Assembly: GCA_004359435.1 (NCBI GenBank) | Contig: PTET01000001.1 | Coordinates: 72,343 to 136,342, forward strand | Direction: 5' to 3' | From: Flavobacteriaceae bacterium | GTDB lineage: Bacteria; Bacteroidota; Bacteroidia; Flavobacteriales; Weeksellaceae | Length of the DNA stretch: 64,000 nucleotides | Shown: positions 1 to 64,000 of the stretch, in pieces | How the letters are laid out: the number at the start of each line of letters is the position of its first letter | Position numbering within the stretch: the first letter of the stretch is position 1 | The notes under the pieces: generated by a model | Seen by the model: the letters and a program-made list of their open reading frames with translations, nothing else | Database searches by the model: none | What the model was told of the DNA's origin: nothing | Translations under genes and position numbers: made by a program

Positions 1-1
1 T

Positions 2-805
2 GCGGATTATTCTCACCCTGGAGACAACATTCCACCGATTATCGCAGTAGCACAACAACTTGGAAAAACAGGAAAAGATGTTATCCGTGGGGTGATTGCT
101 GCCTATGAAGTACACGTAAACCTTGTGAAAGCCATTTGTTTGCACCAGCACAAAATAGACCACGTTGCTCACCTTTGTCCAGGACAAACCGCTGGAGTTT
201 GTGCGATGTTGGGTCTTGATGTAGAAACCACATACCAAGCCTTGAACCAAGCTTTGCACACCTCTATCAGTACACGTCAGTCCAGAAAAGGAGAGATTTC
301 TTCTTGGAAAGCTTACGTACCTGCTCACGGTGCAAAATTGGCCATCGAAGCAGTGGACAGAGCCATGAGAGGAGAAAAAAGCCCTTCTCCAATTTATGAA
401 GGAGAAGATTCTGTTATCGCATGGATTTTGGACGGAAAAGATGCCAACTACACCATTCCCCTTCCTGAGGTAGGAACAGAAAAATTGGCGATTTTGGAAA
501 CCTATACCAAAGAGCACTCTGCAGAGTACCAATCTCAAGCATTGATTGACTTGGCATTCAGAATGAAAGAGAAAATCTCTGATTACAACAACATCGAAAA
601 AATCCTCATCGAAACTTCTCACCACACCCACTATGTGATTGGAACAGGAGCCAACGATCCACAAAAAATGGATCCAAACGCTTCAAGAGAGACCTTGGAA
701 GAAAACCTAGAGAATCTTTCAGCGGAGGAACTACAAAAAATCAACGTAACCATGGACGTGGAAAGCGTTACAAACACTGGAAACAAAGGAATTTTCGGGG
801 TATAA
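2..805 (+). CDS. prpD: 2-methylcitrate dehydratase PrpD (MmgE/PrpD family), 5' end outside window
   Basis: This gene dehydrates 2-methylcitrate in the methylcitrate cycle that oxidises propionyl-CoA. The reading frame is open from base 2, so the start lies upstream; about 267 C-terminal residues of a family of roughly 480-500 are visible. The visible part begins with a His-Pro-Gly-Asp-Asn segment and runs through the conserved [16 protein letters not shown] region and a [14 protein letters not shown] region typical of MmgE/PrpD. It is followed after 48 bases by prpB and then prpC, all on the same strand, which supports the PrpD assignment over a generic MmgE. Family assignment is confident; the 2-methylcitrate specificity is inferred from context. 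Confidence 0.93.
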
Positions 806-853
806 TACCCTCATTATTTCCATTTTCAGAATTAACCCAAACCATCAAATCTT

Positions 854-1747
854 ATGATTATTGATTCTAAAAGTCCACAGGAAAAAAGAGCAGAATTCGC
901 TTCTGTTCTTGCCTCTGGCAAATTGTTGCAATTCCCAGGGGCTTACAACGCCATGGTGGGAATGCTGATTGAAAAACTCGGTTTCGATGGAGTCTATGTT
1001 TCGGGTGGAGTAATGGCAAATACCCTTGGTTTTGCCGATGTGGGACTCACGACTTTGAACGAAGTGGTACAAATGTCCTCAGACATTGCCAAAGTGACTT
1101 CTCTACCTACCATCATGGACATCGATACAGGATTTGGAGAGGTTCTCAACGTGGTTCGAACCATCAAAGAAGTAGAATACAGAGGCCTTACGGGTTGCCA
1201 TATAGAAGACCAAGTGAATCCCAAAAGATGTGGACATTTGGACAACAAACAGATTGTATCTACCAAAGACATGGTACAAAAAGTTCTTGCTGCAGCCAAA
1301 GCCAAAACCGATTCCAACTTCCAAATCATCGCCAGAACAGATGCAAGAGGACTGGAAACTTTGGACCAAACCATAGACAGAATCAAAGCCTATGTGGATG
1401 CGGGGGCCAACATCATCTTTCCAGAAGCCTTGCAGGACGAAAGAGAGTTTGAAGCGGTTCGAAAAGCAGTGGACATTCCCCTACTTGCCAACATGACCGA
1501 ATTTGGAAAATCCAAACTTCTCACCAGAAAAGAATTGGAAAACCTTGGTTTCAACATCGTCATCTATCCTGTTACAACCCAGAGATTGGCCATGAAAAAT
1601 GTAGAAGACGGACTTGCTCATATCAAAAATGTGGGAGACCAAATCGACATAGTTCAAAACATGCAAACCAGAAAACGTCTGTATGAAGTCATAGACTACG
1701 ATTCTTACAACGAGGTGGACCAATCCGTATTCAACTTCAATCTTTAA
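854..1747 (+). CDS. prpB: Methylisocitrate lyase
   Basis: This 297-residue enzyme splits 2-methylisocitrate into pyruvate and succinate, the last step of the methylcitrate cycle. It is a phosphoenolpyruvate-mutase/isocitrate-lyase superfamily TIM barrel. The signature PKRCGHL is present with the catalytic Cys at residue 126, close to Cys123 of the E. coli enzyme, and the metal-binding DIDTGFG stretch is around residue 90. The length matches PrpB (about 295) and not isocitrate lyase (above 400). It sits between prpD (48-base gap) and prpC (35-base gap), so the three are probably one transcript. The start ATG at 854 is the first in frame after the prpD stop. Confidence 0.95.
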   Translation: MIIDSKSPQEKRAEFASVLASGKLLQFPGAYNAMVGMLIEKLGFDGVYVSGGVMANTLGFADVGLTTLNEVVQMSSDIAKVTSLPTIMDIDTGFGEVLNVVRTIKEVEYRGLTGCHIEDQVNPKRCGHLDNKQIVSTKDMVQKVLAAAKAKTDSNFQIIARTDARGLETLDQTIDRIKAYVDAGANIIFPEALQDEREFEAVRKAVDIPLLANMTEFGKSKLLTRKELENLGFNIVIYPVTTQRLAMKNVEDGLAHIKNVGDQIDIVQNMQTRKRLYEVIDYDSYNEVDQSVFNFNL

Positions 1748-1782
1748 CAAAGAAAAAAACCTCATTCTCAAAAGAAAAAAAC

Positions 1783-2904
1783 ATGAGCGAAAAAATCATT
1801 GCACCCAAAGGACTCGTTGGAGTCGTAGTGGACCAAACCGCAGTTTCTAAAGTTCTGGCAGAAGAATCCAAACTCATTTACAGAGGATATGCCGTGGACG
1901 AATTGGCAGACAAAAGCACCTCGGATGAAGTTGCTTATTTGTTGGTTTATGGACATTTGCCCAATGCTGAGGAACTAACTGCTTTCCAAAGCAAAGAAGC
2001 CAAAAACAGAGGTCTTTCCAAAGAGCTTTTGCAGGCCATCACTTTGTTTCCCAAACATGCACACCCCATGGATGTGTTGCAATCTGCCATCGCCTTTTTG
2101 GGTATGGAAGATTCCAGAGTATGGGAAAACGACAGAGAAACCAACCTAGACAAGTTCGATTCTCTTTATGCCAAAATCCCTAGCATCGTGGCTGCGGGAT
2201 ACAGAAACTCCATCGGAAAAGAAGCCATCGCTCCAAACCCAGAATTGGGAAGAGTAGAAAACTTCTTTTACATGTGTTTTGGGCAAGTTCCTTCAAAAGA
2301 CATTTTGGATGCTTTTGATGTTTCTCTCATCTTGTACGCGGAGCACAGCTTCAATGCTTCTACCTTTACTACCCGTGTGGTAACCTCAACGACTTCAGAC
2401 ATTTATTCTGCTGTGGTTGCGGGTGTGGGAGCCCTAAAAGGGCCTCTACACGGAGGTGCCAACGAGCAAGTGATGTATGTACTCAAAGAAATTGGGGAGC
2501 CAGACAAAGCCAAAGCTTGGATGGAAAACAAAATCGCCAACCGAGAAAAAGTGATGGGATTTGGACACCGTGTGTACAGACTGGGAGACTCCAGAGTACC
2601 TTCGATGAAAAAAGCCATGCACAAGGTTTCGGATGCTGTGGGAGAACAAAAATGGAGACAGATTTCGGACATTTTGGAAGAAGTGATGGTAGGTGCCAAA
2701 GGCATTCACCCGAATCTTGATTTCCCAGCTGGACCTGCTTACTACATGATGGGGTTCCCCATTGACCTTTTCACACCAATCTTTGTGATGAGCCGTGTAT
2801 CTGGATGGGTAGCCCATATTTTGGAGCAAAACGTGGACAACAAAATCATTCGCCCACTTAGTGAATATGTTGGGGAAGGACTAAGACCTGTTCCAAGCAA
2901 ATAA
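1783..2904 (+). CDS. prpC: 2-methylcitrate synthase (citrate synthase family)
   Basis: This 373-residue citrate-synthase fold enzyme condenses propionyl-CoA with oxaloacetate. The catalytic triad can be placed at His223 (in GPLHGGAN), His262 (in GFGHRVYR) and Asp313 (in NLDFPAG). The length is that of the short PrpC/type-I group rather than the roughly 430-residue hexameric GltA. Position as the last gene after prpD and prpB, with a strong terminator directly downstream, supports methylcitrate synthase; some activity with acetyl-CoA, as known for the family, cannot be excluded from sequence. No regulator such as PrpR is visible in the window. Confidence 0.93.
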   Translation: MSEKIIAPKGLVGVVVDQTAVSKVLAEESKLIYRGYAVDELADKSTSDEVAYLLVYGHLPNAEELTAFQSKEAKNRGLSKELLQAITLFPKHAHPMDVLQSAIAFLGMEDSRVWENDRETNLDKFDSLYAKIPSIVAAGYRNSIGKEAIAPNPELGRVENFFYMCFGQVPSKDILDAFDVSLILYAEHSFNASTFTTRVVTSTTSDIYSAVVAGVGALKGPLHGGANEQVMYVLKEIGEPDKAKAWMENKIANREKVMGFGHRVYRLGDSRVPSMKKAMHKVSDAVGEQKWRQISDILEEVMVGAKGIHPNLDFPAGPAYYMMGFPIDLFTPIFVMSRVSGWVAHILEQNVDNKIIRPLSEYVGEGLRPVPSK

Positions 2905-2926
2905 TTTGTTTGTTGTAAACTGAAAC

Positions 2927-2960
2927 AAGCCCTTTTCTGAATTGAGAAGGGCTTTTTTTG
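2927..2960 (+). terminator. Rho-independent terminator after prpC
   Basis: An 8-bp stem AAGCCCTT/AAGGGCTT encloses the loop TTCTGAATTGAG and is followed by a T-tract. It lies 22 bases after the prpC stop. Stem and loop are nearly identical to the terminator at 3471-3507. Confidence 0.85.
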
Positions 2961-3029
2961 TATTAAATAAAAGTGAATTTGTTTATATTTAAATTGTAGA
3001 GTTTAATTAGGAAAAATAAATTTTAAGCA

Positions 3030-3452
3030 ATGTCAGTATATAACGCAGTAATTTTATTTTATGATGAAAAGATACCATATCAAATCCTATTAGAAAGAGT
3101 TCAAAATTCAACACTTGCTAAATCCGTAGAATTTGGAATTAATGGGTATTGCACTTATTTTGGAAAGAGAGAATTCTTTCGGGAATTACGTTATGAGTAT
3201 GACATCTATCTTAATTGTACTTCAAAAGAATTTGGCTATAATATTTATAAGTATCCTGAATATATCCCAGAACTAACAAAAATTCTACTTGATATGAATA
3301 TATATGTGGATAGCAACGATAATGTTGAATCAATAACAATTAGCTCTTTTGATGATGCTTATGCTTTATTTTTTAGTGGATATTTGGAGGTATATATTCA
3401 AATAATGAAAAAGCTATTTTTTGCTGATAGAGTTACAATAGAAGTAGAATAA
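3030..3452 (+). CDS. Hypothetical protein, AT-rich accessory gene
   Basis: This encodes a 140-residue acidic, Tyr/Phe-rich soluble protein. I do not recognise a family and see no signal peptide or membrane helix. Base composition is clearly more AT-rich than the prp genes upstream, and the whole gene sits between two near-copies of the same terminator hairpin (2927-2960 and 3471-3507), which suggests it was acquired as a unit or that the terminator was duplicated around it. Size and neighbourhood resemble small immunity-like orphan proteins, but nothing in the sequence proves that. The ATG at 3030 is the first in the frame. Confidence 0.6.
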   Translation: MSVYNAVILFYDEKIPYQILLERVQNSTLAKSVEFGINGYCTYFGKREFFRELRYEYDIYLNCTSKEFGYNIYKYPEYIPELTKILLDMNIYVDSNDNVESITISSFDDAYALFFSGYLEVYIQIMKKLFFADRVTIEVE

Positions 3453-3470
3453 TCCCAAAAAAAGCACTAT

Positions 3471-3507
3471 AAAAAAGCCCTTTTCTGAATTGAAAAGGGC
3501 TTTTTTA
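3471..3507 (+). terminator. Terminator after the hypothetical gene, near-copy of the prpC terminator
   Basis: The stem AAAAAAGCCCTTTTC pairs with GAAAAGGGCTTTTTT around a short loop TGAAT(T). The central stretch from GCCCTTTTCTGAATTGA onward differs from the hairpin at 2927-2960 by one base. Confidence 0.85.
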
Positions 3508-3536
3508 TTTGTAACCTTTCATTTGATTCAAAGCTA

Positions 3537-4178
3537 ATGAATATAAGACTTACAAGAATTTTAACAATTAATTTTTGTATATTAATCCAGTATTTTAAAC
3601 TGAAAATAGTGGAAAACTTTAAAGATATTTCTAAAAACTACTCTAAAATGAGTGATGAGCAACTTCTTAAGTTATGGAATGAAAAATATAAATTGAGAAA
3701 TGAAATCGTTCCAATATTAAAATTAGAACTTGAAAAAAGAAAAATTGAATTTGAAGAATCTATTGATATATCAAAACAATCAGTAGAAAATAAAACTTCC
3801 ATGTTAAACCTGATTAACAAAAATATTGAAAAGGAAAACAACTTCAAAAAGAACGTGATTGCTAATATTGAATATTATATTGAAAGAAATCAAAGTAAAA
3901 ATTTTATTATTAAAAAAGTAAGTGATGAACACAATATTGGGAGTGAGTATATCGAAAATATATTTTCAGAATTAAGGAGGAAAAGTAGAAAAACCATCTT
4001 ATTGGGACTATTTTTTTTGATTCCAACTATAATAAGGTTAATAATTTTGACAAATACAAATTATAATTATTCATATAGCCCTCCTCTTTTACCCGACTTA
4101 CTATATTTTTTGATTTTTGCCGCAATATCATTTTATCTTTTATTTAAAGGCATCCGGATTAGAAAAAAATATAAATAA
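3537..4178 (+). CDS. Hypothetical protein with two C-terminal membrane helices
   Basis: The maximal reading frame gives 213 residues, but the start is uncertain. A promoter-like motif (TTAATTTTTG, about 3567-3577) lies inside the first codons, and GTG at 3609 (residue 25) or ATG at 3648 (residue 38) are plausible real starts. From residue 38 the sequence MSDEQLLKLW followed by a Glu/Lys-rich helix resembles the short 'how many residues per unit' motif often found at the N-terminus of small Bacteroidota membrane proteins. Two hydrophobic segments (about residues 151-171 and 186-205) predict a C-terminal membrane hairpin. Composition is AT-rich like the previous gene. Function unknown. Confidence 0.6.
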   Translation: MNIRLTRILTINFCILIQYFKLKIVENFKDISKNYSKMSDEQLLKLWNEKYKLRNEIVPILKLELEKRKIEFEESIDISKQSVENKTSMLNLINKNIEKENNFKKNVIANIEYYIERNQSKNFIIKKVSDEHNIGSEYIENIFSELRRKSRKTILLGLFFLIPTIIRLIILTNTNYNYSYSPPLLPDLLYFLIFAAISFYLLFKGIRIRKKYK

Positions 4179-4336
4179 AATATTTATCTAATTATAAATC
4201 CAGCCCTCTTCTAGATACTTATACCTCTGGATAGTTGTTTTTTTAGGAGTAAGAAGGATTTGTTAACCCATCTTTTAAAGAAATAAATAATTTACTAAAT
4301 AAATCTTAAATCTGCTTAAACACCGAAATCCTCAAA

Positions 4337-5251
4337 ATGAAAATCACCGAAAACACCCAAAAATGGATTTTGCTTTTTGTCCTTGCCCTCACTTGGGGCT
4401 CTTCTTTTTTTTTGATTAAAAAGGGCGTAGAGTACTTTCAACCTATGCAAGTGGGTGCACTGAGAATCGCCATTGCAGGAATTTTGCTTTTACCTTTTGG
4501 ATTGTATAATTTAAAAAGCATTCCCAAAAAGACCCTTCCTTGGCTCTTGCTATCTGGTTTTTTGAGTAATTTTGTACCAATGTTTTTGTTTCCTATGGCT
4601 GAAGTAAAAATAAGCAGTTCATTGGCTGGAATTTTGAATTCATTGGTGCCTATCTTTGTGGTTATCATCGGGCATTTTGTGTTTCATATCAAAAGCAATG
4701 CAACCCAAATTGCTGGAACGATTTTGGGTTTTGTCGGTGCTTTTGTACTTATTTATTTCTCTGAAAAACAAATCATTGCAAAAGAGTCTAACCATGACCT
4801 CTTGCATATTGGATACATACTTTTGGCAACAATTTGTTATGCTACCGCTGGACTTATCACCAAAAAACATCTATCGAATATTCCTTCTTTTAGGCTATCT
4901 ACCGTTGTATTTACTGTTCTGTTTTTTCCAGCTGCTATTCTTTTGATTTACAACGATTTTTATGGAGATTTTATCACCTTAAACCAAACCGAGAACGCCT
5001 TTAACGGGCTGGCATATGTGGCAATTCTGGCTGTTTTTGGAACTGCACTTGCGATGATTATATTTTACAAACTCATCCAAATTTCCTCAACAGTTTTTGC
5101 CGCATCGGTAACCTATCTTATGCCTTTTGTGGCCATTTTTTGGGGAATGTTTGACAACGAACCCTTGCAACTGATTCACGTAATTGGAATGTCCATCATT
5201 CTTTTGGGTGTGTATTTGATTCAATACAAAAAGAAAGAAGAGGTTCTTTGA
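4337..5251 (+). CDS. EamA-family transporter (DMT superfamily)
   Basis: This is a 304-residue integral membrane protein with about ten hydrophobic helices arranged as two EamA repeats. The N-terminal LTWGSSFFLIKKG and the LAGILNSLVPIFV segment are typical of the drug/metabolite transporter superfamily. Such proteins export amino acids or other small metabolites, but substrate cannot be deduced. The gene appears monocistronic; the 158 bases upstream are AT-rich and hold no recognisable element apart from possible promoter sequence. Family is confident, function unspecified. Confidence 0.88.
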   Translation: MKITENTQKWILLFVLALTWGSSFFLIKKGVEYFQPMQVGALRIAIAGILLLPFGLYNLKSIPKKTLPWLLLSGFLSNFVPMFLFPMAEVKISSSLAGILNSLVPIFVVIIGHFVFHIKSNATQIAGTILGFVGAFVLIYFSEKQIIAKESNHDLLHIGYILLATICYATAGLITKKHLSNIPSFRLSTVVFTVLFFPAAILLIYNDFYGDFITLNQTENAFNGLAYVAILAVFGTALAMIIFYKLIQISSTVFAASVTYLMPFVAIFWGMFDNEPLQLIHVIGMSIILLGVYLIQYKKKEEVL

Positions 5252-5307
5252 AAAATTCGTAATTTGAGGTTCTTTTTAACAGTATAAAAACAAACATACA
5301 AACACAC

Positions 5308-6591
5308 ATGAAAAAAACACTTTCTATCATTGCCCTTTTGCTATTGGGTTATTTCATCTATTTCTTTGTAGGTTACACCAAAAAGACTCCCCAAAGCGTT
5401 TTGGATTCTTTCCCCAAAACCCCAATAGACAAAAGCAAATCTGCCCAATTTATTTCGGATGCCACGCCCAAAAGAAAAGTGGTGCTTTCGGGTAACAACT
5501 GGGAGGGAACCATTACCATTTTTGACCCTAGCACCTTTGAAGTGATCAAAACCATTTCTGCAGTGCCAGATTTGCAGGAAAGAATGGATGAGATTTATGC
5601 TGGTGGAAAACGAAAAGTCATGGTAAGTATGATCCGAAATATCATCGGAGAAGGCCATGACCAAATGGTGGATGACATGTTTACCTCCAATGATGGAAAA
5701 TACATTTTTGTATCCAGACCTAGCTTTTCGGATGTGATCGCTCTAGATGTCAACTCTGGGGAGATTTTTTGGAGATGCCCTGTGGAGGGATTCCGTTCAG
5801 ACCACTCAGCGATTTCTCCAGATGGAAAAGTTTTCTTGGTTTCTGCTTCTACTGCCAAAAAGGTGCTTGCCATTGATACACAAACAGGTAAAGTGATAAA
5901 TTCTTTTCCCACTGGAGATCAGCCTCACGAAAATATTTATTCTGCAGATGGAAACCGAATCTACCACGCCAGCGTTGGAAAAATTTTTATAAAACCACCT
6001 TTTTTGGATTTTGTCAAAGGAGACAGATTTTTCCAGATTGTGGATGCCAAAACCTACAAAGTTCTTCGCCAAATCGACCTAAAACCGAGACTAAAGGCTG
6101 CTGGATACGACTTTAAGGATCATTCAATTAGACCGATGGCCATTACTCCAGATGAAAAATTCGCTTATTTCCAAATTTCCCTTTTCCACGGAATTGTAGA
6201 ATATGACATTGAAAATGACAAAATCACCCGTAAACTGGATCTTCCTATCCCAGAGGCTGTCAAAAATGTAACTATCAACAACTCTGCACATCACGGACTT
6301 TCTATTGATGGAAGTGGTGAAATCCTCTGTGCAGCAGGTACCGTTTCTGGGTATGTGGCTCTTATTGACAGAAAAACCTTTGCTTTTGACACCATTCGTC
6401 TCACAGAAAATCCTCTCGGTTCCAAACCCTACTGGGTAACAGCATCTGCAGATGGCACCCAGTTTTATGTTTCACAAAGTGAAAGAGATTTGGTTTCGGT
6501 TATCGATCCCAAAGCCAAAAAAATCATCGCCAACATTCCCGTTGGAGACCATCCACAGAGGGTAAGGTCTGGCGAACTCAGATTACAATAA
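5308..6591 (+). CDS. YVTN-type beta-propeller protein, membrane anchored
   Basis: This encodes 427 residues. An N-terminal hydrophobic segment (about residues 4-23) acts as signal or anchor. The rest consists of repeated blades with patterns such as FVSRPSFSDVIALDVNSGEIFW, VLAIDTQTGKVINSFPTGDQPHEN and VSVIDPKAKKIIANIPVGDHPQ, diagnostic of the YncE/YVTN beta-propeller group. A periplasmic or surface location is expected. The ligand is unknown; members often bind other proteins or sit next to redox and carbohydrate genes. A bidirectional terminator follows. Confidence 0.85.
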   Translation: MKKTLSIIALLLLGYFIYFFVGYTKKTPQSVLDSFPKTPIDKSKSAQFISDATPKRKVVLSGNNWEGTITIFDPSTFEVIKTISAVPDLQERMDEIYAGGKRKVMVSMIRNIIGEGHDQMVDDMFTSNDGKYIFVSRPSFSDVIALDVNSGEIFWRCPVEGFRSDHSAISPDGKVFLVSASTAKKVLAIDTQTGKVINSFPTGDQPHENIYSADGNRIYHASVGKIFIKPPFLDFVKGDRFFQIVDAKTYKVLRQIDLKPRLKAAGYDFKDHSIRPMAITPDEKFAYFQISLFHGIVEYDIENDKITRKLDLPIPEAVKNVTINNSAHHGLSIDGSGEILCAAGTVSGYVALIDRKTFAFDTIRLTENPLGSKPYWVTASADGTQFYVSQSERDLVSVIDPKAKKIIANIPVGDHPQRVRSGELRLQ

Positions 6592-6610
6592 TCGCCTTTG
6601 CTCTATAAAC

Positions 6611-6651
6611 AAAAAAAGAGCCCTTTCCAATCCGAAAAGGGCTCTTTTTTT
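6611..6651. terminator. Bidirectional terminator between converging genes
   Basis: AAAAAAAGAGCCCTTT pairs with AAAAGGGCTCTTTTTTT. Flanking A- and T-tracts allow it to work for the propeller gene (plus) and the penicillin-acylase gene (minus), which converge here. Confidence 0.9.
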
Positions 6652-6662
6652 ATATGAATTTC

Positions 6663-8840
6663 TTATTTCCCTAACCAATAATGGGCTGAGGCGGTTTTCA
6701 AAACCTCTTGTTTGTCAAAAGAAATGGTTTTGAACTGGTGGTTCGAAAACAGTTCCATCTGGTCTTTGGAGTGAGGATTGTTGGGGTCATGAGACTGTCC
6801 AGCTCCATTGACAGTTTGCAATTTTACCAGTCCATTTTTGTCAAAGCTGGCGATAAAAACATAAGTATCTCCACCGTTGTACACCTTTTTTCCGTCTTTT
6901 CCGATTAAACCAAGAATGTTTCGGCTTCCAAGTTTGTTTCCATCTAGAGGAACCACTTTGTCTCCTACTTTCATGATTTGAAACTCTCCAAAAGGCACCT
7001 CAAGGGTTCCATAGGTTTTTTTCATGAACTTTACGGCCTTGATCATCGCATCCTGAAAATAGGTAATGTCTGGATCGGTAGCGGTGGTCATACAATTTTG
7101 GTATCCCATGTACTTTTTGGCATTGAACATATCTACATGGTAGTAATTTTCGATGAGAATTTCGGCAAAAGTGGCTTGTTTGCTGTCTTTGTCAAAATGG
7201 CTGTCCCATTTCTTTAGGATTTCTACTCCTTCTTTTACCTCTGGGATAGAAGTATCGAGCAAATTCAAATCAAAGGGGAAAGCGAAAGTACTAAAATTTT
7301 TGAACTGAGATTTGGTATCGAATTTCAGACTCAAGAAATCTTGGGTTGATAGTTTCTTTCCGTGGAATTCTCCATCTACCCTTTCTCTGATTCCTTCTTC
7401 TCTTGGGCCATGAACATGGTAGGCAAAAGGAATATACCCTAGGTAGTCATACTTGTGAATGTCTATCACATCTTCTTTGGCGTAACCGCTAAAAGCAGAG
7501 GAATTGGCATCAAAGATGATTCCCTGAGAGGGATTGATGGCTTTGAAACCTTCATCAAATGAAATCATGTTGTTTTCATCCATGCTCCAGATGAGCTCAC
7601 TTTTGTCTGCTGGCACTATTCCGTCCCAAGAATAACCAGCAGGTCTTTTGGGAATTCTAGAGGTAGAAAAACGGGCGATGTTGTTTTCCTTGTCTGCATA
7701 AAAGGTGTTGAGTGCAATTTGCGGATTGGGTCTGAAAGCATCTTGAAATTCTTCAAAATTTTGTGCCAGATTTTGTTTTAAAAGTTGTTCTATCATAGAC
7801 AAACTGTGCAGATTTACCCTCATGGCATAATACTTGTCTTCTACCTTAAACACAGGCCCGAACGCGCTTTGATACATTCTGTTTTTAAGGAGAGTACTGT
7901 GAACTGGAATCACCAGACCGTACATTTTCACAAAGAGTTTTAAATTGTTTTTTTTCAGTGGCAACCATTTTCCATCTAACAAATATTCGGTTCCTTTTTC
8001 GTTGGTTGTAAGCTGATATAAATCTACTTTGTCGTCCAGAGGAGAAGTTCTGGTAAAGGCTAGATTTTGGGTGGTTCCAAAAGCCAAAACGGGCAGTCCA
8101 GGAAGAGCCGCTCCATGGATGTTCCAACCTTCTTTGGTGTTGATTTGCACCTCGAATGGCCCTTCAACTCCGCCAACAGTATGAGGATTCCCAATGATGG
8201 AAGTGAGTCCTTCTTGGCTTCTTTCACTACTGAGCAAATAGGCGTTGGAACCTGTATTTTGCATGTCTGAAACCTCTTTGATTAGTGCTGTTTTGATTTG
8301 TGGAGCTAGGCTTGCACCACGCAAATCTTGCAAGAAAAGTCTTGCCATATCCACACCTATGTAGGCAAAGTCTGCCTGTCCAGAAATCGAGGCTTTGAGC
8401 ATGATTTTTGGGGTGATTTTGTTTTTTTTGATTTCTGACAAAGAAACCCTTTGGGGATATTTGGCGATAAAATCGTTTACTCCTTGGCAATACGCTTCCA
8501 AAAAGGCTTTGAGCTGTGGGCTGGTTTTGGTTTCAAACTCAGCTTCCACTATTTTGTCAATCTCAAAAGATTGGTAAATCAGTTCCGACATCAGTCCTTT
8601 CCCACCGTTCAGTTTCCCACTCTTGTTAAAGACAACAGCCATTCTTTTTTCGAGTCCTTCAAAACTGTCTTCACAGGTAACCCAAGCCAGACCATAAGCA
8701 GCCTCTAGGTTGGTATCTGCGTAAACATGTGGAACACCATAGTTGTCTCGAACAATTTCTATTTTTTTTGGGTCAATCTTTTGGCCAAAGGCAAAATGAC
8801 TGCAAAATACAATCGCAGCTAGGATAAATTTCTTTTTCAT
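6663..8840 (-). CDS. Penicillin acylase family protein (Ntn hydrolase, S45), secreted
   Basis: This is a 725-residue hydrolase of the penicillin G acylase/acyl-homoserine-lactone acylase superfamily, which cleaves amide-linked acyl groups. The start at 8840 gives a clean signal peptide (MKKKFILAAIVFCSHFAFG); an upstream TTG-type extension to 8900 is disfavoured. The alpha-chain motif RDNYGVPHVYA is at residues 31-41. The autocatalytic nucleophile is probably Ser198 in NTGSNAYLLS, followed by the NPHTVGG and FTRTSPLDD motifs of the beta chain. The family is normally processed into two chains in the periplasm. Substrate unknown: beta-lactams, acyl-homoserine lactones or peptide amides are all possible. 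Confidence 0.9.
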   Translation of the reverse strand: MKKKFILAAIVFCSHFAFGQKIDPKKIEIVRDNYGVPHVYADTNLEAAYGLAWVTCEDSFEGLEKRMAVVFNKSGKLNGGKGLMSELIYQSFEIDKIVEAEFETKTSPQLKAFLEAYCQGVNDFIAKYPQRVSLSEIKKNKITPKIMLKASISGQADFAYIGVDMARLFLQDLRGASLAPQIKTALIKEVSDMQNTGSNAYLLSSERSQEGLTSIIGNPHTVGGVEGPFEVQINTKEGWNIHGAALPGLPVLAFGTTQNLAFTRTSPLDDKVDLYQLTTNEKGTEYLLDGKWLPLKKNNLKLFVKMYGLVIPVHSTLLKNRMYQSAFGPVFKVEDKYYAMRVNLHSLSMIEQLLKQNLAQNFEEFQDAFRPNPQIALNTFYADKENNIARFSTSRIPKRPAGYSWDGIVPADKSELIWSMDENNMISFDEGFKAINPSQGIIFDANSSAFSGYAKEDVIDIHKYDYLGYIPFAYHVHGPREEGIRERVDGEFHGKKLSTQDFLSLKFDTKSQFKNFSTFAFPFDLNLLDTSIPEVKEGVEILKKWDSHFDKDSKQATFAEILIENYYHVDMFNAKKYMGYQNCMTTATDPDITYFQDAMIKAVKFMKKTYGTLEVPFGEFQIMKVGDKVVPLDGNKLGSRNILGLIGKDGKKVYNGGDTYVFIASFDKNGLVKLQTVNGAGQSHDPNNPHSKDQMELFSNHQFKTISFDKQEVLKTASAHYWLGK

Positions 8841-9024
8841 GGTTGGTTTATTTTTTTGTAAATCTATGTTTTTATAAATAAAAGTGAAAAAAATTAACAA
8901 GATTCAAAACAGCATTCAACTTCAAACAACACTCTCTCTATTAGTATTAGTGAAGTGCTTTTTTATAAAAACGAAAAAGAAAACGCCAAAAAACACAAAA
9001 ACCGAAATGAACAGTTTCTTTTGT

Positions 9025-9032
9025 TATATTTG
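9025..9032 (+). promoter_or_regulatory. Bacteroidota -7 box TATATTTG for the VCBS/DUF1080 gene
   Basis: TATATTTG matches the TAnnTTTG consensus 40 bases before the ATG at 9073. No clear -33 TTG is seen. Confidence 0.5.
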
Positions 9033-9072
9033 GAAAAACCAAAGACCAAAATCCCAATTTACCAGACATCCT

Positions 9073-10653
9073 ATGAAAAAAATATTTTTGCCCCTGATTT
9101 TGACTACATTGTGTTTCCCACTTTTGGGGTTAGCACAAACCAAAGAAACCCAAAAAAGCAAGGAAATTCCCTTTCAGGCTATACATATCAGCCCTGAAAA
9201 GGTGGAATCCTGTGCTTTTGGAGATTTTGACGCAGATGGGCATCAGGACATTGTTTCAGGTTCCAATTGGTTTGCAGGACCAGACTTTTCCAAAGCCATC
9301 CCTTTTAGAGAATTAAGACCCTATTTTGCTTTTGTTCCCAACTCTATGGTGAGTCCAGATGATTTTACCCTCACCCGTGATGTGGATGGGGATGGATTTG
9401 ATGACATCATCAGTGGTGGGCATGATATGGGACTTTTTTGGTACAAAAGTCCAGGGAACCGAAATGTTGGCAATTGGGAGAGAATTCTCATCGATGCGGA
9501 TAGACCGCCAAAAGGAGAATCTAGCACAGAGAGCAAAGCACATGACCTAGGTCTACACAATGGAATTTGGGTGGACATAGACAATGACGGAAAAAAGGAA
9601 GAATTGGTTTCAGGTGGAACCAGACTCAAAGAAGGAAAAGAACATCTGAATTTGCGCTGGTACAAATATGAAAATGGAGCATGGCAAAAATACGATATGG
9701 GTGTGCAATCTCTGGTTTGGGGAGTAGGAGTGGGAGACTTGAACAAAGACGGAAGAAACGATGTAATTTCCACAGATGCTTGGTTTGAAGCACCCCTTGA
9801 CCCCAAAAAAGGGAAATGGACAAAACATCCCTTTCAAATGAATGTATGTGTGGTAGAGGGAGATTTTGAACCTAGATACAAAAGCGAAAACGGGTTTTCT
9901 TATGGCCATGCTTGCAATATTTATGTGTATGACATCAACGCCGATGGACTCAATGATTTTGTCCTTTCCTCTGGACACGGATATGGGATTTTTTGGTATG
10001 AGCAAAAACCCAGCAACAAAGTAGAAATGGAGTTTGTAGAGCATACCATAGACAAAAGTTGGTCACTTTCTCACAATCTACTCTTTGTGGACATGAACAA
10101 AGACCAAATCCCCGATTTGCTGGTTGGAAAACGTTGGGGAGGATGGGGAGCTGGTCAAAACGATGCCAACGGACTCTATTGGTATCAACTCACCCCTGGA
10201 GCGGAAAATCCATTTTCCAAACACATCATCTCCTATGGAGAAAAAATACAGTCTTTTGGAAACAGCTACATCCGTTTGAAATACAAGGTGAATCAAGCCA
10301 ATTCAGGGGTCTATGTTCGGGGAGAAAAAGGGGGGCTTTATGGTGCTTATGGGATGCAAATCGATTTCGGTGGAGAAAAAGACGGACTCCCCATGGGGGT
10401 AACCAAAACCATTTTCAAATTTCTCAAAATTGTTCCCCAAAGTTTGAAATCAGGAGATTATGGACAGTGGAACACACTGGAAATTCAAACCGAGGGAAGA
10501 CATCTTAGAACTTGGGTCAATGGAAATTTGCGTGTAGATGAATACGTAAACACTCAGATGATGCCAGATATGGGGAAACTTGCCTTCCAACTGCACATGG
10601 GAGCTCAGGACAATGAGGTGTACATCAAAGACATTGAGGTTTATGTGCCTTGA
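9073..10653 (+). CDS. Secreted VCBS/FG-GAP repeat protein with C-terminal DUF1080 domain
   Basis: This encodes 526 residues from ATG 9073, chosen because it starts a signal peptide (MKKIFLPLILTTLCFPLLGLAQ) and follows a -7 box. Residues about 35-380 carry six calcium-loop motifs of the type DxDxDG (DFDADGHQD, DVDGDGFDD, DIDNDGKKE, DLNKDGRND, DINADGLND, DMNKDQIPD), the signature of VCBS/FG-GAP propellers. The C-terminus (about 400-526), with NSGVYVRGEKGG, QWNTLEIQ, LRTWVNG and LAFQLHMG, is a DUF1080/3-keto-disaccharide hydrolase fold. Such proteins act on or bind glycans at the cell surface, which fits the rhamnosidase gene immediately downstream. Confidence 0.87.
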   Translation: MKKIFLPLILTTLCFPLLGLAQTKETQKSKEIPFQAIHISPEKVESCAFGDFDADGHQDIVSGSNWFAGPDFSKAIPFRELRPYFAFVPNSMVSPDDFTLTRDVDGDGFDDIISGGHDMGLFWYKSPGNRNVGNWERILIDADRPPKGESSTESKAHDLGLHNGIWVDIDNDGKKEELVSGGTRLKEGKEHLNLRWYKYENGAWQKYDMGVQSLVWGVGVGDLNKDGRNDVISTDAWFEAPLDPKKGKWTKHPFQMNVCVVEGDFEPRYKSENGFSYGHACNIYVYDINADGLNDFVLSSGHGYGIFWYEQKPSNKVEMEFVEHTIDKSWSLSHNLLFVDMNKDQIPDLLVGKRWGGWGAGQNDANGLYWYQLTPGAENPFSKHIISYGEKIQSFGNSYIRLKYKVNQANSGVYVRGEKGGLYGAYGMQIDFGGEKDGLPMGVTKTIFKFLKIVPQSLKSGDYGQWNTLEIQTEGRHLRTWVNGNLRVDEYVNTQMMPDMGKLAFQLHMGAQDNEVYIKDIEVYVP

Positions 10654-10715
10654 TACTCTATATAATCCATTTTTGACTTGATTTTCTTCTCTTGTAATTT
10701 TCCAAGAACATTTCC

Positions 10716-12620
10716 ATGAAACATTCTTTTTTGTTTTGCCTGTTGGTTATGCTGTTTTTCCCCTTTTTGGGAAATGCCCAAAGCACGCTACAGGTTTCCG
10801 ATTTGCAAGTTGAATATCTCACCCAGCCCATCGCCGTAGATGTAGTGGAACCTAGATTTTCTTGGAAACTCATAGACCAAACCAGAGGACAAAAACAAAC
10901 CGCCTACCAAATTCTTGTGGCTTCCAACAAAGAACTTCTGGAAAAAGAAAAGGGTGATTTGTGGGACAGTGGAAAGGTGAATTCTTCTCAGCTAGCTCAG
11001 ATTGTGTATGGGGGACAAAAACTCCATTCAAACCAAGTCTGTTTTTGGAAAGTCCGCTCTTTTGACAAAGACCAAAACCCTAGCCTATGGAGCGAAGTAT
11101 CTTCTTTTTCCATTGGGCTTTTGCAAAACTCAGATTGGAAAGGAATTTGGATGCAGCATCCCACAGCCTCTGATGAAAAACACATCTGGTTTCGAAAAGA
11201 TTTCACCCTAAATCAAAACACAGAAACGGCGTTTGTTTATGTGGCTTCGGTGGGGTATCATGAGCTTTATATCAACGGAAAAAAGGTGGACGATAGAGTT
11301 CTAGCACCCTCTCTCACTCGACTGAACAAAAGGGTTTTGTATGTAGGATACGATGTAAAAAGCCTTCTGAAGCCAGGAAAAAACACGTTGGCCATTTGGT
11401 ATGGTCCCGGCTGGTCTCGGTACAAACACTACCAAAAGGACATTACCCAATCCTTAAAAGTGCAGATGGAATACGCCTACAAAGATGGCAAAACATTTTC
11501 ACTTTCTAGTGACAACAGCTGGAAATGTAAGGTGAGTTCTAGCCAAAATTTGGGTCACAACAAACATGCAGACAACGGAGGAGAAAGTGTGGATGCCAGA
11601 AAATTTGTAACAAATTGGAATCAGACAGATTTGGATACCAGCGGTTGGGAATCCGCCAAAGAAGTTCAGCTCAATCTGGTTTTGTCTTCACAAATGAGTG
11701 AACCTTCCCGCGTTTTGGATAGCCTTGAAGCAAAAGACATTGTTGAAATCAAAAAAGGGGTGTATCGGATAGATTTGGGAAAGAATTTTACAGGCTTTTT
11801 GTCCCTCAAATTTCGCAATACCAAAGAGGGAGATTTGGTCAAAATTTCCGTTTCAGATGATTCCAAAACCAAAAAAGATTTCGGTCAAAAGTACAGATAC
11901 ATTTGCAAGGGACAAGAGGTGGAAACCTTTGAAAATCGATTCAATTATACCGCTGGAAGATATATTTATCTCTCGGGACTGAGAACCAAACCCAGCCAAG
12001 GGGACATTCAAGCCCTTTTGGTTGGAAATGACCTAAAAGGAAGCGGAAGTTTTACTTCCTCCAACGCTTTATTCAACCAAATATACGACACAGACCTTTG
12101 GACATTTCGCATCAACACCACCGAAGGATTCACCTCAGATTGTCCACACAGAGAGAGATTGGGTTACGGGGAAGAGCTTTTTGCAACCGCTTGGGGAATT
12201 GGAATGCCCACCTACAAAGCAGGGGCTTTTTACAACAACCTGATGCGAAACTGGACAGACATGCAAGAGCCCTCTGGATGGATTTACCACACCACACCAC
12301 AGGCCAATCACATCGCTTGGGGAGGGCCGCTTTGGAGCAGTGCGGGACTGAATATCGCTTGGGAATACTACCAAAATTATGGAGACACAAAAGCCTTGGA
12401 ACTGGTTTATGAACCTAGCCGAAAATGGCTTGAGTTTTTGTCTCAACACACAGAAAATGGACTTCTGGTACCTTATTTTGGTTTTGGAAAATTTCTGGGA
12501 GACTGGGCTGGACCTGGGGGAAGAAAAGAATTTGGGAAAAGAAGGAGAGTTTTTTGTGGTGAAAGTGCCCTCTGGGAGTTATTCTTTTGTTTCTGTTGGG
12601 GGAGGGGAATGATATTTTAA
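10716..12620 (+). pseudogene. Alpha-L-rhamnosidase (GH78), internally deleted
   Basis: The first roughly 608 codons encode a secreted GH78 alpha-L-rhamnosidase: signal peptide (MKHSFLFCLLVMLFFPFLGNA), N-terminal Fn3-like domain with PRFSWKL and QTAYQILVAS, rhamnosidase beta domain (DWKGIWMQ, LYINGKKVDDRVLAP, WYGPGWSR), and the (alpha/alpha)6 start with SDCPHRERLGYGEE (acidic residues from Asp475). At FLGDWAGPGGRKEFGK (about 12,500-12,537) the family sequence stops. The next bases, read in the neighbouring frame to a TGA at 12612, give GEFFVVKVPSGSYSFV, which looks like the normal GH78 C-terminus. About 300 residues including the general-base Glu region are therefore missing, and the frame-3 product ends in 25 unrelated residues at 12620. 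Non-functional as it stands. Confidence 0.82.
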
Positions 12621-12701
12621 ACTGAATAAATCTTGATTATTCAAATTATTAAAGCTTCACAGATACTAAAATGTTTCTGATTCGGAAATAATATATCCCA
12701 A

Positions 12702-13010
12702 ATGAAAAATATAGTATTCTTATTGATCATACTAGCTTGTGCCTTCGCATTGAATTATACTTCTTTCTTTGGGAATTTGTGGCTTGTGGCGACTGAAAAT
12801 GGTTATGAAATACCAAAAGACAGTTCAATATTCACATTTAAAGCAACGAAAATGAATGAAGGTTCTGGTGGTTGGTGGGTGTATGGTGAAGACAATAAAA
12901 AATATTATGCCCTTTCAGTTGATCCAATCAATAAGATAATTTGTATTGATAAAGGTAAATCACGAAAGATAAAAAATTTTGATAGATTTGAATATAAAAC
13001 TTGGAAATAA
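12702..13010 (+). CDS. Hypothetical small membrane-anchored or secreted protein
   Basis: A 102-residue protein with a hydrophobic N-terminus (about residues 3-20) that could be a signal peptide or anchor, followed by a short beta-rich segment with GSGGWWVYGEDNKKYYAL. No family recognised. It is AT-rich and is followed by the next gene after one base (stop 13008-13010, ATG 13012), so both are likely co-transcribed and translationally coupled. Located directly downstream of the broken rhamnosidase gene. Confidence 0.6.
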   Translation: MKNIVFLLIILACAFALNYTSFFGNLWLVATENGYEIPKDSSIFTFKATKMNEGSGGWWVYGEDNKKYYALSVDPINKIICIDKGKSRKIKNFDRFEYKTWK

Positions 13011-13011
13011 A

Positions 13012-13713
13012 ATGAAAGATTCATTAATTATAATTCTGTCAGCCTTACTAACGGTCTCTTGTAAAGTAAATACTATACAGAACCAACCCAATTCTTCAAA
13101 TAAGAAAACTACATTGCAAAAAGTAGTTAATGTAGATACAAAACCTTCAATACCAACAGAAGTTGATTCAGTTGATTCAGTTGATTCAGTTAATTCTGAT
13201 TTAGAAAAAACCATAATTTCTGTAATCAAAGCTTATCAAAGTAAGGACGAAAAGAAGTTGAATCGATTGATAAACCCAGAATTTGGAATTGCTTTTTTGT
13301 ATAAAAGAGGAGTCCATGATAACCTCTCTATTGAAAAATCTATTTCGTTTGCAGAACCGACACCAGAGTATCTTCCATATTCCAATGAGATTGATACGGA
13401 TTATAAAATACGTATATCGACCTTGCCTTTTTTTAATTGTAATACCGAAAATTGGGATAAACCACCAGGCATTTACATAGATACAATAAATACAGACCAT
13501 TTACTTTCAGAAACTGCGATTTCAGAAAATAATTTGTTCATAGAAAAAATATGGTCTGATCTTCAAATTGAAGAATTGAAGAACCTTGAAAACAATAGCC
13601 ATAAAATTATTTTATTTGATAAAAACAAAAAAGACTTTATTTTTTATCTCACCAAAGTAAATGACAAATGGTTTTTGTCTGCTATAGATAGAAATGAAGT
13701 TTGTAGTGCTTAA
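13012..13713 (+). CDS. Hypothetical lipoprotein with a tandem Val-Asp-Ser repeat
   Basis: A 233-residue protein starting at ATG 13012, chosen because it gives a lipoprotein signal (IILSALLTVSC, Cys at about residue 17). Residues about 50-62 are (VDS)3VNS encoded by a 9-bp tandem repeat, a linker next to the membrane anchor. The remainder has no recognised domain; the segment DLEKTIISVIKAYQSKDEKKLNRLINPEFG looks like the start of an NTF2-like or DUF4348-type fold, which is a guess. AT-rich and coupled to the gene before it. Confidence 0.62.
   Translation: MKDSLIIILSALLTVSCKVNTIQNQPNSSNKKTTLQKVVNVDTKPSIPTEVDSVDSVDSVNSDLEKTIISVIKAYQSKDEKKLNRLINPEFGIAFLYKRGVHDNLSIEKSISFAEPTPEYLPYSNEIDTDYKIRISTLPFFNCNTENWDKPPGIYIDTINTDHLLSETAISENNLFIEKIWSDLQIEELKNLENNSHKIILFDKNKKDFIFYLTKVNDKWFLSAIDRNEVCSA
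13162..13197 (+). repeat. 9-bp tandem repeat (GTTGATTCA) inside the lipoprotein gene
   Basis: Three perfect copies of GTTGATTCA are followed by a fourth degenerate copy, GTTAATTCT. Unit length is a multiple of three, so copy-number change would alter linker length without shifting frame. Confidence 0.85.
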
Positions 13714-13867
13714 ATAATACCCATATAAATATGGTTTTTGCTCATATTTAAATCAAGCAAAAGTCTTTTGGAAACACGCTAAATATCAAAGCTCAAAAAA
13801 ATCAAACCAATTTTCAAAAAATATCATTCTTGCTATCTTTGAGGCTTTTAGGCACTTTGTCTGAATG

Positions 13868-13934
13868 CTCTGAGCTTGCCGAAGGGAGATTTGTTTGATT
13901 GGTTTAATCTCCCTCACCCCGACTCTCTCTAACT
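13868..13934. repeat. Degenerate REP-like intergenic sequence
   Basis: The stretch GCTCTGAGCTTGCCGAAGGG (13868-13887) is one arm of the widespread CTTCG-CAAGCTCAG palindrome, and CTCCCTCACCCCGACTCTCTC nearby resembles another common spacer repeat. They lie in the roughly 297-base gap between the lipoprotein gene and the end of carB. The gap holds no gene I can support. The matching second arm is not intact. Confidence 0.5.
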
Positions 13935-14010
13935 GCATTGCACCCAAAACACTCACCTCAACTCTTCTGAATTCAAAAGAGGGCTTCTTGGTTTGCAAAA
14001 ACAGGTCAAA

Positions 14011-17000
14011 TCAAAGATTTTCTGTTTTGCCGTTTTTGTACTCATTCCAAGACTTGATTTCCAAATCAGCAAGAGTATAATCACAGAAAGAACGAATATA
14101 AGCAGAGGCCAATCTCGCATTGGTAACCAGTGGAATGCTGTAGTCCACGGCTTTTCGGCGGATGGTGTAATCGTTGTCTAGCTCAGCTTTGGTTAGATTT
14201 TTGGGTATGTTGATGACCATATCTACCCCTTTGTCTGCCAAAACATCCATCACGTTGGGTGCATTGTGGTTGGTATCATCTGGCCAGCCCACAAGGGTGG
14301 AGGCGATTCCATTTTCGGTGTAGAATTTGTGGGTTCCTTCGGTAGCAAAAAGAGTGTATCCTTTTTCAATGAGCAGTTTGGATGGCTCCAATAGTTCCAC
14401 TTTGGAGTCGATGGGTCCTGCAGATACCAAAATGTTTTTGGCTGGAATCTGGTATCCCACAGAAAGCATAGACTTGAGTAGTGCCTCTTTCGGAGTAGAA
14501 CCAATACATCCCACCTCACCGGTAGAAGACATATCCACAGAAAGAACGGGGTCTGCTCCACCGAGTCTGGTAAACGAAAACTGAGAGGCTTTTACTCCGA
14601 CATAATCCACATCATAAATGGCGTGGGAACCTTGTTTTTCCACAGGAATTCCTAGAAGTACTTTGGTGGCTTTCTCAATCAAGTTGGTATTGGAAACCTT
14701 CGATACAAAAGGGAAAGACCTAGAAGCTCTCAAATTCAGCTCAATGACTTTTACCTCATTGTCTTTGGCCAAAAACTGCATGTTGAAAGGTCCAGAAATC
14801 GAAAATTTCTTAGCGATTTTGTCTCCGATGGATTTGATTTTTCGAATGGTTTCGATATACACATTTTGTGCTGGATAATACATGGTGGCATCTCCAGAGT
14901 GTACTCCTGCAAACTCCACGTGTTCAGAGATGGCATAAGAGACAATTTCACCGTTTTGTGCCACAGCATCCAGCTCGATTTCTTTGGAGTTTTGGATAAA
15001 CTGAGAAACCACAATGGGATGGTCAGGCGAAACTTCTACAGCCAATTTTAAGAAGGCTTCCAGCTCTGTTTTGTTGGAAACCACGTTCATCGCTGCACCC
15101 GAAAGCACATACGAAGGACGAATGAGCACTGGGAAACCTACTTCTTCTACAAAATCAAACACGGCTTGTAGGGTAGAAAGCTCTTTCCATTTGGGTTGTA
15201 GAATGCCAAGTTCGTCCAAAATTCCAGAGAATTTGTGTCTGTTTTCTGCATCGTCTATGTTCAGAGGAGAAGTTCCCAAGATGGATACCCTCTGGTCGAA
15301 AAGTTTCATCGCAAGGTTGTTTGGAATCTGTCCTCCCGTAGATATAATGGTACCTGTAGGATTTTCGTATTCCAGAATATCCATAACCCTTTCGAAAGAA
15401 AGCTCTTCAAAATACAATCTGTCAGACTCGTCGTAATCTGTACTTACGGTTTCTGGATTGTAGTTTATCATAATCACCTTGTATCCTTCTTTGGCTGCAG
15501 TTTTGGCTGCGTTTACTCCACACCAGTCAAACTCCACAGAACTTCCGATTCTGTACACCCCAGAACCCAAAATGCAAATGGCTTTTTCTGTGTTTTGCTC
15601 CAAATCGTTTTCATCACCGTGGTAGGTGTTGTACAGATAGTTGGTTTGGGCTGGGAATTCTGCCGCCAAGGTGTCAATTTGTTTGACAACGGGCGTAATG
15701 CCTAAAGATTTTCTGTAGGCTCTTACCTTGAGCTCGTTTGCATGTCCCCCTTCACCGAAGAGGAGTACAGAAATTTGGTCGTCCGAAAACCCTGCTTTTT
15801 TGCATTCCAAAACCAGTTCTTTGGACAGATTTTCGAGAGTTTTGGCTCCTTTGATTTGTTCTCCCAAGCGGTGGATTTTTTCCAGTCTTTGCAAGAACCA
15901 AGGGTCGATTTTGGTGAGTTCAAAGATTTGTTTTATGCTGTATCCTTTGTCAAAAGCCAAAGACAGAGCAAAAACCCTTTGGTCGTCTGGGTTGGAAAGA
16001 TAGGTGTCCAAATCCTCATTTTCTGGAAGAGAAAAACGGTTGGCAACAATTCCTCTTTGCCCTGTATCGAGCATTCTGATTCCTTTTTGGATGGCCTCTT
16101 CGAAAGATTTTCCAATGGCCATCACCTCTCCAACGGATTTCATAGAAGAACCAATTTGGCGATTCACCCCATAGAATTTGTTCAAATCCCAGCGTGGAAG
16201 TTTTACCACACAGTAGTCCAATGCTGGCTCAAAACAAGCCGAAGTGGTTTGGGTTACAGAGTTTTTGAGTTCATACAAACTGTATCCCAATGCCAATTTT
16301 GCCGCCACAAAAGCAAGGGGATATCCTGTTGCTTTGGAAGCAAGGGCAGAAGACCTAGAAAGCCTTGCGTTTACTTCAATTACGCGGTATTCTTCACTGT
16401 TTGGGTCTAGTGCATATTGAATGTTGCATTCTCCCACGACTCCCAAATGGCGGATGGTGCGGGTTGCCACTTCTCTGAGTTTGTGGTATTCTGAATTGGA
16501 AAGGGTTTGTGAAGGTGCCACCACGATGGATTCTCCTGTGTGTACCCCAACTGGGTCGAAGTTTTCCATGTTGCACACGGTGATGCAGTTGTCAAAGCGG
16601 TCTCTTACCACCTCGTACTCAACTTCTTTCCATCCTTTGATGGATTCATCAATGAGAAGTTGGTCTGAATAATTGAATCCTTTCAGTGCCAAATCCTTGA
16701 GTTCTTCTGGGTTGGAAGCAAATCCAGAACCCAGTCCTCCAAGAGCATAAGCGGCTCTCACAAGTAGTGGATACCCGATTTCTTCACCTGCTTTTAAGGC
16801 TTCTTCTAAAGATTGTACCGCGATACTTTTGCAGTAGGAAACTCCTATTTCATCGAGTTTTCTTGAGAAAATTTCTCTGTCTTCTGTGTTTTCAATCACC
16901 TGAATGGGCGTTCCCAAAACACGAACGTTGTATTTTTCAAAAACCCCCATGTGTTTGAGTTTCACCGCACAGTTTAGTGCAGTTTGTCCTCCAAAGGCCA

Positions 17001-17325
17001 CCAAAACTCCATCTGGTTTCTCTTTTTTGATAACCTCCTCCACAAAATATGGCGTTACGGGCAAAAAGTACACATCGTCTGCAACTCCTTCTGAAGTTTG
17101 TACTGTGGCGATGTTGGGGTTAATCAGAATGGTTTGAATTCCTTCTTCTTTGAGTGCTTTGAGTGCTTGAGACCCCGAATAATCGAATTCTCCTGCTTCT
17201 CCAATTTTCAGGGCACCAGAGCCCAAAACCAATACTTTTTTTACAGTCCCTAGGATGTCTTCTACTTGGTCAATTATATCGTTTTTCATGTTGTCTTTTC
17301 TGATGTTTTCCATGTTGCTTTCCAT
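14011..17325 (-). CDS. carB: Carbamoyl-phosphate synthase large subunit
   Basis: This 1104-residue subunit makes carbamoyl phosphate from bicarbonate, ammonia and two ATP. Two ATP-grasp halves are visible: the first begins with VLVLGSGALKIGEAGEFDYSG and the second with CILGSGVYRIGSSVEFDWCG (about residue 590). A C-terminal MGS allosteric domain ends the protein (LFATEGTHKFY, VVDMVINIPKN-type pattern). It is slightly longer than the 1073-residue E. coli protein because of the N-terminal extension; ATGs at residues 5 and 13 are alternative starts. It lies 27 bases after carA and is the last gene of the argD-carA-carB operon. Confidence 0.97.
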   Translation of the reverse strand: MESNMENIRKDNMKNDIIDQVEDILGTVKKVLVLGSGALKIGEAGEFDYSGSQALKALKEEGIQTILINPNIATVQTSEGVADDVYFLPVTPYFVEEVIKKEKPDGVLVAFGGQTALNCAVKLKHMGVFEKYNVRVLGTPIQVIENTEDREIFSRKLDEIGVSYCKSIAVQSLEEALKAGEEIGYPLLVRAAYALGGLGSGFASNPEELKDLALKGFNYSDQLLIDESIKGWKEVEYEVVRDRFDNCITVCNMENFDPVGVHTGESIVVAPSQTLSNSEYHKLREVATRTIRHLGVVGECNIQYALDPNSEEYRVIEVNARLSRSSALASKATGYPLAFVAAKLALGYSLYELKNSVTQTTSACFEPALDYCVVKLPRWDLNKFYGVNRQIGSSMKSVGEVMAIGKSFEEAIQKGIRMLDTGQRGIVANRFSLPENEDLDTYLSNPDDQRVFALSLAFDKGYSIKQIFELTKIDPWFLQRLEKIHRLGEQIKGAKTLENLSKELVLECKKAGFSDDQISVLLFGEGGHANELKVRAYRKSLGITPVVKQIDTLAAEFPAQTNYLYNTYHGDENDLEQNTEKAICILGSGVYRIGSSVEFDWCGVNAAKTAAKEGYKVIMINYNPETVSTDYDESDRLYFEELSFERVMDILEYENPTGTIISTGGQIPNNLAMKLFDQRVSILGTSPLNIDDAENRHKFSGILDELGILQPKWKELSTLQAVFDFVEEVGFPVLIRPSYVLSGAAMNVVSNKTELEAFLKLAVEVSPDHPIVVSQFIQNSKEIELDAVAQNGEIVSYAISEHVEFAGVHSGDATMYYPAQNVYIETIRKIKSIGDKIAKKFSISGPFNMQFLAKDNEVKVIELNLRASRSFPFVSKVSNTNLIEKATKVLLGIPVEKQGSHAIYDVDYVGVKASQFSFTRLGGADPVLSVDMSSTGEVGCIGSTPKEALLKSMLSVGYQIPAKNILVSAGPIDSKVELLEPSKLLIEKGYTLFATEGTHKFYTENGIASTLVGWPDDTNHNAPNVMDVLADKGVDMVINIPKNLTKAELDNDYTIRRKAVDYSIPLVTNARLASAYIRSFCDYTLADLEIKSWNEYKNGKTENL

Positions 17326-17352
17326 GTTTACTCCCTCTAATTTTGGACTTTC

Positions 17353-18432
17353 TTATCCTTTTCTTTGTTTGATTACTTCTATAAAATCGTCAAACAAAAA
17401 CTCTGTGTCCACAGGACCTCCTTTTGCCTCTGGGTGAAACTGTACCGTGAAAAACGGTTTGCTGCTGTGACGGATTCCCTCGCAGGTTCCGTCGTTGAGA
17501 TTTTCAAAATACATTTCCCATCCACTTGGAAGTTTTTTGTCGTCTAGTGCATATCCGTGGTTTTGTGGGGTGATAAAACATCTTTTGGTCCCCGTTTGCA
17601 AAACGGGTTGGTTGTGAGACCTGTGTCCGTATTTCAGTTTGAAACAGTCTGCTCCTGCAGCCAGACCCACGAGTTGATTCCCAAGGCAGATTCCAAAAAT
17701 AGGTTTGTCTCCTTGCAAAGCCACTTTGAGATTGTCTATGGTTTTGTCACACATTTTGGGGTCCCCAGGCCCATTGGAAATAAACAGTCCATCATATTCC
17801 ATGGCATTGAAATCGTGGTCCCAAGGCACACGGGTTACCTTCACCCCTCTTTGGGTAAAGCAGCGAATGATGTTGTTTTTTACTCCGCAATCCACAAGTA
17901 CCACATGCACATCACCCTCTGGATTGTAGGTTTTGATTTCTTTCATCGAAACCACATCTACCAAATTGTCTTTGTTTGGGTCGTGAAAGGGAACGTCTTT
18001 GTCTGCCACAATTTTTCCCAACATAGAACCTTGCTCACGGAGTTTTTTGGTGAGTTTTCTTGTATCCACACAGCAAATCCCTGGGATGCCTTGTTTTTCC
18101 ATCCACTCTCCCAAACTTTCCACCGCATTCCAGTGGCTGTGCTCATCTGAATAATAATTGATGACAAGACCTGCCACTTGGATTTTTTCGGATTCAAACA
18201 CACTGTCCAGCTCATCAATGATTGAAGAAGCAGGAATTCCATAATTTCCCACCATGGGATAGGTCATCACCAGAATTTGCCCTTTGTAGGAAGGGTCTGT
18301 AAGGTTTTCTGTATAACCTACCATGGCTGTGTTGAACACCACTTCTCCACTTGTGGAGGCAAAGGCACCAAAAGATTTTCCTTTGATGGTTGTATTGTCT
18401 TCTAGAATCAGGGTAACGTCTTGGTTCATCAT
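17353..18432 (-). CDS. carA: Carbamoyl-phosphate synthase small subunit (glutamine amidotransferase)
   Basis: This 359-residue subunit releases ammonia from glutamine for CarB. The N-terminal CPSase_sm domain carries GEVVFNTAMVGYTE; the class-I glutamine amidotransferase domain has the nucleophile Cys249 in FGICLGNQ and the His333/Glu335 pair in QFHPE. The length is typical of the family. It lies 56 bases downstream of argD and 27 bases upstream of carB. The start ATG at 18432 is directly followed by another ATG, so either could initiate. Confidence 0.97.
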   Translation of the reverse strand: MMNQDVTLILEDNTTIKGKSFGAFASTSGEVVFNTAMVGYTENLTDPSYKGQILVMTYPMVGNYGIPASSIIDELDSVFESEKIQVAGLVINYYSDEHSHWNAVESLGEWMEKQGIPGICCVDTRKLTKKLREQGSMLGKIVADKDVPFHDPNKDNLVDVVSMKEIKTYNPEGDVHVVLVDCGVKNNIIRCFTQRGVKVTRVPWDHDFNAMEYDGLFISNGPGDPKMCDKTIDNLKVALQGDKPIFGICLGNQLVGLAAGADCFKLKYGHRSHNQPVLQTGTKRCFITPQNHGYALDDKKLPSGWEMYFENLNDGTCEGIRHSSKPFFTVQFHPEAKGGPVDTEFLFDDFIEVIKQRKG

Positions 18433-18488
18433 TGAGTTAAACTTGGGGTTTATGTAGAGTTATTGTCTGTTTTGTTGTGTCTTTGGGA

Positions 18489-19634
18489 TTAAAGGATTGC
18501 TTGCTTTTCTTGCTGTGCCAAAATTTGCATGGCCTCTACAAACTGCTCTGCTTCCCTTTGGGTTATTCCAAGTGGTGGAAGCAGTCTGAGCACATTGGGG
18601 TTTTTGGCAGTTCCTACAAAAATATGGTGCTCGCTTAGCAAATGGGTTTTCATTCTGCTTATGGGATAAGAAAATTCTAGTCCTATCATCAGCCCTGCCC
18701 CTCTTACCTCTTTGATTCCATAGAGGTTAGCCAGCTGCGTCTTCAAGAACTCTCCTATGTTTTTGGCGTTTTGGATGAGGTTTTCTTCTTCCATCACCTC
18801 AAGTACTGCAAGAGCAGCTGCACAGGCCAAGTGGCTTCCCCCAAAGGTGGTTCCAAGCAATCCATGGCTGGGTTTGAACTGGGGTGAGATGAGAATTCCA
18901 CCGATGGGAAAACCATTTCCCATTCCTTTTGCCATGGTGATGATATCGGCTTTGATTCCAGAGAGTTGGTGAGCGAAAAACATCCCACTTCTTCCGTATC
19001 CACTTTGGATTTCATCCAAGATGAGAACCACGTTGTAGGTATCGCAAAGGCTTCTGAGTCCCTGCAAAAATTCGGTTCCAGGCATGACAATTCCCCCAAC
19101 ACCTTGGATGGGTTCTATGATGGTGGCACAAAAATCTCCTTTTGCAAAAAGGGCTTCCACCTTTTCCAAATCGTAAGGGACAAAATCCACCTTATGGTTG
19201 GCATTAAAAGGAGCAACTATGCTTTTGTTGTCTGTGATGGCGACTGCTCCAGAGGTTCTCCCGTGGAAGGAGCCCTCAAAAGCCAAAACTCTGTCTTTGC
19301 CAGTGTGAAAACTGGCGAGTTTCAAGGCATTTTCTACCGCTTCGGCTCCAGAATTGCATAAAAAAAGGGAATTATCATCATATCCTGAGATCTTTCCCAA
19401 TTTGTTTGCTAGTTCCTTTTGAATGGGGATTTGTACGCTGTTGGAATAAAACCCGAGACTCTGGACTTGCTCGGTAATTCTTTTGATGTAATGCGGATGG
19501 CTGTGTCCGATGGAGATTACCGCATGTCCTCCGTAAAAATCGAGGTACTTTTGGCCTTTGTCATCCCAAAGATTTGCACCAAGTGCTTTGACAGGAGTAA
19601 CTTCTAGTAATGGGTAAACGTCGAATAAGTTCAT
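18489..19634 (-). CDS. argD: Acetylornithine/succinylornithine aminotransferase family
   Basis: A 381-residue class-III PLP aminotransferase. The Schiff-base Lys is Lys236 (MAKGMGNG), with the PLP-binding Asp207 in LILDEIQSGYGR and the substrate region FLCNSGAEAVENALK. In the arginine pathway it converts N-acetylglutamate semialdehyde to N-acetylornithine; in some Bacteroidota the acetyl group is replaced by succinyl. First gene of an operon with carA and carB, which supports an arginine role rather than another omega-transaminase. A good promoter lies immediately upstream (19653-19683). Confidence 0.92.
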   Translation of the reverse strand: MNLFDVYPLLEVTPVKALGANLWDDKGQKYLDFYGGHAVISIGHSHPHYIKRITEQVQSLGFYSNSVQIPIQKELANKLGKISGYDDNSLFLCNSGAEAVENALKLASFHTGKDRVLAFEGSFHGRTSGAVAITDNKSIVAPFNANHKVDFVPYDLEKVEALFAKGDFCATIIEPIQGVGGIVMPGTEFLQGLRSLCDTYNVVLILDEIQSGYGRSGMFFAHQLSGIKADIITMAKGMGNGFPIGGILISPQFKPSHGLLGTTFGGSHLACAAALAVLEVMEEENLIQNAKNIGEFLKTQLANLYGIKEVRGAGLMIGLEFSYPISRMKTHLLSEHHIFVGTAKNPNVLRLLPPLGITQREAEQFVEAMQILAQQEKQAIL

Positions 19635-19652
19635 GTCAGGACAAAAATTTCA

Positions 19653-19683
19653 CAAATATACGTTACAAAATTCAATTGCCCAA
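19653..19683 (-). promoter_or_regulatory. Promoter of the argD-carA-carB operon
   Basis: On the minus strand TTG (19681-19683) is followed after 20 bases by TATATTTG (19653-19660), a full match to the Bacteroidota TTG-N(19-21)-TAnnTTTG pattern, 19 bases before the argD ATG. Confidence 0.75.
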
Positions 19684-19805
19684 CCCCAATGAAGACTTTA
19701 GCAATATTTTCACAAAATAATCTTACTTTTGAAAAGACAAGGAAAACAAAGCCTTTTTTGCTTCTTTTCAACGTTAAAATAAATTCAACCAAACCCAAAA
19801 AAACC

Positions 19806-20864
19806 ATGAGAAAACTCCTACGCTTTTTGCTAATTTTTGTAGCTATCCTGGCCCTGATTATGATTTTTAGAAAATCGCCTATAAAGGCGATGGCTTTTCA
19901 GGAAGAACCCAACAGCCCCTATATAGAAAAAACCATCACTGGTGAACCCGAAACAATCTATCCAGAAATCGCTGGAATGGAAAAAGCAAAAATAGATGAG
20001 GGTATACTCAAAGTTATCGGTAGAGATGGTTTTTACAGAGAATATTCACTGGCTCAGAAAAAAGAAATCAAAAAAATAGAACTTCCCTACAAACACATAG
20101 ACGGATATGACATTTGGGCAGATGTGCTTTATGGTGCTGATATGAACGAAGGGCTGGTGAAAATCAATCTAAAAAACCCAGCTGAACATGAGGTTTTGGT
20201 ATCACACTTTGGAGGTAGAAAACTGGTTTTTGTAGATGATTGCATCGTCGCCAAAAACGGAGATATCTATTTTACCAATGCCTCAGAAGTATTTGGCGCT
20301 GACAAAACTACTTTGGAAACCCTGGCGATGAATCCAACTGGAGACATTTTAAGATACAATCCAAGAATTAAGACCTGTAAAATGATCTTAGAAAACAAGT
20401 ACTTTCCCAACGGTCTAACCCTTTTGGAAGACCAACAAAGCCTCATATTTACCGAAACTTTGAGCCGAAGCGTGAAAAAAGTTCATGTGGGAGAAGATAC
20501 AGATTTCGGAAAGGTCTTTCCTCTTGCCACGGGTCTTCCTTCCTATACAGACAATGTTTTTGAGGACGAAAAAGGGAATTTCTGGGTGGGGCTTCCAGCC
20601 CAAAACGACCCGATGGTCTCAGCCCTTAAAAACTTTCCTAAAGTTCGTGAGGCCATTTCTAAAATATTGCCTCTCTGGGTTGCCAATCTTCTCACCAAAG
20701 ACTCAGGTAGATTTATGCACATGGACACCAAAACGGGACAAAACACCATCTACAACATAGAATCCAAAACCCCAAAGTTTGTTACCAATGTGGTTCCTTA
20801 CAACGGAAAAATCTATCTTTCTAGCTTTACCTACAAAGGGGTTTGGGTATTTGATGAGCCTTAA
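19806..20864 (+). CDS. SMP-30/strictosidine-synthase-like (APMAP-type) propeller, membrane anchored
   Basis: A 352-residue protein starting at ATG 19806, which gives an N-terminal anchor (about residues 3-22, LLRFLLIFVAILALIMIF). The body has the six-bladed strictosidine-synthase-like pattern: IWADVLYGADMNEGLVKIN, VFVDDCIVAKNGDIYFTNAS, YFPNGLTLLEDQQSL, and the late GLPSYTDNVFEDEKGNFWVG. Members are calcium-dependent lactonases or esterases on the periplasmic face; the substrate is not predictable. The upstream in-frame ATG at 19689 overlaps the divergent argD promoter region and is unlikely. A TACTTTTG box (19724-19731) may be its -7 element. Confidence 0.8.
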   Translation: MRKLLRFLLIFVAILALIMIFRKSPIKAMAFQEEPNSPYIEKTITGEPETIYPEIAGMEKAKIDEGILKVIGRDGFYREYSLAQKKEIKKIELPYKHIDGYDIWADVLYGADMNEGLVKINLKNPAEHEVLVSHFGGRKLVFVDDCIVAKNGDIYFTNASEVFGADKTTLETLAMNPTGDILRYNPRIKTCKMILENKYFPNGLTLLEDQQSLIFTETLSRSVKKVHVGEDTDFGKVFPLATGLPSYTDNVFEDEKGNFWVGLPAQNDPMVSALKNFPKVREAISKILPLWVANLLTKDSGRFMHMDTKTGQNTIYNIESKTPKFVTNVVPYNGKIYLSSFTYKGVWVFDEP

Positions 20865-20867
20865 ATA

Positions 20868-21671
20868 TCACCCAAATACAACGGGTTTGTCCAGAGCCGA
20901 AGAGATGTTTTCTGCACTTCTCACCACAATGGGTTTTTCGGATAGATCCAAATCTTTGATGATTCTACCCAAGGGGTGATCTCCAATTTCAAACTCTACT
21001 TTTTCGATGAGGTTTTTGCTAAAAAGCGAAGTATAATACACCATATCTTCGCTGTAAGAGAAACTGTTTGTGGTTAGCAGATTTCCATCTTTTACAGACA
21101 GAGAAAGCACCTTGTCTTCTTTTTTGGGCCAAGGTTTTCCACCCAGAGGAGCAGAAATACGGTAGAGAAGTTGGTTACTATCGTCTCTGATTTCCAAATC
21201 GAACTGATTGTTCTCCCAGTTTCTTTGGTAATTTTTCATGTTTTTGGGAAGATTCCAAATTTTGACTCCTCGGTTGCAGTTTTCCAGATTGTCCACGGGC
21301 AAATCCAGGGCATAAACTCCCGCTTGGTACTTTTCTTTAGCGATCATGGGTAAAACTGGAAAGCTGCTGTTACAAAACATCGGGCCAATGATGGTTTCAT
21401 TGTAGCCTACCATATTGTCTGTCACATTGCCATAGAGGTAATTCACGAAGAGAAAAAGACATCTGGTTTTGGAAATCATCAGCGGTTTTACATTGGGATG
21501 ATTGGGCAGTACTTTGGCTACTTTTTTGGCGTCGGCAGTAAAGATGAGCGTAACATTGGAATTTTCTGTAAAGACCGTAGGAAAGGCATAAATTCTATTT
21601 TCTCCCAAATGGTTTTTAATCTCAACGCTGCTGTTGACTTTGTGTTTCTGGAAAAAATCTTGGTGGTTCAT
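20868..21671 (-). CDS. Acetoacetate decarboxylase-like protein
   Basis: A 267-residue cytosolic protein. The segment YQAGVYALDLPVDN followed by NRGVKIWNLPKNM matches the acetoacetate decarboxylase fold, where the family pattern is 'GREIWGxPK' and the Lys is the Schiff-base residue; the equivalent Lys here lies in NLPKNM. This subgroup is distant from clostridial Adc, so activity may be on another beta-keto acid or none. It converges with the propeller gene (3-base gap) and stands alone on its strand. The 172-base gap to glpD shows no clear feature besides AT-rich sequence. Confidence 0.68.
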   Translation of the reverse strand: MNHQDFFQKHKVNSSVEIKNHLGENRIYAFPTVFTENSNVTLIFTADAKKVAKVLPNHPNVKPLMISKTRCLFLFVNYLYGNVTDNMVGYNETIIGPMFCNSSFPVLPMIAKEKYQAGVYALDLPVDNLENCNRGVKIWNLPKNMKNYQRNWENNQFDLEIRDDSNQLLYRISAPLGGKPWPKKEDKVLSLSVKDGNLLTTNSFSYSEDMVYYTSLFSKNLIEKVEFEIGDHPLGRIIKDLDLSEKPIVVRSAENISSALDKPVVFG

Positions 21672-21843
21672 AGTGAGAGTATGGTTTTGATTTTGTTTAA
21701 TGGGTTTTGATTTTTTAGCCTAAAATGCTAGCTAACATAAAAATAGATTTTTTAAATTGAAAAATTAGTGTTAAATTGCTTTTTATAGTTGACTTAATTT
21801 ATAAAAAAGTCAGGAACTAAACCAACATAAAAAACCCATTCCT

Positions 21844-23514
21844 TTGGAAAGATACAATTTTACCCAAAACCTAAACTTTGATGTCATCATCATCGGCGGT
21901 GGAATTAGCGGAGCTACCATGGTGCATGAGGCTGCCTTAAAAGGGTTAAGGCCGCTGCTGGTTGAAATGAACGATTTTGGTTCTGCCACTTCAGCCGCGA
22001 CCTCCAAACTCATTCATGGTGGACTTCGGTATCTGAAGAATTTCGAGCTTGGTTTGGTTCGGGAATCGCTTCGGGAAAGAAAAATTCTGGGAGACATCGC
22101 CCCGAATTTTGTGGAGCCTTTGGCCTTTGTTTTACCCAATCAAAAAGAAAAAAAAATCACTAATCTCACCCTAAAAGCGGGAATGGTATTGTATGATTTA
22201 CTTTCTTATGATAAGGCAAATCTTCAGAACCAAAAAAATGCCCTTCCCAGTCATTCTACCCTTACCCTAGAAGAGCTCATCGAAAGAAATCCTTTTATGA
22301 AAGGGACAAGCTTTAGCCATGCCACCTGTTATTATGATTACGCCAACCTGAATCCAGACAGAATGACCTTGGCTTTTTTGCAAACCGCCCAAGAAAATGG
22401 AGCCAAAATCGCCAATTATGCCAAGGTGGTGGGTTTTTTGAAGGCAGAAAACAAAGAGGGAAACCAAATTCTGGGAGTCAAAATAGAGGATAGATTGGAT
22501 GGAAAAATTTATGAAGTCAAAGCCCCATGGGTCATCAATTGTGGAGGAACTTGGGTGGACAACATCATTGGTCTTTTGGGTGAAAAATCTACTCAATCCA
22601 GAAAAATTCTTCGCTCAGAGGGCGTACACATTATCACAGACAAAATCAAATGCCAAGATGCTGTAGGGCTTCAAACCAGTGAAAAAGGACATTTGTTTTT
22701 TTTGCCATGGCGTGGATTAACTCTTGTTGGCCCAACGGAAAAACCTTATGATCAAGATCCGTCTTCCTACAAACCTACTTCTGAAAGCATTAAAGAATTA
22801 ATCGAAAACATCAATGCCCATGTTCCTAAAGCACAAATGGGAGGAGAATTCAAAAAAGAAGACATCCGTTTTGTGTATGGGGGGCTTCGCCCATTGATTG
22901 GTATTGAAAACCCTGAAGATTCTTACAATGCTAGCCGCAAACACGAGATTGTGGATCACAACAAAGACCGATACAAAGGATTTTTGAGCGTAGAAGGAGG
23001 AAAATACACCACCTCAAGAAATCTGGCAGAGCAAACTTTTGCTTATTTGAAAAAAAACTACAATCTGTCCTTAAAAAACATAACCAGCGAAACGGTTGTG
23101 CTTTCTCCATGCCATTTTCCAAAGGGTTTTGAAACTTTTTTGCAAGAGCTACAAAAGCAGTTTTCTGCTGATTTTTCAAGCGAAACCATTCTTTACTATG
23201 CCACAAACTATGGCAATTTGGCCACAGAGGTTCTGAATTTGGCCGTGAAAAATCCCCATCTCAAAAAAACGCTTACCCCAGATGGCGAAATTTTGGCAGA
23301 GGTGGTGTATGCCACAGAACACGAGCTCTGTTTTTCTCTGGAAGATTTGCTTTTTAGACGCACTGGTATTGGACTTATGGGGAAAATTCAGGAGGAAGAT
23401 TTGAAGCAAATTTCCCAAATTCTCGCCCAAAAACTCGGGTGGACAGAAAAGCAGACCCTAGAAAACCTAGAAAAATTCAAAGAACATTACAACCTACAGA
23501 ACCTTTTTTCATGA
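21844..23514 (+). CDS. glpD: Aerobic glycerol-3-phosphate dehydrogenase (FAD), TTG start
   Basis: A 556-residue flavoprotein oxidising glycerol-3-phosphate to dihydroxyacetone phosphate and passing electrons to quinones at the inner membrane. The FAD-binding Rossmann motif VIIIGGGISGATMVHEAA is at residues about 14-31, followed by LIHGGLRYL and the YGGLRPL and GGKYTTSRNLAEQ motifs of GlpD. No ATG or GTG exists upstream in frame before a stop at 21802, and the next ATG lies inside the dinucleotide-binding motif, so TTG 21844 is the likely start. Its TGA overlaps the next ATG (ATGA), indicating translational coupling with the AGPS-like gene. Confidence 0.93.
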   Translation: MERYNFTQNLNFDVIIIGGGISGATMVHEAALKGLRPLLVEMNDFGSATSAATSKLIHGGLRYLKNFELGLVRESLRERKILGDIAPNFVEPLAFVLPNQKEKKITNLTLKAGMVLYDLLSYDKANLQNQKNALPSHSTLTLEELIERNPFMKGTSFSHATCYYDYANLNPDRMTLAFLQTAQENGAKIANYAKVVGFLKAENKEGNQILGVKIEDRLDGKIYEVKAPWVINCGGTWVDNIIGLLGEKSTQSRKILRSEGVHIITDKIKCQDAVGLQTSEKGHLFFLPWRGLTLVGPTEKPYDQDPSSYKPTSESIKELIENINAHVPKAQMGGEFKKEDIRFVYGGLRPLIGIENPEDSYNASRKHEIVDHNKDRYKGFLSVEGGKYTTSRNLAEQTFAYLKKNYNLSLKNITSETVVLSPCHFPKGFETFLQELQKQFSADFSSETILYYATNYGNLATEVLNLAVKNPHLKKTLTPDGEILAEVVYATEHELCFSLEDLLFRRTGIGLMGKIQEEDLKQISQILAQKLGWTEKQTLENLEKFKEHYNLQNLFS

Positions 23515-25211
23515 AAGAAAATTCTACACAAAATCATTCAACCGGTGAAACCTATCAGGACATTTACAGATGGGGAAACAAAAAAAGTACAGAGGTAGAT
23601 TTGGGTACTTTGGCCTTTTTGGAAAAGAGGTTTTCTACCCAAAGAGAAACCCAAAGAAAGATTGGGAAAATGGTTTCTTCTCAAAAGACGGTAGAAATTT
23701 CCCCTTCTAAACTGCTACCCGAGCACAAAGCCTTTTTTGAAAATCTACTTGGAAAAGAAAACGTCAAATCCTCAGATTTTGCCCGTGCCAACCACAGTTT
23801 TGGGAAGTTCTATACAGATTTGCTATTTTTGAGAAACGCACAGGTACCCTTTCCGCCCGATGTGGTGCTTTCACCCAAAAACCATCAGGAAATAGAGAGT
23901 ATTGTTGCGTATTGCAACCAGCACAAAATTGCCATTTTGCCCTTTGCAGGAGGTTCTTCTGTAACTCGAGCTTTGGAATTCCCCCATGGAGGCGTTGCAC
24001 TAGATTTGAAAAGCAGACTCAACCAAATTATCGAAATCAACCAAACCAACCATACGGTTACTGCCCAAAGCGGAATTTTGGGCCCCGATTTGGAAGCGGC
24101 ACTCAACAAAGAGGGTTACACCTGTGGCCATTTTCCTCAATCCTTTGAATTTTCTACCCTTGGGGGATGGGTGGCTGCCAAAGGGGCAGGCCAGTGTTCA
24201 ACTGGATACGGAAGGGCAGAAGAACTACTTGTGAGCCTAAAAGCCGTTACACCCATAGGAACCTTTGAGGGAAAAGATTTTCCTTCTGCGGTACAGGGCT
24301 TCGATTTAAAACATCTTTTTGTTGGTTCTGAGGGAACCCTGGGGGTAATTACTGAGGTCACGTGGAAAATCTTCAAACACAGACCCCAGAACACCCAAAA
24401 GAGCTCTTTTATTTTCAAAGATTTTTTCTCTTCCACTGCTGCGATGAGAGAGATGATTCAAAATGAGATAGGAAAACCCCATCTATTTCGAATTTCTGAT
24501 GGAAAAGAAACTGATTTTGCCTTTAGCCATCTGGGTTTTCAAGGGACATGGAAAGACAAACTTCTTTCTACTTTGGGCTACAAATCTCCCCAAAGATGTA
24601 CCATGGTGATGACCGTTGAGGGTGAATCTACCTACGGAAAAAGCGTGATGGGAAACATGAAAAAAATCGCCAGAAAACATGGTGGTTTTCCCTCCGGAGA
24701 AGAGCCTATCAACAAGTGGCTCAAACAAAGGTTCGATTCTCCTTATCTACGTGATGGACTCATGGAAGAAGGGTATATGATAGACACCCTAGAAACCGCC
24801 GTTACTTGGGATAACCTTCATGGACTTTGGCAGGCCATTCATCGTTATTTTGAAACCAATCCCAAGGTGTATGGCATGAGCCATATCTCCCATGTCTATC
24901 CCAATGGATGTAACATTTATGCCATTTTTATCAGCCCCATGAAAGACGAGCCTCTGGAAAATACCCTAAAAGAATTTCACGCTTTTCAACAGGGAATCAT
25001 CCAAACCTTTGTGGAGAACAAAGGGTCGATTTCTCATCACCACGGCGTGGGAAGAATGGGAGCGGAGTTTATGTCTGGACAGTTTCCAAAAGAAGGATTC
25101 TCCATGATGCAAGGCATCAAAGATTTGTTTGACCCCAGTGGAATTATGAATCCAGGGGGCAATATGCTTGGGCTAAAGGACAGATTTGGGAGTGAAGATT
25201 CTAAATCATAG
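23511..25211 (+). CDS. FAD-binding oxidase, alkyl-DHAP synthase-like (AGPS family)
   Basis: A 566-residue VAO/PCMH-type flavoprotein. The FAD domain has PDVVLSPKNHQEIE, LPFAGGSSVT and CGHFPQSFEFSTLGGWVA, the last being characteristic of alkylglycerone-phosphate synthase; near the C-terminus SISHHHGVGRMG matches the AGPS active-site His cluster. AGPS swaps the acyl chain of acyl-DHAP for a fatty alcohol to form ether lipids. The start ATG 23511 overlaps the glpD stop. Being between a DHAP-forming dehydrogenase and an FGGY kinase fits ether-glycerolipid metabolism, but no DHAP acyltransferase or fatty-acyl reductase is in the window; a glycolate-oxidase-like dehydrogenase is the alternative. 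Confidence 0.85.
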   Translation: MKENSTQNHSTGETYQDIYRWGNKKSTEVDLGTLAFLEKRFSTQRETQRKIGKMVSSQKTVEISPSKLLPEHKAFFENLLGKENVKSSDFARANHSFGKFYTDLLFLRNAQVPFPPDVVLSPKNHQEIESIVAYCNQHKIAILPFAGGSSVTRALEFPHGGVALDLKSRLNQIIEINQTNHTVTAQSGILGPDLEAALNKEGYTCGHFPQSFEFSTLGGWVAAKGAGQCSTGYGRAEELLVSLKAVTPIGTFEGKDFPSAVQGFDLKHLFVGSEGTLGVITEVTWKIFKHRPQNTQKSSFIFKDFFSSTAAMREMIQNEIGKPHLFRISDGKETDFAFSHLGFQGTWKDKLLSTLGYKSPQRCTMVMTVEGESTYGKSVMGNMKKIARKHGGFPSGEEPINKWLKQRFDSPYLRDGLMEEGYMIDTLETAVTWDNLHGLWQAIHRYFETNPKVYGMSHISHVYPNGCNIYAIFISPMKDEPLENTLKEFHAFQQGIIQTFVENKGSISHHHGVGRMGAEFMSGQFPKEGFSMMQGIKDLFDPSGIMNPGGNMLGLKDRFGSEDSKS

Positions 25212-25229
25212 AAGAGAAAAATATCAACG

Positions 25230-26789
25230 ATGAGTTCAAAACCACAATATTATCTCGCCATTGATTCTGGAACCCAATCCATTCGCTGTGCCATCATTGA
25301 CGACAAAGGCAATTTTGTTGACATCGAGCAAATCCACATCGAACCCTGTTATTCACCCCAAAAAGGATATGCCGAACAAAAAGCAAAATATTTTTGGGAG
25401 ATGCTTTGCAAAAGCTCCAAAACCCTTTTGGAGAGACAAAACGAACTGAAACATCAAATTGTTGGGGTGTCGGTTTCATGTCAAAGAAATGTGGTAATCA
25501 ACCTAGACAAGGACGGAAATCCACTTCGCCCTGCCATTCATTGGCTGGACCAGAGAAAAGCCAAGATGGATTTGCCTCTTCCATCACCTATCAAATGGGG
25601 TTTGAAAGCCCTTGGAATTTACGGTTTGGTTGAATCTACCTACAGGGATTCAGAGTACAATTGGCTGAGACAAAACCAAAGCGAAATTTTGGAAAAAACC
25701 CACAAAATGCTTTTTTTATCAGGGTTTTATCATTACAAATTCACGGGGAAATTTGTGGAATCCAAAGCCAATGTGGTGGGATATGTACCTTATGATTACA
25801 AAAAACACGCTTGGTACAGCGAAAAAAATCTTTTCAGAAGACTGTCCAATATTCCACTTAGTATGCTTCCAGAGCTTGTAAATCCTGGTGAAATCATCGG
25901 TGAAATCACTGAACTTGCCTCTATGCAGACGGGAATTCCAAAGGGACTTCCTTTTGTTTCTGGAGCAACGGACAAAGCCTCTGAGGTTTTGGGCTGTGGG
26001 GTTGTAAAAAGCGATTCTGTGGCTTGTATCAGCCTTGGAACCACCTCTTCTGTCCAAACTGTGAGTGAAAAATACCAAGAGGTGATTCCTTTTATGCCCC
26101 TTTATCCCTCAGCGATTTCTGGCAAATTCAACTCAGAAGTTACCGTTCTGAAAGGATTTTGGATGGTTACTTGGTTCAAAGAAGAATTTAGTCACCAAGA
26201 AAGAGAATTGGCAAGAACCCAAAACATTCCAGCGGAACTTTTGCTGGACAAATTTCTTACCGACATTCCCGCAGGCAGCCATGGGCTCATAACCCAGCCT
26301 TACTGGGAAACCACGGGCTTTTCTTTTCCTGGACCAGAGGCCAAAGGAGCATTTGTCGGGTTTTGTGATGCCCACAAAAGGCCACATCTGTACAAATCCA
26401 TCATAGAAGGGCTTGCCTATGGACTTCGAGAAGGATTGGAAAAAACCCAAAACAAACTCGGCAAAAAAATCTCTGTGCTTAGAATTGCTGGAGGCGGTTC
26501 CCAGAGCGACAACATCATGCAAATTATGGCCGATGTCTTTGGAATTCCCACCGAAAGACCCCACAGTTTTCAGGCGACGCTTTTGGGCTGTGCCATAGGT
26601 ATGGCGGTGACTTTGGGAAGATACAAAGACCATAGTGAGGCAGTGGAAAACATGGTTCGAATCCAGAGGAGATTTGAACCTATCCCCAAAAATGTAGAAG
26701 TGTACCAAAAACTCTACACCCGCATTTATCTGAAAATGTACAAACAGCTAAAACCTTTGTATAAAGAGATAGCGGAGATAGGTGGATAA
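25230..26789 (+). CDS. FGGY-family carbohydrate kinase (glycerol kinase/xylulokinase-like)
   Basis: A 519-residue sugar or polyol kinase. The N-terminal phosphate-1 motif AIDSGTQSIRCAI and the HWLDQR segment are typical FGGY_N; the C-terminal half has ISLGTTSSVQTV and RIAGGGSQSDNIMQIMADV. It starts 18 bases after the AGPS-like gene and is the third gene of the glpD unit. Glycerol would be the simplest substrate given glpD, but the sequence is not a canonical GlpK (the usual SRTTRAMLFNI-type stretch is absent), so another polyol or dihydroxyacetone is possible. Confidence 0.88.
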   Translation: MSSKPQYYLAIDSGTQSIRCAIIDDKGNFVDIEQIHIEPCYSPQKGYAEQKAKYFWEMLCKSSKTLLERQNELKHQIVGVSVSCQRNVVINLDKDGNPLRPAIHWLDQRKAKMDLPLPSPIKWGLKALGIYGLVESTYRDSEYNWLRQNQSEILEKTHKMLFLSGFYHYKFTGKFVESKANVVGYVPYDYKKHAWYSEKNLFRRLSNIPLSMLPELVNPGEIIGEITELASMQTGIPKGLPFVSGATDKASEVLGCGVVKSDSVACISLGTTSSVQTVSEKYQEVIPFMPLYPSAISGKFNSEVTVLKGFWMVTWFKEEFSHQERELARTQNIPAELLLDKFLTDIPAGSHGLITQPYWETTGFSFPGPEAKGAFVGFCDAHKRPHLYKSIIEGLAYGLREGLEKTQNKLGKKISVLRIAGGGSQSDNIMQIMADVFGIPTERPHSFQATLLGCAIGMAVTLGRYKDHSEAVENMVRIQRRFEPIPKNVEVYQKLYTRIYLKMYKQLKPLYKEIAEIGG

Positions 26790-26854
26790 ACTGAGTTCTT
26801 TCAACTTCTGAAAAGATGCAATCTTTTTCAATTCTTGTAAAGGACATTATATTT

Positions 26855-26887
26855 TTGAAAAACCAGATAGAAAATGCCCTATATTTG
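26855..26887 (+). promoter_or_regulatory. Promoter of the lipoprotein pair
   Basis: TTG (26855-26857) is followed after 22 bases by TATATTTG (26880-26887), 16 bases before ATG 26904. A second possible -7 box, TATTTTTG, occurs at 26850-26857. Confidence 0.6.
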
Positions 26888-26903
26888 ATAAAGGATCTTC
26901 ATA

Positions 26904-27905
26904 ATGTTCAAGAAAGCGATTTTTTTGTTTTGTTTTCTTCTCTTTTTCTCATGTAGAAAGGAAGAGCCAGTGGCTATTTCATTTTATTATTGGAAAACCA
27001 AGTTTCAGTTGTCTCCAAAAGAAGAAGAGCTATTGAAATTCAATCAAGTACAAAACATCTATGTTCGGTATTTCGATATAGACAAAAAATTGGAGGACCC
27101 ATTTCCTGAATCTCCCATACAGTTTGACAGTTCTTGTATAGGCAAGACCATAACTCCAGTTGTGTTTATCAAAAATCGTGTTTTTCAGGGAAACAAAATC
27201 TCTACCCAAACTTTGGCGAAAAACACTTTGGATTTTGTTCATCAAATAAGCCAATTGAACAAAATCAATACCAGCAATGTCATTCAGATCGATTGCGATT
27301 GGACAGACCAAACCCGCAGCTCTTTCTTTGAATATATACATCAGTTGGAGCGCATTTCCAAAGAGGAAATTACCACAACCATACGTTTGCATCAAGTGAA
27401 ATATTACAAGAAAACGGGAATTCCAAGCGTAAAGGAAGGCATGTTGATGTATTACAATATGGGAAATTTGTCTGTTTTTGAGGGAAATTCTATCTACAAG
27501 AAAGAAAACGCTGGGAAGTACATTCAAAGTTTGGAAAACTATCCTCTGCCTTTGAAAGTTGCTTTGCCCATTTTTTCATGGGCGATTCACATCAGAAACA
27601 ACAGAATAATCGGATTGAATTCCAATGTAACTCGGCTGAATTTGGCTGAAAATGCAAATGTAGTTCTGTTGAAACCCAATTTTTACAAAGTTCACACTTC
27701 CCATTATTTTCAAGGAGTTTTCTTCAGAAAAGCAGACATTCTCAAAATGGAAGAAGTCACCCCAAAAGACCTTCTGGAAATGGTGGAAGATTTGCAAAAA
27801 CATCTTCCCAAAAAACCAACAGAAATTGTATTTTATCACTTGGACAATCAAACCATCAAAAACTATGAAAAAGATATTTTTAAACAAGTGGTTTCTGCTT
27901 TTTAG
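26904..27905 (+). CDS. Hypothetical lipoprotein, possible TIM-barrel
   Basis: A 333-residue protein with a lipoprotein signal (AIFLFCFLLFFSC, Cys about residue 17). The central segment NVIQIDCDWTDQTRSSFFEYI is a conspicuous Asp/Trp motif after a predicted beta strand, as in the barrel of glycosyl-hydrolase-like proteins; the later MLMYYNMG and PLPLKVALPIFSWA could be further strands. No family can be named with confidence. It overlaps the next gene by 41 bases, so the two are probably translated together and may work together at the cell surface. Confidence 0.65.
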   Translation: MFKKAIFLFCFLLFFSCRKEEPVAISFYYWKTKFQLSPKEEELLKFNQVQNIYVRYFDIDKKLEDPFPESPIQFDSSCIGKTITPVVFIKNRVFQGNKISTQTLAKNTLDFVHQISQLNKINTSNVIQIDCDWTDQTRSSFFEYIHQLERISKEEITTTIRLHQVKYYKKTGIPSVKEGMLMYYNMGNLSVFEGNSIYKKENAGKYIQSLENYPLPLKVALPIFSWAIHIRNNRIIGLNSNVTRLNLAENANVVLLKPNFYKVHTSHYFQGVFFRKADILKMEEVTPKDLLEMVEDLQKHLPKKPTEIVFYHLDNQTIKNYEKDIFKQVVSAF

Positions 27906-30159
27906 CACTACACTTACTTTGTCCGTAGGGTATATTTTGGCCTGTGCCGGTGGGGATGATTGGGGCGATTTTTATCAAACCAATTATACACCAGAAACTT
28001 TTGTGGATAAATCCTACACTCCACTTCTTGTTTCGAGTGATTTGTTTGAGCTATCTGATGATATGGGTGTAAAACCGGGTAGATTTGATCGGGAAATTGT
28101 AAACGATTGGAAGAAATTCACCAAAGATGCCTTGTCCCAAAAAGATTTGCAGTTTTTTCTTTTGGATTCAACCTCTGCGGATGTAAACCAATTGCACGAA
28201 TATTACAAGTTCGGGAAGGAAAATCGGGTTTCCGAGAAATGGAGCAAAAAAATCGACTTAAAAAATTCCAACGTAGAATCGTTTTTGGAGTTTTTGTTTT
28301 TGGCCAAACAGGTGGAAAAAGCCTCTGTTAGCAAGAATGAATCTTGGTATTACAAACGCCCAGAATTGGTTACATTGAAGGACAAAGAATTGATTTTGTC
28401 AATCAAAAACAAATACAATACGGCCAAAGATCCTTTCTTAAAAAACAGGTACTGGTTCCAAACCATCAAGGCCTATTTTTATAGCGATTTCAAAAAAGAA
28501 GCTTTGGATTTTTATCAAGCCACCCAAAGTGAAATGCCCAAAAATACTTTGTATTACAGGGCGATGTCCTATATCGCAGGGATTCATTACAAACAAAAAC
28601 AATTTTCCCAGTCCAATTATCTCTACAGCAGGGTTTTTGATCAGTGTAAGGATTTACAAATGCTCGCAGCTTACAATTTTCACCCACAAGAAGAATCGGA
28701 TTGGAATCAGTCTTTGGCGATGGCCAAAAACGAGCAGGAAAAAATAGGGCTTTGGGCGATTCATGGCGCCTATGGTGATGAAGAAAAAGCGATTGAAAAC
28801 ATCTACAAGCTCAATCCCAAAAGTGAATATCTGGATTATCTTCTCGCAAGGCTCATCAACAATACAGAGCTGAGAATCGACAATTCATTTAAAGAAAAGT
28901 CTTTGACCAAATACCGAAAAGCTGCACAGGATTCCATTTCTATTTCCACTTTAAATTTGGTTCGAAACATCGCTTCTGAGGAAAAAACAAGCAAACCCTA
29001 TATGTGGAATATGGCAAATGGTTATATCAATACCCTTTATGGAAACTATGCTACTGCCACACAGCAATACCAAAAGGCAGAAAACAAAATGCCCAAAACA
29101 ACTCTTGCCCAAAACCAGTTGAGATTGCTGCGTTTCATCAACCATTTGAGCAGTTTGGACAAAATTTCACCTGCGGATGAAATCAAGCTCAATCCAGACT
29201 TAAAATGGCTCTATGAAGAATTGCCAAAAACGGAAAATTCCCTATTTCGATATCAAAACGCTTCTGATTGGAGCAAGGAGTACCTTTCTGCACTTTTCCA
29301 TTCACACGAGAATATTGTGATGAAGGAAATCTTTCATAGACAAAATGGTTTTTATGAAAATCCAGAGAAATTGGAAAAAATGAAGGCGTTTTTGAAAAAA
29401 CAAAGCAAAACCGAGTTTGAAAAAATCGCAATCAATCAATATTCTGTCAGTTTGGATGACATACTAGAATATCAATCTGTACTTGCGACCTATGAAAACA
29501 ATTTGGATCAGGCGATTTCTTATATGAATCAGTCAGATAGTATCAAATATCAACAATTTTTGGGGAATCCTTTCAATGGGAAAATCAAAGATTGTCATGA
29601 TTGCGACCATCGTGCAAAACAAAAAAGAAAATACTCCTTTCTGGATTTTCTCCTTTTGACCAAAGAAATGCAAGGAAAAATCAAAAACAAAGAAACTTCC
29701 AAAGAAGAACTGTTCAACAACAATATGTTGCTTGGAAATGCCTTTTACAACATCACCTATTATGGAAATGGGCGTACTTTCTATCAAGGAAACATCATGT
29801 TTTCATCTGCTTATTATTCAGATGAACCAGATTTCAAAAGAACGGGTATTTTATACAAAAACATGACAGACTGTTCTCGGGCTTTGGGCTACTACCGTTC
29901 TGCCTTTGAAAATGCCACAACAAATGAGCAAAGAGCAAAAGCCCAATACATGATGGCCAAATGCCAGAGAAATACTTGGTACAATTCTCGTCACGAAGAT
30001 GTTACCAATACTTGGGAGGTAGAACAAGACAGTGTAAACTTCACTGCATGGGACGGATTCAAAAAATTGAAGAAAGACTATTCCAATACCCAGTTTTACA
30101 AAGAAGTCATTGCGGAATGTGGGTATTTTGATACCTATGTCAATGGTACAAAAAGGTAG
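27865..30159 (+). CDS. Large hypothetical lipoprotein with helical (TPR-like) repeats
   Basis: A 764-residue protein starting at ATG 27865, which begins an apparent signal (NKWFLLFSTTLTLSVGYILAC, Cys about residue 27) followed by AGGDDWGDFYQTNYTPETFVDKSYTPL. The start lies inside the preceding gene (41-base overlap); an in-frame upstream start at 27826 is less likely. The middle is alpha-helical, with segments such as YRAMSYIAGIHYKQKQF and YGNYATATQQYQKAENK that look like tetratricopeptide units, and a late RAKAQYMMAKCQRNTW. A surface-exposed scaffold is the best guess. I recognise the CAGGDDW start only as recurring in Bacteroidota unknowns. Confidence 0.7.
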   Translation: MKKIFLNKWFLLFSTTLTLSVGYILACAGGDDWGDFYQTNYTPETFVDKSYTPLLVSSDLFELSDDMGVKPGRFDREIVNDWKKFTKDALSQKDLQFFLLDSTSADVNQLHEYYKFGKENRVSEKWSKKIDLKNSNVESFLEFLFLAKQVEKASVSKNESWYYKRPELVTLKDKELILSIKNKYNTAKDPFLKNRYWFQTIKAYFYSDFKKEALDFYQATQSEMPKNTLYYRAMSYIAGIHYKQKQFSQSNYLYSRVFDQCKDLQMLAAYNFHPQEESDWNQSLAMAKNEQEKIGLWAIHGAYGDEEKAIENIYKLNPKSEYLDYLLARLINNTELRIDNSFKEKSLTKYRKAAQDSISISTLNLVRNIASEEKTSKPYMWNMANGYINTLYGNYATATQQYQKAENKMPKTTLAQNQLRLLRFINHLSSLDKISPADEIKLNPDLKWLYEELPKTENSLFRYQNASDWSKEYLSALFHSHENIVMKEIFHRQNGFYENPEKLEKMKAFLKKQSKTEFEKIAINQYSVSLDDILEYQSVLATYENNLDQAISYMNQSDSIKYQQFLGNPFNGKIKDCHDCDHRAKQKRKYSFLDFLLLTKEMQGKIKNKETSKEELFNNNMLLGNAFYNITYYGNGRTFYQGNIMFSSAYYSDEPDFKRTGILYKNMTDCSRALGYYRSAFENATTNEQRAKAQYMMAKCQRNTWYNSRHEDVTNTWEVEQDSVNFTAWDGFKKLKKDYSNTQFYKEVIAECGYFDTYVNGTKR

Positions 30160-30197
30160 TATTGAGGATAAAAACCTTGGGCGGTAGCCCCACCTAA

Positions 30198-30241
30198 AAA
30201 TCCATTAAAAATTTTCACAAGTGAAAATTTTTAATGGATTT
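30198..30241. repeat. Perfect 21-bp inverted repeat
   Basis: AAATCCATTAAAAATTTTCAC is repeated as its exact reverse complement after a 2-base spacer AA. There is no T-tract directly after it, so it is either an atypical terminator or a small palindromic repeat. The core AAAATTTTCA/TGAAAATTTT recurs in the hairpin at 44365-44415. Confidence 0.85.
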
Positions 30242-30283
30242 GGGTGTTTATTAAAAATGTTTTGGCGGTATTTAAATATAAAC

Positions 30284-30314
30284 AAAAAACGCTTCCCAAG
30301 GGAAGCGTTTTTTT
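30284..30314. terminator. Bidirectional terminator
   Basis: AAAAAACGCTTCCC pairs with GGGAAGCGTTTTTT around AA. It serves the converging large lipoprotein gene (plus) and the barrel protein gene ending at 30331 (minus). Confidence 0.88.
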
Positions 30315-30330
30315 AATCTATCAAAAAGAA

Positions 30331-30918
30331 TTATTTCATTTTGTAACCTACCCCAATTTGCAGAGAGTTTGGAACATAAGAAATGTTTCTTACATCAGAG
30401 GTATCTCCCAGTCCTTGGTTGTATCTAAGATCCACAAAAAATCCATCGATAAAATAATATTCAGCACCAAAAGCTAGACCCACGCTTGCAGTATTGAAAT
30501 TCTCAGTATTGCTTTTGTTGTCTTCGCTAGAGTTTAGAAGAAGGCTCAAATAAGGACCTGCTTGCAAAGAAAAATCATCGGTTACTTTGTATTCGGCCAA
30601 AACTGGAATGTTAAAAACAATTTGTGTTAGTGTGTTTTTCTCGTTTGTGAAATCATCTAACTCTGTTTTTACAGTTGTTCCATTGAAAGCCAATTGTCCC
30701 TCAACTTGAATATTCAGCTGGTCTGTGATGCCTTTTTCTGCAAATCCTCCTAAAAAGAAAGAAGTTCTCACGCTGGTGGTTTGTTCTACAGAAGCGATCT
30801 CATATTTCGCGTTTCCAAGATTTAGACCTCCTTTTACCCCATAGTTAGCCTCGGTTGATTGTTGAGCGAAAGCAAAAGCTCCAAACAACATGAAAGCACT
30901 AGCAATTATTTTTTTCAT
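30331..30918 (-). CDS. Outer-membrane beta-barrel protein (PorT/OmpX-like)
   Basis: A 195-residue protein with a signal peptide (MKKIIASAFMLFGAFAFAQ) and alternating amphipathic strands; it begins after cleavage with NYGVKGGLNLGNAKY and ends with SLQIGVGYKMK, the aromatic-rich last strand typical of outer-membrane barrels. The pattern (VKGGLNL, GPYLSLLL, FVDLRYNQGLGD) is that of the PF13568-type outer membrane beta-barrel. Monocistronic. A TAATTTTG -7-like box (30944-30951, minus) precedes it. Specific function unknown. Confidence 0.82.
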   Translation of the reverse strand: MKKIIASAFMLFGAFAFAQQSTEANYGVKGGLNLGNAKYEIASVEQTTSVRTSFFLGGFAEKGITDQLNIQVEGQLAFNGTTVKTELDDFTNEKNTLTQIVFNIPVLAEYKVTDDFSLQAGPYLSLLLNSSEDNKSNTENFNTASVGLAFGAEYYFIDGFFVDLRYNQGLGDTSDVRNISYVPNSLQIGVGYKMK

Positions 30919-30997
30919 AGTTTATAATTTAAAAATTATCTGCCAAAATTAAGGTTTTTTTTGATAGATAGATTTATTTTACACGAATTCGTGCTTT

Positions 30998-32308
30998 TTA
31001 AACAGAAAGAAGTTCTTCCAGTGCAAGTACAAAATCAGCGTAGTTTGGGGAGATAACCCTACTTACTTTTAGTCGCTCCATAAGCTCTTCCATTTCACTT
31101 GGCATGGCCACTTTATGGGAAAGTGTTTCTTCTACCACCTCAACAAATTTGATGGGATGAGCTGTTTCTAGAAAGATAGGATAAAGCGTAGTGTCATTTT
31201 GGGTCTCCAAATACTTCTTAAGCCCCAAAAAGGCCACTGCACCGTGTGGATCTAAGGTATAGTTAGACTCGGCAAAGACTTCTCGCATCACTTCTCTGGT
31301 TTTTTCATCGCTGAAAGAATAAGAACTCAGATGCTTTTGTAAGTTAGGAAAGTCTTGATAAAGGGTCTGAATTCGAATAAAATTGCTTGGTGATGAAACA
31401 TCCATCGCATTAGAAATGGTGGCTACAGTCGGCTTGGGTTGATATACCTCTGAAGATAAATACTGGGTTACCACATTGTTGGCGTTGGTAGAAGCTATAA
31501 AATGCGAAATAGGAAAACCTAAATTTTGTAGCATCATGGCCGCACAAATATTTCCAAAATTTCCACTTGGAACGCTAAACACAGCCTTTTTACCCTCGGG
31601 AACCTGCTGAAGAGCAGAAATATAATAGAACATTTGTGGAAGCCAGCGCGCCACATTAATGGAATTGGCAGAGGTAAGGGCGTATTTCTGGTTGATGGAA
31701 TCATCCAAAAAGGCTTGTTTTACCATGTCTTGACAATCATCAAAAGTACCTTTCACTTCAATGGCTTTGATGTTGGCCCCCAAAGAAGTAAGTTGTTTTT
31801 CTTGAAGAGGACTCACCTTACCGCTAGGATACAAGATAATTACATTTATTCCATCTACCTTATAAAAACCATCGGCTACCGCACCGCCAGTATCTCCAGA
31901 AGTTGCCACCAAAACGGTTGTTTTTTGGTTGGTTCCCTGTAAAAAATAGCCCAAACATCTGGCCATAAATCTGGCTCCGACATCTTTGAAGGCCATGGTT
32001 GGACCATGAAAAAGCTCAAGGGCAAAAACCTGTTGGTTTTCGATAGGCACAACAGGCGTTGGAAAATTTAGGGTTTCTTCTATAATTTTTTCTAAAACCT
32101 CTTTTGGAATAGAATCTCCAACAAATCCTTTGATAACTTCATAAGCAACCTGATTTAGAGGGAGATTTCTAAAATTTTCTAGAATCTCAGGATCAATAGT
32201 TGGAATCTGAGTGGGATAAAAAAGCCCTTTGTCTTTGGCCAAACTTTGAAGTACGGCTGTTTTGAAATCAACCTGGGTTTTGTCTCCATTTAAACTTTTG
32301 TACAACAT
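30998..32308 (-). CDS. thrC: Threonine synthase
   Basis: A 436-residue PLP enzyme converting O-phosphohomoserine to threonine. The PLP Lys is in GPTMAFKDVGARF, with VATSGDTGGAVA and the phosphate-binding VPSGNFGN loop. Length fits the type found with ThrB in enteric and Bacteroidota operons. It is the last gene of thrA-thrB-thrC, 9 bases after the thrB stop; the start ATG is at 32308. No terminator-like hairpin is obvious in the 79 bases before the barrel gene. Confidence 0.96.
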   Translation of the reverse strand: MLYKSLNGDKTQVDFKTAVLQSLAKDKGLFYPTQIPTIDPEILENFRNLPLNQVAYEVIKGFVGDSIPKEVLEKIIEETLNFPTPVVPIENQQVFALELFHGPTMAFKDVGARFMARCLGYFLQGTNQKTTVLVATSGDTGGAVADGFYKVDGINVIILYPSGKVSPLQEKQLTSLGANIKAIEVKGTFDDCQDMVKQAFLDDSINQKYALTSANSINVARWLPQMFYYISALQQVPEGKKAVFSVPSGNFGNICAAMMLQNLGFPISHFIASTNANNVVTQYLSSEVYQPKPTVATISNAMDVSSPSNFIRIQTLYQDFPNLQKHLSSYSFSDEKTREVMREVFAESNYTLDPHGAVAFLGLKKYLETQNDTTLYPIFLETAHPIKFVEVVEETLSHKVAMPSEMEELMERLKVSRVISPNYADFVLALEELLSV

Positions 32309-32317
32309 GATGTCTCT

Positions 32318-33256
32318 TTAATCTAATAATTTAACGCCCTTTTCATTCACTTTGCTTTTGTAAATCTCAAAAGGCAAATTGGCTTTTTGGTATACCTCTT
32401 GGAAGGCTTCGCATACTTTCTGGGCAGTTTCTTCTCCCTTGCACAATCCAAAAACAGAAGGGCCAGATCCAGAAATCCCTACCCCAAGTGCGCCAGCTTT
32501 TTTGCCCATTTCTTGCAAATTAGAAAACAGGGGAATCAGAGGAGATCTTTGGGGTTCAACAATTACATCTTCCAAAGATCGGCCTATTAACTCATAGTTT
32601 GAAGTATAAAATCCGGCGATAAGTCCCGCCAGATTTCCCCATTGGGTGATGGCCTGTTTTAGGCTTACTTTGTTTTTGAGAACCTTTCTTGCGTCTTGGG
32701 TTCTGATCTCAATTTTGGGGGTAATGATACATACCCAAAGTTCTTCTGGGGTTGGAATTTTGATGTAATCTAAAGGATCGTATCCTCTCACCAAGAAGAT
32801 TCCTCCCAAAAGAGCTGGACCTATGTTGTCTGCGTGGTAAGAAGCGCTGGCTACATATTCTCCCACCATGGCATAATGCAGCATTTGAGCCTCGGTAAGT
32901 TTTTCTTCTAACAAACAGTTGATGCCATATACCACTCCAGAGGCAGAAGCAGAACTAGAACCAACGCCAGATCCTGGATGGATTTTCTTGTCGATGGTAA
33001 TTTTAAATCCGAAGTTAAGTTTTAGGTCTTTGATGATTTCTAAGGCAGCTTTTCCCGCTACATTTTCCTCTGGAATTAGAGGCAAGTTATAGCCATCTAA
33101 ATGAACCATTTCTACTTTTGGTTCTGGGATTCTCTCTACCCACATGTGGTCTCCAGGGGTATCCAAGGCAATGCCCAACACATCAAATCCACATGAAACA
33201 TTGGCCAGCGAAGCTGGACAAAACACATGGACTTTGTTTTGTATATCTTTTTTCAT
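32318..33256 (-). CDS. thrB: Homoserine kinase
   Basis: A 312-residue GHMP kinase phosphorylating homoserine. The signature PGSGVGSSSASASG (about residues 93-106) is the GHMP ATP loop, preceded by the substrate region ASLANVSCGFDVLGIALD and followed by the C-terminal GISGSGPSVFGL motif. Its ATG overlaps the thrA stop by one base (TAATG), so translation is coupled. Confidence 0.96.
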   Translation of the reverse strand: MKKDIQNKVHVFCPASLANVSCGFDVLGIALDTPGDHMWVERIPEPKVEMVHLDGYNLPLIPEENVAGKAALEIIKDLKLNFGFKITIDKKIHPGSGVGSSSASASGVVYGINCLLEEKLTEAQMLHYAMVGEYVASASYHADNIGPALLGGIFLVRGYDPLDYIKIPTPEELWVCIITPKIEIRTQDARKVLKNKVSLKQAITQWGNLAGLIAGFYTSNYELIGRSLEDVIVEPQRSPLIPLFSNLQEMGKKAGALGVGISGSGPSVFGLCKGEETAQKVCEAFQEVYQKANLPFEIYKSKVNEKGVKLLD

Positions 33257-35691
33257 TAGATGCTAGCAAATCGGATGATATCTGCAAAAACCCCAGAGGC
33301 GGTAACCTCTGAACCCGCTCCTGCTCCTTTGATGATCATAGGTTGAGAAGGATATCTATCGGTAAAAAGCATCACGATGTTGTCTTTCCCCTCTACGTTG
33401 TAAAAAGGATGATCTGGACCTACTTTTTCTAATCCTACCGAGGCTTTTCCATCTACAAAAGAACCCACAAACTTGAGTCTTTTCCCTTCTTCTTGCGCCT
33501 GAACACGTAAAGAATTAAAGTATTCTTGGTTTTGATCTAAAAGCTCAAAAAAGTCTTTGACTTCACCTTTTAAATATTTATCGTCCAAAAACCCTTTGTT
33601 TTCGATGTCTTGCATTTCTAAAGGATAGCCCGCTTCTCGAGAGAGAATCAGTACTTTTCTAGCCACATCTACCCCACTTAAATCTATTCTTGGATCGGGC
33701 TCTGTGTATCCATCGCTTTGGGCTCTTTTTACGATGTCTACAAATTTGGTTCCTTCTTGGAACTCATTGAAGATAAACGTTAAGCTGCCCGAAAGCACCC
33801 CTTTGATTTCACGAATTTTGTCTCCAGAGGCCACCAAAGATTTTAGGGTGTCTATAATAGGAAGACCCGCTCCCACATTGGTCTCAAATAGAAAAGGAGC
33901 ATTTTTATCCCTAGAGAGTTTTTTGAGATTTTTGTATCTGGATAGTTCACTAGAAGCTGCAATTTTGTTACAAGTAACAATTCCAATGCTGTTTTGTAAG
34001 AAATCTTCATAGATTGCCGCAACTTTGTCGCTAGCGGTATTGTCTACCATCACACTGTTTCTAAGATTCAGTGCGGCTGCTTTTTGGGTGAAAACTTGCA
34101 AATCTAAAGGCTCCCCTTTCTGCTCTAGCGCTTGTTTCCAATTTTGTAGTTCTATGGGCTGAGCAAAAAGCATTTTTTTAGAGTTGGCGATTCCTACAAT
34201 TTTGATGCGTAGTTTTCTTTCTTTAAGCAAATGCTCCTGTTGGCTTTCAATTTGCTGAAGCAACTGAGAACCTACATTTCCAACGCCAACAACAAAAAGG
34301 TTGAGTTCTTTGATTTCTTCTTCGAAGAAGGCTTCGTTGAGTACATTGAGCGCTTTGGAAAGATCCTTTTTGGCGATTACCGCTGTGATGTTGGTCTCGG
34401 ATGATCCTTGGGCGATGGCGCGAATGTTGACACCATTTTTCCCTAGCACGCCAAACATTTTTCCGCTAATTCCGGTGTGGGCTTTCATCCCAAGACCTAC
34501 CAAAGCCAAAATGCTCAACTCTTTTTCGCTTTTGATTTCTAATAGATTGTTGCTTATTTCGAATTTGAATTCTTTTTCAATTTCTTTTTTGGCTTTTTCT
34601 ATCCCGTCTTGGCTTATGGCAATGGTAATGGAGTGCTCAGACGAACCTTGGGTTATCATGATAATGTTGATTCCCGACCTAGAAAGAGTCTCGAAAAATC
34701 GTTTTGAAAAACCTGTAAATCCGAACATCTCGCTTCCAGAAATGGTAACCAGTCCAATGTCCGAAATGCTAGAAAGTCCTTTTACCGGGCCTTTGGTCTT
34801 GGCATCTTTACAAATGAGTGTTCCGGGATGATCTGGATTGAAGGTATTTTTGATTCGGATAGGAATCTGATTCAATAAAGCAGGCTGAACCGTTGGTGGA
34901 TACAAAACATTGGCTCCAAAATGAGAAAGCTCAAGGGCTTCTTCGTAAGTGAGTTCGTCAATGGTTTTGGCGGTTTTCACCCACTGAGGATTGGCTGTGA
35001 GCATGCCGTTTACATCTTTCCAAACCTGCAACTCTTCTGCCTTTAAGGCTCCTGAAAAAAGTGCAGCGGTGTAATCGGAACCTCCTCTTCCTAGGGTGGT
35101 TGGGATGTCGCCTTCCAAAGAAGAACTAATGAATCCCGCTACCACACTAATCTGATTTTTTAGATCTAAGTTTTGGATATTTTTGTTGGTGGTAGAGAGT
35201 TTTACTTTTGCTCCTGGGTGGGTGTTTTCTGTTTTGATGATGGCTCTGGCATCCAAAAGAGTAGCGTCTAAACCTTGGGCGATGAAATATTCGCTTATGA
35301 TGTAGTTAGAAAGCTCTTCGCCATAACCAAGCACTTTGTCTTGGGTTTTTTTAGAAAATTCTTTGAGAGAAGAAATTCCCTCCAAAATAGATTCTAGCTC
35401 GTTGATTTTTTCGGAAACAGTAGCCACAATTCTTCCTCTTGATTGAGCCAAAAACAATTTTTCGATGGTTTCTAAATGCTCAGATCTAATTTTCTGCAAA
35501 ATCTCTTGGTATTTTTCACCCTTTTGCGCAGCTAAATTTCCGGCTTCCAAAAGCAAATCGGTGGTGTCTCCAAAAGCCGAAAAAACACAAACCACAGAGG
35601 TGTTTTCGCTCTGATTTAAGACAATTTGTTTTACCTTTTCTATGTTTTGGGCACTAGAAAGAGAACTCCCCCCAAATTTAAGCACTTTCAT
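33256..35691 (-). CDS. thrA: Bifunctional aspartokinase / homoserine dehydrogenase I
   Basis: An 811-residue fusion enzyme for the first and third steps from aspartate to homoserine. The N-terminal aspartokinase begins KVLKFGGSSL and has TTLGRGGSDYTAAL; two ACT domains follow (about residues 310-455, LVTISGSEMFG and LALVGLGMKAHTG) and bind the feedback inhibitor threonine. The homoserine dehydrogenase begins with LFVVGVGNVGSQLL (about residue 465) and has the LSGSLTFIFNEF and GYTEPDPRIDLSG motifs. Length matches E. coli ThrA (820). Heads the thrABC operon. Upstream lies a pair of imperfect direct repeats. Confidence 0.97.
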   Translation of the reverse strand: MKVLKFGGSSLSSAQNIEKVKQIVLNQSENTSVVCVFSAFGDTTDLLLEAGNLAAQKGEKYQEILQKIRSEHLETIEKLFLAQSRGRIVATVSEKINELESILEGISSLKEFSKKTQDKVLGYGEELSNYIISEYFIAQGLDATLLDARAIIKTENTHPGAKVKLSTTNKNIQNLDLKNQISVVAGFISSSLEGDIPTTLGRGGSDYTAALFSGALKAEELQVWKDVNGMLTANPQWVKTAKTIDELTYEEALELSHFGANVLYPPTVQPALLNQIPIRIKNTFNPDHPGTLICKDAKTKGPVKGLSSISDIGLVTISGSEMFGFTGFSKRFFETLSRSGINIIMITQGSSEHSITIAISQDGIEKAKKEIEKEFKFEISNNLLEIKSEKELSILALVGLGMKAHTGISGKMFGVLGKNGVNIRAIAQGSSETNITAVIAKKDLSKALNVLNEAFFEEEIKELNLFVVGVGNVGSQLLQQIESQQEHLLKERKLRIKIVGIANSKKMLFAQPIELQNWKQALEQKGEPLDLQVFTQKAAALNLRNSVMVDNTASDKVAAIYEDFLQNSIGIVTCNKIAASSELSRYKNLKKLSRDKNAPFLFETNVGAGLPIIDTLKSLVASGDKIREIKGVLSGSLTFIFNEFQEGTKFVDIVKRAQSDGYTEPDPRIDLSGVDVARKVLILSREAGYPLEMQDIENKGFLDDKYLKGEVKDFFELLDQNQEYFNSLRVQAQEEGKRLKFVGSFVDGKASVGLEKVGPDHPFYNVEGKDNIVMLFTDRYPSQPMIIKGAGAGSEVTASGVFADIIRFASI

Positions 35692-35725
35692 ACAAAATCA
35701 TTTAAGCTACGAAATTACTGTATTT

Positions 35726-35785
35726 TACCCAAAATCCGCCTAGAATTCTCACAAAAATACCCAAGGGATTCGGTGGAATTCTCAC
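35726..35785 (-). promoter_or_regulatory. Tandem imperfect direct repeats upstream of thrA, with -7 box
   Basis: On the minus strand GTGAGAATTC followed 10-11 bases later by TTGGGTA occurs twice, starting 33 bases apart (units 35758-35785 and 35726-35752). A TATTTTTG box (35752-35759) matching the -7 consensus lies between them. This arrangement suggests an operator with two sites spaced by about three helical turns, but no known operator is recognised. The rest of the 244-base gap to the toxin gene shows nothing else. Confidence 0.5.
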
Positions 35786-35935
35786 GAAGTTTTTTGCCCT
35801 CAATTTTTGTTTCTTTTGTAAGCCTTTCTATTTTGGGACAAAAGAAAAAATAACCCTTTGTTAAGCCCTAAACAAAAACCCTTCTTACCTTTTGTGGTTT
35901 TCCATTCAAAAGAGAAGCTATAAAAACTTGGGAGT

Positions 35936-36205
35936 TTACCACTCATAATGCCCAAAAGCAGATAAAACATAAACAATATCTCCTTCTACTTTATAAACAA
36001 GGCGATGTTCTTTGTTTAGTCGGCGAGACCATAGGCCTGTAAGATTATGTTTTAATAGCTCTGGTTTGCCTGTACCTGTAAATGGGTGTTCAGCAAGTTC
36101 TTGAGAAAAAGAAAGTATTTTGGTTAAAATAACTTTATTTCCTGTCTTTTTAAATTTTTCAATATCTTCTTTAGCTTTGTCGGTAAAATCTAAATGATAA
36201 GACAT
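35936..36205 (-). CDS. YoeB/Txe-family mRNA interferase toxin
   Basis: An 89-residue RelE-superfamily toxin that cleaves mRNA on the ribosome. It matches E. coli YoeB closely in pattern: PFTGTGKPELLKHNLTGLWS, RRLNKEHRLVY and the terminal FGHYEW. The catalytic residues map to Glu49, Arg68, His86 and Tyr87 (E. coli 46, 65, 83, 84). It is preceded by its antitoxin gene one base upstream on the same strand. Confidence 0.93.
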   Translation of the reverse strand: MSYHLDFTDKAKEDIEKFKKTGNKVILTKILSFSQELAEHPFTGTGKPELLKHNLTGLWSRRLNKEHRLVYKVEGDIVYVLSAFGHYEW

Positions 36206-36206
36206 T

Positions 36207-36422
36207 TTATAAACCTAAAAATTCTTTTAAGTTCTCTTTTTTTACACGCGTAACTTTCCCTTCTTTAGCTTGTTTTTCACTTTCTTTTATTTTTTCAACA
36301 AACTCTGGATTATACGGATTGTCTTCGACTTCAAACTTGATCTTAAGGGCCTTCAAGACGGCCTTGATGGCTTCAACTTGAGAAGCATCTTCTATATGTG
36401 CTTTAAAGGAAATTGTAGACAT
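36207..36422 (-). CDS. Antitoxin paired with YoeB (DUF2683-like)
   Basis: A 71-residue protein directly upstream of the toxin (1-base gap). Its N-terminal half is SxSFKAHIEDASQVEAIKAVLKALKIKFEVE-like: a short domain with a helix that could dimerise or bind DNA. The acidic/basic C-terminal tail (NPEFVEKIKESEKQAKEGK) is the typical toxin-wrapping segment. It is not a YefM/Phd sequence, so YoeB is paired here with a different antitoxin type, as often in Bacteroidota. Antitoxin function is inferred from position and size. Confidence 0.8.
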   Translation of the reverse strand: MSTISFKAHIEDASQVEAIKAVLKALKIKFEVEDNPYNPEFVEKIKESEKQAKEGKVTRVKKENLKEFLGL

Positions 36423-36636
36423 AATTCAAGTTTAAAATTCTTTAAATAAATTTTGTTCTTCAAAGATAACAATTTCCAAATTCAATTGAATGATTTTTTG
36501 ATTTTCAAAAACTTCTTCAAATTTCCTAATCTTAAGACCATGGGACGCTTTATAACTACTTGATACAGCCACAACAAAGAATTGTGTAAACACTAAAAAA
36601 TTTCGTTGAGCAGAGTAAGATTCCTGATAAAGTTTA

Positions 36637-36669
36637 TTGACTATCAAAACCTAGATTGTTTTATCTTTG
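36637..36669 (+). promoter_or_regulatory. Promoter of the E2/dCMP deaminase/xerD operon
   Basis: TTGACT (36637-36642) is followed after 19 bases by TATCTTTG (36662-36669), an excellent Bacteroidota match, 16 bases before ATG 36686. The 263 bases between this start and the antitoxin start hold no gene I can support. Confidence 0.78.
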
Positions 36670-36685
36670 CCCAACAACACAAACT

Positions 36686-38002
36686 ATGGCACAATACAAT
36701 TTACGTTTGCCCGCAATGGGAGAAGGAGTGATTGAAGCCAAAATTATCCATTGGCTCAGTGAAGAAGGCGACACCGTAGAGCTAGACCAAACCCTTTTAG
36801 AAATTGCTACAGACAAAGTAGACAGCGAAATTCCAAGCCCCGTAAAGGGAAAATTAATCAAAAAGTGTTTTGACTCGAACCAGACCGTAAAAGTAGGTGA
36901 AACTTTGGCTGTCATTGAAATAGATTTAAATCATGCCGAATCTAAGCAAGCGCTACTTGAGGAAAAAACAGAAGAAATCGCCTTTGAAAGCCATAAAAAT
37001 CAAGAAGTAATTGCCCCTATTTCTGCTTTAGATTCGGTCAGAAAAACCAGAGAGTTTCTTTCTCCTGCGGTAAAACTAATGATGGTAAAAGAAAACATAA
37101 CTTTGGATGAACTCCTAAGGATTCCAGGCACAGGAATAGCCGGAAGAATCACCATCAAAGATCTAGAAAAGTATCTGGCCAACGGAAAAACCATTCCCAA
37201 AGTCATCGAAACCCATTCTACCTTTGCCCAAAACAACCAAGAAGTAATTCAAGGCATCAACCCAGAAATTCTCAAAAGCATCGATGGAAAATACAAAATC
37301 ATCGAGGTAGATAGAATGCGAAGATCCATTGCCAGAAACATGCTCCAAAGTATGGAAATCGCAGCCCATGTAACTTCTTTCATCGAGGTAGATGTAACCA
37401 ACATCGTGCTTTGGAGAGAATCAAACAAAGCAGAATTTTTAGAAAAATACGGTGTAAAACTCACCTATTTGCCTGTGTTTTTTCAGATTGTGGCCAAGGC
37501 TTTAGAAGATTTTCCTAAAATCAACATTTCGCTTTACGACAATTGGATTATCCAAAAAGAAAACATCAACATTGGTATGGCTACTGCCCTACCTGATGGA
37601 AATTTAATTGTTCCGGTGATTAAAAATGCCAACAAACTTAGCCTTGGAGAGCTTGCACTTCAGATTGATCATTTCGCCAAACTGGCCAGAGAAAACAAAC
37701 TCAAACCAGAAGACACCCAAGGAGGCACCTATACCCTGAGCAACATTGGAAGTTTTGGAAACGCCATGGGTACGCCCATTATCAACCAACCACAAGTGGC
37801 GATTTTGGCCATCGGAACCATTGAAAAGAAGCCTGCGGTAATCCAGGAAAACGGAAAAGACCTCATCGCCATCAGACACAAATTGTTTTTGTCTCATACC
37901 TACGATCACCGAATTATAGACGGAATGCTCGGAGGGTCTTTCATCAACCACATTTCTAAATTGATGCAAGACTTTGATCCAAATGCGGGTTTAAACCAAT
38001 AA
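36686..38002 (+). CDS. Dihydrolipoamide acyltransferase (2-oxo acid dehydrogenase E2)
   Basis: A 438-residue E2 core of a 2-oxo acid dehydrogenase complex. The lipoyl domain has the attachment Lys in IATDKVDSEIPSP (about residue 43). The peripheral-subunit-binding domain is around residues 125-160 (LSPAVKLMM, IPGTGIAGRITIKDL), and the catalytic acyltransferase domain ends with SHTYDHRIIDGMLGG. The ATG at 36686 gives the standard MAQYNLRLPAMGEG start; the longer frame from 36656 overlaps the promoter. A single lipoyl domain and the sequence type fit a branched-chain or pyruvate E2; no E1 or E3 gene is adjacent. The next gene starts 1 base after the stop. Confidence 0.93.
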   Translation: MAQYNLRLPAMGEGVIEAKIIHWLSEEGDTVELDQTLLEIATDKVDSEIPSPVKGKLIKKCFDSNQTVKVGETLAVIEIDLNHAESKQALLEEKTEEIAFESHKNQEVIAPISALDSVRKTREFLSPAVKLMMVKENITLDELLRIPGTGIAGRITIKDLEKYLANGKTIPKVIETHSTFAQNNQEVIQGINPEILKSIDGKYKIIEVDRMRRSIARNMLQSMEIAAHVTSFIEVDVTNIVLWRESNKAEFLEKYGVKLTYLPVFFQIVAKALEDFPKINISLYDNWIIQKENINIGMATALPDGNLIVPVIKNANKLSLGELALQIDHFAKLARENKLKPEDTQGGTYTLSNIGSFGNAMGTPIINQPQVAILAIGTIEKKPAVIQENGKDLIAIRHKLFLSHTYDHRIIDGMLGGSFINHISKLMQDFDPNAGLNQ

Positions 38003-38003
38003 G

Positions 38004-38438
38004 ATGGAAACAAAAATTAGCAAACACGACATTGCCTACCTAAAAATGGCCATTGAGTGGGGAAACCTCTCCTACTGCCAGCGTAAAAAAGTGGGTGCAC
38101 TCATTGTAAAAGACAGAACCATTATCTCCGATGGCTACAACGGAACCCCAAGCGGTTTCGAAAATGTCTGCGAAGATTGTGATGGAAAAACCAAATGGTA
38201 TGTTTTACATGCCGAGGCCAACGCCATCTTAAAACTGGCTGCCTCTACCCAGTCTGCCATGGGCGCCACCCTTTACATCACCCTTTCCCCCTGCGGAGAC
38301 TGTGCCAAACTCATCTACCAAGCTGGCATTAAAAAAGTAGTTTTTATAGAAGCTTACAAGGACCAAAAAGGTGTAGAAATGCTTCAAAAAGCAGGCATAG
38401 AGGTTGTTCAGGTAGCGCTAGAATCCCTGAAAACATAA
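38004..38438 (+). CDS. Deoxycytidylate (dCMP) deaminase family protein
   Basis: A 144-residue zinc deaminase producing dUMP for thymidylate synthesis. Zinc ligands and proton donor are His69 and Glu71 (LHAEANAI) and Cys97/Cys100 (SPCGDCAKL). The additional CEDCDG segment before the HAE motif and the KKVGALIV start are typical of dCMP deaminases rather than cytidine or guanine deaminases. Sits between the E2 gene (1-base gap) and xerD (5-base gap), so it is co-transcribed. Confidence 0.9.
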   Translation: METKISKHDIAYLKMAIEWGNLSYCQRKKVGALIVKDRTIISDGYNGTPSGFENVCEDCDGKTKWYVLHAEANAILKLAASTQSAMGATLYITLSPCGDCAKLIYQAGIKKVVFIEAYKDQKGVEMLQKAGIEVVQVALESLKT

Positions 38439-38443
38439 CACCC

Positions 38444-39346
38444 ATGTTAGGCTGGGAAATGGCTTTTGAAAGCTACACACAATACCTACAGCTAGAAAAA
38501 AAACTCTCTTCTGCCACAGTTGAAAACTACCTGAGAGACCTTAAAAAATTTGCAGATTTTTACAATTGGGAAATTCTTCCTTTAGATGCAACAAAATTCC
38601 ATTTGGAAGAATTCATCTATAATTTGGCCAAAATTTGCGCAAAAACCACCCAAAGCAGACAAATTTCGTCTCTAAAGAGCTTTTTTGGATTTCTGGTTGT
38701 CGAAAATAAAAGACCAGACAATCCAGCAGAATTTTTAGAAAGCCCAAAGCAAGACAGACTTTTGCCAGAAGTGATGTCTGTTCAGGAAATAGATCAACTA
38801 CTAGAGAGTATCAATTTCAAAAGCGAACTAGATTATAGAAATGCTTGCATCGTTGAAGTCTTATACGGACTTGGGCTTCGGGTTTCTGAACTCATTGAGC
38901 TTAAATTCTCACAGCTATATTTTCAGGAAGATTTTGTTTCAATAATTGGAAAGGGAAACAAACAAAGGCTTGTGCCTCTTGGAGCACATACCAAAACGGT
39001 TTTGCAAGACTATTTACAAAGTTATAGAATAAATCAAAAGGCAAAACCAAGCTTTAGCGACCATATTTTCTTAAACCGAAGAGGGGCTTCGCTCACTAGG
39101 GTTATGGTTTTTACCATAATTAAAAATCTCGCCCAAAGTGCAAACCTAAAAAAAAGCATTTCGCCCCATAGTTTTCGCCATTCCTATGCTACCCATCTTT
39201 TGGAAAATGGGGCTAACCTTCGGGCGATTCAGCAAATGTTGGGACATCAAAGCATTACTACCACAGAAATCTACACCCACCTAAGCACGCAGCATCTCAA
39301 AAAAGCCATTTTGGAATTTCATCCCAGAAACAGAAAATCTTTCTAA
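38444..39346 (+). CDS. xerD: Tyrosine recombinase XerD/XerC
   Basis: A 300-residue site-specific recombinase that resolves chromosome dimers at dif with FtsK. All catalytic residues are present: Arg146 (GLRVSEL), Lys170 (GKGNKQR), His242 and Arg245 (SPHSFRHSYATHL), His268 (LGHQSI) and Tyr277 (TEIYTHL). The N-terminal SAM-like core-binding domain covers residues about 8-95. Bacteroidota usually have this gene as a single chromosomal Xer. ATG at 38459 (residue 6) is an alternative start. The stop overlaps the stop of the converging esterase gene by 4 bases. No dif site was found in the window. Confidence 0.92.
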   Translation: MLGWEMAFESYTQYLQLEKKLSSATVENYLRDLKKFADFYNWEILPLDATKFHLEEFIYNLAKICAKTTQSRQISSLKSFFGFLVVENKRPDNPAEFLESPKQDRLLPEVMSVQEIDQLLESINFKSELDYRNACIVEVLYGLGLRVSELIELKFSQLYFQEDFVSIIGKGNKQRLVPLGAHTKTVLQDYLQSYRINQKAKPSFSDHIFLNRRGASLTRVMVFTIIKNLAQSANLKKSISPHSFRHSYATHLLENGANLRAIQQMLGHQSITTTEIYTHLSTQHLKKAILEFHPRNRKSF

Positions 39347-40755
39347 TCTAACCTTCTTTCTACCAGATTTCTCATCCAAGTGCTGAACCCTCTGTCAAAC
39401 TCGGTTTCTAGAACGTGTTTGTTCCCCTTGTTGAAGAAAAAAGACCAGTTATTACCCGGAATCTGTTTTACTTCTCTTTCCAAATCGAGCAAAGCTTGGG
39501 TATATTCTTCACCAGAAATCACTGTGGATTTGATGGCTCTATTTTGGTTGCAATTGTCGGCGCCAAAACCATAGAAAAATCGAAAGACCAAATCTTGGTA
39601 GCTTGCCGAAAGACCAAATTGTACATTGGGATATTTTCCGCTTGTATATTCGTATATGTTTTTGATTGGAATGTCGTAGGTTTTTCTGGAATAGTCGGCA
39701 ATATCGGGCGGAATTTCAAAATGAAGCTCTCGGTCCATCATCTGGTAGAAACAGGGCGGAAAAGTTTCGTTTAAAAGCACCACGCCAGCATTGTCTATAA
39801 CCGTATATTTAATTTTAGGATTCTCCAGATAATTGTAAAGCTGCTCAAAATTCAGTAGCACCCCTAAGCCTCCAGCGCTGGTTCCCACCAAAAGGATGTT
39901 TTCGATTTCTCGGTCTTTTTGAATGGCAGGAAGAATCTCCCTTAAACCGATTAAGAAATTGGAAAAGCCACTGATGTTTTTTTCTGGATTGTTTCCCGAA
40001 AAAACATCTCCAGAGCAGTAAGGATAATACATAACGTTCCAATCTTTAAATGGATTGGTCGGTTCGGATGCATTTAGAATGCTTCGGTTGATAAAAGTAT
40101 TGGCTTGCCAATCTATGCCATTAAAAGATTTGGGGTTGGCATTGCAAGTGATTTCGTTGAAACAAATTCCTCCGCCTTTAAGAAAAATAAGCAGGTTTTT
40201 TGAATTTTTGGAAGCCCTAAACCCCAAACCACTAGAAGAAGCGTCTCTACATTTTAAAGATTCAATGGGTATCCACTTCCAAAACCCCGGATTCTCTATG
40301 CTTTCTACAAATGATTTGGAAACCGAATAATCTTCGAGTTGAATTTTGAAACCTTGGAGTTGCTTTTTCTTCTTGTCCCGATAGATTCGAACCATAAACT
40401 GGGTAAGGCTAGACTCCGATCCAACGCTAGATTTATCGGGTTGGTATAAAAATTCTATTTTCCCTTCCTCCACTTTGGTGTCTAAAACCTTTCCTCCTCC
40501 CGAAAGAGAATCGAATTTGATGGTTTCCACTTTGTCGAATCTTCCTTCCAATGCTAGCCAAATGGCGGAATCATTCTCGTATTTTTGACCCTGATATTGG
40601 GTGAAATATACCCTAGAATAGTCTTCTTGATAAACAGGCCTTTCTTGAACCGCCGGAACGGCAATATTCTTGATTCCCCCACATGTAGAGAAAAAAAGCC
40701 CTAGCAGTAGAAAAAACAATATTCTAAAAGAAAAATTGATAAAGCTTCTATTCAT
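39343..40755 (-). CDS. Pectinacetylesterase-family lipoprotein
   Basis: A 470-residue protein. The ATG at 40755 gives a lipoprotein signal (ILFFLLLGLFFSTC, Cys about residue 25); a TTG four codons upstream is not needed. The catalytic region contains IFLKGGGICFNEITC (oxyanion region), the nucleophile in LLVGTSAGGLGVLLN, and VIDNAGVVL, all characteristic of the pectinacetylesterase/Notum family of alpha/beta hydrolases. Members remove acetyl or acyl groups from polysaccharides or proteins; the lipoprotein anchor suggests a surface or periplasmic role. An N-terminal domain of about 130 residues is unassigned. Confidence 0.85.
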   Translation of the reverse strand: MNRSFINFSFRILFFLLLGLFFSTCGGIKNIAVPAVQERPVYQEDYSRVYFTQYQGQKYENDSAIWLALEGRFDKVETIKFDSLSGGGKVLDTKVEEGKIEFLYQPDKSSVGSESSLTQFMVRIYRDKKKKQLQGFKIQLEDYSVSKSFVESIENPGFWKWIPIESLKCRDASSSGLGFRASKNSKNLLIFLKGGGICFNEITCNANPKSFNGIDWQANTFINRSILNASEPTNPFKDWNVMYYPYCSGDVFSGNNPEKNISGFSNFLIGLREILPAIQKDREIENILLVGTSAGGLGVLLNFEQLYNYLENPKIKYTVIDNAGVVLLNETFPPCFYQMMDRELHFEIPPDIADYSRKTYDIPIKNIYEYTSGKYPNVQFGLSASYQDLVFRFFYGFGADNCNQNRAIKSTVISGEEYTQALLDLEREVKQIPGNNWSFFFNKGNKHVLETEFDRGFSTWMRNLVERRLD

Positions 40756-40855
40756 ATCAAAACTCAAAGGGCAAAAATAACCATAATTTTAGACCTCCCT
40801 GCTTTAAAAACCGCAAAAGAAAGGTTAAAAGACATCCATCAAAAGCATGATTTTG

Positions 40856-40863
40856 TATCTTTC
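40856..40863 (+). promoter_or_regulatory. -7-like box TATCTTTC upstream of the TIGR02757 gene
   Basis: TATCTTTC differs by one base from the TAnnTTTG consensus and lies 14 bases before the GTG start. No -33 is obvious. Confidence 0.4.
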
Positions 40864-40877
40864 TGTTAAAACAAGCC

Positions 40878-41639
40878 GTGAACAAAGAAGAACTCAAAGA
40901 ATTTCTACTTGAAAAAAGCCATTTCTACAATCAATTGGATTTTATAGAAGAAGATCCCATTGGGGTTGTTCATCAATTTAGCCTAAAGCAAGACATCGAA
41001 ATCAGTGGGTTTCTTATCAGCAGCATCGCATGGGGAAAAAGAGCCCAGATCATCAAAAGCGCCCATAGAATGATGGAAATTATGGATAATTCGCCCTATG
41101 ATTTTGTATTAAACCACAATGCATCAGATCTAAAAAGAACCAAAGGGTTTGTTCATAGAACCTTTTGTGGAGAAGATTTGGAATTTTTCTTCAAATCACT
41201 TCAAAACATTTATCAAAACCATGAAGGACTAGAAAACTTATTCCAAATCAGAGAAGAAGAAAATAATCCCTTTTTTGCTTTGCAACGCTTTAGAGAAATA
41301 TTTTTTAGTCTTTCATCCCAAGAAAGAACCCAAAAACACATCGCCAATACCCAAAAAGGTTCGGCAGCCAAAAGGCTCAACATGTACCTTAGATGGATGG
41401 TAAGAAATAGTGGCCCGGTTGATTTTGGTCTTTGGAAGAAAATTCCAACCTCTAAGCTTTCTTGCCCTTTAGACACCCATGTGGGTAATATCGGAAGAAA
41501 ATTAAACCTGATAAGCAGAAAACAAAACGACTGGAAAACCGTAGAAGAGCTAGATTTTGCGCTTCGAGAAATGCATCCAGAAGATCCTGTACTTTTTGAC
41601 TATGCTTTTATGGGTCTTGGCATTTATGAAAAGTTCTAA
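40878..41639 (+). CDS. TIGR02757 family protein (DUF2400), GTG start
   Basis: A 253-residue protein of the TIGR02757/DUF2400 family, found mainly in Bacteroidota and some other phyla. It shows the conserved GFLISSIAWGKRAQIIKSA and FVHRTFCGEDLEFFF segments and the late KRLNMYLRWMVR and LSCPLDTHVGNIGRKL, which resemble helix-hairpin-helix DNA glycosylase-type folds (endonuclease III superfamily). Biochemical role unknown. The first codon is GTG 40878; length and pattern are complete. Confidence 0.88.
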   Translation: MNKEELKEFLLEKSHFYNQLDFIEEDPIGVVHQFSLKQDIEISGFLISSIAWGKRAQIIKSAHRMMEIMDNSPYDFVLNHNASDLKRTKGFVHRTFCGEDLEFFFKSLQNIYQNHEGLENLFQIREEENNPFFALQRFREIFFSLSSQERTQKHIANTQKGSAAKRLNMYLRWMVRNSGPVDFGLWKKIPTSKLSCPLDTHVGNIGRKLNLISRKQNDWKTVEELDFALREMHPEDPVLFDYAFMGLGIYEKF

Positions 41640-41792
41640 ATCAAGAAAATAAACCTAGCTAGAACTTAATGGGCTATTTTCCTTTCTTTCTTAAAGTCAA
41701 AAGGAGGCTTTGCTTTGTATTGTTTTTCAATTTTCTCAGTCTTGTTTCCCTTAAGTTGAAAGCTTTGTACCTTGTGGATAAATCTACTTTTT

Positions 41793-42698
41793 ATGATTAT
41801 CTCCACCAAAATTCCCTTCAAAAGGATTGTAGAAGTAACCTGGAAACTCAATTTATACACCATTGTGTATTCTTGCTTTTCTTATCTGGTGTATGTCAAT
41901 TATCTCAAAGACCATTTTACCATGTCTGGTGCGGTACCGGGGATCATGGGTACAGCCATTGCATTTTTTATCGGTTTTAACAACAATCAAGCCTACGAAA
42001 GATGGAAAGAAGCAAGACAAGCTTGGGGCGCATTGGTAACAGATTGCAAAAGTTTTACTCGAATTTTGCTTTTTCAGAGCCAAAATCCAAGCGATGAGAT
42101 TGTCCTAAACAAAAAAATCCTCATCAAAAGACTTATCGCTCTTTCTTATGCCCAAAATTATAGACTTAGAGGCCATGCAAAATGGGAAAAGGTCTCCAAA
42201 TACCTAACAGATTCAGAATATAATTGGGCCAAAGAAAAAACCCATGTTCCCAATGCCATACTATCCCTTGTGGCCAAAGATTTATATGAACTCCAACAAA
42301 AAGACATCATTGATGAAGCTAATTATTTAGGAATTAATGAGATATTATTAAATGTAGCAAGGAGAATCGGAATTACAGACAGAATCAAAGGAACGGTGTT
42401 TCCAACGACCTATGATTTTTTCACCAAACTATTCATTTGGCTCTTTCTTACTGCCCTTACCATGGCAACGGAGGCCGAAATGGGTCTTTGGTCTATTCTA
42501 AACTCAACCATGGTTGGATTTGTGTTTATCATCACCCATCAGGTTGGTCAAGCGCTTCTAAACCCTTTTGAATGGATTAGAACAGGAGTCCCCATGAACC
42601 AAATCTGCACCATCATCGAAAGATCTCTTTTGGAAATGCTTGAAGAAACGCCACTTCCCGAAATGGAACCTGTAATTGACGGACAATATATTATGTAA
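41793..42698 (+). CDS. Bestrophin-family (UPF0187/YneE) ion channel protein
   Basis: A 301-residue membrane protein. Bestrophin hallmarks are present: IAFFIGFNNNQAYERWKEARQAWGALV (spanning the cytosolic neck) and a late THQVGQALLNPFEW plus PMNQICTIIERSLLEML. It has four main hydrophobic segments. Bacterial homologues form pentameric ion channels (chloride or cation). The ATG at 41793 is preferred over a TTG at 41772 because it starts directly before the conserved amphipathic helix. A bidirectional terminator follows. Confidence 0.9.
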   Translation: MIISTKIPFKRIVEVTWKLNLYTIVYSCFSYLVYVNYLKDHFTMSGAVPGIMGTAIAFFIGFNNNQAYERWKEARQAWGALVTDCKSFTRILLFQSQNPSDEIVLNKKILIKRLIALSYAQNYRLRGHAKWEKVSKYLTDSEYNWAKEKTHVPNAILSLVAKDLYELQQKDIIDEANYLGINEILLNVARRIGITDRIKGTVFPTTYDFFTKLFIWLFLTALTMATEAEMGLWSILNSTMVGFVFIITHQVGQALLNPFEWIRTGVPMNQICTIIERSLLEMLEETPLPEMEPVIDGQYIM

Positions 42699-42716
42699 GG
42701 GTTGTAAAACCCAAAC

Positions 42717-42749
42717 AAAAAAGCCAAAGAAAATTCTTTGGCTTTTTTT
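42717..42749. terminator. Bidirectional terminator between bestrophin gene and rpmA
   Basis: AAAAAAGCCAAAGAA pairs with TTCTTTGGCTTTTTT around a minimal loop, with A- and T-tracts on both sides. Confidence 0.9.
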
Positions 42750-42774
42750 AAACTCTTTACGTTTAGGTTTATTC

Positions 42775-43035
42775 TTATGCTTCTGCCACTTCGATAGAAA
42801 CGTAAGATTTGTCGTTTGTAGATTTTTTGAAAACCACTTTTCCATCTTTTAGCGCAAACAAAGTATGGTCTTTTCCAATACCCACGTTTGTTCCTGGATG
42901 ATGTTTGGTTCCTCTTTGTCTAACGATAATGTTTCCAGCGATAGCGCTTTGTCCTCCAAAGATTTTAACTCCCAATCTTTTTGATTCGGATTCTCTACCG
43001 TTTTTTGAACTACCTACTCCTTTTTTATGAGCCAT
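42775..43035 (-). CDS. rpmA: 50S ribosomal protein L27
   Basis: An 86-residue ribosomal protein. It begins [24 protein letters not shown] and contains [15 protein letters not shown], all diagnostic of L27. The mature N-terminus reaches the peptidyl transferase centre. There is no Firmicutes-type cleavable leader. It follows rplU by 31 bases in the usual order. Confidence 0.97.
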
Positions 43036-43066
43036 GATCTATATTTTTAATGATTGATAAATCAAG

Positions 43067-43768
43067 TTAAACTCCAGCGTTTAACTCGTCTTGCCATTTT
43101 TTAAGTTCGTCCCAGTTTCCATCAGCAGCCATTTCTGCTTGCTTAGGCCAAGTAGATGGATCCATAGCAGCATATCGTCCCCCTTTAGGTTCTAAGATTG
43201 CTTTTAACTCATCACTAGATTTGGCAGCCAAATCAGAAAAGGTAACAATTCCACTTTCGTTGAAAAGTTCTTTTACTTTAGGGCCAATTCCTTCGATTTT
43301 GGTTAGATCGTCACCTGCGGTTTTAGAAGCCGATTTTTTGGCTGGTGCTGCTTTTTCAGACTCATCTTTAGAAGCAGCTTTGCTGGCTTTTGCCTCAGAG
43401 GTTTTTTCTGCTTTGGCAGGTGCAGCTTTGGCGGCAGGTTTTTTTCCTGTTCCGGCTACTCCAGCGATTGACTCAATCAAAAGCTGAGTTAAAGACTGTC
43501 TGTGTCCATTTTTCTTTTGGTAACCTTTTCTTCTTTTCTTTTTGAAGACGATTACTTTTTCTCCTTTTAGGTGTTTTACTACCTGGGCCTGGATGGTTTT
43601 TCCATCTATAGCTGGGGCGCCAATGGTTACGGTACCGTTGTTGTCAATCAGAAGAACTCTATCAAGGGTGATTTTGTCTCCTTCTTGTGCATCCAAACGG
43701 TTTACGTAAACAAACTGGTCTTGCTCAACTTTGTATTGAAGCCCTGCTATCTCTACAATTGCATACAT
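43067..43768 (-). CDS. rplU: 50S ribosomal protein L21 with C-terminal helix-hairpin-helix extension
   Basis: A 233-residue protein, more than twice the usual L21 length (about 103). Residues 1-103 are L21: MYAIVEIAGLQYKVE, then VIVFKKKRRKGYQKKNGHRQ. Residues about 104-150 are an Ala/Lys/Glu-rich linker. Residues 152-233 form a helix-hairpin-helix-type domain (DDLTKIEGIGPKVKELF) ending with a WPKQAEMAADGNWDEL segment. The ATG at 43768 is chosen for the conserved MYAIV start. Such tails occur on L21 in Bacteroidota; the tail may bind nucleic acid. Co-transcribed with rpmA from the promoter at 43800-43831. Confidence 0.94.
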   Translation of the reverse strand: MYAIVEIAGLQYKVEQDQFVYVNRLDAQEGDKITLDRVLLIDNNGTVTIGAPAIDGKTIQAQVVKHLKGEKVIVFKKKRRKGYQKKNGHRQSLTQLLIESIAGVAGTGKKPAAKAAPAKAEKTSEAKASKAASKDESEKAAPAKKSASKTAGDDLTKIEGIGPKVKELFNESGIVTFSDLAAKSSDELKAILEPKGGRYAAMDPSTWPKQAEMAADGNWDELKKWQDELNAGV

Positions 43769-43799
43769 AAATGTTGTGTTTAAATAAAAATTCGGACTG

Positions 43800-43831
43800 C
43801 AAATATACAACAAAGATTCTTATCTAGACAA
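43800..43831 (-). promoter_or_regulatory. Promoter of rplU-rpmA
   Basis: On the minus strand TTG (43829-43831) and TATATTTG (43800-43807) are separated by 21 bases, 31 bases upstream of the rplU ATG. Good consensus match. Confidence 0.7.
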
Positions 43832-43919
43832 GTTATCAACAATTTATCTTTCATAATGTTTAATTTTTTTATTTTCTCTAGTCTGAAAATCAAAAAATCC
43901 TGAAAAATCTTATATGGAA

Positions 43920-43954
43920 TTTGTCTAAATCTAAGTGCAAAAATTGTACTTTTG
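43920..43954 (+). promoter_or_regulatory. Promoter of the DUF59 gene
   Basis: TTTG (43920-43923) is followed after 23 bases by TACTTTTG (43947-43954), about 52 bases before the ATG at 44007. Confidence 0.55.
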
Positions 43955-44006
43955 CCATGTATATCGTCCTTATTAATATTAAACGATAAGCCCAAACACA
44001 GAAGCG

Positions 44007-44333
44007 ATGAGTTTAAGCAATCAAGAAATGGCCGAAGTTGGAGACAAAATTGTAGAAACCTTAAAAACAATTTTCGACCCAGAAATTCCCGTAGATATTT
44101 ACGAATTGGGACTAATTTACGACGTACAAATTAGCGAAGAAGGTTTTGCCAAAATAACCATGACCCTAACCACGCCCAACTGCCCTGTAGCGGAGAGTTT
44201 GCCCAAAGAAGTTTCGGACAAAGTAAAAGCCGTAGACAAAGTGAGTGATGCAGAGGTCATTTTAACCTTTGAGCCTCCTTGGGAAAAAACCATGATGAGC
44301 GAAGAAGCCATGTTCCAATTGGGAATGCTTTAA
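44007..44333 (+). CDS. Metal-sulfur cluster biosynthesis protein (DUF59/MIP18, SufT-like)
   Basis: A 108-residue MIP18/DUF59 protein helping to load or mature iron-sulfur clusters. It has IFDPEIPVDIYELGLIYDV and the conserved Cys in TTPNCPVAESLP, followed by EVILTFEPPWEKTMMSEEA. This is the SUF-associated form rather than PaaD of phenylacetate degradation, since no paa genes are nearby. Monocistronic with its own promoter and terminator. Confidence 0.9.
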   Translation: MSLSNQEMAEVGDKIVETLKTIFDPEIPVDIYELGLIYDVQISEEGFAKITMTLTTPNCPVAESLPKEVSDKVKAVDKVSDAEVILTFEPPWEKTMMSEEAMFQLGML

Positions 44334-44364
44334 AAATTTTGCTTTCTTGAAGAAAAAGGAAACC

Positions 44365-44415
44365 AAAAAAGCCATCTAAAATTTTCACTTATGAAAATTT
44401 TGGATGGCTTTTTTA
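44365..44415. terminator. Long hairpin terminator after the DUF59 gene
   Basis: AAAAAAGCCATC-T-AAAATTTTCA pairs with TGAAAATTTT-G-GATGGCTTTTTT around CTTA. It works in both directions for the DUF59 gene and the converging minus-strand ORF. Its core matches the palindrome at 30198-30241. Confidence 0.85.
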
Positions 44416-44451
44416 GATAAATGATGGGTGTTAGGCTAGTTTAAACCCAAA

Positions 44452-44835
44452 TTATTCGTCGTAGTCGTAAAGGTCTTCTTGCTCGGCTTCGGTACCCACA
44501 GTTGCCTCAACAGTAAAAGCAATCTCTCCATTTTGGCTATAGAAATCTTCGCATTTTCCTTTCCAAGTAAACTTCATGCCTAGTTCTTCTGTAGCAGTAA
44601 AAGAAAGCTGGTTTTTAGAAGTTAAGAAGGTTTCGTCTAATTCTTCCACAAAAAGGGTAGAATAAGTAAGGCTGTATTTCTCTCCGTCTTTGTCTTCTAA
44701 TTCTTGAATAGACTCTGGAATTGAGATTTTCTGACCATCCAAAGAATCGAAATCATGATCTATCCTAAAATCTTCTATGTTCAGCGAAATTTTGGGCGCA
44801 TCGTTTTGGTAGGAATCTCCTTCTACATGATCCAA
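44452..44835 (-). CDS. Hypothetical protein, probably lacking its true 5' end
   Basis: A 127-residue acidic protein with TTG 44835 as the only standard start codon in the frame. The frame is open upstream to about 44,894 and still looks coding: SYYTLLIEVESTDELDHVEGD reads smoothly into the rest. No ATG or GTG is available there, and that region is also the end of the pgi fragment. The simplest reading is that this gene lost its start when DNA between it and pgi was deleted. No family recognised; it ends in an acidic tail (EQEDLYDYDE). Confidence 0.5.
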   Translation of the reverse strand: MDHVEGDSYQNDAPKISLNIEDFRIDHDFDSLDGQKISIPESIQELEDKDGEKYSLTYSTLFVEELDETFLTSKNQLSFTATEELGMKFTWKGKCEDFYSQNGEIAFTVEATVGTEAEQEDLYDYDE

Positions 44836-44854
44836 CTCGTCTGTGGACTCAACT

Positions 44855-45091
44855 TCAATGAGTAAAGTGTAATAGCTTACACTCCTTGGCCAGTTCTATA
44901 AGCAAAGAAAGGGTCTGTTTGTTTAGCCTATGTTTAGAAAAATCAAACTCCAAATCTTCTAGGGTCACAGAGAAATCTTCTGCTCGAGAAGGATTGTTCT
45001 CAAATAAACTTTGAATGCTTAAAAGTTCTAACTCTTTAAAATGGGTTTCTAACTTTTTCCAAGCGGCCGTTTGGGTTGGATTCACAGACAT
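44855..45091 (-). pseudogene. pgi: Glucose-6-phosphate isomerase, 5' fragment only
   Basis: The 78-residue product begins NPTQTAAWKKLETHFKE and continues with FSKHRLNKQTLSLLIELAKECKL, which aligns with the first roughly 72 residues of Pgi (E. coli starts with INPTQTAAW and has TLAKLQDLAKEC). The family sequence then stops and five unrelated residues (LHFTH) lead to a stop. Pgi normally has about 545 residues, so over 85 percent is missing. The ATG at 45091 and the upstream region are intact. The junction falls near 44,865-44,880, where the frame of the neighbouring orphan protein begins. If no other pgi copy exists, glycolysis from glucose-6-phosphate would be blocked. Confidence 0.82.
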
Positions 45092-45181
45092 AAATTACAA
45101 TGATTATACGATGGGTTTTGTAGTGTTTTTTGGCTATATGAACTGCTAAAATACGTAATTTAGCACGAAATAGAAATTATT

Positions 45182-45714
45182 ATGAGACCCATCGCACTGA
45201 TAACTGGCGCTTCTTCTGGCATAGGTTATGCTTCTGCCCTAACTTTAGCTCCGACTTTTGATTTAATCTTATGCGGAAGAAACCAAGAAAAACTGGCAGA
45301 ATTAGGTCAGAAAATAAAACAGAAAAATCCAGAAACCAAGCACCATACTCTAATTTTTGACGTTCGAGACAAACAGTCGGTTTTTGAACAAATAGAAGGC
45401 TTAGAAAAGCCCTGGAAAAACATCTCTCTTCTTGTTAACAATGCAGGAAATGCGCATGGTTTGGCTCCTTTTGATTCAGCAGACTTAGAAGATTTAGAAA
45501 CCATGATATTGGGCAATGTGATGGGGCTAATTTATGTAAGCAAGGCGGTTGTTCCACTGATGGTACAAAACAAAAATGGTCACATTATCAACATTAGTTC
45601 TACCGCTGGGAAACAAGCCTACGCCCAAGGTATGCCCCATCTCATGTACAATTTGCAGATATTACCTTAATGCCCAAAGCACAATCTGATGCGACTACTT
45701 TTTGGAAGGAGTAA
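45182..45714 (+). pseudogene. Short-chain dehydrogenase (SDR), internally deleted
   Basis: The first 149 codons encode a classical SDR of the YdfG type: TGASSGIGYASA (NADP loop), NNAGNAHGLAPF and INISSTAGKQAYAQG with the catalytic Ser. At about 45,630 the sequence jumps. The frame in use runs out after 13 unrelated residues (stop 45670), while the +1-type neighbouring frame from 45,625 reads YAPSHVQFADITLMP and on to a TAA at 45714, the normal C-terminus of this SDR group. The YxxxK active site and about 70 residues are missing. Its 3' end overlaps the end of the converging ArsC-like gene by 20 bases. Confidence 0.82.
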
Positions 45715-46054
45715 GAGTCTGTTTTAATTCATCGAGCGTGGTTTTGCTGTTTCCGATCCAGATTTTATCGCCCACAACAAATACTGGTCTTTGCAAAAAA
45801 GTGTAATCTTCAAGAAGATAGAACAGATAGTCTTCTTCGCTAAGGTTTTGGTCTTTTAGCCCCAATTGACTATACTTTTTGGCTCTTTTAGAGAACAAAC
45901 TTTGATAACTTCCACCAAGAGATCTTAAAGCTTCTAATTCTTGCCTATTTAAAGGTTGAGATTTAATCTCTCTTTTTTCAAAGGAAGATAAATCAAACTG
46001 GTTCATAATCTTTTTGCAAGTATCGCAAGAGGATAGAAAGTAAACTTTGTTCAT
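45695..46054 (-). CDS. ArsC/Spx-like thioredoxin-fold protein
   Basis: A 119-residue arsenate-reductase-family protein. The N-terminal CxxC motif (FLSSCDTCKKIM, Cys at about 10 and 13) is that of the Spx/YffB group, followed by REIKSQPLNRQEL, and RPVFVVGDKIWIG near the C-terminus. Such proteins act as thiol reductases; true arsenate reduction is not shown, as no ars genes are near. Start ATG 46054 is the first in frame. Confidence 0.85.
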   Translation of the reverse strand: MNKVYFLSSCDTCKKIMNQFDLSSFEKREIKSQPLNRQELEALRSLGGSYQSLFSKRAKKYSQLGLKDQNLSEEDYLFYLLEDYTFLQRPVFVVGDKIWIGNSKTTLDELKQTLTPSKK

Positions 46055-46131
46055 GTTGAGAATTCAATTGACAATTTGGCTATTACAAAGTTAGTCTTTT
46101 GTTCTAAAAATTTTTGGTTTTGCTTTTTTTG

Positions 46132-46139
46132 TATCTTTG
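46132..46139 (+). promoter_or_regulatory. -7 box TATCTTTG
   Basis: Perfect TAnnTTTG match 57 bases before ATG 46197; TTG elements 15 bases and further upstream are possible -33 boxes. Confidence 0.5.
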
Positions 46140-46196
46140 GTTAGGCTGGGGTTAAAAACAGAACTAAAAAACCTTAGTCAGTAAAAAAGTTTTGCC

Positions 46197-46835
46197 ATGA
46201 AAAAATTCTTGCTTTATGTTATCAGCCTTTCAATTCTTTTGTTGGCTGCATTTTATGCCTTTAACTTGTTTCGTCCGTTTAGTGAAGGAGACAGATCTGG
46301 AGAACTCATCAAATTTTCCAGAAAAGGAGTCATTTTCAAAACCTGGGAAGGAGAACTCAGTCAAGGGCTTTCTGGTTCTCAAATCTTTGTCTTTTCGGTA
46401 GACGGATCCAACAAAGAAATCATCCAAAAACTAGAAGAATACAACGGAGATTATGTTCAGGTGAAATACGAAGAAAGGTTTTTTACTTTTCCTTGGACCG
46501 GGGATAGCAAATATTATATTACCCAAGTAACGCAAGAACAGGCGCCAAGGCTTCGTGGATTTGATGGTCAGCAACAAATGCCTCAAAACTACCAACAGCC
46601 CTACTCTTCTCCACAAAACAGCAGCTCCCAAGGATACAATCAGCAGCCCTATAACAACCAAGGATACAACCAAGCACCACCGCAGAATTATCCACCTCAA
46701 AACGTAAGTCCAAGCAGTCCTCCTGCCCAAGGGTATGCTAACCCTGGTGAAATACAAAATCAGATTCAACCCAACCCAGGAGCCATTACAGAAAGTGCTC
46801 CACAAAATTCAGCCCCAGAGCAGGGAGGATATTAA
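46197..46835 (+). CDS. Hypothetical membrane-anchored protein with Gln/Asn/Pro-rich tail
   Basis: A 212-residue protein. An N-terminal hydrophobic segment (residues about 3-22) is followed by a small conserved-looking domain (about 28-115) with SGELIKFSRKGVIFKTWEGEL, WTGDSKYYITQV. From memory the same pattern is frequent in small Bacteroidota unknowns. Residues about 120-212 are low complexity, rich in Gln, Asn, Pro, Tyr and Ser (repeated QGYNQQPYNN-like units), so probably disordered. A strong terminator follows. Confidence 0.72.
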   Translation: MKKFLLYVISLSILLLAAFYAFNLFRPFSEGDRSGELIKFSRKGVIFKTWEGELSQGLSGSQIFVFSVDGSNKEIIQKLEEYNGDYVQVKYEERFFTFPWTGDSKYYITQVTQEQAPRLRGFDGQQQMPQNYQQPYSSPQNSSSQGYNQQPYNNQGYNQAPPQNYPPQNVSPSSPPAQGYANPGEIQNQIQPNPGAITESAPQNSAPEQGGY

Positions 46836-46849
46836 AGAGAATCAGAAAC

Positions 46850-46880
46850 AAAAAAACCACTCAAATGAGTGGTTTTTTTA
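46850..46880. terminator. Bidirectional terminator
   Basis: AAAAAAACCACTC pairs with GAGTGGTTTTTTT around AAAT, between the converging gene ending at 46835 and the aldehyde dehydrogenase gene ending at 46896. Confidence 0.9.
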
Positions 46881-46895
46881 TTCCGACTTTGGTTG

Positions 46896-48326
46896 TTACA
46901 ATAAGTTCTTAACCACAAATTCTTTCCAAGAAGTATATGGGATATATTTTACTGGAAGTTCAAACCAAGAAGGTTTGTCCAAAACTGCTTTGGTGTTGGA
47001 GAAGTTGTCAAATCCCGCTTTACCATGGTATTGTCCCATTCCAGAATTACCCACTCCACCAAAAGGCAAGTTGTGGTTGGTCATAAACATAAGTGATTCA
47101 TTGATACATCCAGAACCAGAAGGGATCTCACTGATCAATCTTCTTTTCAGTGGTCCGTCGCTTCCTATGTAGTAGTGGAAAGAAAGCGGTTTAGGGAATT
47201 TTTTGACAATTTGTATCGCTTCCTCAATACTGTCATAAAGCAAAATCGGCATGATAGGTCCAAAGATTTCATCTTTCATGAGTTCATCATCCAAAGTTAC
47301 ACCTGTACAAATCGTAGGCTCTAGCATTCTCAGCTCACGGTTGATTTCTCCTCCATAAACCACTTTGTCTTTGGGGATGATTTGTGCAAAGCGCTCCAAA
47401 TGTCTTTCAGAGGCGATTTGGCAGTAGAATTCAGAGGTTTTGTAGTCTCCCACCACGGTTTGGATTTTTTCTTTTGCCATTTCGATAAATCTCTTCTCTT
47501 CAGACCTTGGAACCAAGAAATAATCTGGAGCAATACAGGTTTGTCCTGCATTGAAGAATTTCCCCCATACAATTCTTTGCATATTCACAGAGTTGATTCC
47601 CCCTTTTGTGAAAACAGCAGGGCTTTTTCCTCCAAGCTCTAGTGTTACGTTGCTCAGGTGTGGAGCGGCAAGTGCCATGATTTCTCTTCCCACTCTTGGG
47701 CTTCCGGTAAAGAATACTTTGTCAAAAGGATTGGACATAATTTTTTCTACTATGTCTCCTCTTCCTTCAACGCACCACATGTATTCCTCAGGAAAGGTTT
47801 CGTTGATGATTTTTGCCATCACTCTAGAAACCTCTTTTGTGGTACCAGATGGCTTCACAATGTTTACGTTTCCTGCAGCAATAGAGGCTACAAGCGGAGA
47901 AAAAGTAAGTTGAAAAGGATAGTTCCAAGCACCAACAATAAAGGCGTTTCCAAGTGGCTCCGCAATGGTATAAGAAAGCGCAGGAAGGTTGGCCAAGTTG
48001 GTGCCTACCAATTTTCTTTTGGCGAATTTTTTGGTATTGGCAAGATAATATTTGATGTCTGCTTTGACCAAACTCACCTCAGACATATAGGTATTTACTT
48101 TCCCTTTTTTGAAGTCTGATGCAAAAGCAGCGTAAAGCTCCTCTTCGTATTTTTCTATTGCAGCAGAAAGTTTTTTGAGTTGTGCGATACGATACGATAC
48201 GTCTAAGGTACCGTTTGAATTAAAAAATGCTTTTTGCTTTAAAAACACTTCTTTGGCCATTTCTGCTTCGCTGCTTGGGGCAGAAACTTTGGCCTGAACT
48301 CTAGGTTCTAGATTTGCAACTTCCAT
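46896..48326 (-). CDS. Aldehyde dehydrogenase (ALDH3/coniferyl-type)
   Basis: A 476-residue NAD(P)-dependent aldehyde dehydrogenase. It carries GAWNYPFQLTFSPLV, the general-base Glu in VTLELGGKSPAV and the nucleophilic Cys in NAGQTCIAPDY, with the C-terminal NLPFGGVGNSGMG. These variants place it in the ALDH3-like group (fatty or coniferyl aldehydes), which lacks the longer N-terminus of ALDH2. Start ATG 48326. A pentanucleotide GATAC is repeated three times in its early coding region (48186-48200). Confidence 0.92.
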   Translation of the reverse strand: MEVANLEPRVQAKVSAPSSEAEMAKEVFLKQKAFFNSNGTLDVSYRIAQLKKLSAAIEKYEEELYAAFASDFKKGKVNTYMSEVSLVKADIKYYLANTKKFAKRKLVGTNLANLPALSYTIAEPLGNAFIVGAWNYPFQLTFSPLVASIAAGNVNIVKPSGTTKEVSRVMAKIINETFPEEYMWCVEGRGDIVEKIMSNPFDKVFFTGSPRVGREIMALAAPHLSNVTLELGGKSPAVFTKGGINSVNMQRIVWGKFFNAGQTCIAPDYFLVPRSEEKRFIEMAKEKIQTVVGDYKTSEFYCQIASERHLERFAQIIPKDKVVYGGEINRELRMLEPTICTGVTLDDELMKDEIFGPIMPILLYDSIEEAIQIVKKFPKPLSFHYYIGSDGPLKRRLISEIPSGSGCINESLMFMTNHNLPFGGVGNSGMGQYHGKAGFDNFSNTKAVLDKPSWFELPVKYIPYTSWKEFVVKNLL

Positions 48327-48449
48327 ATAATTGAGGTTTTGGGAAAATAATCATGTGAATTTACAAAACATTTCTCAGCTCCCCAAAAATTTAACACAAG
48401 CAAGAACACAAGCAAGAAGATTAAAAGAACTTGTTTTCCAATAAAAGTC

Positions 48450-48457
48450 TATTTTTG
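48450..48457 (+). promoter_or_regulatory. -7 box of yicC-gmk
   Basis: TATTTTTG 19 bases before the yicC ATG, with a TTG (48431-48433) 16 bases upstream of it as a possible -33. Confidence 0.5.
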
Positions 48458-48475
48458 TAGTAAATTTTAGAACCT

Positions 48476-49384
48476 ATGTTATACTCGATGACCGGATTTG
48501 GAAAAAGCGAATTTTCCTATGAAAACAAGAAAATAAGCATTGAAGTTCGGTCTCTGAATTCGAAAAGCATGGATCTAAACCTTCGTTTGCCTTCTCTTTT
48601 TAGAGACAAAGAAATCGAGCTTAGAAAATTCATTTCCCAAATTGCACAAAGAGGAAAAGTAGATTTTTCTATCTATTTAGAACAAACAGCAGACGAGAAA
48701 TCTAAACTACTCAACGAAGAAAAACTGGCTTCTTATCTAAATGAGTTCGAAAAAGCTAGCCGAATTTCCAAATCACTCTCTGGAAAATTAAGCAAAGAAA
48801 ACAAATTTACCCTTCAGGCCAAATTTTTCGAATGGGCCTTAAAAATGCCCGATATTTACCAAGAAAAAACAAAAGAAGGCGTTGAAGACGCCCTTTGGGA
48901 AAAGGTTTTATTGGGTGTAGAAGACTGCCTAAAAGACCATAGTAGGTTCAGAAAAGCAGAAGGAAAAGTTCTGGAAAAAGAATTTACCCAGTCTATTGAA
49001 AAAATTCAGGCTTTGCTAAAAAAAGTAGAAGGATTTGAAGCCCAAAGAATCGAATCTATCAAAACTAGAATAAGCCAACAAATCGAGAATTTAAGTCTAG
49101 AAGTTGACCAAAACAGATTTGAGCAAGAACTCATTTATTACCTAGAAAAACTGGATATCACCGAAGAAAAATCTAGACTTTCCATGCATCTTTCTTACTT
49201 TCTAGAAGAGCTTAATACCAAGGAAAGCCAAAAAGGGAAAAAGCTAGGATTCATCAGCCAAGAAATAGGTAGAGAAATCAATACTTTGGGCTCAAAAGCC
49301 AATCAATCTGACCTTCAAAAAATAGTGGTTGAGATGAAAGATGAGCTGGAAAAAATCAAAGAACAAGTCTTAAATGTCCTTTGA
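48476..49384 (+). CDS. yicC: YicC family endoribonuclease-like protein
   Basis: A 302-residue protein of the YicC family (N-terminal YicC_N with MTGFGKSEF and SLNSKSMDLNLRLP, C-terminal DUF1732 with GKKLGFISQEIGREINTLGSKAN). E. coli YicC has been linked to RNA decay. It overlaps gmk (TGATG), a conserved neighbourhood in many bacteria. The product is complete and mostly helical and charged. Confidence 0.93.
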   Translation: MLYSMTGFGKSEFSYENKKISIEVRSLNSKSMDLNLRLPSLFRDKEIELRKFISQIAQRGKVDFSIYLEQTADEKSKLLNEEKLASYLNEFEKASRISKSLSGKLSKENKFTLQAKFFEWALKMPDIYQEKTKEGVEDALWEKVLLGVEDCLKDHSRFRKAEGKVLEKEFTQSIEKIQALLKKVEGFEAQRIESIKTRISQQIENLSLEVDQNRFEQELIYYLEKLDITEEKSRLSMHLSYFLEELNTKESQKGKKLGFISQEIGREINTLGSKANQSDLQKIVVEMKDELEKIKEQVLNVL

Positions 49385-49974
49385 TGAGAGCTGATCTTTG
49401 TCGCAAAATGCTCATTGTTTCTGCTCCTTCGGGTTCTGGTAAAAGCACGCTCATTGGCGCTCTTTTACAGAAGAATCCCAATTTGGCCTTCTCCATTTCT
49501 GCCACCACTAGACCGCCTAGAGGAAAAGAAGAACACGGAAAAGATTATTTCTTTCTTTCGGTGGAAGATTTCAAAGAAAAAATTAAGCAAAATGCTTTTG
49601 TAGAGTGGGAAGAAGTCTATGAAGGAAGATTCTACGGAACCCTAAAATCTGAGCTAGAAAGGCTCTGGGGCATGGGCAAAACCGTTGTTTTTGACATCGA
49701 TGTAAAAGGAGGTTTAAACCTCAAGAAAATGTACCCCAAAGAATCTTTGAGTGTTTTTATCAAGGCACCTAGTTTAGAAAACCTTCGAGAAAGACTCATC
49801 AAAAGAGGAACCGATAGCCCTGAGCAGATAGAGCAAAGACTAGCCAAAGCCAAAGAAGAAACAAGCCATGAATCCTACTTTGATCATGTGCTTATCAACG
49901 ATGATTTATCCAAAAGCCAATTGGAGTTTTTTGAAATAGTGGAAACTTTTTTACAAAAAAAAGAGAGCCAATAA
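49384..49974 (+). CDS. gmk: Guanylate kinase
   Basis: A 196-residue kinase phosphorylating GMP to GDP. The P-loop is in VSAPSGSGKSTL, followed by ISATTRPPRGKEEHGKDYFF (GMP-binding) and DIDVKGGLNLKK. ATG 49384 overlaps the yicC stop by one base; ATG at residue 9 is an alternative start. The stop codon lies in the loop of the following terminator hairpin. Confidence 0.96.
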   Translation: MRADLCRKMLIVSAPSGSGKSTLIGALLQKNPNLAFSISATTRPPRGKEEHGKDYFFLSVEDFKEKIKQNAFVEWEEVYEGRFYGTLKSELERLWGMGKTVVFDIDVKGGLNLKKMYPKESLSVFIKAPSLENLRERLIKRGTDSPEQIEQRLAKAKEETSHESYFDHVLINDDLSKSQLEFFEIVETFLQKKESQ

Positions 49975-49989
49975 GGCTCTCTTTTTATT
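49955..49989 (+). terminator. Terminator overlapping the gmk stop codon
   Basis: AAAAAGAGAGCC pairs with GGCTCTCTTTTT; the five-base loop AATAA contains the gmk TAA (49972-49974). The ascending arm encodes the last gmk codons. Confidence 0.85.
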
Positions 49990-50008
49990 TTCAGATTCAA
50001 TTTGGGTT

Positions 50009-50572
50009 TTAGTTTTTCCCTTTTTTAATCTTTTTAAGTTCTTCTTTGCTGGCAGCTTTCTGCTCTTGTTTAAGGGCTTTCACCTTTTCTTTGGTCTCCA
50101 TTTTTTGCAGTTTTTTGGCTTGTTGAACTTGCAATCTTTTGGTTTCTTTTTCGGCCGCTTTGTTGGCTTTGTCTACCGCCTTCTTTTGCGCTTTTTTAAC
50201 GTCGCCTCTGTCATAGCCTTTGCTTTTAACCACTCTTTCTTTTTGAGTTTTTACTTTTTCGGTCTTCTCTTTGGTTGCTTTTACTTCTTCTTGAACAGTG
50301 GTTGCACCTTCGTTTCCAAAAACAACCACGTCTGTTGCAGCAGCGTCAATCGCTCCATCTGTAGCCTCAACTGCATCTGTTATTACGTATTCTGCGCTGG
50401 TAGCATCAACCTCAACAACTTCACCAGCAGCTTCTTCTACAGCAGCTCTGGCTGCATCCATTGCCTCTTGATTGTTTGGCGTTTTACCAAAAATAGGCTT
50501 TTTCTCTTGTGCCATTGAGAAAACTGAGAATGTTAAAACTAAAACAGATAGTACTTTTTTGATTGTGTTCAT
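50009..50572 (-). CDS. Secreted hypothetical protein, acidic N-half and Lys-rich coiled-coil C-half
   Basis: A 187-residue protein with a signal peptide (MNTIKKVLSVLVLTFSVFSMA). Residues about 35-90 are Ala/Glu/Asp/Val-rich and strongly acidic; residues about 95-187 are Lys/Glu/Ala/Gln-rich, net basic and predicted helical (KKAQKKAVDKANKAAEKE). No family recognised. The polar charge split could allow self-association or binding of nucleic acid or polyanions at the surface. No obvious operon partner. Confidence 0.7.
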   Translation of the reverse strand: MNTIKKVLSVLVLTFSVFSMAQEKKPIFGKTPNNQEAMDAARAAVEEAAGEVVEVDATSAEYVITDAVEATDGAIDAAATDVVVFGNEGATTVQEEVKATKEKTEKVKTQKERVVKSKGYDRGDVKKAQKKAVDKANKAAEKETKRLQVQQAKKLQKMETKEKVKALKQEQKAASKEELKKIKKGKN

Positions 50573-50705
50573 GTGTTTAATTGTTAAAAATTATATTTGT
50601 TTGATTGAATTCTTGCTCGAATTATTTTGTCAAACTTGTACTCTCAACTAACGTGCCAAACTTTATTTAGCGAACTTTTGTCATACCAAAATTGAGATGT
50701 AAAAT

Positions 50706-51956
50706 TTATCGAATTTGCCCCTCTCCTCTCACAATCCATTTTTCAGTGGTGAGTTTCTCCAGCGCAAAAGGTCCTCTGGCGTGAAGTTTCTGGGTCGAAA
50801 TCCCAATCTCTGCTCCTAGCCCAAACTCATTTCCATCGGTAAAACGAGTAGAAGCATTGTGGTAAACCGCCGCCGCATCAACCAAAGAAAGAAAGCTCTC
50901 GGCCAACTGACTATCCTTGGTAACAATAGCCTCGGAATGTTTGGAAGAATGTTTCGAAATATGTTCTAGCGCCTGGTGAAAAGAATCTATGGCCGCCATG
51001 GAGCATTTTTGACTCAAAAATTCGCGCCCAAAATCTTCTGCACAAGCCAAAGACAAAAAAGGATAACCCAAGCCAGAAAGAATATCGAAACAAGTTTTAT
51101 CGGCAAAAATTTCAACCTCAAAAGGCAAAAATCCCACAATGACTTTTTCGATGAAGTCTTTGGCCACTTCTTTGTCTACCAAAATCGTATCCAAAGAATT
51201 ACAAACAGAAGGTCTTTGGGTTTTGGCATTGACCACAATCTCTGCCGCCATCTGAAGATCTGCGGTTTTTTCTACATACGTATGACAAACCCCAGCCCCC
51301 GTTTCAATGGTAGGAACCTTGGCATTTTCTTTGACAAAATCTATCAAACTTTGAGAGCCTCTTGGAATTAAAATATCAATGTATTGCTGTGCCTCCAAAA
51401 GGGTTTTTACATGTTCTCTTTGGGTAGGCATTAGGTAGATGGCTTCTTTGGGAAGACCCAATTCTTCCAAGGCAGGATGCAAAACCTCCTTGACCAAAAC
51501 CATATTTGAATGCTGCGCATCTGAACCTCCTCTTAAAACCACGGCTGATCCAGCAAATAGCCCTAAAATAGCTACATCTATAGTAACATTGGGTCTAGAT
51601 TCAAAAATCACTCCAACCACCCCAAGAGGAACAGAAATTTTACTGAGCTTTAACCCGTTAGAAAGGGTTTTTTCCAGTTGGGTAATGCCGGTTGGGTCTG
51701 GCAAATTAGAAACCTCAAGCACACTTTTGGAAATATCTTCCAATCTCTCTTTGCTGAGTAAAAGTCTATCTTTTTTTGGATCTAAATCATCCATCTTTTC
51801 CAAGTCCTTTTGGTTTTCCCCAATGATGACATCAGCCTTTTCTAACAAGAGTTTGGAAATTTTTTCCAAAAGTGAAATTCGCTTAGAATGCGCCAAAGTA
51901 TTGATGACAAATGACGCCTTTTTGGTTTCTTGTAGCTTTGCAATTACCGTTTCCAT
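50706..51956 (-). CDS. proA: Gamma-glutamyl phosphate reductase
   Basis: A 416-residue NADPH-dependent enzyme making glutamate-5-semialdehyde for proline. The catalytic Cys lies in QRPSVCNSLDTIL; GVVGVIFESRPNVTID and VVLRGGSDAQHSN are typical ProA segments. It starts 8 bases after proB and forms the proBA operon. Complete length. Confidence 0.96.
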   Translation of the reverse strand: METVIAKLQETKKASFVINTLAHSKRISLLEKISKLLLEKADVIIGENQKDLEKMDDLDPKKDRLLLSKERLEDISKSVLEVSNLPDPTGITQLEKTLSNGLKLSKISVPLGVVGVIFESRPNVTIDVAILGLFAGSAVVLRGGSDAQHSNMVLVKEVLHPALEELGLPKEAIYLMPTQREHVKTLLEAQQYIDILIPRGSQSLIDFVKENAKVPTIETGAGVCHTYVEKTADLQMAAEIVVNAKTQRPSVCNSLDTILVDKEVAKDFIEKVIVGFLPFEVEIFADKTCFDILSGLGYPFLSLACAEDFGREFLSQKCSMAAIDSFHQALEHISKHSSKHSEAIVTKDSQLAESFLSLVDAAAVYHNASTRFTDGNEFGLGAEIGISTQKLHARGPFALEKLTTEKWIVRGEGQIR

Positions 51957-51964
51957 TTTTAAGT

Positions 51965-52996
51965 TTATCCGTTTAAAAGTACCAGCTGGTCAGCATGTAC
52001 CAATTCTTGTTTTTCTTTTGTGTGATTCCAAACTTCGCTGTCGGTTTTGGCTTTTCCAACAGCCAAAATCTGGCAATTGGGGTCTAAAATCTCTATGATT
52101 TCACCTGCCTTAAATTCTTCCATCACCTTCGATACACCCACCCAAAGCAGGCTTTTTCTTTTTAGAATCGCTGCCATTGCACCCGAATCTATCTGTACAC
52201 TTCCTCTTACCAGTCCACCACTGGCTAACCATTTCTGTCTAGAAGTAAGATTGCTTTTGGTGGCTTTGAAAGTGGTTCCCGCCTTTTTTTCTACCGCCCG
52301 AAGAACTTCTCCTTTTATCTTGGCGTTGAACATAATGGTTTCTATGCCAAGTGAAGTGGCCAGTTTGGCGAAAGTAAGCTTGGAAGTCATTCCCCCTAGT
52401 CCATCGGTAGATTTTTCTGCCCGAGCATATTTTAAGACATCAGATACTTTTTTTACCAGCGGAATATTTTGATTGTTTTCATCTAAAAGCCCATCTACAG
52501 AAGTGCCTAGAAGCAGCAAATCGGCATCAAAGGCAATGGCCATTTGGGTGGCAAGTTCATCGTTATCAGAAAACTTTAACTCCAAACTACTGGTTACGTC
52601 GTTTTCGTTACAAATTGGAATTACCCCGCTCTCCCAAAGGATATTCACGGTTTTTTGAAGCTGCAAAAAAGTACTTCTTTCTGAAAAATGTCTTCGCTCA
52701 CAAAGGCACTGCGCAACCACCAAATGATGCTTTTGAAAAAGCTGAGAATATTTGTTGATGAGAATTGGATTTCCGATGGCTGCAGCCGCTTTCTTTTCTT
52801 TGATGGTGCCTTGGTAGTCTTTCAAAAAATTCTTACCTGTTCCCACCGCTCCAGAAGAAACCATCAGCACATGGAAATTCTTGCTGAGGCTCGCCACAGC
52901 CGCTGCGATGTCTTCCAAAATTTCCAAATTGAGTTCTCCGCCCTTGCTAATGGCAGAAGTACCCAATTTTAGTACCAATTTTTTTTTCTTCTCCAT
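51965..52996 (-). CDS. proB: Glutamate 5-kinase with PUA domain
   Basis: A 343-residue kinase catalysing the first step of proline synthesis. The amino-acid kinase domain shows VLKLGTSAISKGGELNLE, VSSGAVGTG and GGMTSKLTFAKLAT; a C-terminal PUA domain (from about residue 265, SGAMAAILKRKSLLWVGV) is present. Feedback inhibition by proline is expected for the family. Upstream a TAATTTTG box (53004-53011, minus) may be the promoter -7. Confidence 0.95.
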   Translation of the reverse strand: MEKKKKLVLKLGTSAISKGGELNLEILEDIAAAVASLSKNFHVLMVSSGAVGTGKNFLKDYQGTIKEKKAAAAIGNPILINKYSQLFQKHHLVVAQCLCERRHFSERSTFLQLQKTVNILWESGVIPICNENDVTSSLELKFSDNDELATQMAIAFDADLLLLGTSVDGLLDENNQNIPLVKKVSDVLKYARAEKSTDGLGGMTSKLTFAKLATSLGIETIMFNAKIKGEVLRAVEKKAGTTFKATKSNLTSRQKWLASGGLVRGSVQIDSGAMAAILKRKSLLWVGVSKVMEEFKAGEIIEILDPNCQILAVGKAKTDSEVWNHTKEKQELVHADQLVLLNG

Positions 52997-53153
52997 AATA
53001 ACCCAAAATTAAAGATATTTTTGGTTTGAAAAGGTTTTTAGCGCTTTAAAACTTCGAAGAAACATTCTCTTTTGGCTAAATTCAACTTTTTATTGCCAAG
53101 TAGAAAGAAATATTATACCTTACTTCTTGTTAATCAATTACTAAATCACAAAA

Positions 53154-54038
53154 ATGAAAAACCTATTTACCCTTGGTCTATTCGCCTTAAGCCTTGGTTT
53201 ACAAGCCCAAATGACCTCTATGGGAGGCTCCAATGAAAGATACATCGAAGTTAAAGTTACCGATACTTTGATGGTGAAGCCTGATGTTATCACCCTAAAT
53301 GTTTCTCTGAAAGAATCTAGAGCTACTGAATTGGATTACTATGGTTATGAAGATGAATTAGAATGGGCTGCAGCGGCAGACGCAGCAGAAGCAGCGGCTC
53401 AAGCGGCAGCTGAAAGTGCAGGAGCTCCAGATGCACCCGTTGAATCTGTAGGAGTTGTTGTAGAGACTGAAAGAGATTATGAGGCCGAAAGAAAAGAGCG
53501 AATGAAAAAAATGAAGCTAAAAAAAGAAACTGCTGAAAAAGAGAATGAGAAACAAAAAAAACAACTAGAAGCCATTTTCAAAAAACACGGAGTAACCTAT
53601 CTTTTTCACCCCAAAGATTATGGGTCTAAATTGGATATTTATGAAAATGCCTACGAAGTAACCATCAAAAATCCTGCTGTTTATCAAAAGCTACAAAAAG
53701 ACTTGGAAAGCCTTGAAAATGTTTCTACGTTTATTACAGAGACAACCGTTCTGGACAAAGAAAAACACGAACTTCTGCTCATTGAAAAAACAATGAAAAA
53801 AGCTAACAGAGAGGCTTCCGCCATAGCCAAAGCGATGGGAGTTACCTTAGGCGCTCCTTTAAATGTGTCCAATCAAAATATTGGGGATATTTATACTTCT
53901 CTCTTTGACTCTGTTGAAAAAACAGGTATTGGTTCTATGTTTTCTATGTTTAGCAGAATGTTTGGTGGAACTGAAGCAAGCAAAAGCGTTTTGGTTCTAA
54001 TCACCAAAAGCTTGGTGGTTAGATATTCTATCCTATAA
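53154..54038 (+). CDS. Secreted SIMPL (DUF541) domain protein with charged insertion
   Basis: A 294-residue protein with a signal peptide (MKNLFTLGLFALSLGLQA). SIMPL features are ERYIEVKVTDTLMVKPDVITLNVSL at the start and a late LVLITKSLVVRYSIL strand, with KKANREASAIAKAMGV between. Residues about 62-150 hold an inserted Ala-rich then Lys/Glu-rich segment (AAAADAAEAAAQAAAE, ERKERMKKMKLKKE) not found in typical SIMPL domains. Role unknown; SIMPL proteins are periplasmic or outer-membrane associated. Confidence 0.83.
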   Translation: MKNLFTLGLFALSLGLQAQMTSMGGSNERYIEVKVTDTLMVKPDVITLNVSLKESRATELDYYGYEDELEWAAAADAAEAAAQAAAESAGAPDAPVESVGVVVETERDYEAERKERMKKMKLKKETAEKENEKQKKQLEAIFKKHGVTYLFHPKDYGSKLDIYENAYEVTIKNPAVYQKLQKDLESLENVSTFITETTVLDKEKHELLLIEKTMKKANREASAIAKAMGVTLGAPLNVSNQNIGDIYTSLFDSVEKTGIGSMFSMFSRMFGGTEASKSVLVLITKSLVVRYSIL

Positions 54039-54059
54039 ACCTTTATTTAAATTCACACC

Positions 54060-54096
54060 AAAGCTCTTTCTCGTAAAAAAGAAAGGGCTTTTTTCT
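54060..54096 (+). terminator. Probable terminator after the SIMPL gene
   Basis: An imperfect stem AAAGCTCTTTCT/AGAAAGGGCTTTT with one G-T pair, followed by T-rich sequence. Confidence 0.65.
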
Positions 54097-54185
54097 TAAA
54101 AATATTCTAGCGTAACTTCACTTAATTATTTCTTTTCCTTTAATTTAGATTGCAGAAAAAAGTTTTTTTATACAAATACAAAACT

Positions 54186-55661
54186 ATGAACAAATACATT
54201 GTTTCCTTTATCATTGCGCTTAGTAATCTTTGTTTTGGACAGCAGTCCATTGAAAAAAGAATTGAATTTGAGCTGAAAGATGGCTATGTAGAAGATAAAA
54301 TCATTACGCTGGGATCTTCTGGGCTTCTTCATCAAGCCGTGTCAACCAATAGGCCTATTGAGTTAAAAAACGATTTTTACTCTACAAATTTGGCTCTTAT
54401 TAAGTCTTCTGCCGTACAACTAGATTCAAAACCATTTTTAGAATCTTTGTATTTCAAGGATGAATTTTCTTCCTATACCTTGTTAACTCTTACCAACAAT
54501 CGCTTTTCAATTGTTTCCTCTAATATAAAAACATTAACATCTTCCAAAATTAACGGAACGTTTAAAGGTGTCTTTATCAATTTTAAAGTTCACAAAAACG
54601 TAGCTATCATTAGTGGTATTGAAAACAAAATATACAAGTTAATGTTTGTCGATTTGATAAGCGGATCGTTAAAAAATATAGATATAACCTATGGTGATTT
54701 CAATCCCAAAAGAATCTCCATTGAAGATTTTCAGCCTCTAGATGATGAAGTATTGGTATACTCTTCTGTCAAAACAGACCTCAAGAATGCTGACTTGTAT
54801 GTTACAAAGCTAGACTTACAAGGAAATCAATTGGAGTCTTATAATGTCACAAATGGTATTCCAGAAAAATTGGTAAATGTTTCGGCATTGAAATCAGGAA
54901 ACAAATACATAATCTCTGGTGTTTATGCTAAGCATGATAGTACACTAAAACAATCAACCTCGCTAGAATCAAATTATTCAGAGGGAGTTTTTATTGGAGA
55001 ATTAATAAATCAAAAACTCAATTTTATCAAATTTTACAGTTATATAGATTTGAAAAATTTCTCCACTTACATGCCTGAAAAAAAACAAGAAGATTTAGAG
55101 AAAAAAAAGGAAACTATGGAAGCAAATGGTAGAGAAATGGCAGTAAAATACAATTTTGTTCAACACCCGCTTACTGCTGTTAACGGTGGATATGAATTTT
55201 TAGGAGAAGCATATTATCCAACTTATATGAGCGTATACAATGGAAGCGGTTATACCCGTATGTTTGATGGATATAAATACACCCATGCTTCGTTAATGAA
55301 ATTTGACACCCAAGGAAACCTCGTTTGGGACAACACTTTTCCTATTACCTATGGAATCAAACCCCATTTTCCAATTAGACTTATATCTAAATCAAACATA
55401 GACAATCAAAGCAAACTTTCTTATCCTTCAATAAATTCAATACAATCTAAATCGATAAATTCTGAAACCGGTGAAGACATCTCAAGCCGTGAAACGTTAG
55501 TTATAGATACACAAAATAAAGATGAAAAAGTAAGCGGAATGGTTTCCGTCATTGATTATTGGTTTGGAGATTATTATATCGCATTTGGAGAGCAGGTTGT
55601 TGTGAATAAAACTGAAAAATCTAAAAGAAAAGTTATGTATTTAACCAAAGTTAAGCTGTAA
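54186..55661 (+). CDS. Secreted hypothetical protein, AT-rich
   Basis: A 491-residue protein starting at ATG 54186, which begins a signal peptide (MNKYIVSFIIALSNLCFG). No domain recognised; predicted beta-rich with alternating strands, possibly a propeller-like or TolB-like sensor of the cell surface (LYVTKLDLQGNQLESYNV, ASLMKFDTQGNLVWDNTF repeat the pattern 'xLDxQGN'). AT-rich compared with flanking housekeeping genes. An upstream start at 54150 is not favoured. Possibly a lineage-specific surface protein. Confidence 0.68.
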   Translation: MNKYIVSFIIALSNLCFGQQSIEKRIEFELKDGYVEDKIITLGSSGLLHQAVSTNRPIELKNDFYSTNLALIKSSAVQLDSKPFLESLYFKDEFSSYTLLTLTNNRFSIVSSNIKTLTSSKINGTFKGVFINFKVHKNVAIISGIENKIYKLMFVDLISGSLKNIDITYGDFNPKRISIEDFQPLDDEVLVYSSVKTDLKNADLYVTKLDLQGNQLESYNVTNGIPEKLVNVSALKSGNKYIISGVYAKHDSTLKQSTSLESNYSEGVFIGELINQKLNFIKFYSYIDLKNFSTYMPEKKQEDLEKKKETMEANGREMAVKYNFVQHPLTAVNGGYEFLGEAYYPTYMSVYNGSGYTRMFDGYKYTHASLMKFDTQGNLVWDNTFPITYGIKPHFPIRLISKSNIDNQSKLSYPSINSIQSKSINSETGEDISSRETLVIDTQNKDEKVSGMVSVIDYWFGDYYIAFGEQVVVNKTEKSKRKVMYLTKVKL

Positions 55662-55763
55662 TTGAACTAAAATAATATTTATGAAATGAGTAAATCAGAA
55701 GTTTTTAAGTTACCTATCCCAAGGCACCTTCTTTTTTTTACTTTGAATTAGCCGAGTTTTATC

Positions 55764-56003
55764 ATGAAAGCAACCATGCAAACCAACAACCCTCTACATG
55801 GAATCACCCTGAAAAAAATGCTGGAAGATTTGGTGGAGTATTACGATTTTGATACCCTCAGCCAGTTTGTGGACATCAATTGTTTTAAATCCAATCCAAG
55901 TATCAAATCCAGTCTTACTTTCCTTCGAAAAACCCCTTGGGCAAGGGCAAAAGTAGAGGAGTTGTATCTGAAGACTTTGCCGAAATTGGGGAAAGGGAGG
56001 TGA
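55764..56003 (+). CDS. VF530/DUF2132 family DNA-binding-like protein
   Basis: A 79-residue protein. [18 protein letters not shown], followed by [29 protein letters not shown], matches the VF530/DUF2132 family almost throughout. The structure of a Vibrio member suggested DNA binding; biological role unknown. The ATG at 55764 is used; an ATG five codons later is an alternative. Confidence 0.9.
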
Positions 56004-56038
56004 ACGATAGTTTGGGTAATTAAGATTAGAAATCTGCT

Positions 56039-56665
56039 ATGAAATCACACTTTGCTTTAATTCTGTTTGCTGTATTGTTATTGGAAGGTTGCTTCAAAGA
56101 AAAACCGCAAAGAGCAAATGACCCTACCAATCATGGTAAAACATTTGAAAAGCCTAAATCTAGAGAAAACAATTATCCTGTTTTGTCTTTAGAAACGTTA
56201 AAATATAATCTTTTAGCCAATCAAACGAAAAGTTTCCCTTACAAAGAAATGCCCCGAGATTTTGAACTGGACATGACAGATTTTGTTGCAATTAAAAACA
56301 CTGAATTGCATTTCCAACACACCAAAAACCATCCCGATTACAAGACAAAGGGGTTTTCTGTTTTTATTTTTGAATATGCAAATTCTACAGATGTAACGCT
56401 GTATTTTGATTTGTTCAATAAGTTTTATCTCCAAGAGAATCAATTGCCTCATTTGGTAAAAAAAGAGGTTGATTACAAAATGGATGTATTAAGTCTTTCC
56501 AGCAAAGATTACAACTATTTGAAACCATACAAAAATCACCTGGTTTTTGTAACTGGAACCTGCTCTTTAACCCCAGAGGAGTGGAAAAATATTCTACAAC
56601 AATTTCAAAATGAAATCTCTACGGCAATTAATTGTGGGTGCGGGTTTAACTGTGAGAAAAATTAA
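56039..56665 (+). CDS. Hypothetical lipoprotein
   Basis: A 208-residue protein with a lipoprotein signal (FALILFAVLLLEGC, Cys about residue 18). No family recognised. The C-terminus has a CGCGFNC cluster that could form disulfides or bind metal. AT-rich. The next gene begins 9 bases later, suggesting co-transcription. Confidence 0.65.
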   Translation: MKSHFALILFAVLLLEGCFKEKPQRANDPTNHGKTFEKPKSRENNYPVLSLETLKYNLLANQTKSFPYKEMPRDFELDMTDFVAIKNTELHFQHTKNHPDYKTKGFSVFIFEYANSTDVTLYFDLFNKFYLQENQLPHLVKKEVDYKMDVLSLSSKDYNYLKPYKNHLVFVTGTCSLTPEEWKNILQQFQNEISTAINCGCGFNCEKN

Positions 56666-56674
56666 TCTACTTTT

Positions 56675-56941
56675 ATGCGATACCACCATTATACGCCCCT
56701 AAAACTGGTTTCTTTTCTATTTCTAATTTTGGGTATATACGACACAACAATAAATGATGAGTATTTTTTACAATTCTTAGCAATAATGAGCGGTATCATG
56801 TTTGCAGTATTTGCGATGATTTTAGACGCTATTTCTCATCTTTTGACCTCCAATTACCGTAAATTGGTTTTTTTACAATGTATTTTTATTCTGATGTCGA
56901 TTGCCGGACTTGTATTTTATAAGCAATGCCTCTTAAATTAA
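56675..56941 (+). CDS. Hypothetical small membrane protein
   Basis: An 88-residue protein with three hydrophobic segments (about residues 9-21, 28-50, 64-82), hence an integral membrane protein. No family recognised. It shares a transcript with the lipoprotein gene before it. Terminator 56951-56980 follows directly. Confidence 0.6.
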   Translation: MRYHHYTPLKLVSFLFLILGIYDTTINDEYFLQFLAIMSGIMFAVFAMILDAISHLLTSNYRKLVFLQCIFILMSIAGLVFYKQCLLN

Positions 56942-56950
56942 GAAAACACA

Positions 56951-56980
56951 AAAAAACCTCAGACAGGCCGAGGTTTTTTT
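56951..56980. terminator. Terminator shared by converging genes
   Basis: AAAAAACCTC pairs with GAGGTTTTTT around AGACAGGCC. It ends the small membrane protein transcript (plus); its right arm touches the stop codon of the minus-strand 56-residue gene. Confidence 0.85.
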
Positions 56981-57149
56981 ATTGTTTAAGACAAAGGTCA
57001 AAACAAGGACATTTTCCACATCGCTTGTTTTCGCCCTTTTTGTATTTCTCGCAGCATTTGCTCTTTTTCTTTTTCTCTTTGGAAAAAGAAACCAGCATTT
57101 CGAGTGAGATTTTGCGTTTTCTAACCTTCTTTTTTTTTGCGGTTTCCAT
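56979..57149 (-). CDS. Small Lys/Cys-rich protein with a CxxCxC-type cluster (56 aa)
   Basis: The reading frame runs from ATG 57149 to TAA 56979-56981. The product is extremely basic (METAKKKKVRKRK) with a Cys-rich C-terminus, KCCEKYKKGENKRCGKCPCFDLC, giving seven cysteines within 23 residues. The spacing resembles a small zinc- or iron-sulfur-binding knuckle. A TATCTTTG box (57174-57181, minus) lies 25 bases upstream, supporting expression. Similar KCCEK-KCP sequences occur next to housekeeping genes in other Bacteroidota as far as I recall. Function unknown. The plus-strand ORF over the same bases is judged a shadow. Confidence 0.72.
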   Translation of the reverse strand: METAKKKKVRKRKISLEMLVSFSKEKKKKSKCCEKYKKGENKRCGKCPCFDLCLKQ

Positions 57150-57173
57150 CCTTTTTGGATTTGGTTACTCCCG

Positions 57174-57181
57174 CAAAGATA
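57174..57181 (-). promoter_or_regulatory. -7 box for the 56-residue gene
   Basis: TATCTTTG on the minus strand, 25 bases before its ATG; no clear -33 TTG. Confidence 0.5.
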
Positions 57182-57225
57182 ATTATTTTAAATTAATCTA
57201 AATAGAAAGAAGGAAGTTTTTTCAC

Positions 57226-57747
57226 TTAAATTGCAGGTCCGCTGGAAGCTGCGCTTTGCACGCTGATTTGCATGATGTCTCTGTCGAACAAATACAATCC
57301 TCCTTTGTCTTCTCCAATCAGGTTGATTTTGTCCAAAATGGTTCTGGCAAGGGCTTCTTCTTCTATCTGTTCAGCTACATACCACTGCAAAAAGTTGTGG
57401 GTTGCGTAGTCTTTTTCTTCCAAAGAAACATGCACCAAATTGTTGATGGAAGCCGAAACAAAGATTTCGTGTTTGTAGAGTTCTTCAAACATATTCTGAA
57501 AAGAAACAAACTCGGTGGCAGGTGCTTTGAGGTCTGAAATCACTGCATGTCCTCCTCTTTCGTTGACAAACTTGATGAGTTTTTGCATATGAGTTCTTTC
57601 TTCATCAGACTGTTTGTACATGAAAGAAGAAATTCCTTCCAGCCCTTTTACTTCTGCCCATGAACCCATGGAAAGATAGATTTGGGAAGATTCAGCTTCA
57701 ATTCGAATTTGCTCGTTGAGCACTTTGTTTAGTTTTTCGGACAACAT
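57226..57747 (-). CDS. ftnA: Ferritin (non-heme, FtnA type)
   Basis: A 173-residue iron-storage protein. Ferroxidase ligands fall in QIRIEAESSQIYLSMGSWAE (Glu), SDEERTHMQKL (Glu and His) and EQIEEEALART (Glu). There is no Met haem ligand pattern or basic-rich extension, so ferritin rather than bacterioferritin. A TATCTTTG box (57770-57777, minus) precedes it. Confidence 0.95.
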   Translation of the reverse strand: MLSEKLNKVLNEQIRIEAESSQIYLSMGSWAEVKGLEGISSFMYKQSDEERTHMQKLIKFVNERGGHAVISDLKAPATEFVSFQNMFEELYKHEIFVSASINNLVHVSLEEKDYATHNFLQWYVAEQIEEEALARTILDKINLIGEDKGGLYLFDRDIMQISVQSAASSGPAI

Positions 57748-57769
57748 GAGACGTGTTTTTTGTTCTTTT

Positions 57770-57777
57770 CAAAGATA
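57770..57777 (-). promoter_or_regulatory. -7 box of the ferritin gene
   Basis: TATCTTTG on the minus strand, 22 bases before the ftnA ATG. Confidence 0.5.
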
Positions 57778-57871
57778 CAAAACCTAAGGCTTTGTTTGAA
57801 GTACTATGAAGGGAAAAAATGCTAAAAAATCATAGATCTATTCCTTATATTTGTAAAAAACATATAAAATC

Positions 57872-58699
57872 ATGAAAAAATCCATTTTCTTTAAGTCTTT
57901 TGCTATACTGGCTTTGGCCCTTGGACTAAGCTCTTGTGTAAGCCAACAAAAATTTGATGAGCTTCAAAAAACCCATACCCAAACCCACATGGATCTCACG
58001 GTTTGTAACCAAGATTTGGCGGTGGCAAAATCGCAATTGAGTTCTGTTTCTGAGCTTAAAAAATCAAATCAAGATCTTCAAGATGCACTTAACCAATGTA
58101 TTTCTTCTGGAAACAAAAACATTGGAAAATTGGTAGATGAAATCAATGCTTCTAACAGCTACATCAAACATTTGATTGCCGAAAAATCTAAAAATGATTC
58201 GCTCAACCAAGCCCTTTCCAACAAACTGAAACGTTCTTTGGACGACATTTCGGACGAAGATGTAACCATTCAGGTGAAAAAAGGAGTAGTTTTTATCTCT
58301 CTTTCAGACAAAATGCTCTATTCTTCTGGAAGCTATCAACTCAACAGCCAATCCAATGTAATTTTGGCCAAAATCGCCAAAATCATCAACGATTACAAAG
58401 ACTACGATGTTCAGATTTCTGGTCACACCGATGATGTAGAGGTAAAAAATCCAAACATTGGATCTAACTGGGAACTTTCTGCCCTAAGAGCCATCGCCAT
58501 TGCCAAAGCCTTGCAAAACGAGCACGGGGTAGATCCAGCACGTATTTTTGCTGGTGGTCACTCTCAATATCAACCCAAGGCTTCAAACGGAAATACCGAA
58601 GGAAGAGCCCTAAACAGAAGAACCGAAATTTTGATTCTTCCAAAATTGGATGAATTCATGAAGCTGATGGACATCGCGCCAACCAGTGTAAAACCCTAA
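57872..58699 (+). CDS. OmpA-family lipoprotein
   Basis: A 275-residue protein with a lipoprotein signal (AILALALGLSSC, Cys about residue 22), a coiled-coil stretch (about residues 25-120, QQKFDELQKTH, ASNSYIKHL), and a C-terminal OmpA domain: VQISGHTDDVEV and ALRAIAIAKALQ for peptidoglycan binding, and GRALNRRTEI. It likely links the outer membrane to the cell wall. TATATTTG at 57846-57853 is a possible -7 box. The acyltransferase gene follows within 6 bases. Confidence 0.92.
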   Translation: MKKSIFFKSFAILALALGLSSCVSQQKFDELQKTHTQTHMDLTVCNQDLAVAKSQLSSVSELKKSNQDLQDALNQCISSGNKNIGKLVDEINASNSYIKHLIAEKSKNDSLNQALSNKLKRSLDDISDEDVTIQVKKGVVFISLSDKMLYSSGSYQLNSQSNVILAKIAKIINDYKDYDVQISGHTDDVEVKNPNIGSNWELSALRAIAIAKALQNEHGVDPARIFAGGHSQYQPKASNGNTEGRALNRRTEILILPKLDEFMKLMDIAPTSVKP

Positions 58700-58704
58700 A
58701 TCAG

Positions 58705-59790
58705 GTGCAAAGAATAGAAAAGTTGGATGGCCTTCGTGGCATATTTAGTCTTTTGGTGGTTTTTTATCATTTGCCAAGTACCTATTTTGGCCACCAGGTC
58801 TTCCAAAATTTCTTCTTTAAAACTTCATACTGTTTTGTAGACTTTTTCTTTGTTTTAAGCGGTTTTGTACTTTCGTATCGCTACGATTCTTTTAAAAACA
58901 CCTCTTCGATAGTCGATTTTGTTAAGAAAAGATTCATTCGGCTTTTTCCTTTGTTGGCATTTTCGAGCATTGTTTACTTTCTTTACGAAATCGTATTACA
59001 AACCCTGATGCCGGGCTTGTTTCCAAAAAATTTCATACCTCAAGCGGATTTCTCTATTAGCAGCTCTTTTTTGTCTCTTATAGACACCCTTTTCTTTGCG
59101 AACTCTACTCCCCTTTTTGGAGACTCAATGGGAATGAATTATCCCAGTTGGTCCATTTCATCTGAGATGATTTCTTACTTGATTTTTGCCCTTTTTGGGG
59201 TTCTATTCAAGGGATTTTCGAAAAAATTGTTACAATTCGCATTGGTTATAGGCTCCCTCTTATTTCTTTATTCTTTGGGAAATTATTTTCAGACTGGATC
59301 TTTTGGATTTGTAAGAGGAATCGTTGGTTTTTTTAGTGGATGCTTGCTTTTTTCAGTTGGCAAAACAGACTTTAAGATTCCAAACTTTTTTCAGTGGTTA
59401 ATTTTGCCCTTTTTAATGCTTTTTGTCTATGAAATCCACGGCATTCCAAAAGATGAGTGGAACTTTCTAAACCATCTTTCTGTTCCTATGTTTTTTTCAG
59501 GACTTATCTTTTTAATTCTTCATAGCCAAGGCATTGTTTCTGCTTTCTTAGAAACCAAACCCATTCAATACCTAGGAAAAATATCCTATTCGGTATATCT
59601 AAATCACGCTTTGATCCTTGGAATCTTACCAAAAGGCATTTCTTTGATTTTTAACCCCTTAGGATCGTTATTTTCTCAGTTAGTCTTGATAAGCATAATC
59701 CTAATGATTTTGATCCTTTACAGCCATTTTACGTTCAATTGGATCGAAATAAAGACAGCAAATTTTCTTAAGAAAAAAATATTGCATTAA
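58705..59790 (+). CDS. Acyltransferase 3 family membrane protein (GTG start)
   Basis: A 361-residue integral membrane protein of the acyltransferase 3 (NodX/OafA-like) family. The N-terminal motif IEKLDGLRGIFSLLVVFYHL contains the conserved His, and FVDFFFVLSGFVLSYRY is the second signature. About ten membrane segments follow. It would O-acetylate an envelope glycan or peptidoglycan. Starts with GTG 58705, 5 bases after the OmpA-like gene. Confidence 0.9.
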   Translation: MQRIEKLDGLRGIFSLLVVFYHLPSTYFGHQVFQNFFFKTSYCFVDFFFVLSGFVLSYRYDSFKNTSSIVDFVKKRFIRLFPLLAFSSIVYFLYEIVLQTLMPGLFPKNFIPQADFSISSSFLSLIDTLFFANSTPLFGDSMGMNYPSWSISSEMISYLIFALFGVLFKGFSKKLLQFALVIGSLLFLYSLGNYFQTGSFGFVRGIVGFFSGCLLFSVGKTDFKIPNFFQWLILPFLMLFVYEIHGIPKDEWNFLNHLSVPMFFSGLIFLILHSQGIVSAFLETKPIQYLGKISYSVYLNHALILGILPKGISLIFNPLGSLFSQLVLISIILMILILYSHFTFNWIEIKTANFLKKKILH

Positions 59791-59822
59791 ACCCTAAAAT
59801 TGATGGTTTCCCTAGAATAAAC

Positions 59823-59857
59823 AAAAAAACCTATTGAATTCTCAATAGGTTTTTTTT
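59823..59857. terminator. Terminator between converging acyltransferase and lipoprotein genes
   Basis: AAAAAAACCTATTGA pairs with TCAATAGGTTTTTTT around ATTC; T-tracts on both sides make it bidirectional. Confidence 0.9.
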
Positions 59858-59877
59858 GTGGTAATTATTATTTAGCG

Positions 59878-60537
59878 CTAGTAGTATTTACAACCTTCCT
59901 CACGCACTTTCTCTTTAGCTATAAGGGTAATTGTTCCATCAAATCCAACTTTTAAATGTACTTTGTACAACTCTCCCTTCATACAATCGATTGTATACCC
60001 TATGTACTCATATCCAGTAGATATCGTTTTAATGTAATTCTTTTCTCCTTCATAGGGATAATATTGATACTCATTAAGATAAGAAATGACTCCAATGGCC
60101 TCATTTTCATCGTCTATTCTTCCTATGATTTCTAAAATTGATTCGTCATATAAAACTCTAACTGCTTTATTGATTTCAAATCTTGTACTTTTTTTGCAAT
60201 CTCCAGGTGTAGGAGGTCCAAAAAACGTATCAACTTGATACTTACCAGAGTAATCATATTGCTTTAAGCATTCAGAATCTGTACATCGTGTTCCTTTTGT
60301 TGACAGAATGGTTTTTGTGTAATTTCCCAAAACATCAGTAAAACAAAAATTATAGGTTTCCATATAAGAAACTTTAGCCGAGGGATTGATTTTAGATTCA
60401 TCAAAGATTGGCGCTTCATGGAACGAAGAATCTACGGGTATCTTATCTATTACTGGTTCCTGAGAATCGTCACACGAAAAAAACAAAAAGCAGGCTAACG
60501 AAAGATGGGTTAAATTTTTAAGTAAAGGTTTTACCAT
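59878..60537 (-). CDS. Hypothetical lipoprotein, Cys-rich
   Basis: A 219-residue protein with a lipoprotein signal (LSLACFLFFSC, Cys about residue 22). After the anchor the sequence is beta-rich, with Cys pairs around CTDSECLKQ, GDCKKS and EGCKYY that may form disulfides. No family recognised. Monocistronic and relatively AT-rich. Confidence 0.65.
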   Translation of the reverse strand: MVKPLLKNLTHLSLACFLFFSCDDSQEPVIDKIPVDSSFHEAPIFDESKINPSAKVSYMETYNFCFTDVLGNYTKTILSTKGTRCTDSECLKQYDYSGKYQVDTFFGPPTPGDCKKSTRFEINKAVRVLYDESILEIIGRIDDENEAIGVISYLNEYQYYPYEGEKNYIKTISTGYEYIGYTIDCMKGELYKVHLKVGFDGTITLIAKEKVREEGCKYY

Positions 60538-60639
60538 AGTTAAATTTTTTTAAAGATTATTTTTCGAAGATATAAAAAGTGGATTACAAATTAACTATCA
60601 ATGGTTTATATCAAAAAAAACAGCTTAACATAACTTTTC

Positions 60640-61839
60640 TCACTTTCTTTCGAACAAACCTTTGACTTGTTCTACAAAAGCGCTAGATTTTTTTGGATAC
60701 ATTTTGATGGCTTCTCTAACTAGCGGAAACTGCAATACAGACTTGTTTTGGCCATCAAAGCTAGGTTCTTCTGCCTCTCTGTCCGATCCTGTTCTGACTA
60801 TGACCAAATCATAAGAAGGCACCACGATGATGTATTGCCCCAAATGCCCCTGAAATTGGTAAAAATCTGGCAATCCATTTTGGTTGTTGTAAAAAGTCCA
60901 AAAAGAATATCCATAAGAAGGATGTATCCCTGGCTTGGTAGAAAGAGAAACAAACCATCTGGGAACAATCTGTTTTCCTTTGTATTTTCCTTCATCCAGC
61001 ATCAATTGCCCAAGTTTGGCAAAATCTCTAGCTGAAGAGTGGATGCAACAAAAGGCTTTTTCTATGCCGTCTTTTTTGTCTAATGACCAATATGCATCTG
61101 ACTCCATTTCTAGAGGTTTCCAGAGCTTTTCGCTGGCATATTCAGCCAAGGATTTTCCTGTAGCTCTTTGAAGAAGTATGGCCAAAATTTGCGTGGTTCC
61201 AGATTGATATTCAAACTTGCTGCCTGGCTCTATTTTGAAAGGCATAGAAAAAATTAGTTTTTCAAGTTCTGTCCCATAGTACGATTTGGCCATTTCGTTT
61301 ACAGGAAGGGTATAATCTTCTCTCCAACTGTAACCCGAAGTCATGGCAGAAAGATCTCCCACAGTACATTTTTGAGCCAGAGGGTCGGCACCGAATTCGG
61401 GAAGAAAATCTGTAATTGGCTGCTTTAAACTTTTGATTTTCCCCTCTTCAATAGCGACAGCCATCAAAAGGGAAACCACGCTTTTGGCCATAGAAAACGA
61501 GTTGGTTTGGCTTTTTTGGTTGTAAGGCTCAAAGTAGGTTTCGTTTGCCAATTTCCCACTCTTTAAAATTAGAAACGAGGCGGTTTTGTACTGTTTTAAA
61601 TAACTTTGCAAAGAATCATCAAGTGGAATTTGGTTGTAGTTTTCTGCCTTTTCTAGTTCGGTTGGATTCTGGGTAGAGATCACTCGAAACGGAAAATCGT
61701 CTTTGTCATCTATGTTTGCGGTATTGTTGCCCCTAAGATAGGTCTTTTGTACTCCAGAAATAAGATAGGTAGTGTCTGTAATCCACAAAAGTGCATATAC
61801 TGTCAAAAGAAAAAGAAAGAGATATTTTAAAAAATTCAT
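60640..61839 (-). CDS. Serine hydrolase, class C beta-lactamase family
   Basis: A 399-residue protein with an N-terminal membrane anchor (about residues 4-22). The beta-lactamase/PBP4-like motifs are SMAKSVVS (SxxK), a tyrosine motif in FEYQSGTTQ (YxS/N), and the third motif around GHLGQYIIV. Such proteins are esterases, peptidases or beta-lactamases; true beta-lactamase activity cannot be inferred. The 107-base gap to the next gene is AT-rich. Confidence 0.88.
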   Translation of the reverse strand: MNFLKYLFLFLLTVYALLWITDTTYLISGVQKTYLRGNNTANIDDKDDFPFRVISTQNPTELEKAENYNQIPLDDSLQSYLKQYKTASFLILKSGKLANETYFEPYNQKSQTNSFSMAKSVVSLLMAVAIEEGKIKSLKQPITDFLPEFGADPLAQKCTVGDLSAMTSGYSWREDYTLPVNEMAKSYYGTELEKLIFSMPFKIEPGSKFEYQSGTTQILAILLQRATGKSLAEYASEKLWKPLEMESDAYWSLDKKDGIEKAFCCIHSSARDFAKLGQLMLDEGKYKGKQIVPRWFVSLSTKPGIHPSYGYSFWTFYNNQNGLPDFYQFQGHLGQYIIVVPSYDLVIVRTGSDREAEEPSFDGQNKSVLQFPLVREAIKMYPKKSSAFVEQVKGLFERK

Positions 61840-61909
61840 GGGACTGGTTTTTTGAATTTTGAAGATAGATAAAATTCAGAAGAAATTTCTAAAAAAGGCG
61901 ATTATTTGC

Positions 61910-61917
61910 TATCTTTG
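61910..61917 (+). promoter_or_regulatory. -7 box of the superoxide dismutase gene
   Basis: TATCTTTG 30 bases before ATG 61948. Confidence 0.5.
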
Positions 61918-61947
61918 AGAGTAGAAATTAACTAAAAACGAAACATT

Positions 61948-62547
61948 ATGGCTTTTGAATTACCTCAACTTCCTTATCCTCACAATGCACTAGAACCACA
62001 TATTGATGCCAAAACCATGGAAATTCACCACGGGAAACACCATCAAGCCTATACCACAAACCTAAATGCTGCCATTGAAGGAACCGATTTGGCTGGATTA
62101 AGTATCGAAGAAATCTTGGTAAAAGGTTTTGAAACTCCAGCGGTTAGAAACAACGGTGGTGGGTTTTACAACCACAATTTGTTTTGGGAAATTATGGCTC
62201 CAAATGCAGGAGGCTCTCCAGAAGGAGAATTGGCCGCTGCCATTGATAGAGATTTTGGTTCTTTTGAAGGATTTAAAGATGCCTTTGCGAAAGCTGCTAC
62301 AACAAGATTTGGTTCTGGATGGGCTTGGCTATGCAAAAAAGACGGAAAACTTTCTGTTTGCTCAACAGCCAACCAAGACAATCCGCTTATGCCAGGGGAA
62401 TGCGGAGGATTTCCACTTTTGGGATTAGATGTTTGGGAGCACGCCTACTACCTTAATTACCAAAACAGAAGACCAGATTACATCAATGCTTTCTTTAATG
62501 TTGTAAACTGGGAAAAAGTAGCCGAAAGATTTGCATCAGCAAGCTAA
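61948..62547 (+). CDS. Superoxide dismutase (Fe/Mn)
   Basis: A 199-residue enzyme dismutating superoxide. Metal ligands are His27 ([11 protein letters not shown]), His76 (NHNLFW), Asp161 and His165 ([11 protein letters not shown]). The [11 protein letters not shown] and Ala/Gly pattern near the active site does not cleanly separate Fe from Mn, and cambialistic forms occur in Bacteroidota. Cytosolic, as there is no signal peptide. A terminator (62574-62603) follows. Confidence 0.95.
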
Positions 62548-62573
62548 TCCCTAAAAATTAGGCTTGAACGTAT

Positions 62574-62603
62574 AAAACCTTGCTACTTTGGCAAGGTTTT
62601 TTT
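62574..62603 (+). terminator. Terminator after the superoxide dismutase gene
   Basis: AAAACCTTGC pairs with GCAAGGTTTT around TACTTTG and runs into further T residues. Confidence 0.88.
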
Positions 62604-62631
62604 GTGAGAGAAACCAAATAAAGTAAAAAAG

Positions 62632-62985
62632 ATGATTGGAAAAATTCATTTGGAAAAAATCTCCCTATACGCCAAACATGGCTGCTTGGAAGAGGAAGAA
62701 AAAATAGGCTCTGAATATTTGGTAGATCTAACGGTAGAAACAGATTTGGAGCTTTCTTCCAACAGCGACAACCTAGCAGATACCGTTGATTATGTGCACC
62801 TAAACCTGATTGTAAAAGAAGAAATGGCGATTCGATCTAAACTTTTAGAACATGTTTGCCAAAGAATTCTAACTAGAATAAAAACTGAGTTGCCCAAGGT
62901 TTTGTCGGCAAAAGTAATTTTGACCAAGGTGAATCCGCCCATTGGTGGAAATGTAAAAGGGGTTAAGGTAGAAATGCATTTTTAA
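62632..62985 (+). CDS. folB: Dihydroneopterin aldolase
   Basis: A 117-residue enzyme of folate synthesis. KIHLEKISLYAKHGCLEEE contains the substrate-binding region, with DLTVETDLE, ADTVDYVHLNLIVKEEM and the active-site Lys in VILTKVNPPIGG. It has the usual length and fold signature of FolB. ATG 62632 is the first in frame, following directly the terminator of the upstream gene. Confidence 0.93.
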   Translation: MIGKIHLEKISLYAKHGCLEEEEKIGSEYLVDLTVETDLELSSNSDNLADTVDYVHLNLIVKEEMAIRSKLLEHVCQRILTRIKTELPKVLSAKVILTKVNPPIGGNVKGVKVEMHF

Positions 62986-63024
62986 AAAAAACCGGAAGCA
63001 TAAACCCAAGTAAAAATATTTTAC

Positions 63025-63032
63025 TAACTTTG
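63025..63032 (+). promoter_or_regulatory. -7 box of the tRNA-Cys gene
   Basis: TAACTTTG matches TAnnTTTG 10 bases before the mature 5' end of the tRNA. Confidence 0.65.
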
Positions 63033-63041
63033 TGCCTCTTT

Positions 63042-63112
63042 GGTGCCGTGGCCGAGTGGCTAGGCTATGGTCTGCAACACCATCTACAGCAGTTCGAATC
63101 TGCTCGGCACCT
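63042..63112 (+). tRNA. tRNA-Cys (anticodon GCA)
   Basis: A cloverleaf can be drawn: acceptor GGTGCCG (63042-63048) pairs perfectly with CGGCACC (63105-63111), the D-arm GCC/GGC is three base pairs, the anticodon stem ATGGT/ACCAT encloses CTGCAAC with anticodon GCA, and the T-stem AGCAG/CTGCT closes the TTCGAAT loop. The discriminator is T. The CCA end is not encoded. Confidence 0.95.
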
Positions 63113-63137
63113 CTATTTTTTTTGCCTTTCTTCCCTT

Positions 63138-63476
63138 CTATTTTTTGTTACCCTCTGGTTTTATATCAGAAAACTCATAGATGTTTTCTTGAACCTCATC
63201 TAAAATGTCAGAGAATTTTTCGGGCTTTAAACTATAATATTCGATGGTTTTTTTATACTGAGCCTCTTTGACTTTGTGTTTTTTAAGCACCTGTCTTAAA
63301 ATTTGTTTTTCTTCTAGCTCTAAGCTGTCACTATATACCTCATAGCTTTTATACAGATATAAATCTGTAAGTATCTCCTCAAGTTTGTTTTTAGAGACAA
63401 CTTGCTCGGCTTTTTCTTCTTTGGATTTACAAGCCACAACCAAAAGCAGCCAAAAAAAAACAAAAACATTTTTCAT
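63138..63476 (-). CDS. DUF4296 domain lipoprotein
   Basis: A 112-residue lipoprotein (FFWLLLVVAC, Cys about residue 16) of the Bacteroidota-specific DUF4296 family, helical, with LEEILTDLYLYKS and YYSLKPEKFSDILDEV. Its start overlaps the stop of the glycosyltransferase gene by 4 bases (63473-63476), a pairing common in Flavobacteriales. Function unknown. Confidence 0.85.
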   Translation of the reverse strand: MKNVFVFFWLLLVVACKSKEEKAEQVVSKNKLEEILTDLYLYKSYEVYSDSLELEEKQILRQVLKKHKVKEAQYKKTIEYYSLKPEKFSDILDEVQENIYEFSDIKPEGNKK

Positions 63477-64000
63477 AAAACGCGGGTTATTTGTTGGTAT
63501 TTTAGTTTGATTACCCCCCAGATGGCCTCCCCAATAATAGAAGAATTCATTTTGGATTTTCCTCTGGTTCTGTCTACAAAAATAATAGGAATTTCTTTCA
63601 GAGGAATGCCTTTTACAAAAGACCGAAATTTCATTTCGATTTGAAATGCATAGCCTTTAAACTGAACTTTGTCCAGCTCAATTGCCAAAAGCGCTTCTCT
63701 AGGATAACAAACAAAGCCTGCGGTAGGGTCTTTGATTTTCATACCTGTAATCCATTGCACGTACTTTGAAGCGCCAAAAGACAAAAACAATCTAAAAAGC
63801 GGCCAATTGACAATGCTGGTTCCATTTAAATATCTAGAGCCAATGCTGACGGCTCCAGAATTTTTTGAAACTTCTAAAAGTCTTTCTAAATCAGAAGGGT
63901 TATGCGAAAAATCGGCATCCATCTGGAAAATAAAGCTGAAATCCCTCTGAAGCGCCCAATCAAATCCTGCCAAATAAGCTTTTCCAAGTCCTTGCTTTTC
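63473..64000 (-). CDS. Polyprenol-phosphate glycosyltransferase (DPM1-like, GT2), 5' end outside window
   Basis: The visible 175 residues are the inner and C-terminal part of a GT2 enzyme of the polyprenol monophosphomannose synthase type. They include the metal-binding MDADFSHNPSDL and the acceptor segment SIGSRYLNGTSIVNWP, with GYAFQIEMKF. There is no C-terminal membrane domain, so it resembles the short DPM1 form. Coding continues past base 64000 as KQGLGKAYLAG, so the gene is cut by the window. Confidence 0.9.
   Translation of the reverse strand, partial: EKQGLGKAYLAGFDWALQRDFSFIFQMDADFSHNPSDLERLLEVSKNSGAVSIGSRYLNGTSIVNWPLFRLFLSFGASKYVQWITGMKIKDPTAGFVCYPREALLAIELDKVQFKGYAFQIEMKFRSFVKGIPLKEIPIIFVDRTRGKSKMNSSIIGEAIWGVIKLKYQQITRVL

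Follow-up and report, generated by a model that had tools for sequence, protein, structure and literature searches.

A GH78 rhamnosidase gene without its middle probably reflects technical sequence dropout across a draft Flavobacteriaceae assembly

INTRODUCTION

In SaRha78A, an α-L-rhamnosidase of glycoside hydrolase family 78 (GH78), the catalytic residues are the general acid Glu636 and the general base Glu895 (PMC7263609). Metagenome assemblies have been documented to contain local errors by which coding sequences are corrupted (Chen et al. 2020, PMC7111523). The GH78 gene analyzed here, together with other genes of the same assembly, resembles the local assembly and scaffold-gap errors of that report in that coding sequences are corrupted at joins, several per genome; however, those errors were defined by read support, whereas ours are read from the assembled sequence alone. 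The case can also be compared with the deletional decay of pseudogenes in reduced genomes, with which it shares retained gene ends, lost gene middles and a small genome, and from which it differs in that essential genes are hit, 1–2 nt frameshifts are lacking and a local copy has been pasted into greA.

We analyzed a 64-kb stretch (hereafter, the window) of contig C1 in an assembly of 1.65 Mb in 5 contigs with 83% completeness. Judging from these statistics, the draft is presumably metagenome-derived. Features are listed in Table 1.

Table 1. Positions of the features discussed (window coordinates, except for greA)
Feature	Position	Strand	Observation
5΄ part of the GH78 α-L-rhamnosidase coding sequence	10716..12536	+	no internal stop; domains matched, relatives aligned
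GH78 junction TTTGGGAAAAG	12531..12541	+	...RKEFG on the left arm, ...LGKEG on the right
Natural GH78 C-terminal tail GKEGEFFVVKVPSGSYSFVSVGGGE, then stop	12532..12612	+	+1 frame; tail matched in relatives
Out-of-frame nonsense end of the GH78 ORF (KRRRVFCGES...GMIF, then stop)	12537..12620	+	ORF translation
In-frame fusion of an FG-GAP protein with a DUF1080/3-keto-disaccharide hydrolase domain	9073..10653	+	junction near 10250-10275
prpD	2..805	+	~363 nt lost internally, in frame, near 695-736, compared with the G027 orthologue
SDR gene	45182..45714	+	lacks ~226 nt near 45633; natural tail ...PSHVQFADITLMPKAQSDATTFWKE, then stop, in another frame
greA 35-nt copies	G000:C1:214475-214509 and 214709-214743 (L173)		exact identity

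RESULTS

The GH78 similarity of the open reading frame at 10716-12620 (634 aa) runs to ...FLGDWAGPGGRKEFG, at approximately position 12536. The part up to this point encodes a signal peptide, Ig-like, N-terminal and concanavalin-like domains and the first half of the six-hairpin catalytic domain. A Pfam search matched Ig_Rha78A_N, Bac_rhamnosid_N and Bac_rhamnosid at near full profile length (E = 4e-34, 1e-36 and 3e-12, respectively), and covered only profile positions 3–158 of 339 of the six-hairpin domain; no C-terminal domain was matched in this ORF. The best solved homologues align to approximately residue 600 and no further. The general acid is present, as E480 in DCPHRERLGYG (aligned to Glu636 of SaRha78A), and the general base falls by alignment within the absent stretch, where the relatives carry WPEYW.

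After EFG, the frame shifts, and the neighboring frame continues as LGKEGEFFVVKVPSGSYSFVSVGGGE up to a stop codon. We searched with this tail alone (tblastn), and found that it matched the exact natural C-terminus of five relatives: L042 from Chitinophaga (57% identity over 23 aa, E = 1.9e-4), L043 from Chitinophaga (E = 0.002), L050 from Maribellus, L049 and L046. Between the xEFG/xExG motif and the SGxYxF end, the relatives contain 273 residues (263 in L042), compared with 28 nt in the window copy, and about 760–790 nt (254–264 codons) are absent at the junction by alignment. Because the missing length is of the form 3n+2, it accounts for the frame change, and no homopolymer difference is needed.

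These results bear on the first-pass annotation, which had described the gene as lacking its middle-to-C-terminal part and had taken the neighboring-frame tail for the natural end of the family. The truncated six-hairpin match, set against the extra stretch in the relatives, bears out the former, and the tail search confirms the latter. The annotation had put the loss at ~300 residues including the general base; the base is indeed lost, but the estimated size was too large.

Close relatives were obtained in a scan of genome contigs, in which a two-row alignment query with a Parabacteroides homologue found 80, and the GH78 protein alone found none. They occur in Chitinophaga (L042, L043), Verrucomicrobia (L044, L045), an uncultured Algibacter (L047), Maribellus (L050) and others, with 50–57% identity over the kept part. 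Like the window copy, they have the same or a very similar DWAAPGGRKEFG motif and the SGxYxF-type terminus; the left-hand motif is GKFLGDWAAPGGRKEFG in Chitinophaga, and the right-hand end common to the relatives is KVIGKEDGSTVLQVPSGKYTFVSEN. Unlike the window copy, with its missing codons and changed frame, they are ~900 aa long and contain a full six-hairpin domain with the WPEYW general-base motif. When the full-length proteins were aligned, as had been proposed as a check, none of them ended or skipped at the break point.

Scans of viral contigs yielded no GH78 matches, and tblastn against plasmids and phages yielded only homologues of 25–35% identity. Among 321 genomes of the same taxonomic family, no close homologue was found, only very remote matches. 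This near-absence from its own family, together with the closest kin being in Chitinophaga and Verrucomicrobia, suggests on sequence grounds that the GH78 gene was horizontally acquired. Adjoining it is a low-GC ORF of unknown family with a GTTGATTCA tandem repeat (DSVDSVDSV, 13150–13190).

The window contains four lesions, or ~1 per 16 kb: those in GH78, prpD and the SDR gene, and the FG-GAP/DUF1080 fusion. The FG-GAP part of the fusion tracks ~400-aa homologues to ...HIISYG and misses the last ~30 aa; the DUF1080 part begins a few residues further on, with the first ~48 profile positions absent. This fusion could be natural, and natural fused FG-GAP and DUF1080 proteins do exist, with ~310 aa more between the domains. 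Window prpD keeps both sides of its loss and the terminus, as judged from the G027 orthologue (81% identical). Its N-terminus is missing, and just before the window, at C1:72342, stands a single N; the gene across this join is also cut and is, by eye, presumably SPFH-like. The SDR gene is interrupted after ...KQAYAQGM and then continues with its natural tail in a different frame. Elsewhere in the window (~35900–36500, minus strand), visual inspection suggested a small relB/yoeB-like toxin–antitoxin pair, flanked by thrA and a 2-oxoacid dehydrogenase E2 gene.

We compared 250 kb of contig C1 (from the 1648-kb assembly) with 2.18 Mb of the relative G027 in both directions. The rest of this sample contained four further lesions, in mnmG (–226 nt), asd (–214 nt), folD (–499 nt) and a MoxR ATPase gene (–44 nt), giving an overall frequency of ~1 per 30 kb. 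We take these gene names, and those of greA and leuS, from recognition of the sequences and general knowledge, as we do the essentiality of asd and folD. Queries with the complete Asd, MnmG and FolD proteins recovered only the two flanking fragments of each gene from the whole assembly and did not reveal another copy; the single further Asd match is a remote paralogue (29% identity). The genes thrA, thrB, thrC, carA and carB look intact. In greA, moreover, ~26 codons have given way to 35 nt that exactly repeat the gene's own upstream sequence and finish with a stop codon; this pasted segment looks like misplaced local sequence. C1 contains two single-N joins (72342 and 208306), and genes are cut on both sides of them.

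Small lesions were not seen: none of the 97 compared loci had a 1–2 nt frameshift, and no stop codon lay well inside an alignment except that of greA. The other six of the seven flagged stops sit at the 5΄ edges of alignments and are probably upstream of the gene start. We did not count two weak additional 'deletions' at 25–34% identity, which we took for divergent members of a family. With the comparison reversed, G027 showed no deletions of this kind; the sole case flagged was an insertion in leuS of the present genome.

The junctions share little sequence, with alignment overlaps of about –5 to +10 nt; prpD is the exception, where chance extension blurs the boundary. Since only a few bases are shared, simple repeat collapse by a k-mer assembler is not favored. 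We considered a common motif, TTTTGGAAA, at the GH78 and FG-GAP breaks, which proved to have 18 copies in the 64 kb and to be missing at the other junctions. We also asked whether the missing segments are low in GC content or fold strongly, and saw no consistent difference in the relative.

DISCUSSION

The gap in the GH78 gene most probably represents a dropout at the level of the assembly or the library rather than a GH78-specific biological deletion, as far as the assembled sequence allows this to be judged. The gene has both its ends but lacks its middle, and lesions of the same kind occur in essential genes that have no intact copies and recur across the assembly whatever the function of the gene. 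The implication of the first-pass annotation that the loss is peculiar to GH78 is thus not sustained. Essential and accessory genes are both affected, small lesions are absent from the compared loci, greA contains a pasted segment and completeness is low, all of which argue for a technical cause. It is also difficult to reconcile the loss of Asd and FolD, alongside otherwise clean frames, with a living cell in which thrA, thrB, thrC, carA and carB have stayed intact. We propose that tens to hundreds of bases may have been dropped at many sites of the draft and the two sides joined directly, either by gap closing in a short-read scaffold or by chimeric template or read joins at low coverage. 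The closing of scaffold gaps or the chimeric joining of templates would fit the junctions better than repeat collapse, and the real GH78 gene of the organism would be whole.

An alternative, which we regard as unlikely, is a real and recent deletion, in which a host-dependent or reduced lineage sheds genes by internal deletions and GH78 is one of many fresh pseudogenes. The small genome would agree with this (1.65 Mb with a completeness of 83%, compared with 2–5 Mb in many members of the family), as would the status of GH78 as an acquired accessory gene, given the lack of a close homologue in the 321 family genomes, and the clean remaining frame, which fits a very recent event. The junctions are compatible with end joining at short microhomologies, and real end-joining deletions would give similar ones. 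However, asd, folD and mnmG are broken without copies beside intact biosynthetic neighbors, and greA is scrambled. Small lesions are common in decaying genomes, whereas the 97 loci contain no 1–2 nt frameshifts and a single nonsense codon (in the scrambled greA), with larger deletions dominating; essential genes are not spared, and the mixture of nonsense codons, small frameshifts and deletions is not found. It is rather improbable that the lesions are real and that, in a Flavobacteriales lineage with a small genome, genes across the whole genome are losing their middles, essential genes among them, almost only by deletions of 40–800 nt and with hardly any point-type pseudogenes. Were this so, an unusual deletion-prone repair state or host dependence would be implied, and if reads proved the lesions real, they would represent a striking deletion-driven genome decay.

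Two further explanations concern the GH78 gene itself. The gene might be naturally short, with one extra A hiding an in-frame tail, as the first-pass annotation had proposed in pointing to a homopolymer difference (AAAA versus AAA). Removal of one A does put the two GH78 pieces in frame, yet ~260 residues stay missing: all full-length relatives carry them here, catalytic base included, and none ends or skips at this point. As 1–2 nt frameshifts are also absent elsewhere in the sample, a homopolymer error by itself is very improbable. Even harder to credit is that the truncated protein has been retained for some function other than catalysis, such as the binding of rhamnosides by its N-terminal domains. 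These domains are complete and a signal peptide is present, but the protein stops inside the (α/α)6 barrel with a nonsense tail, a homologue of this architecture was not found and neighboring genes carry the same lesion type.

Technical dropout, the reading that we prefer, has little consequence for GH78 biology. It serves instead as a warning that absences, truncations and fusions in this assembly (asd, folD, mnmG, prpD, the rhamnosidase and FG-GAP/DUF1080) should not be taken as biology, and the 83% completeness may in part reflect such dropouts.

As a separate observation, the leuS ORF (G000:C1:288074-291403, 1110 aa) is extended in frame by an inserted segment of ~160 aa with resemblance to a DUF559 endonuclease-like domain. 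The same ORF also contains repeated SPPSEGLGE-type segments, which look like a mobile palindromic element inside an essential gene.
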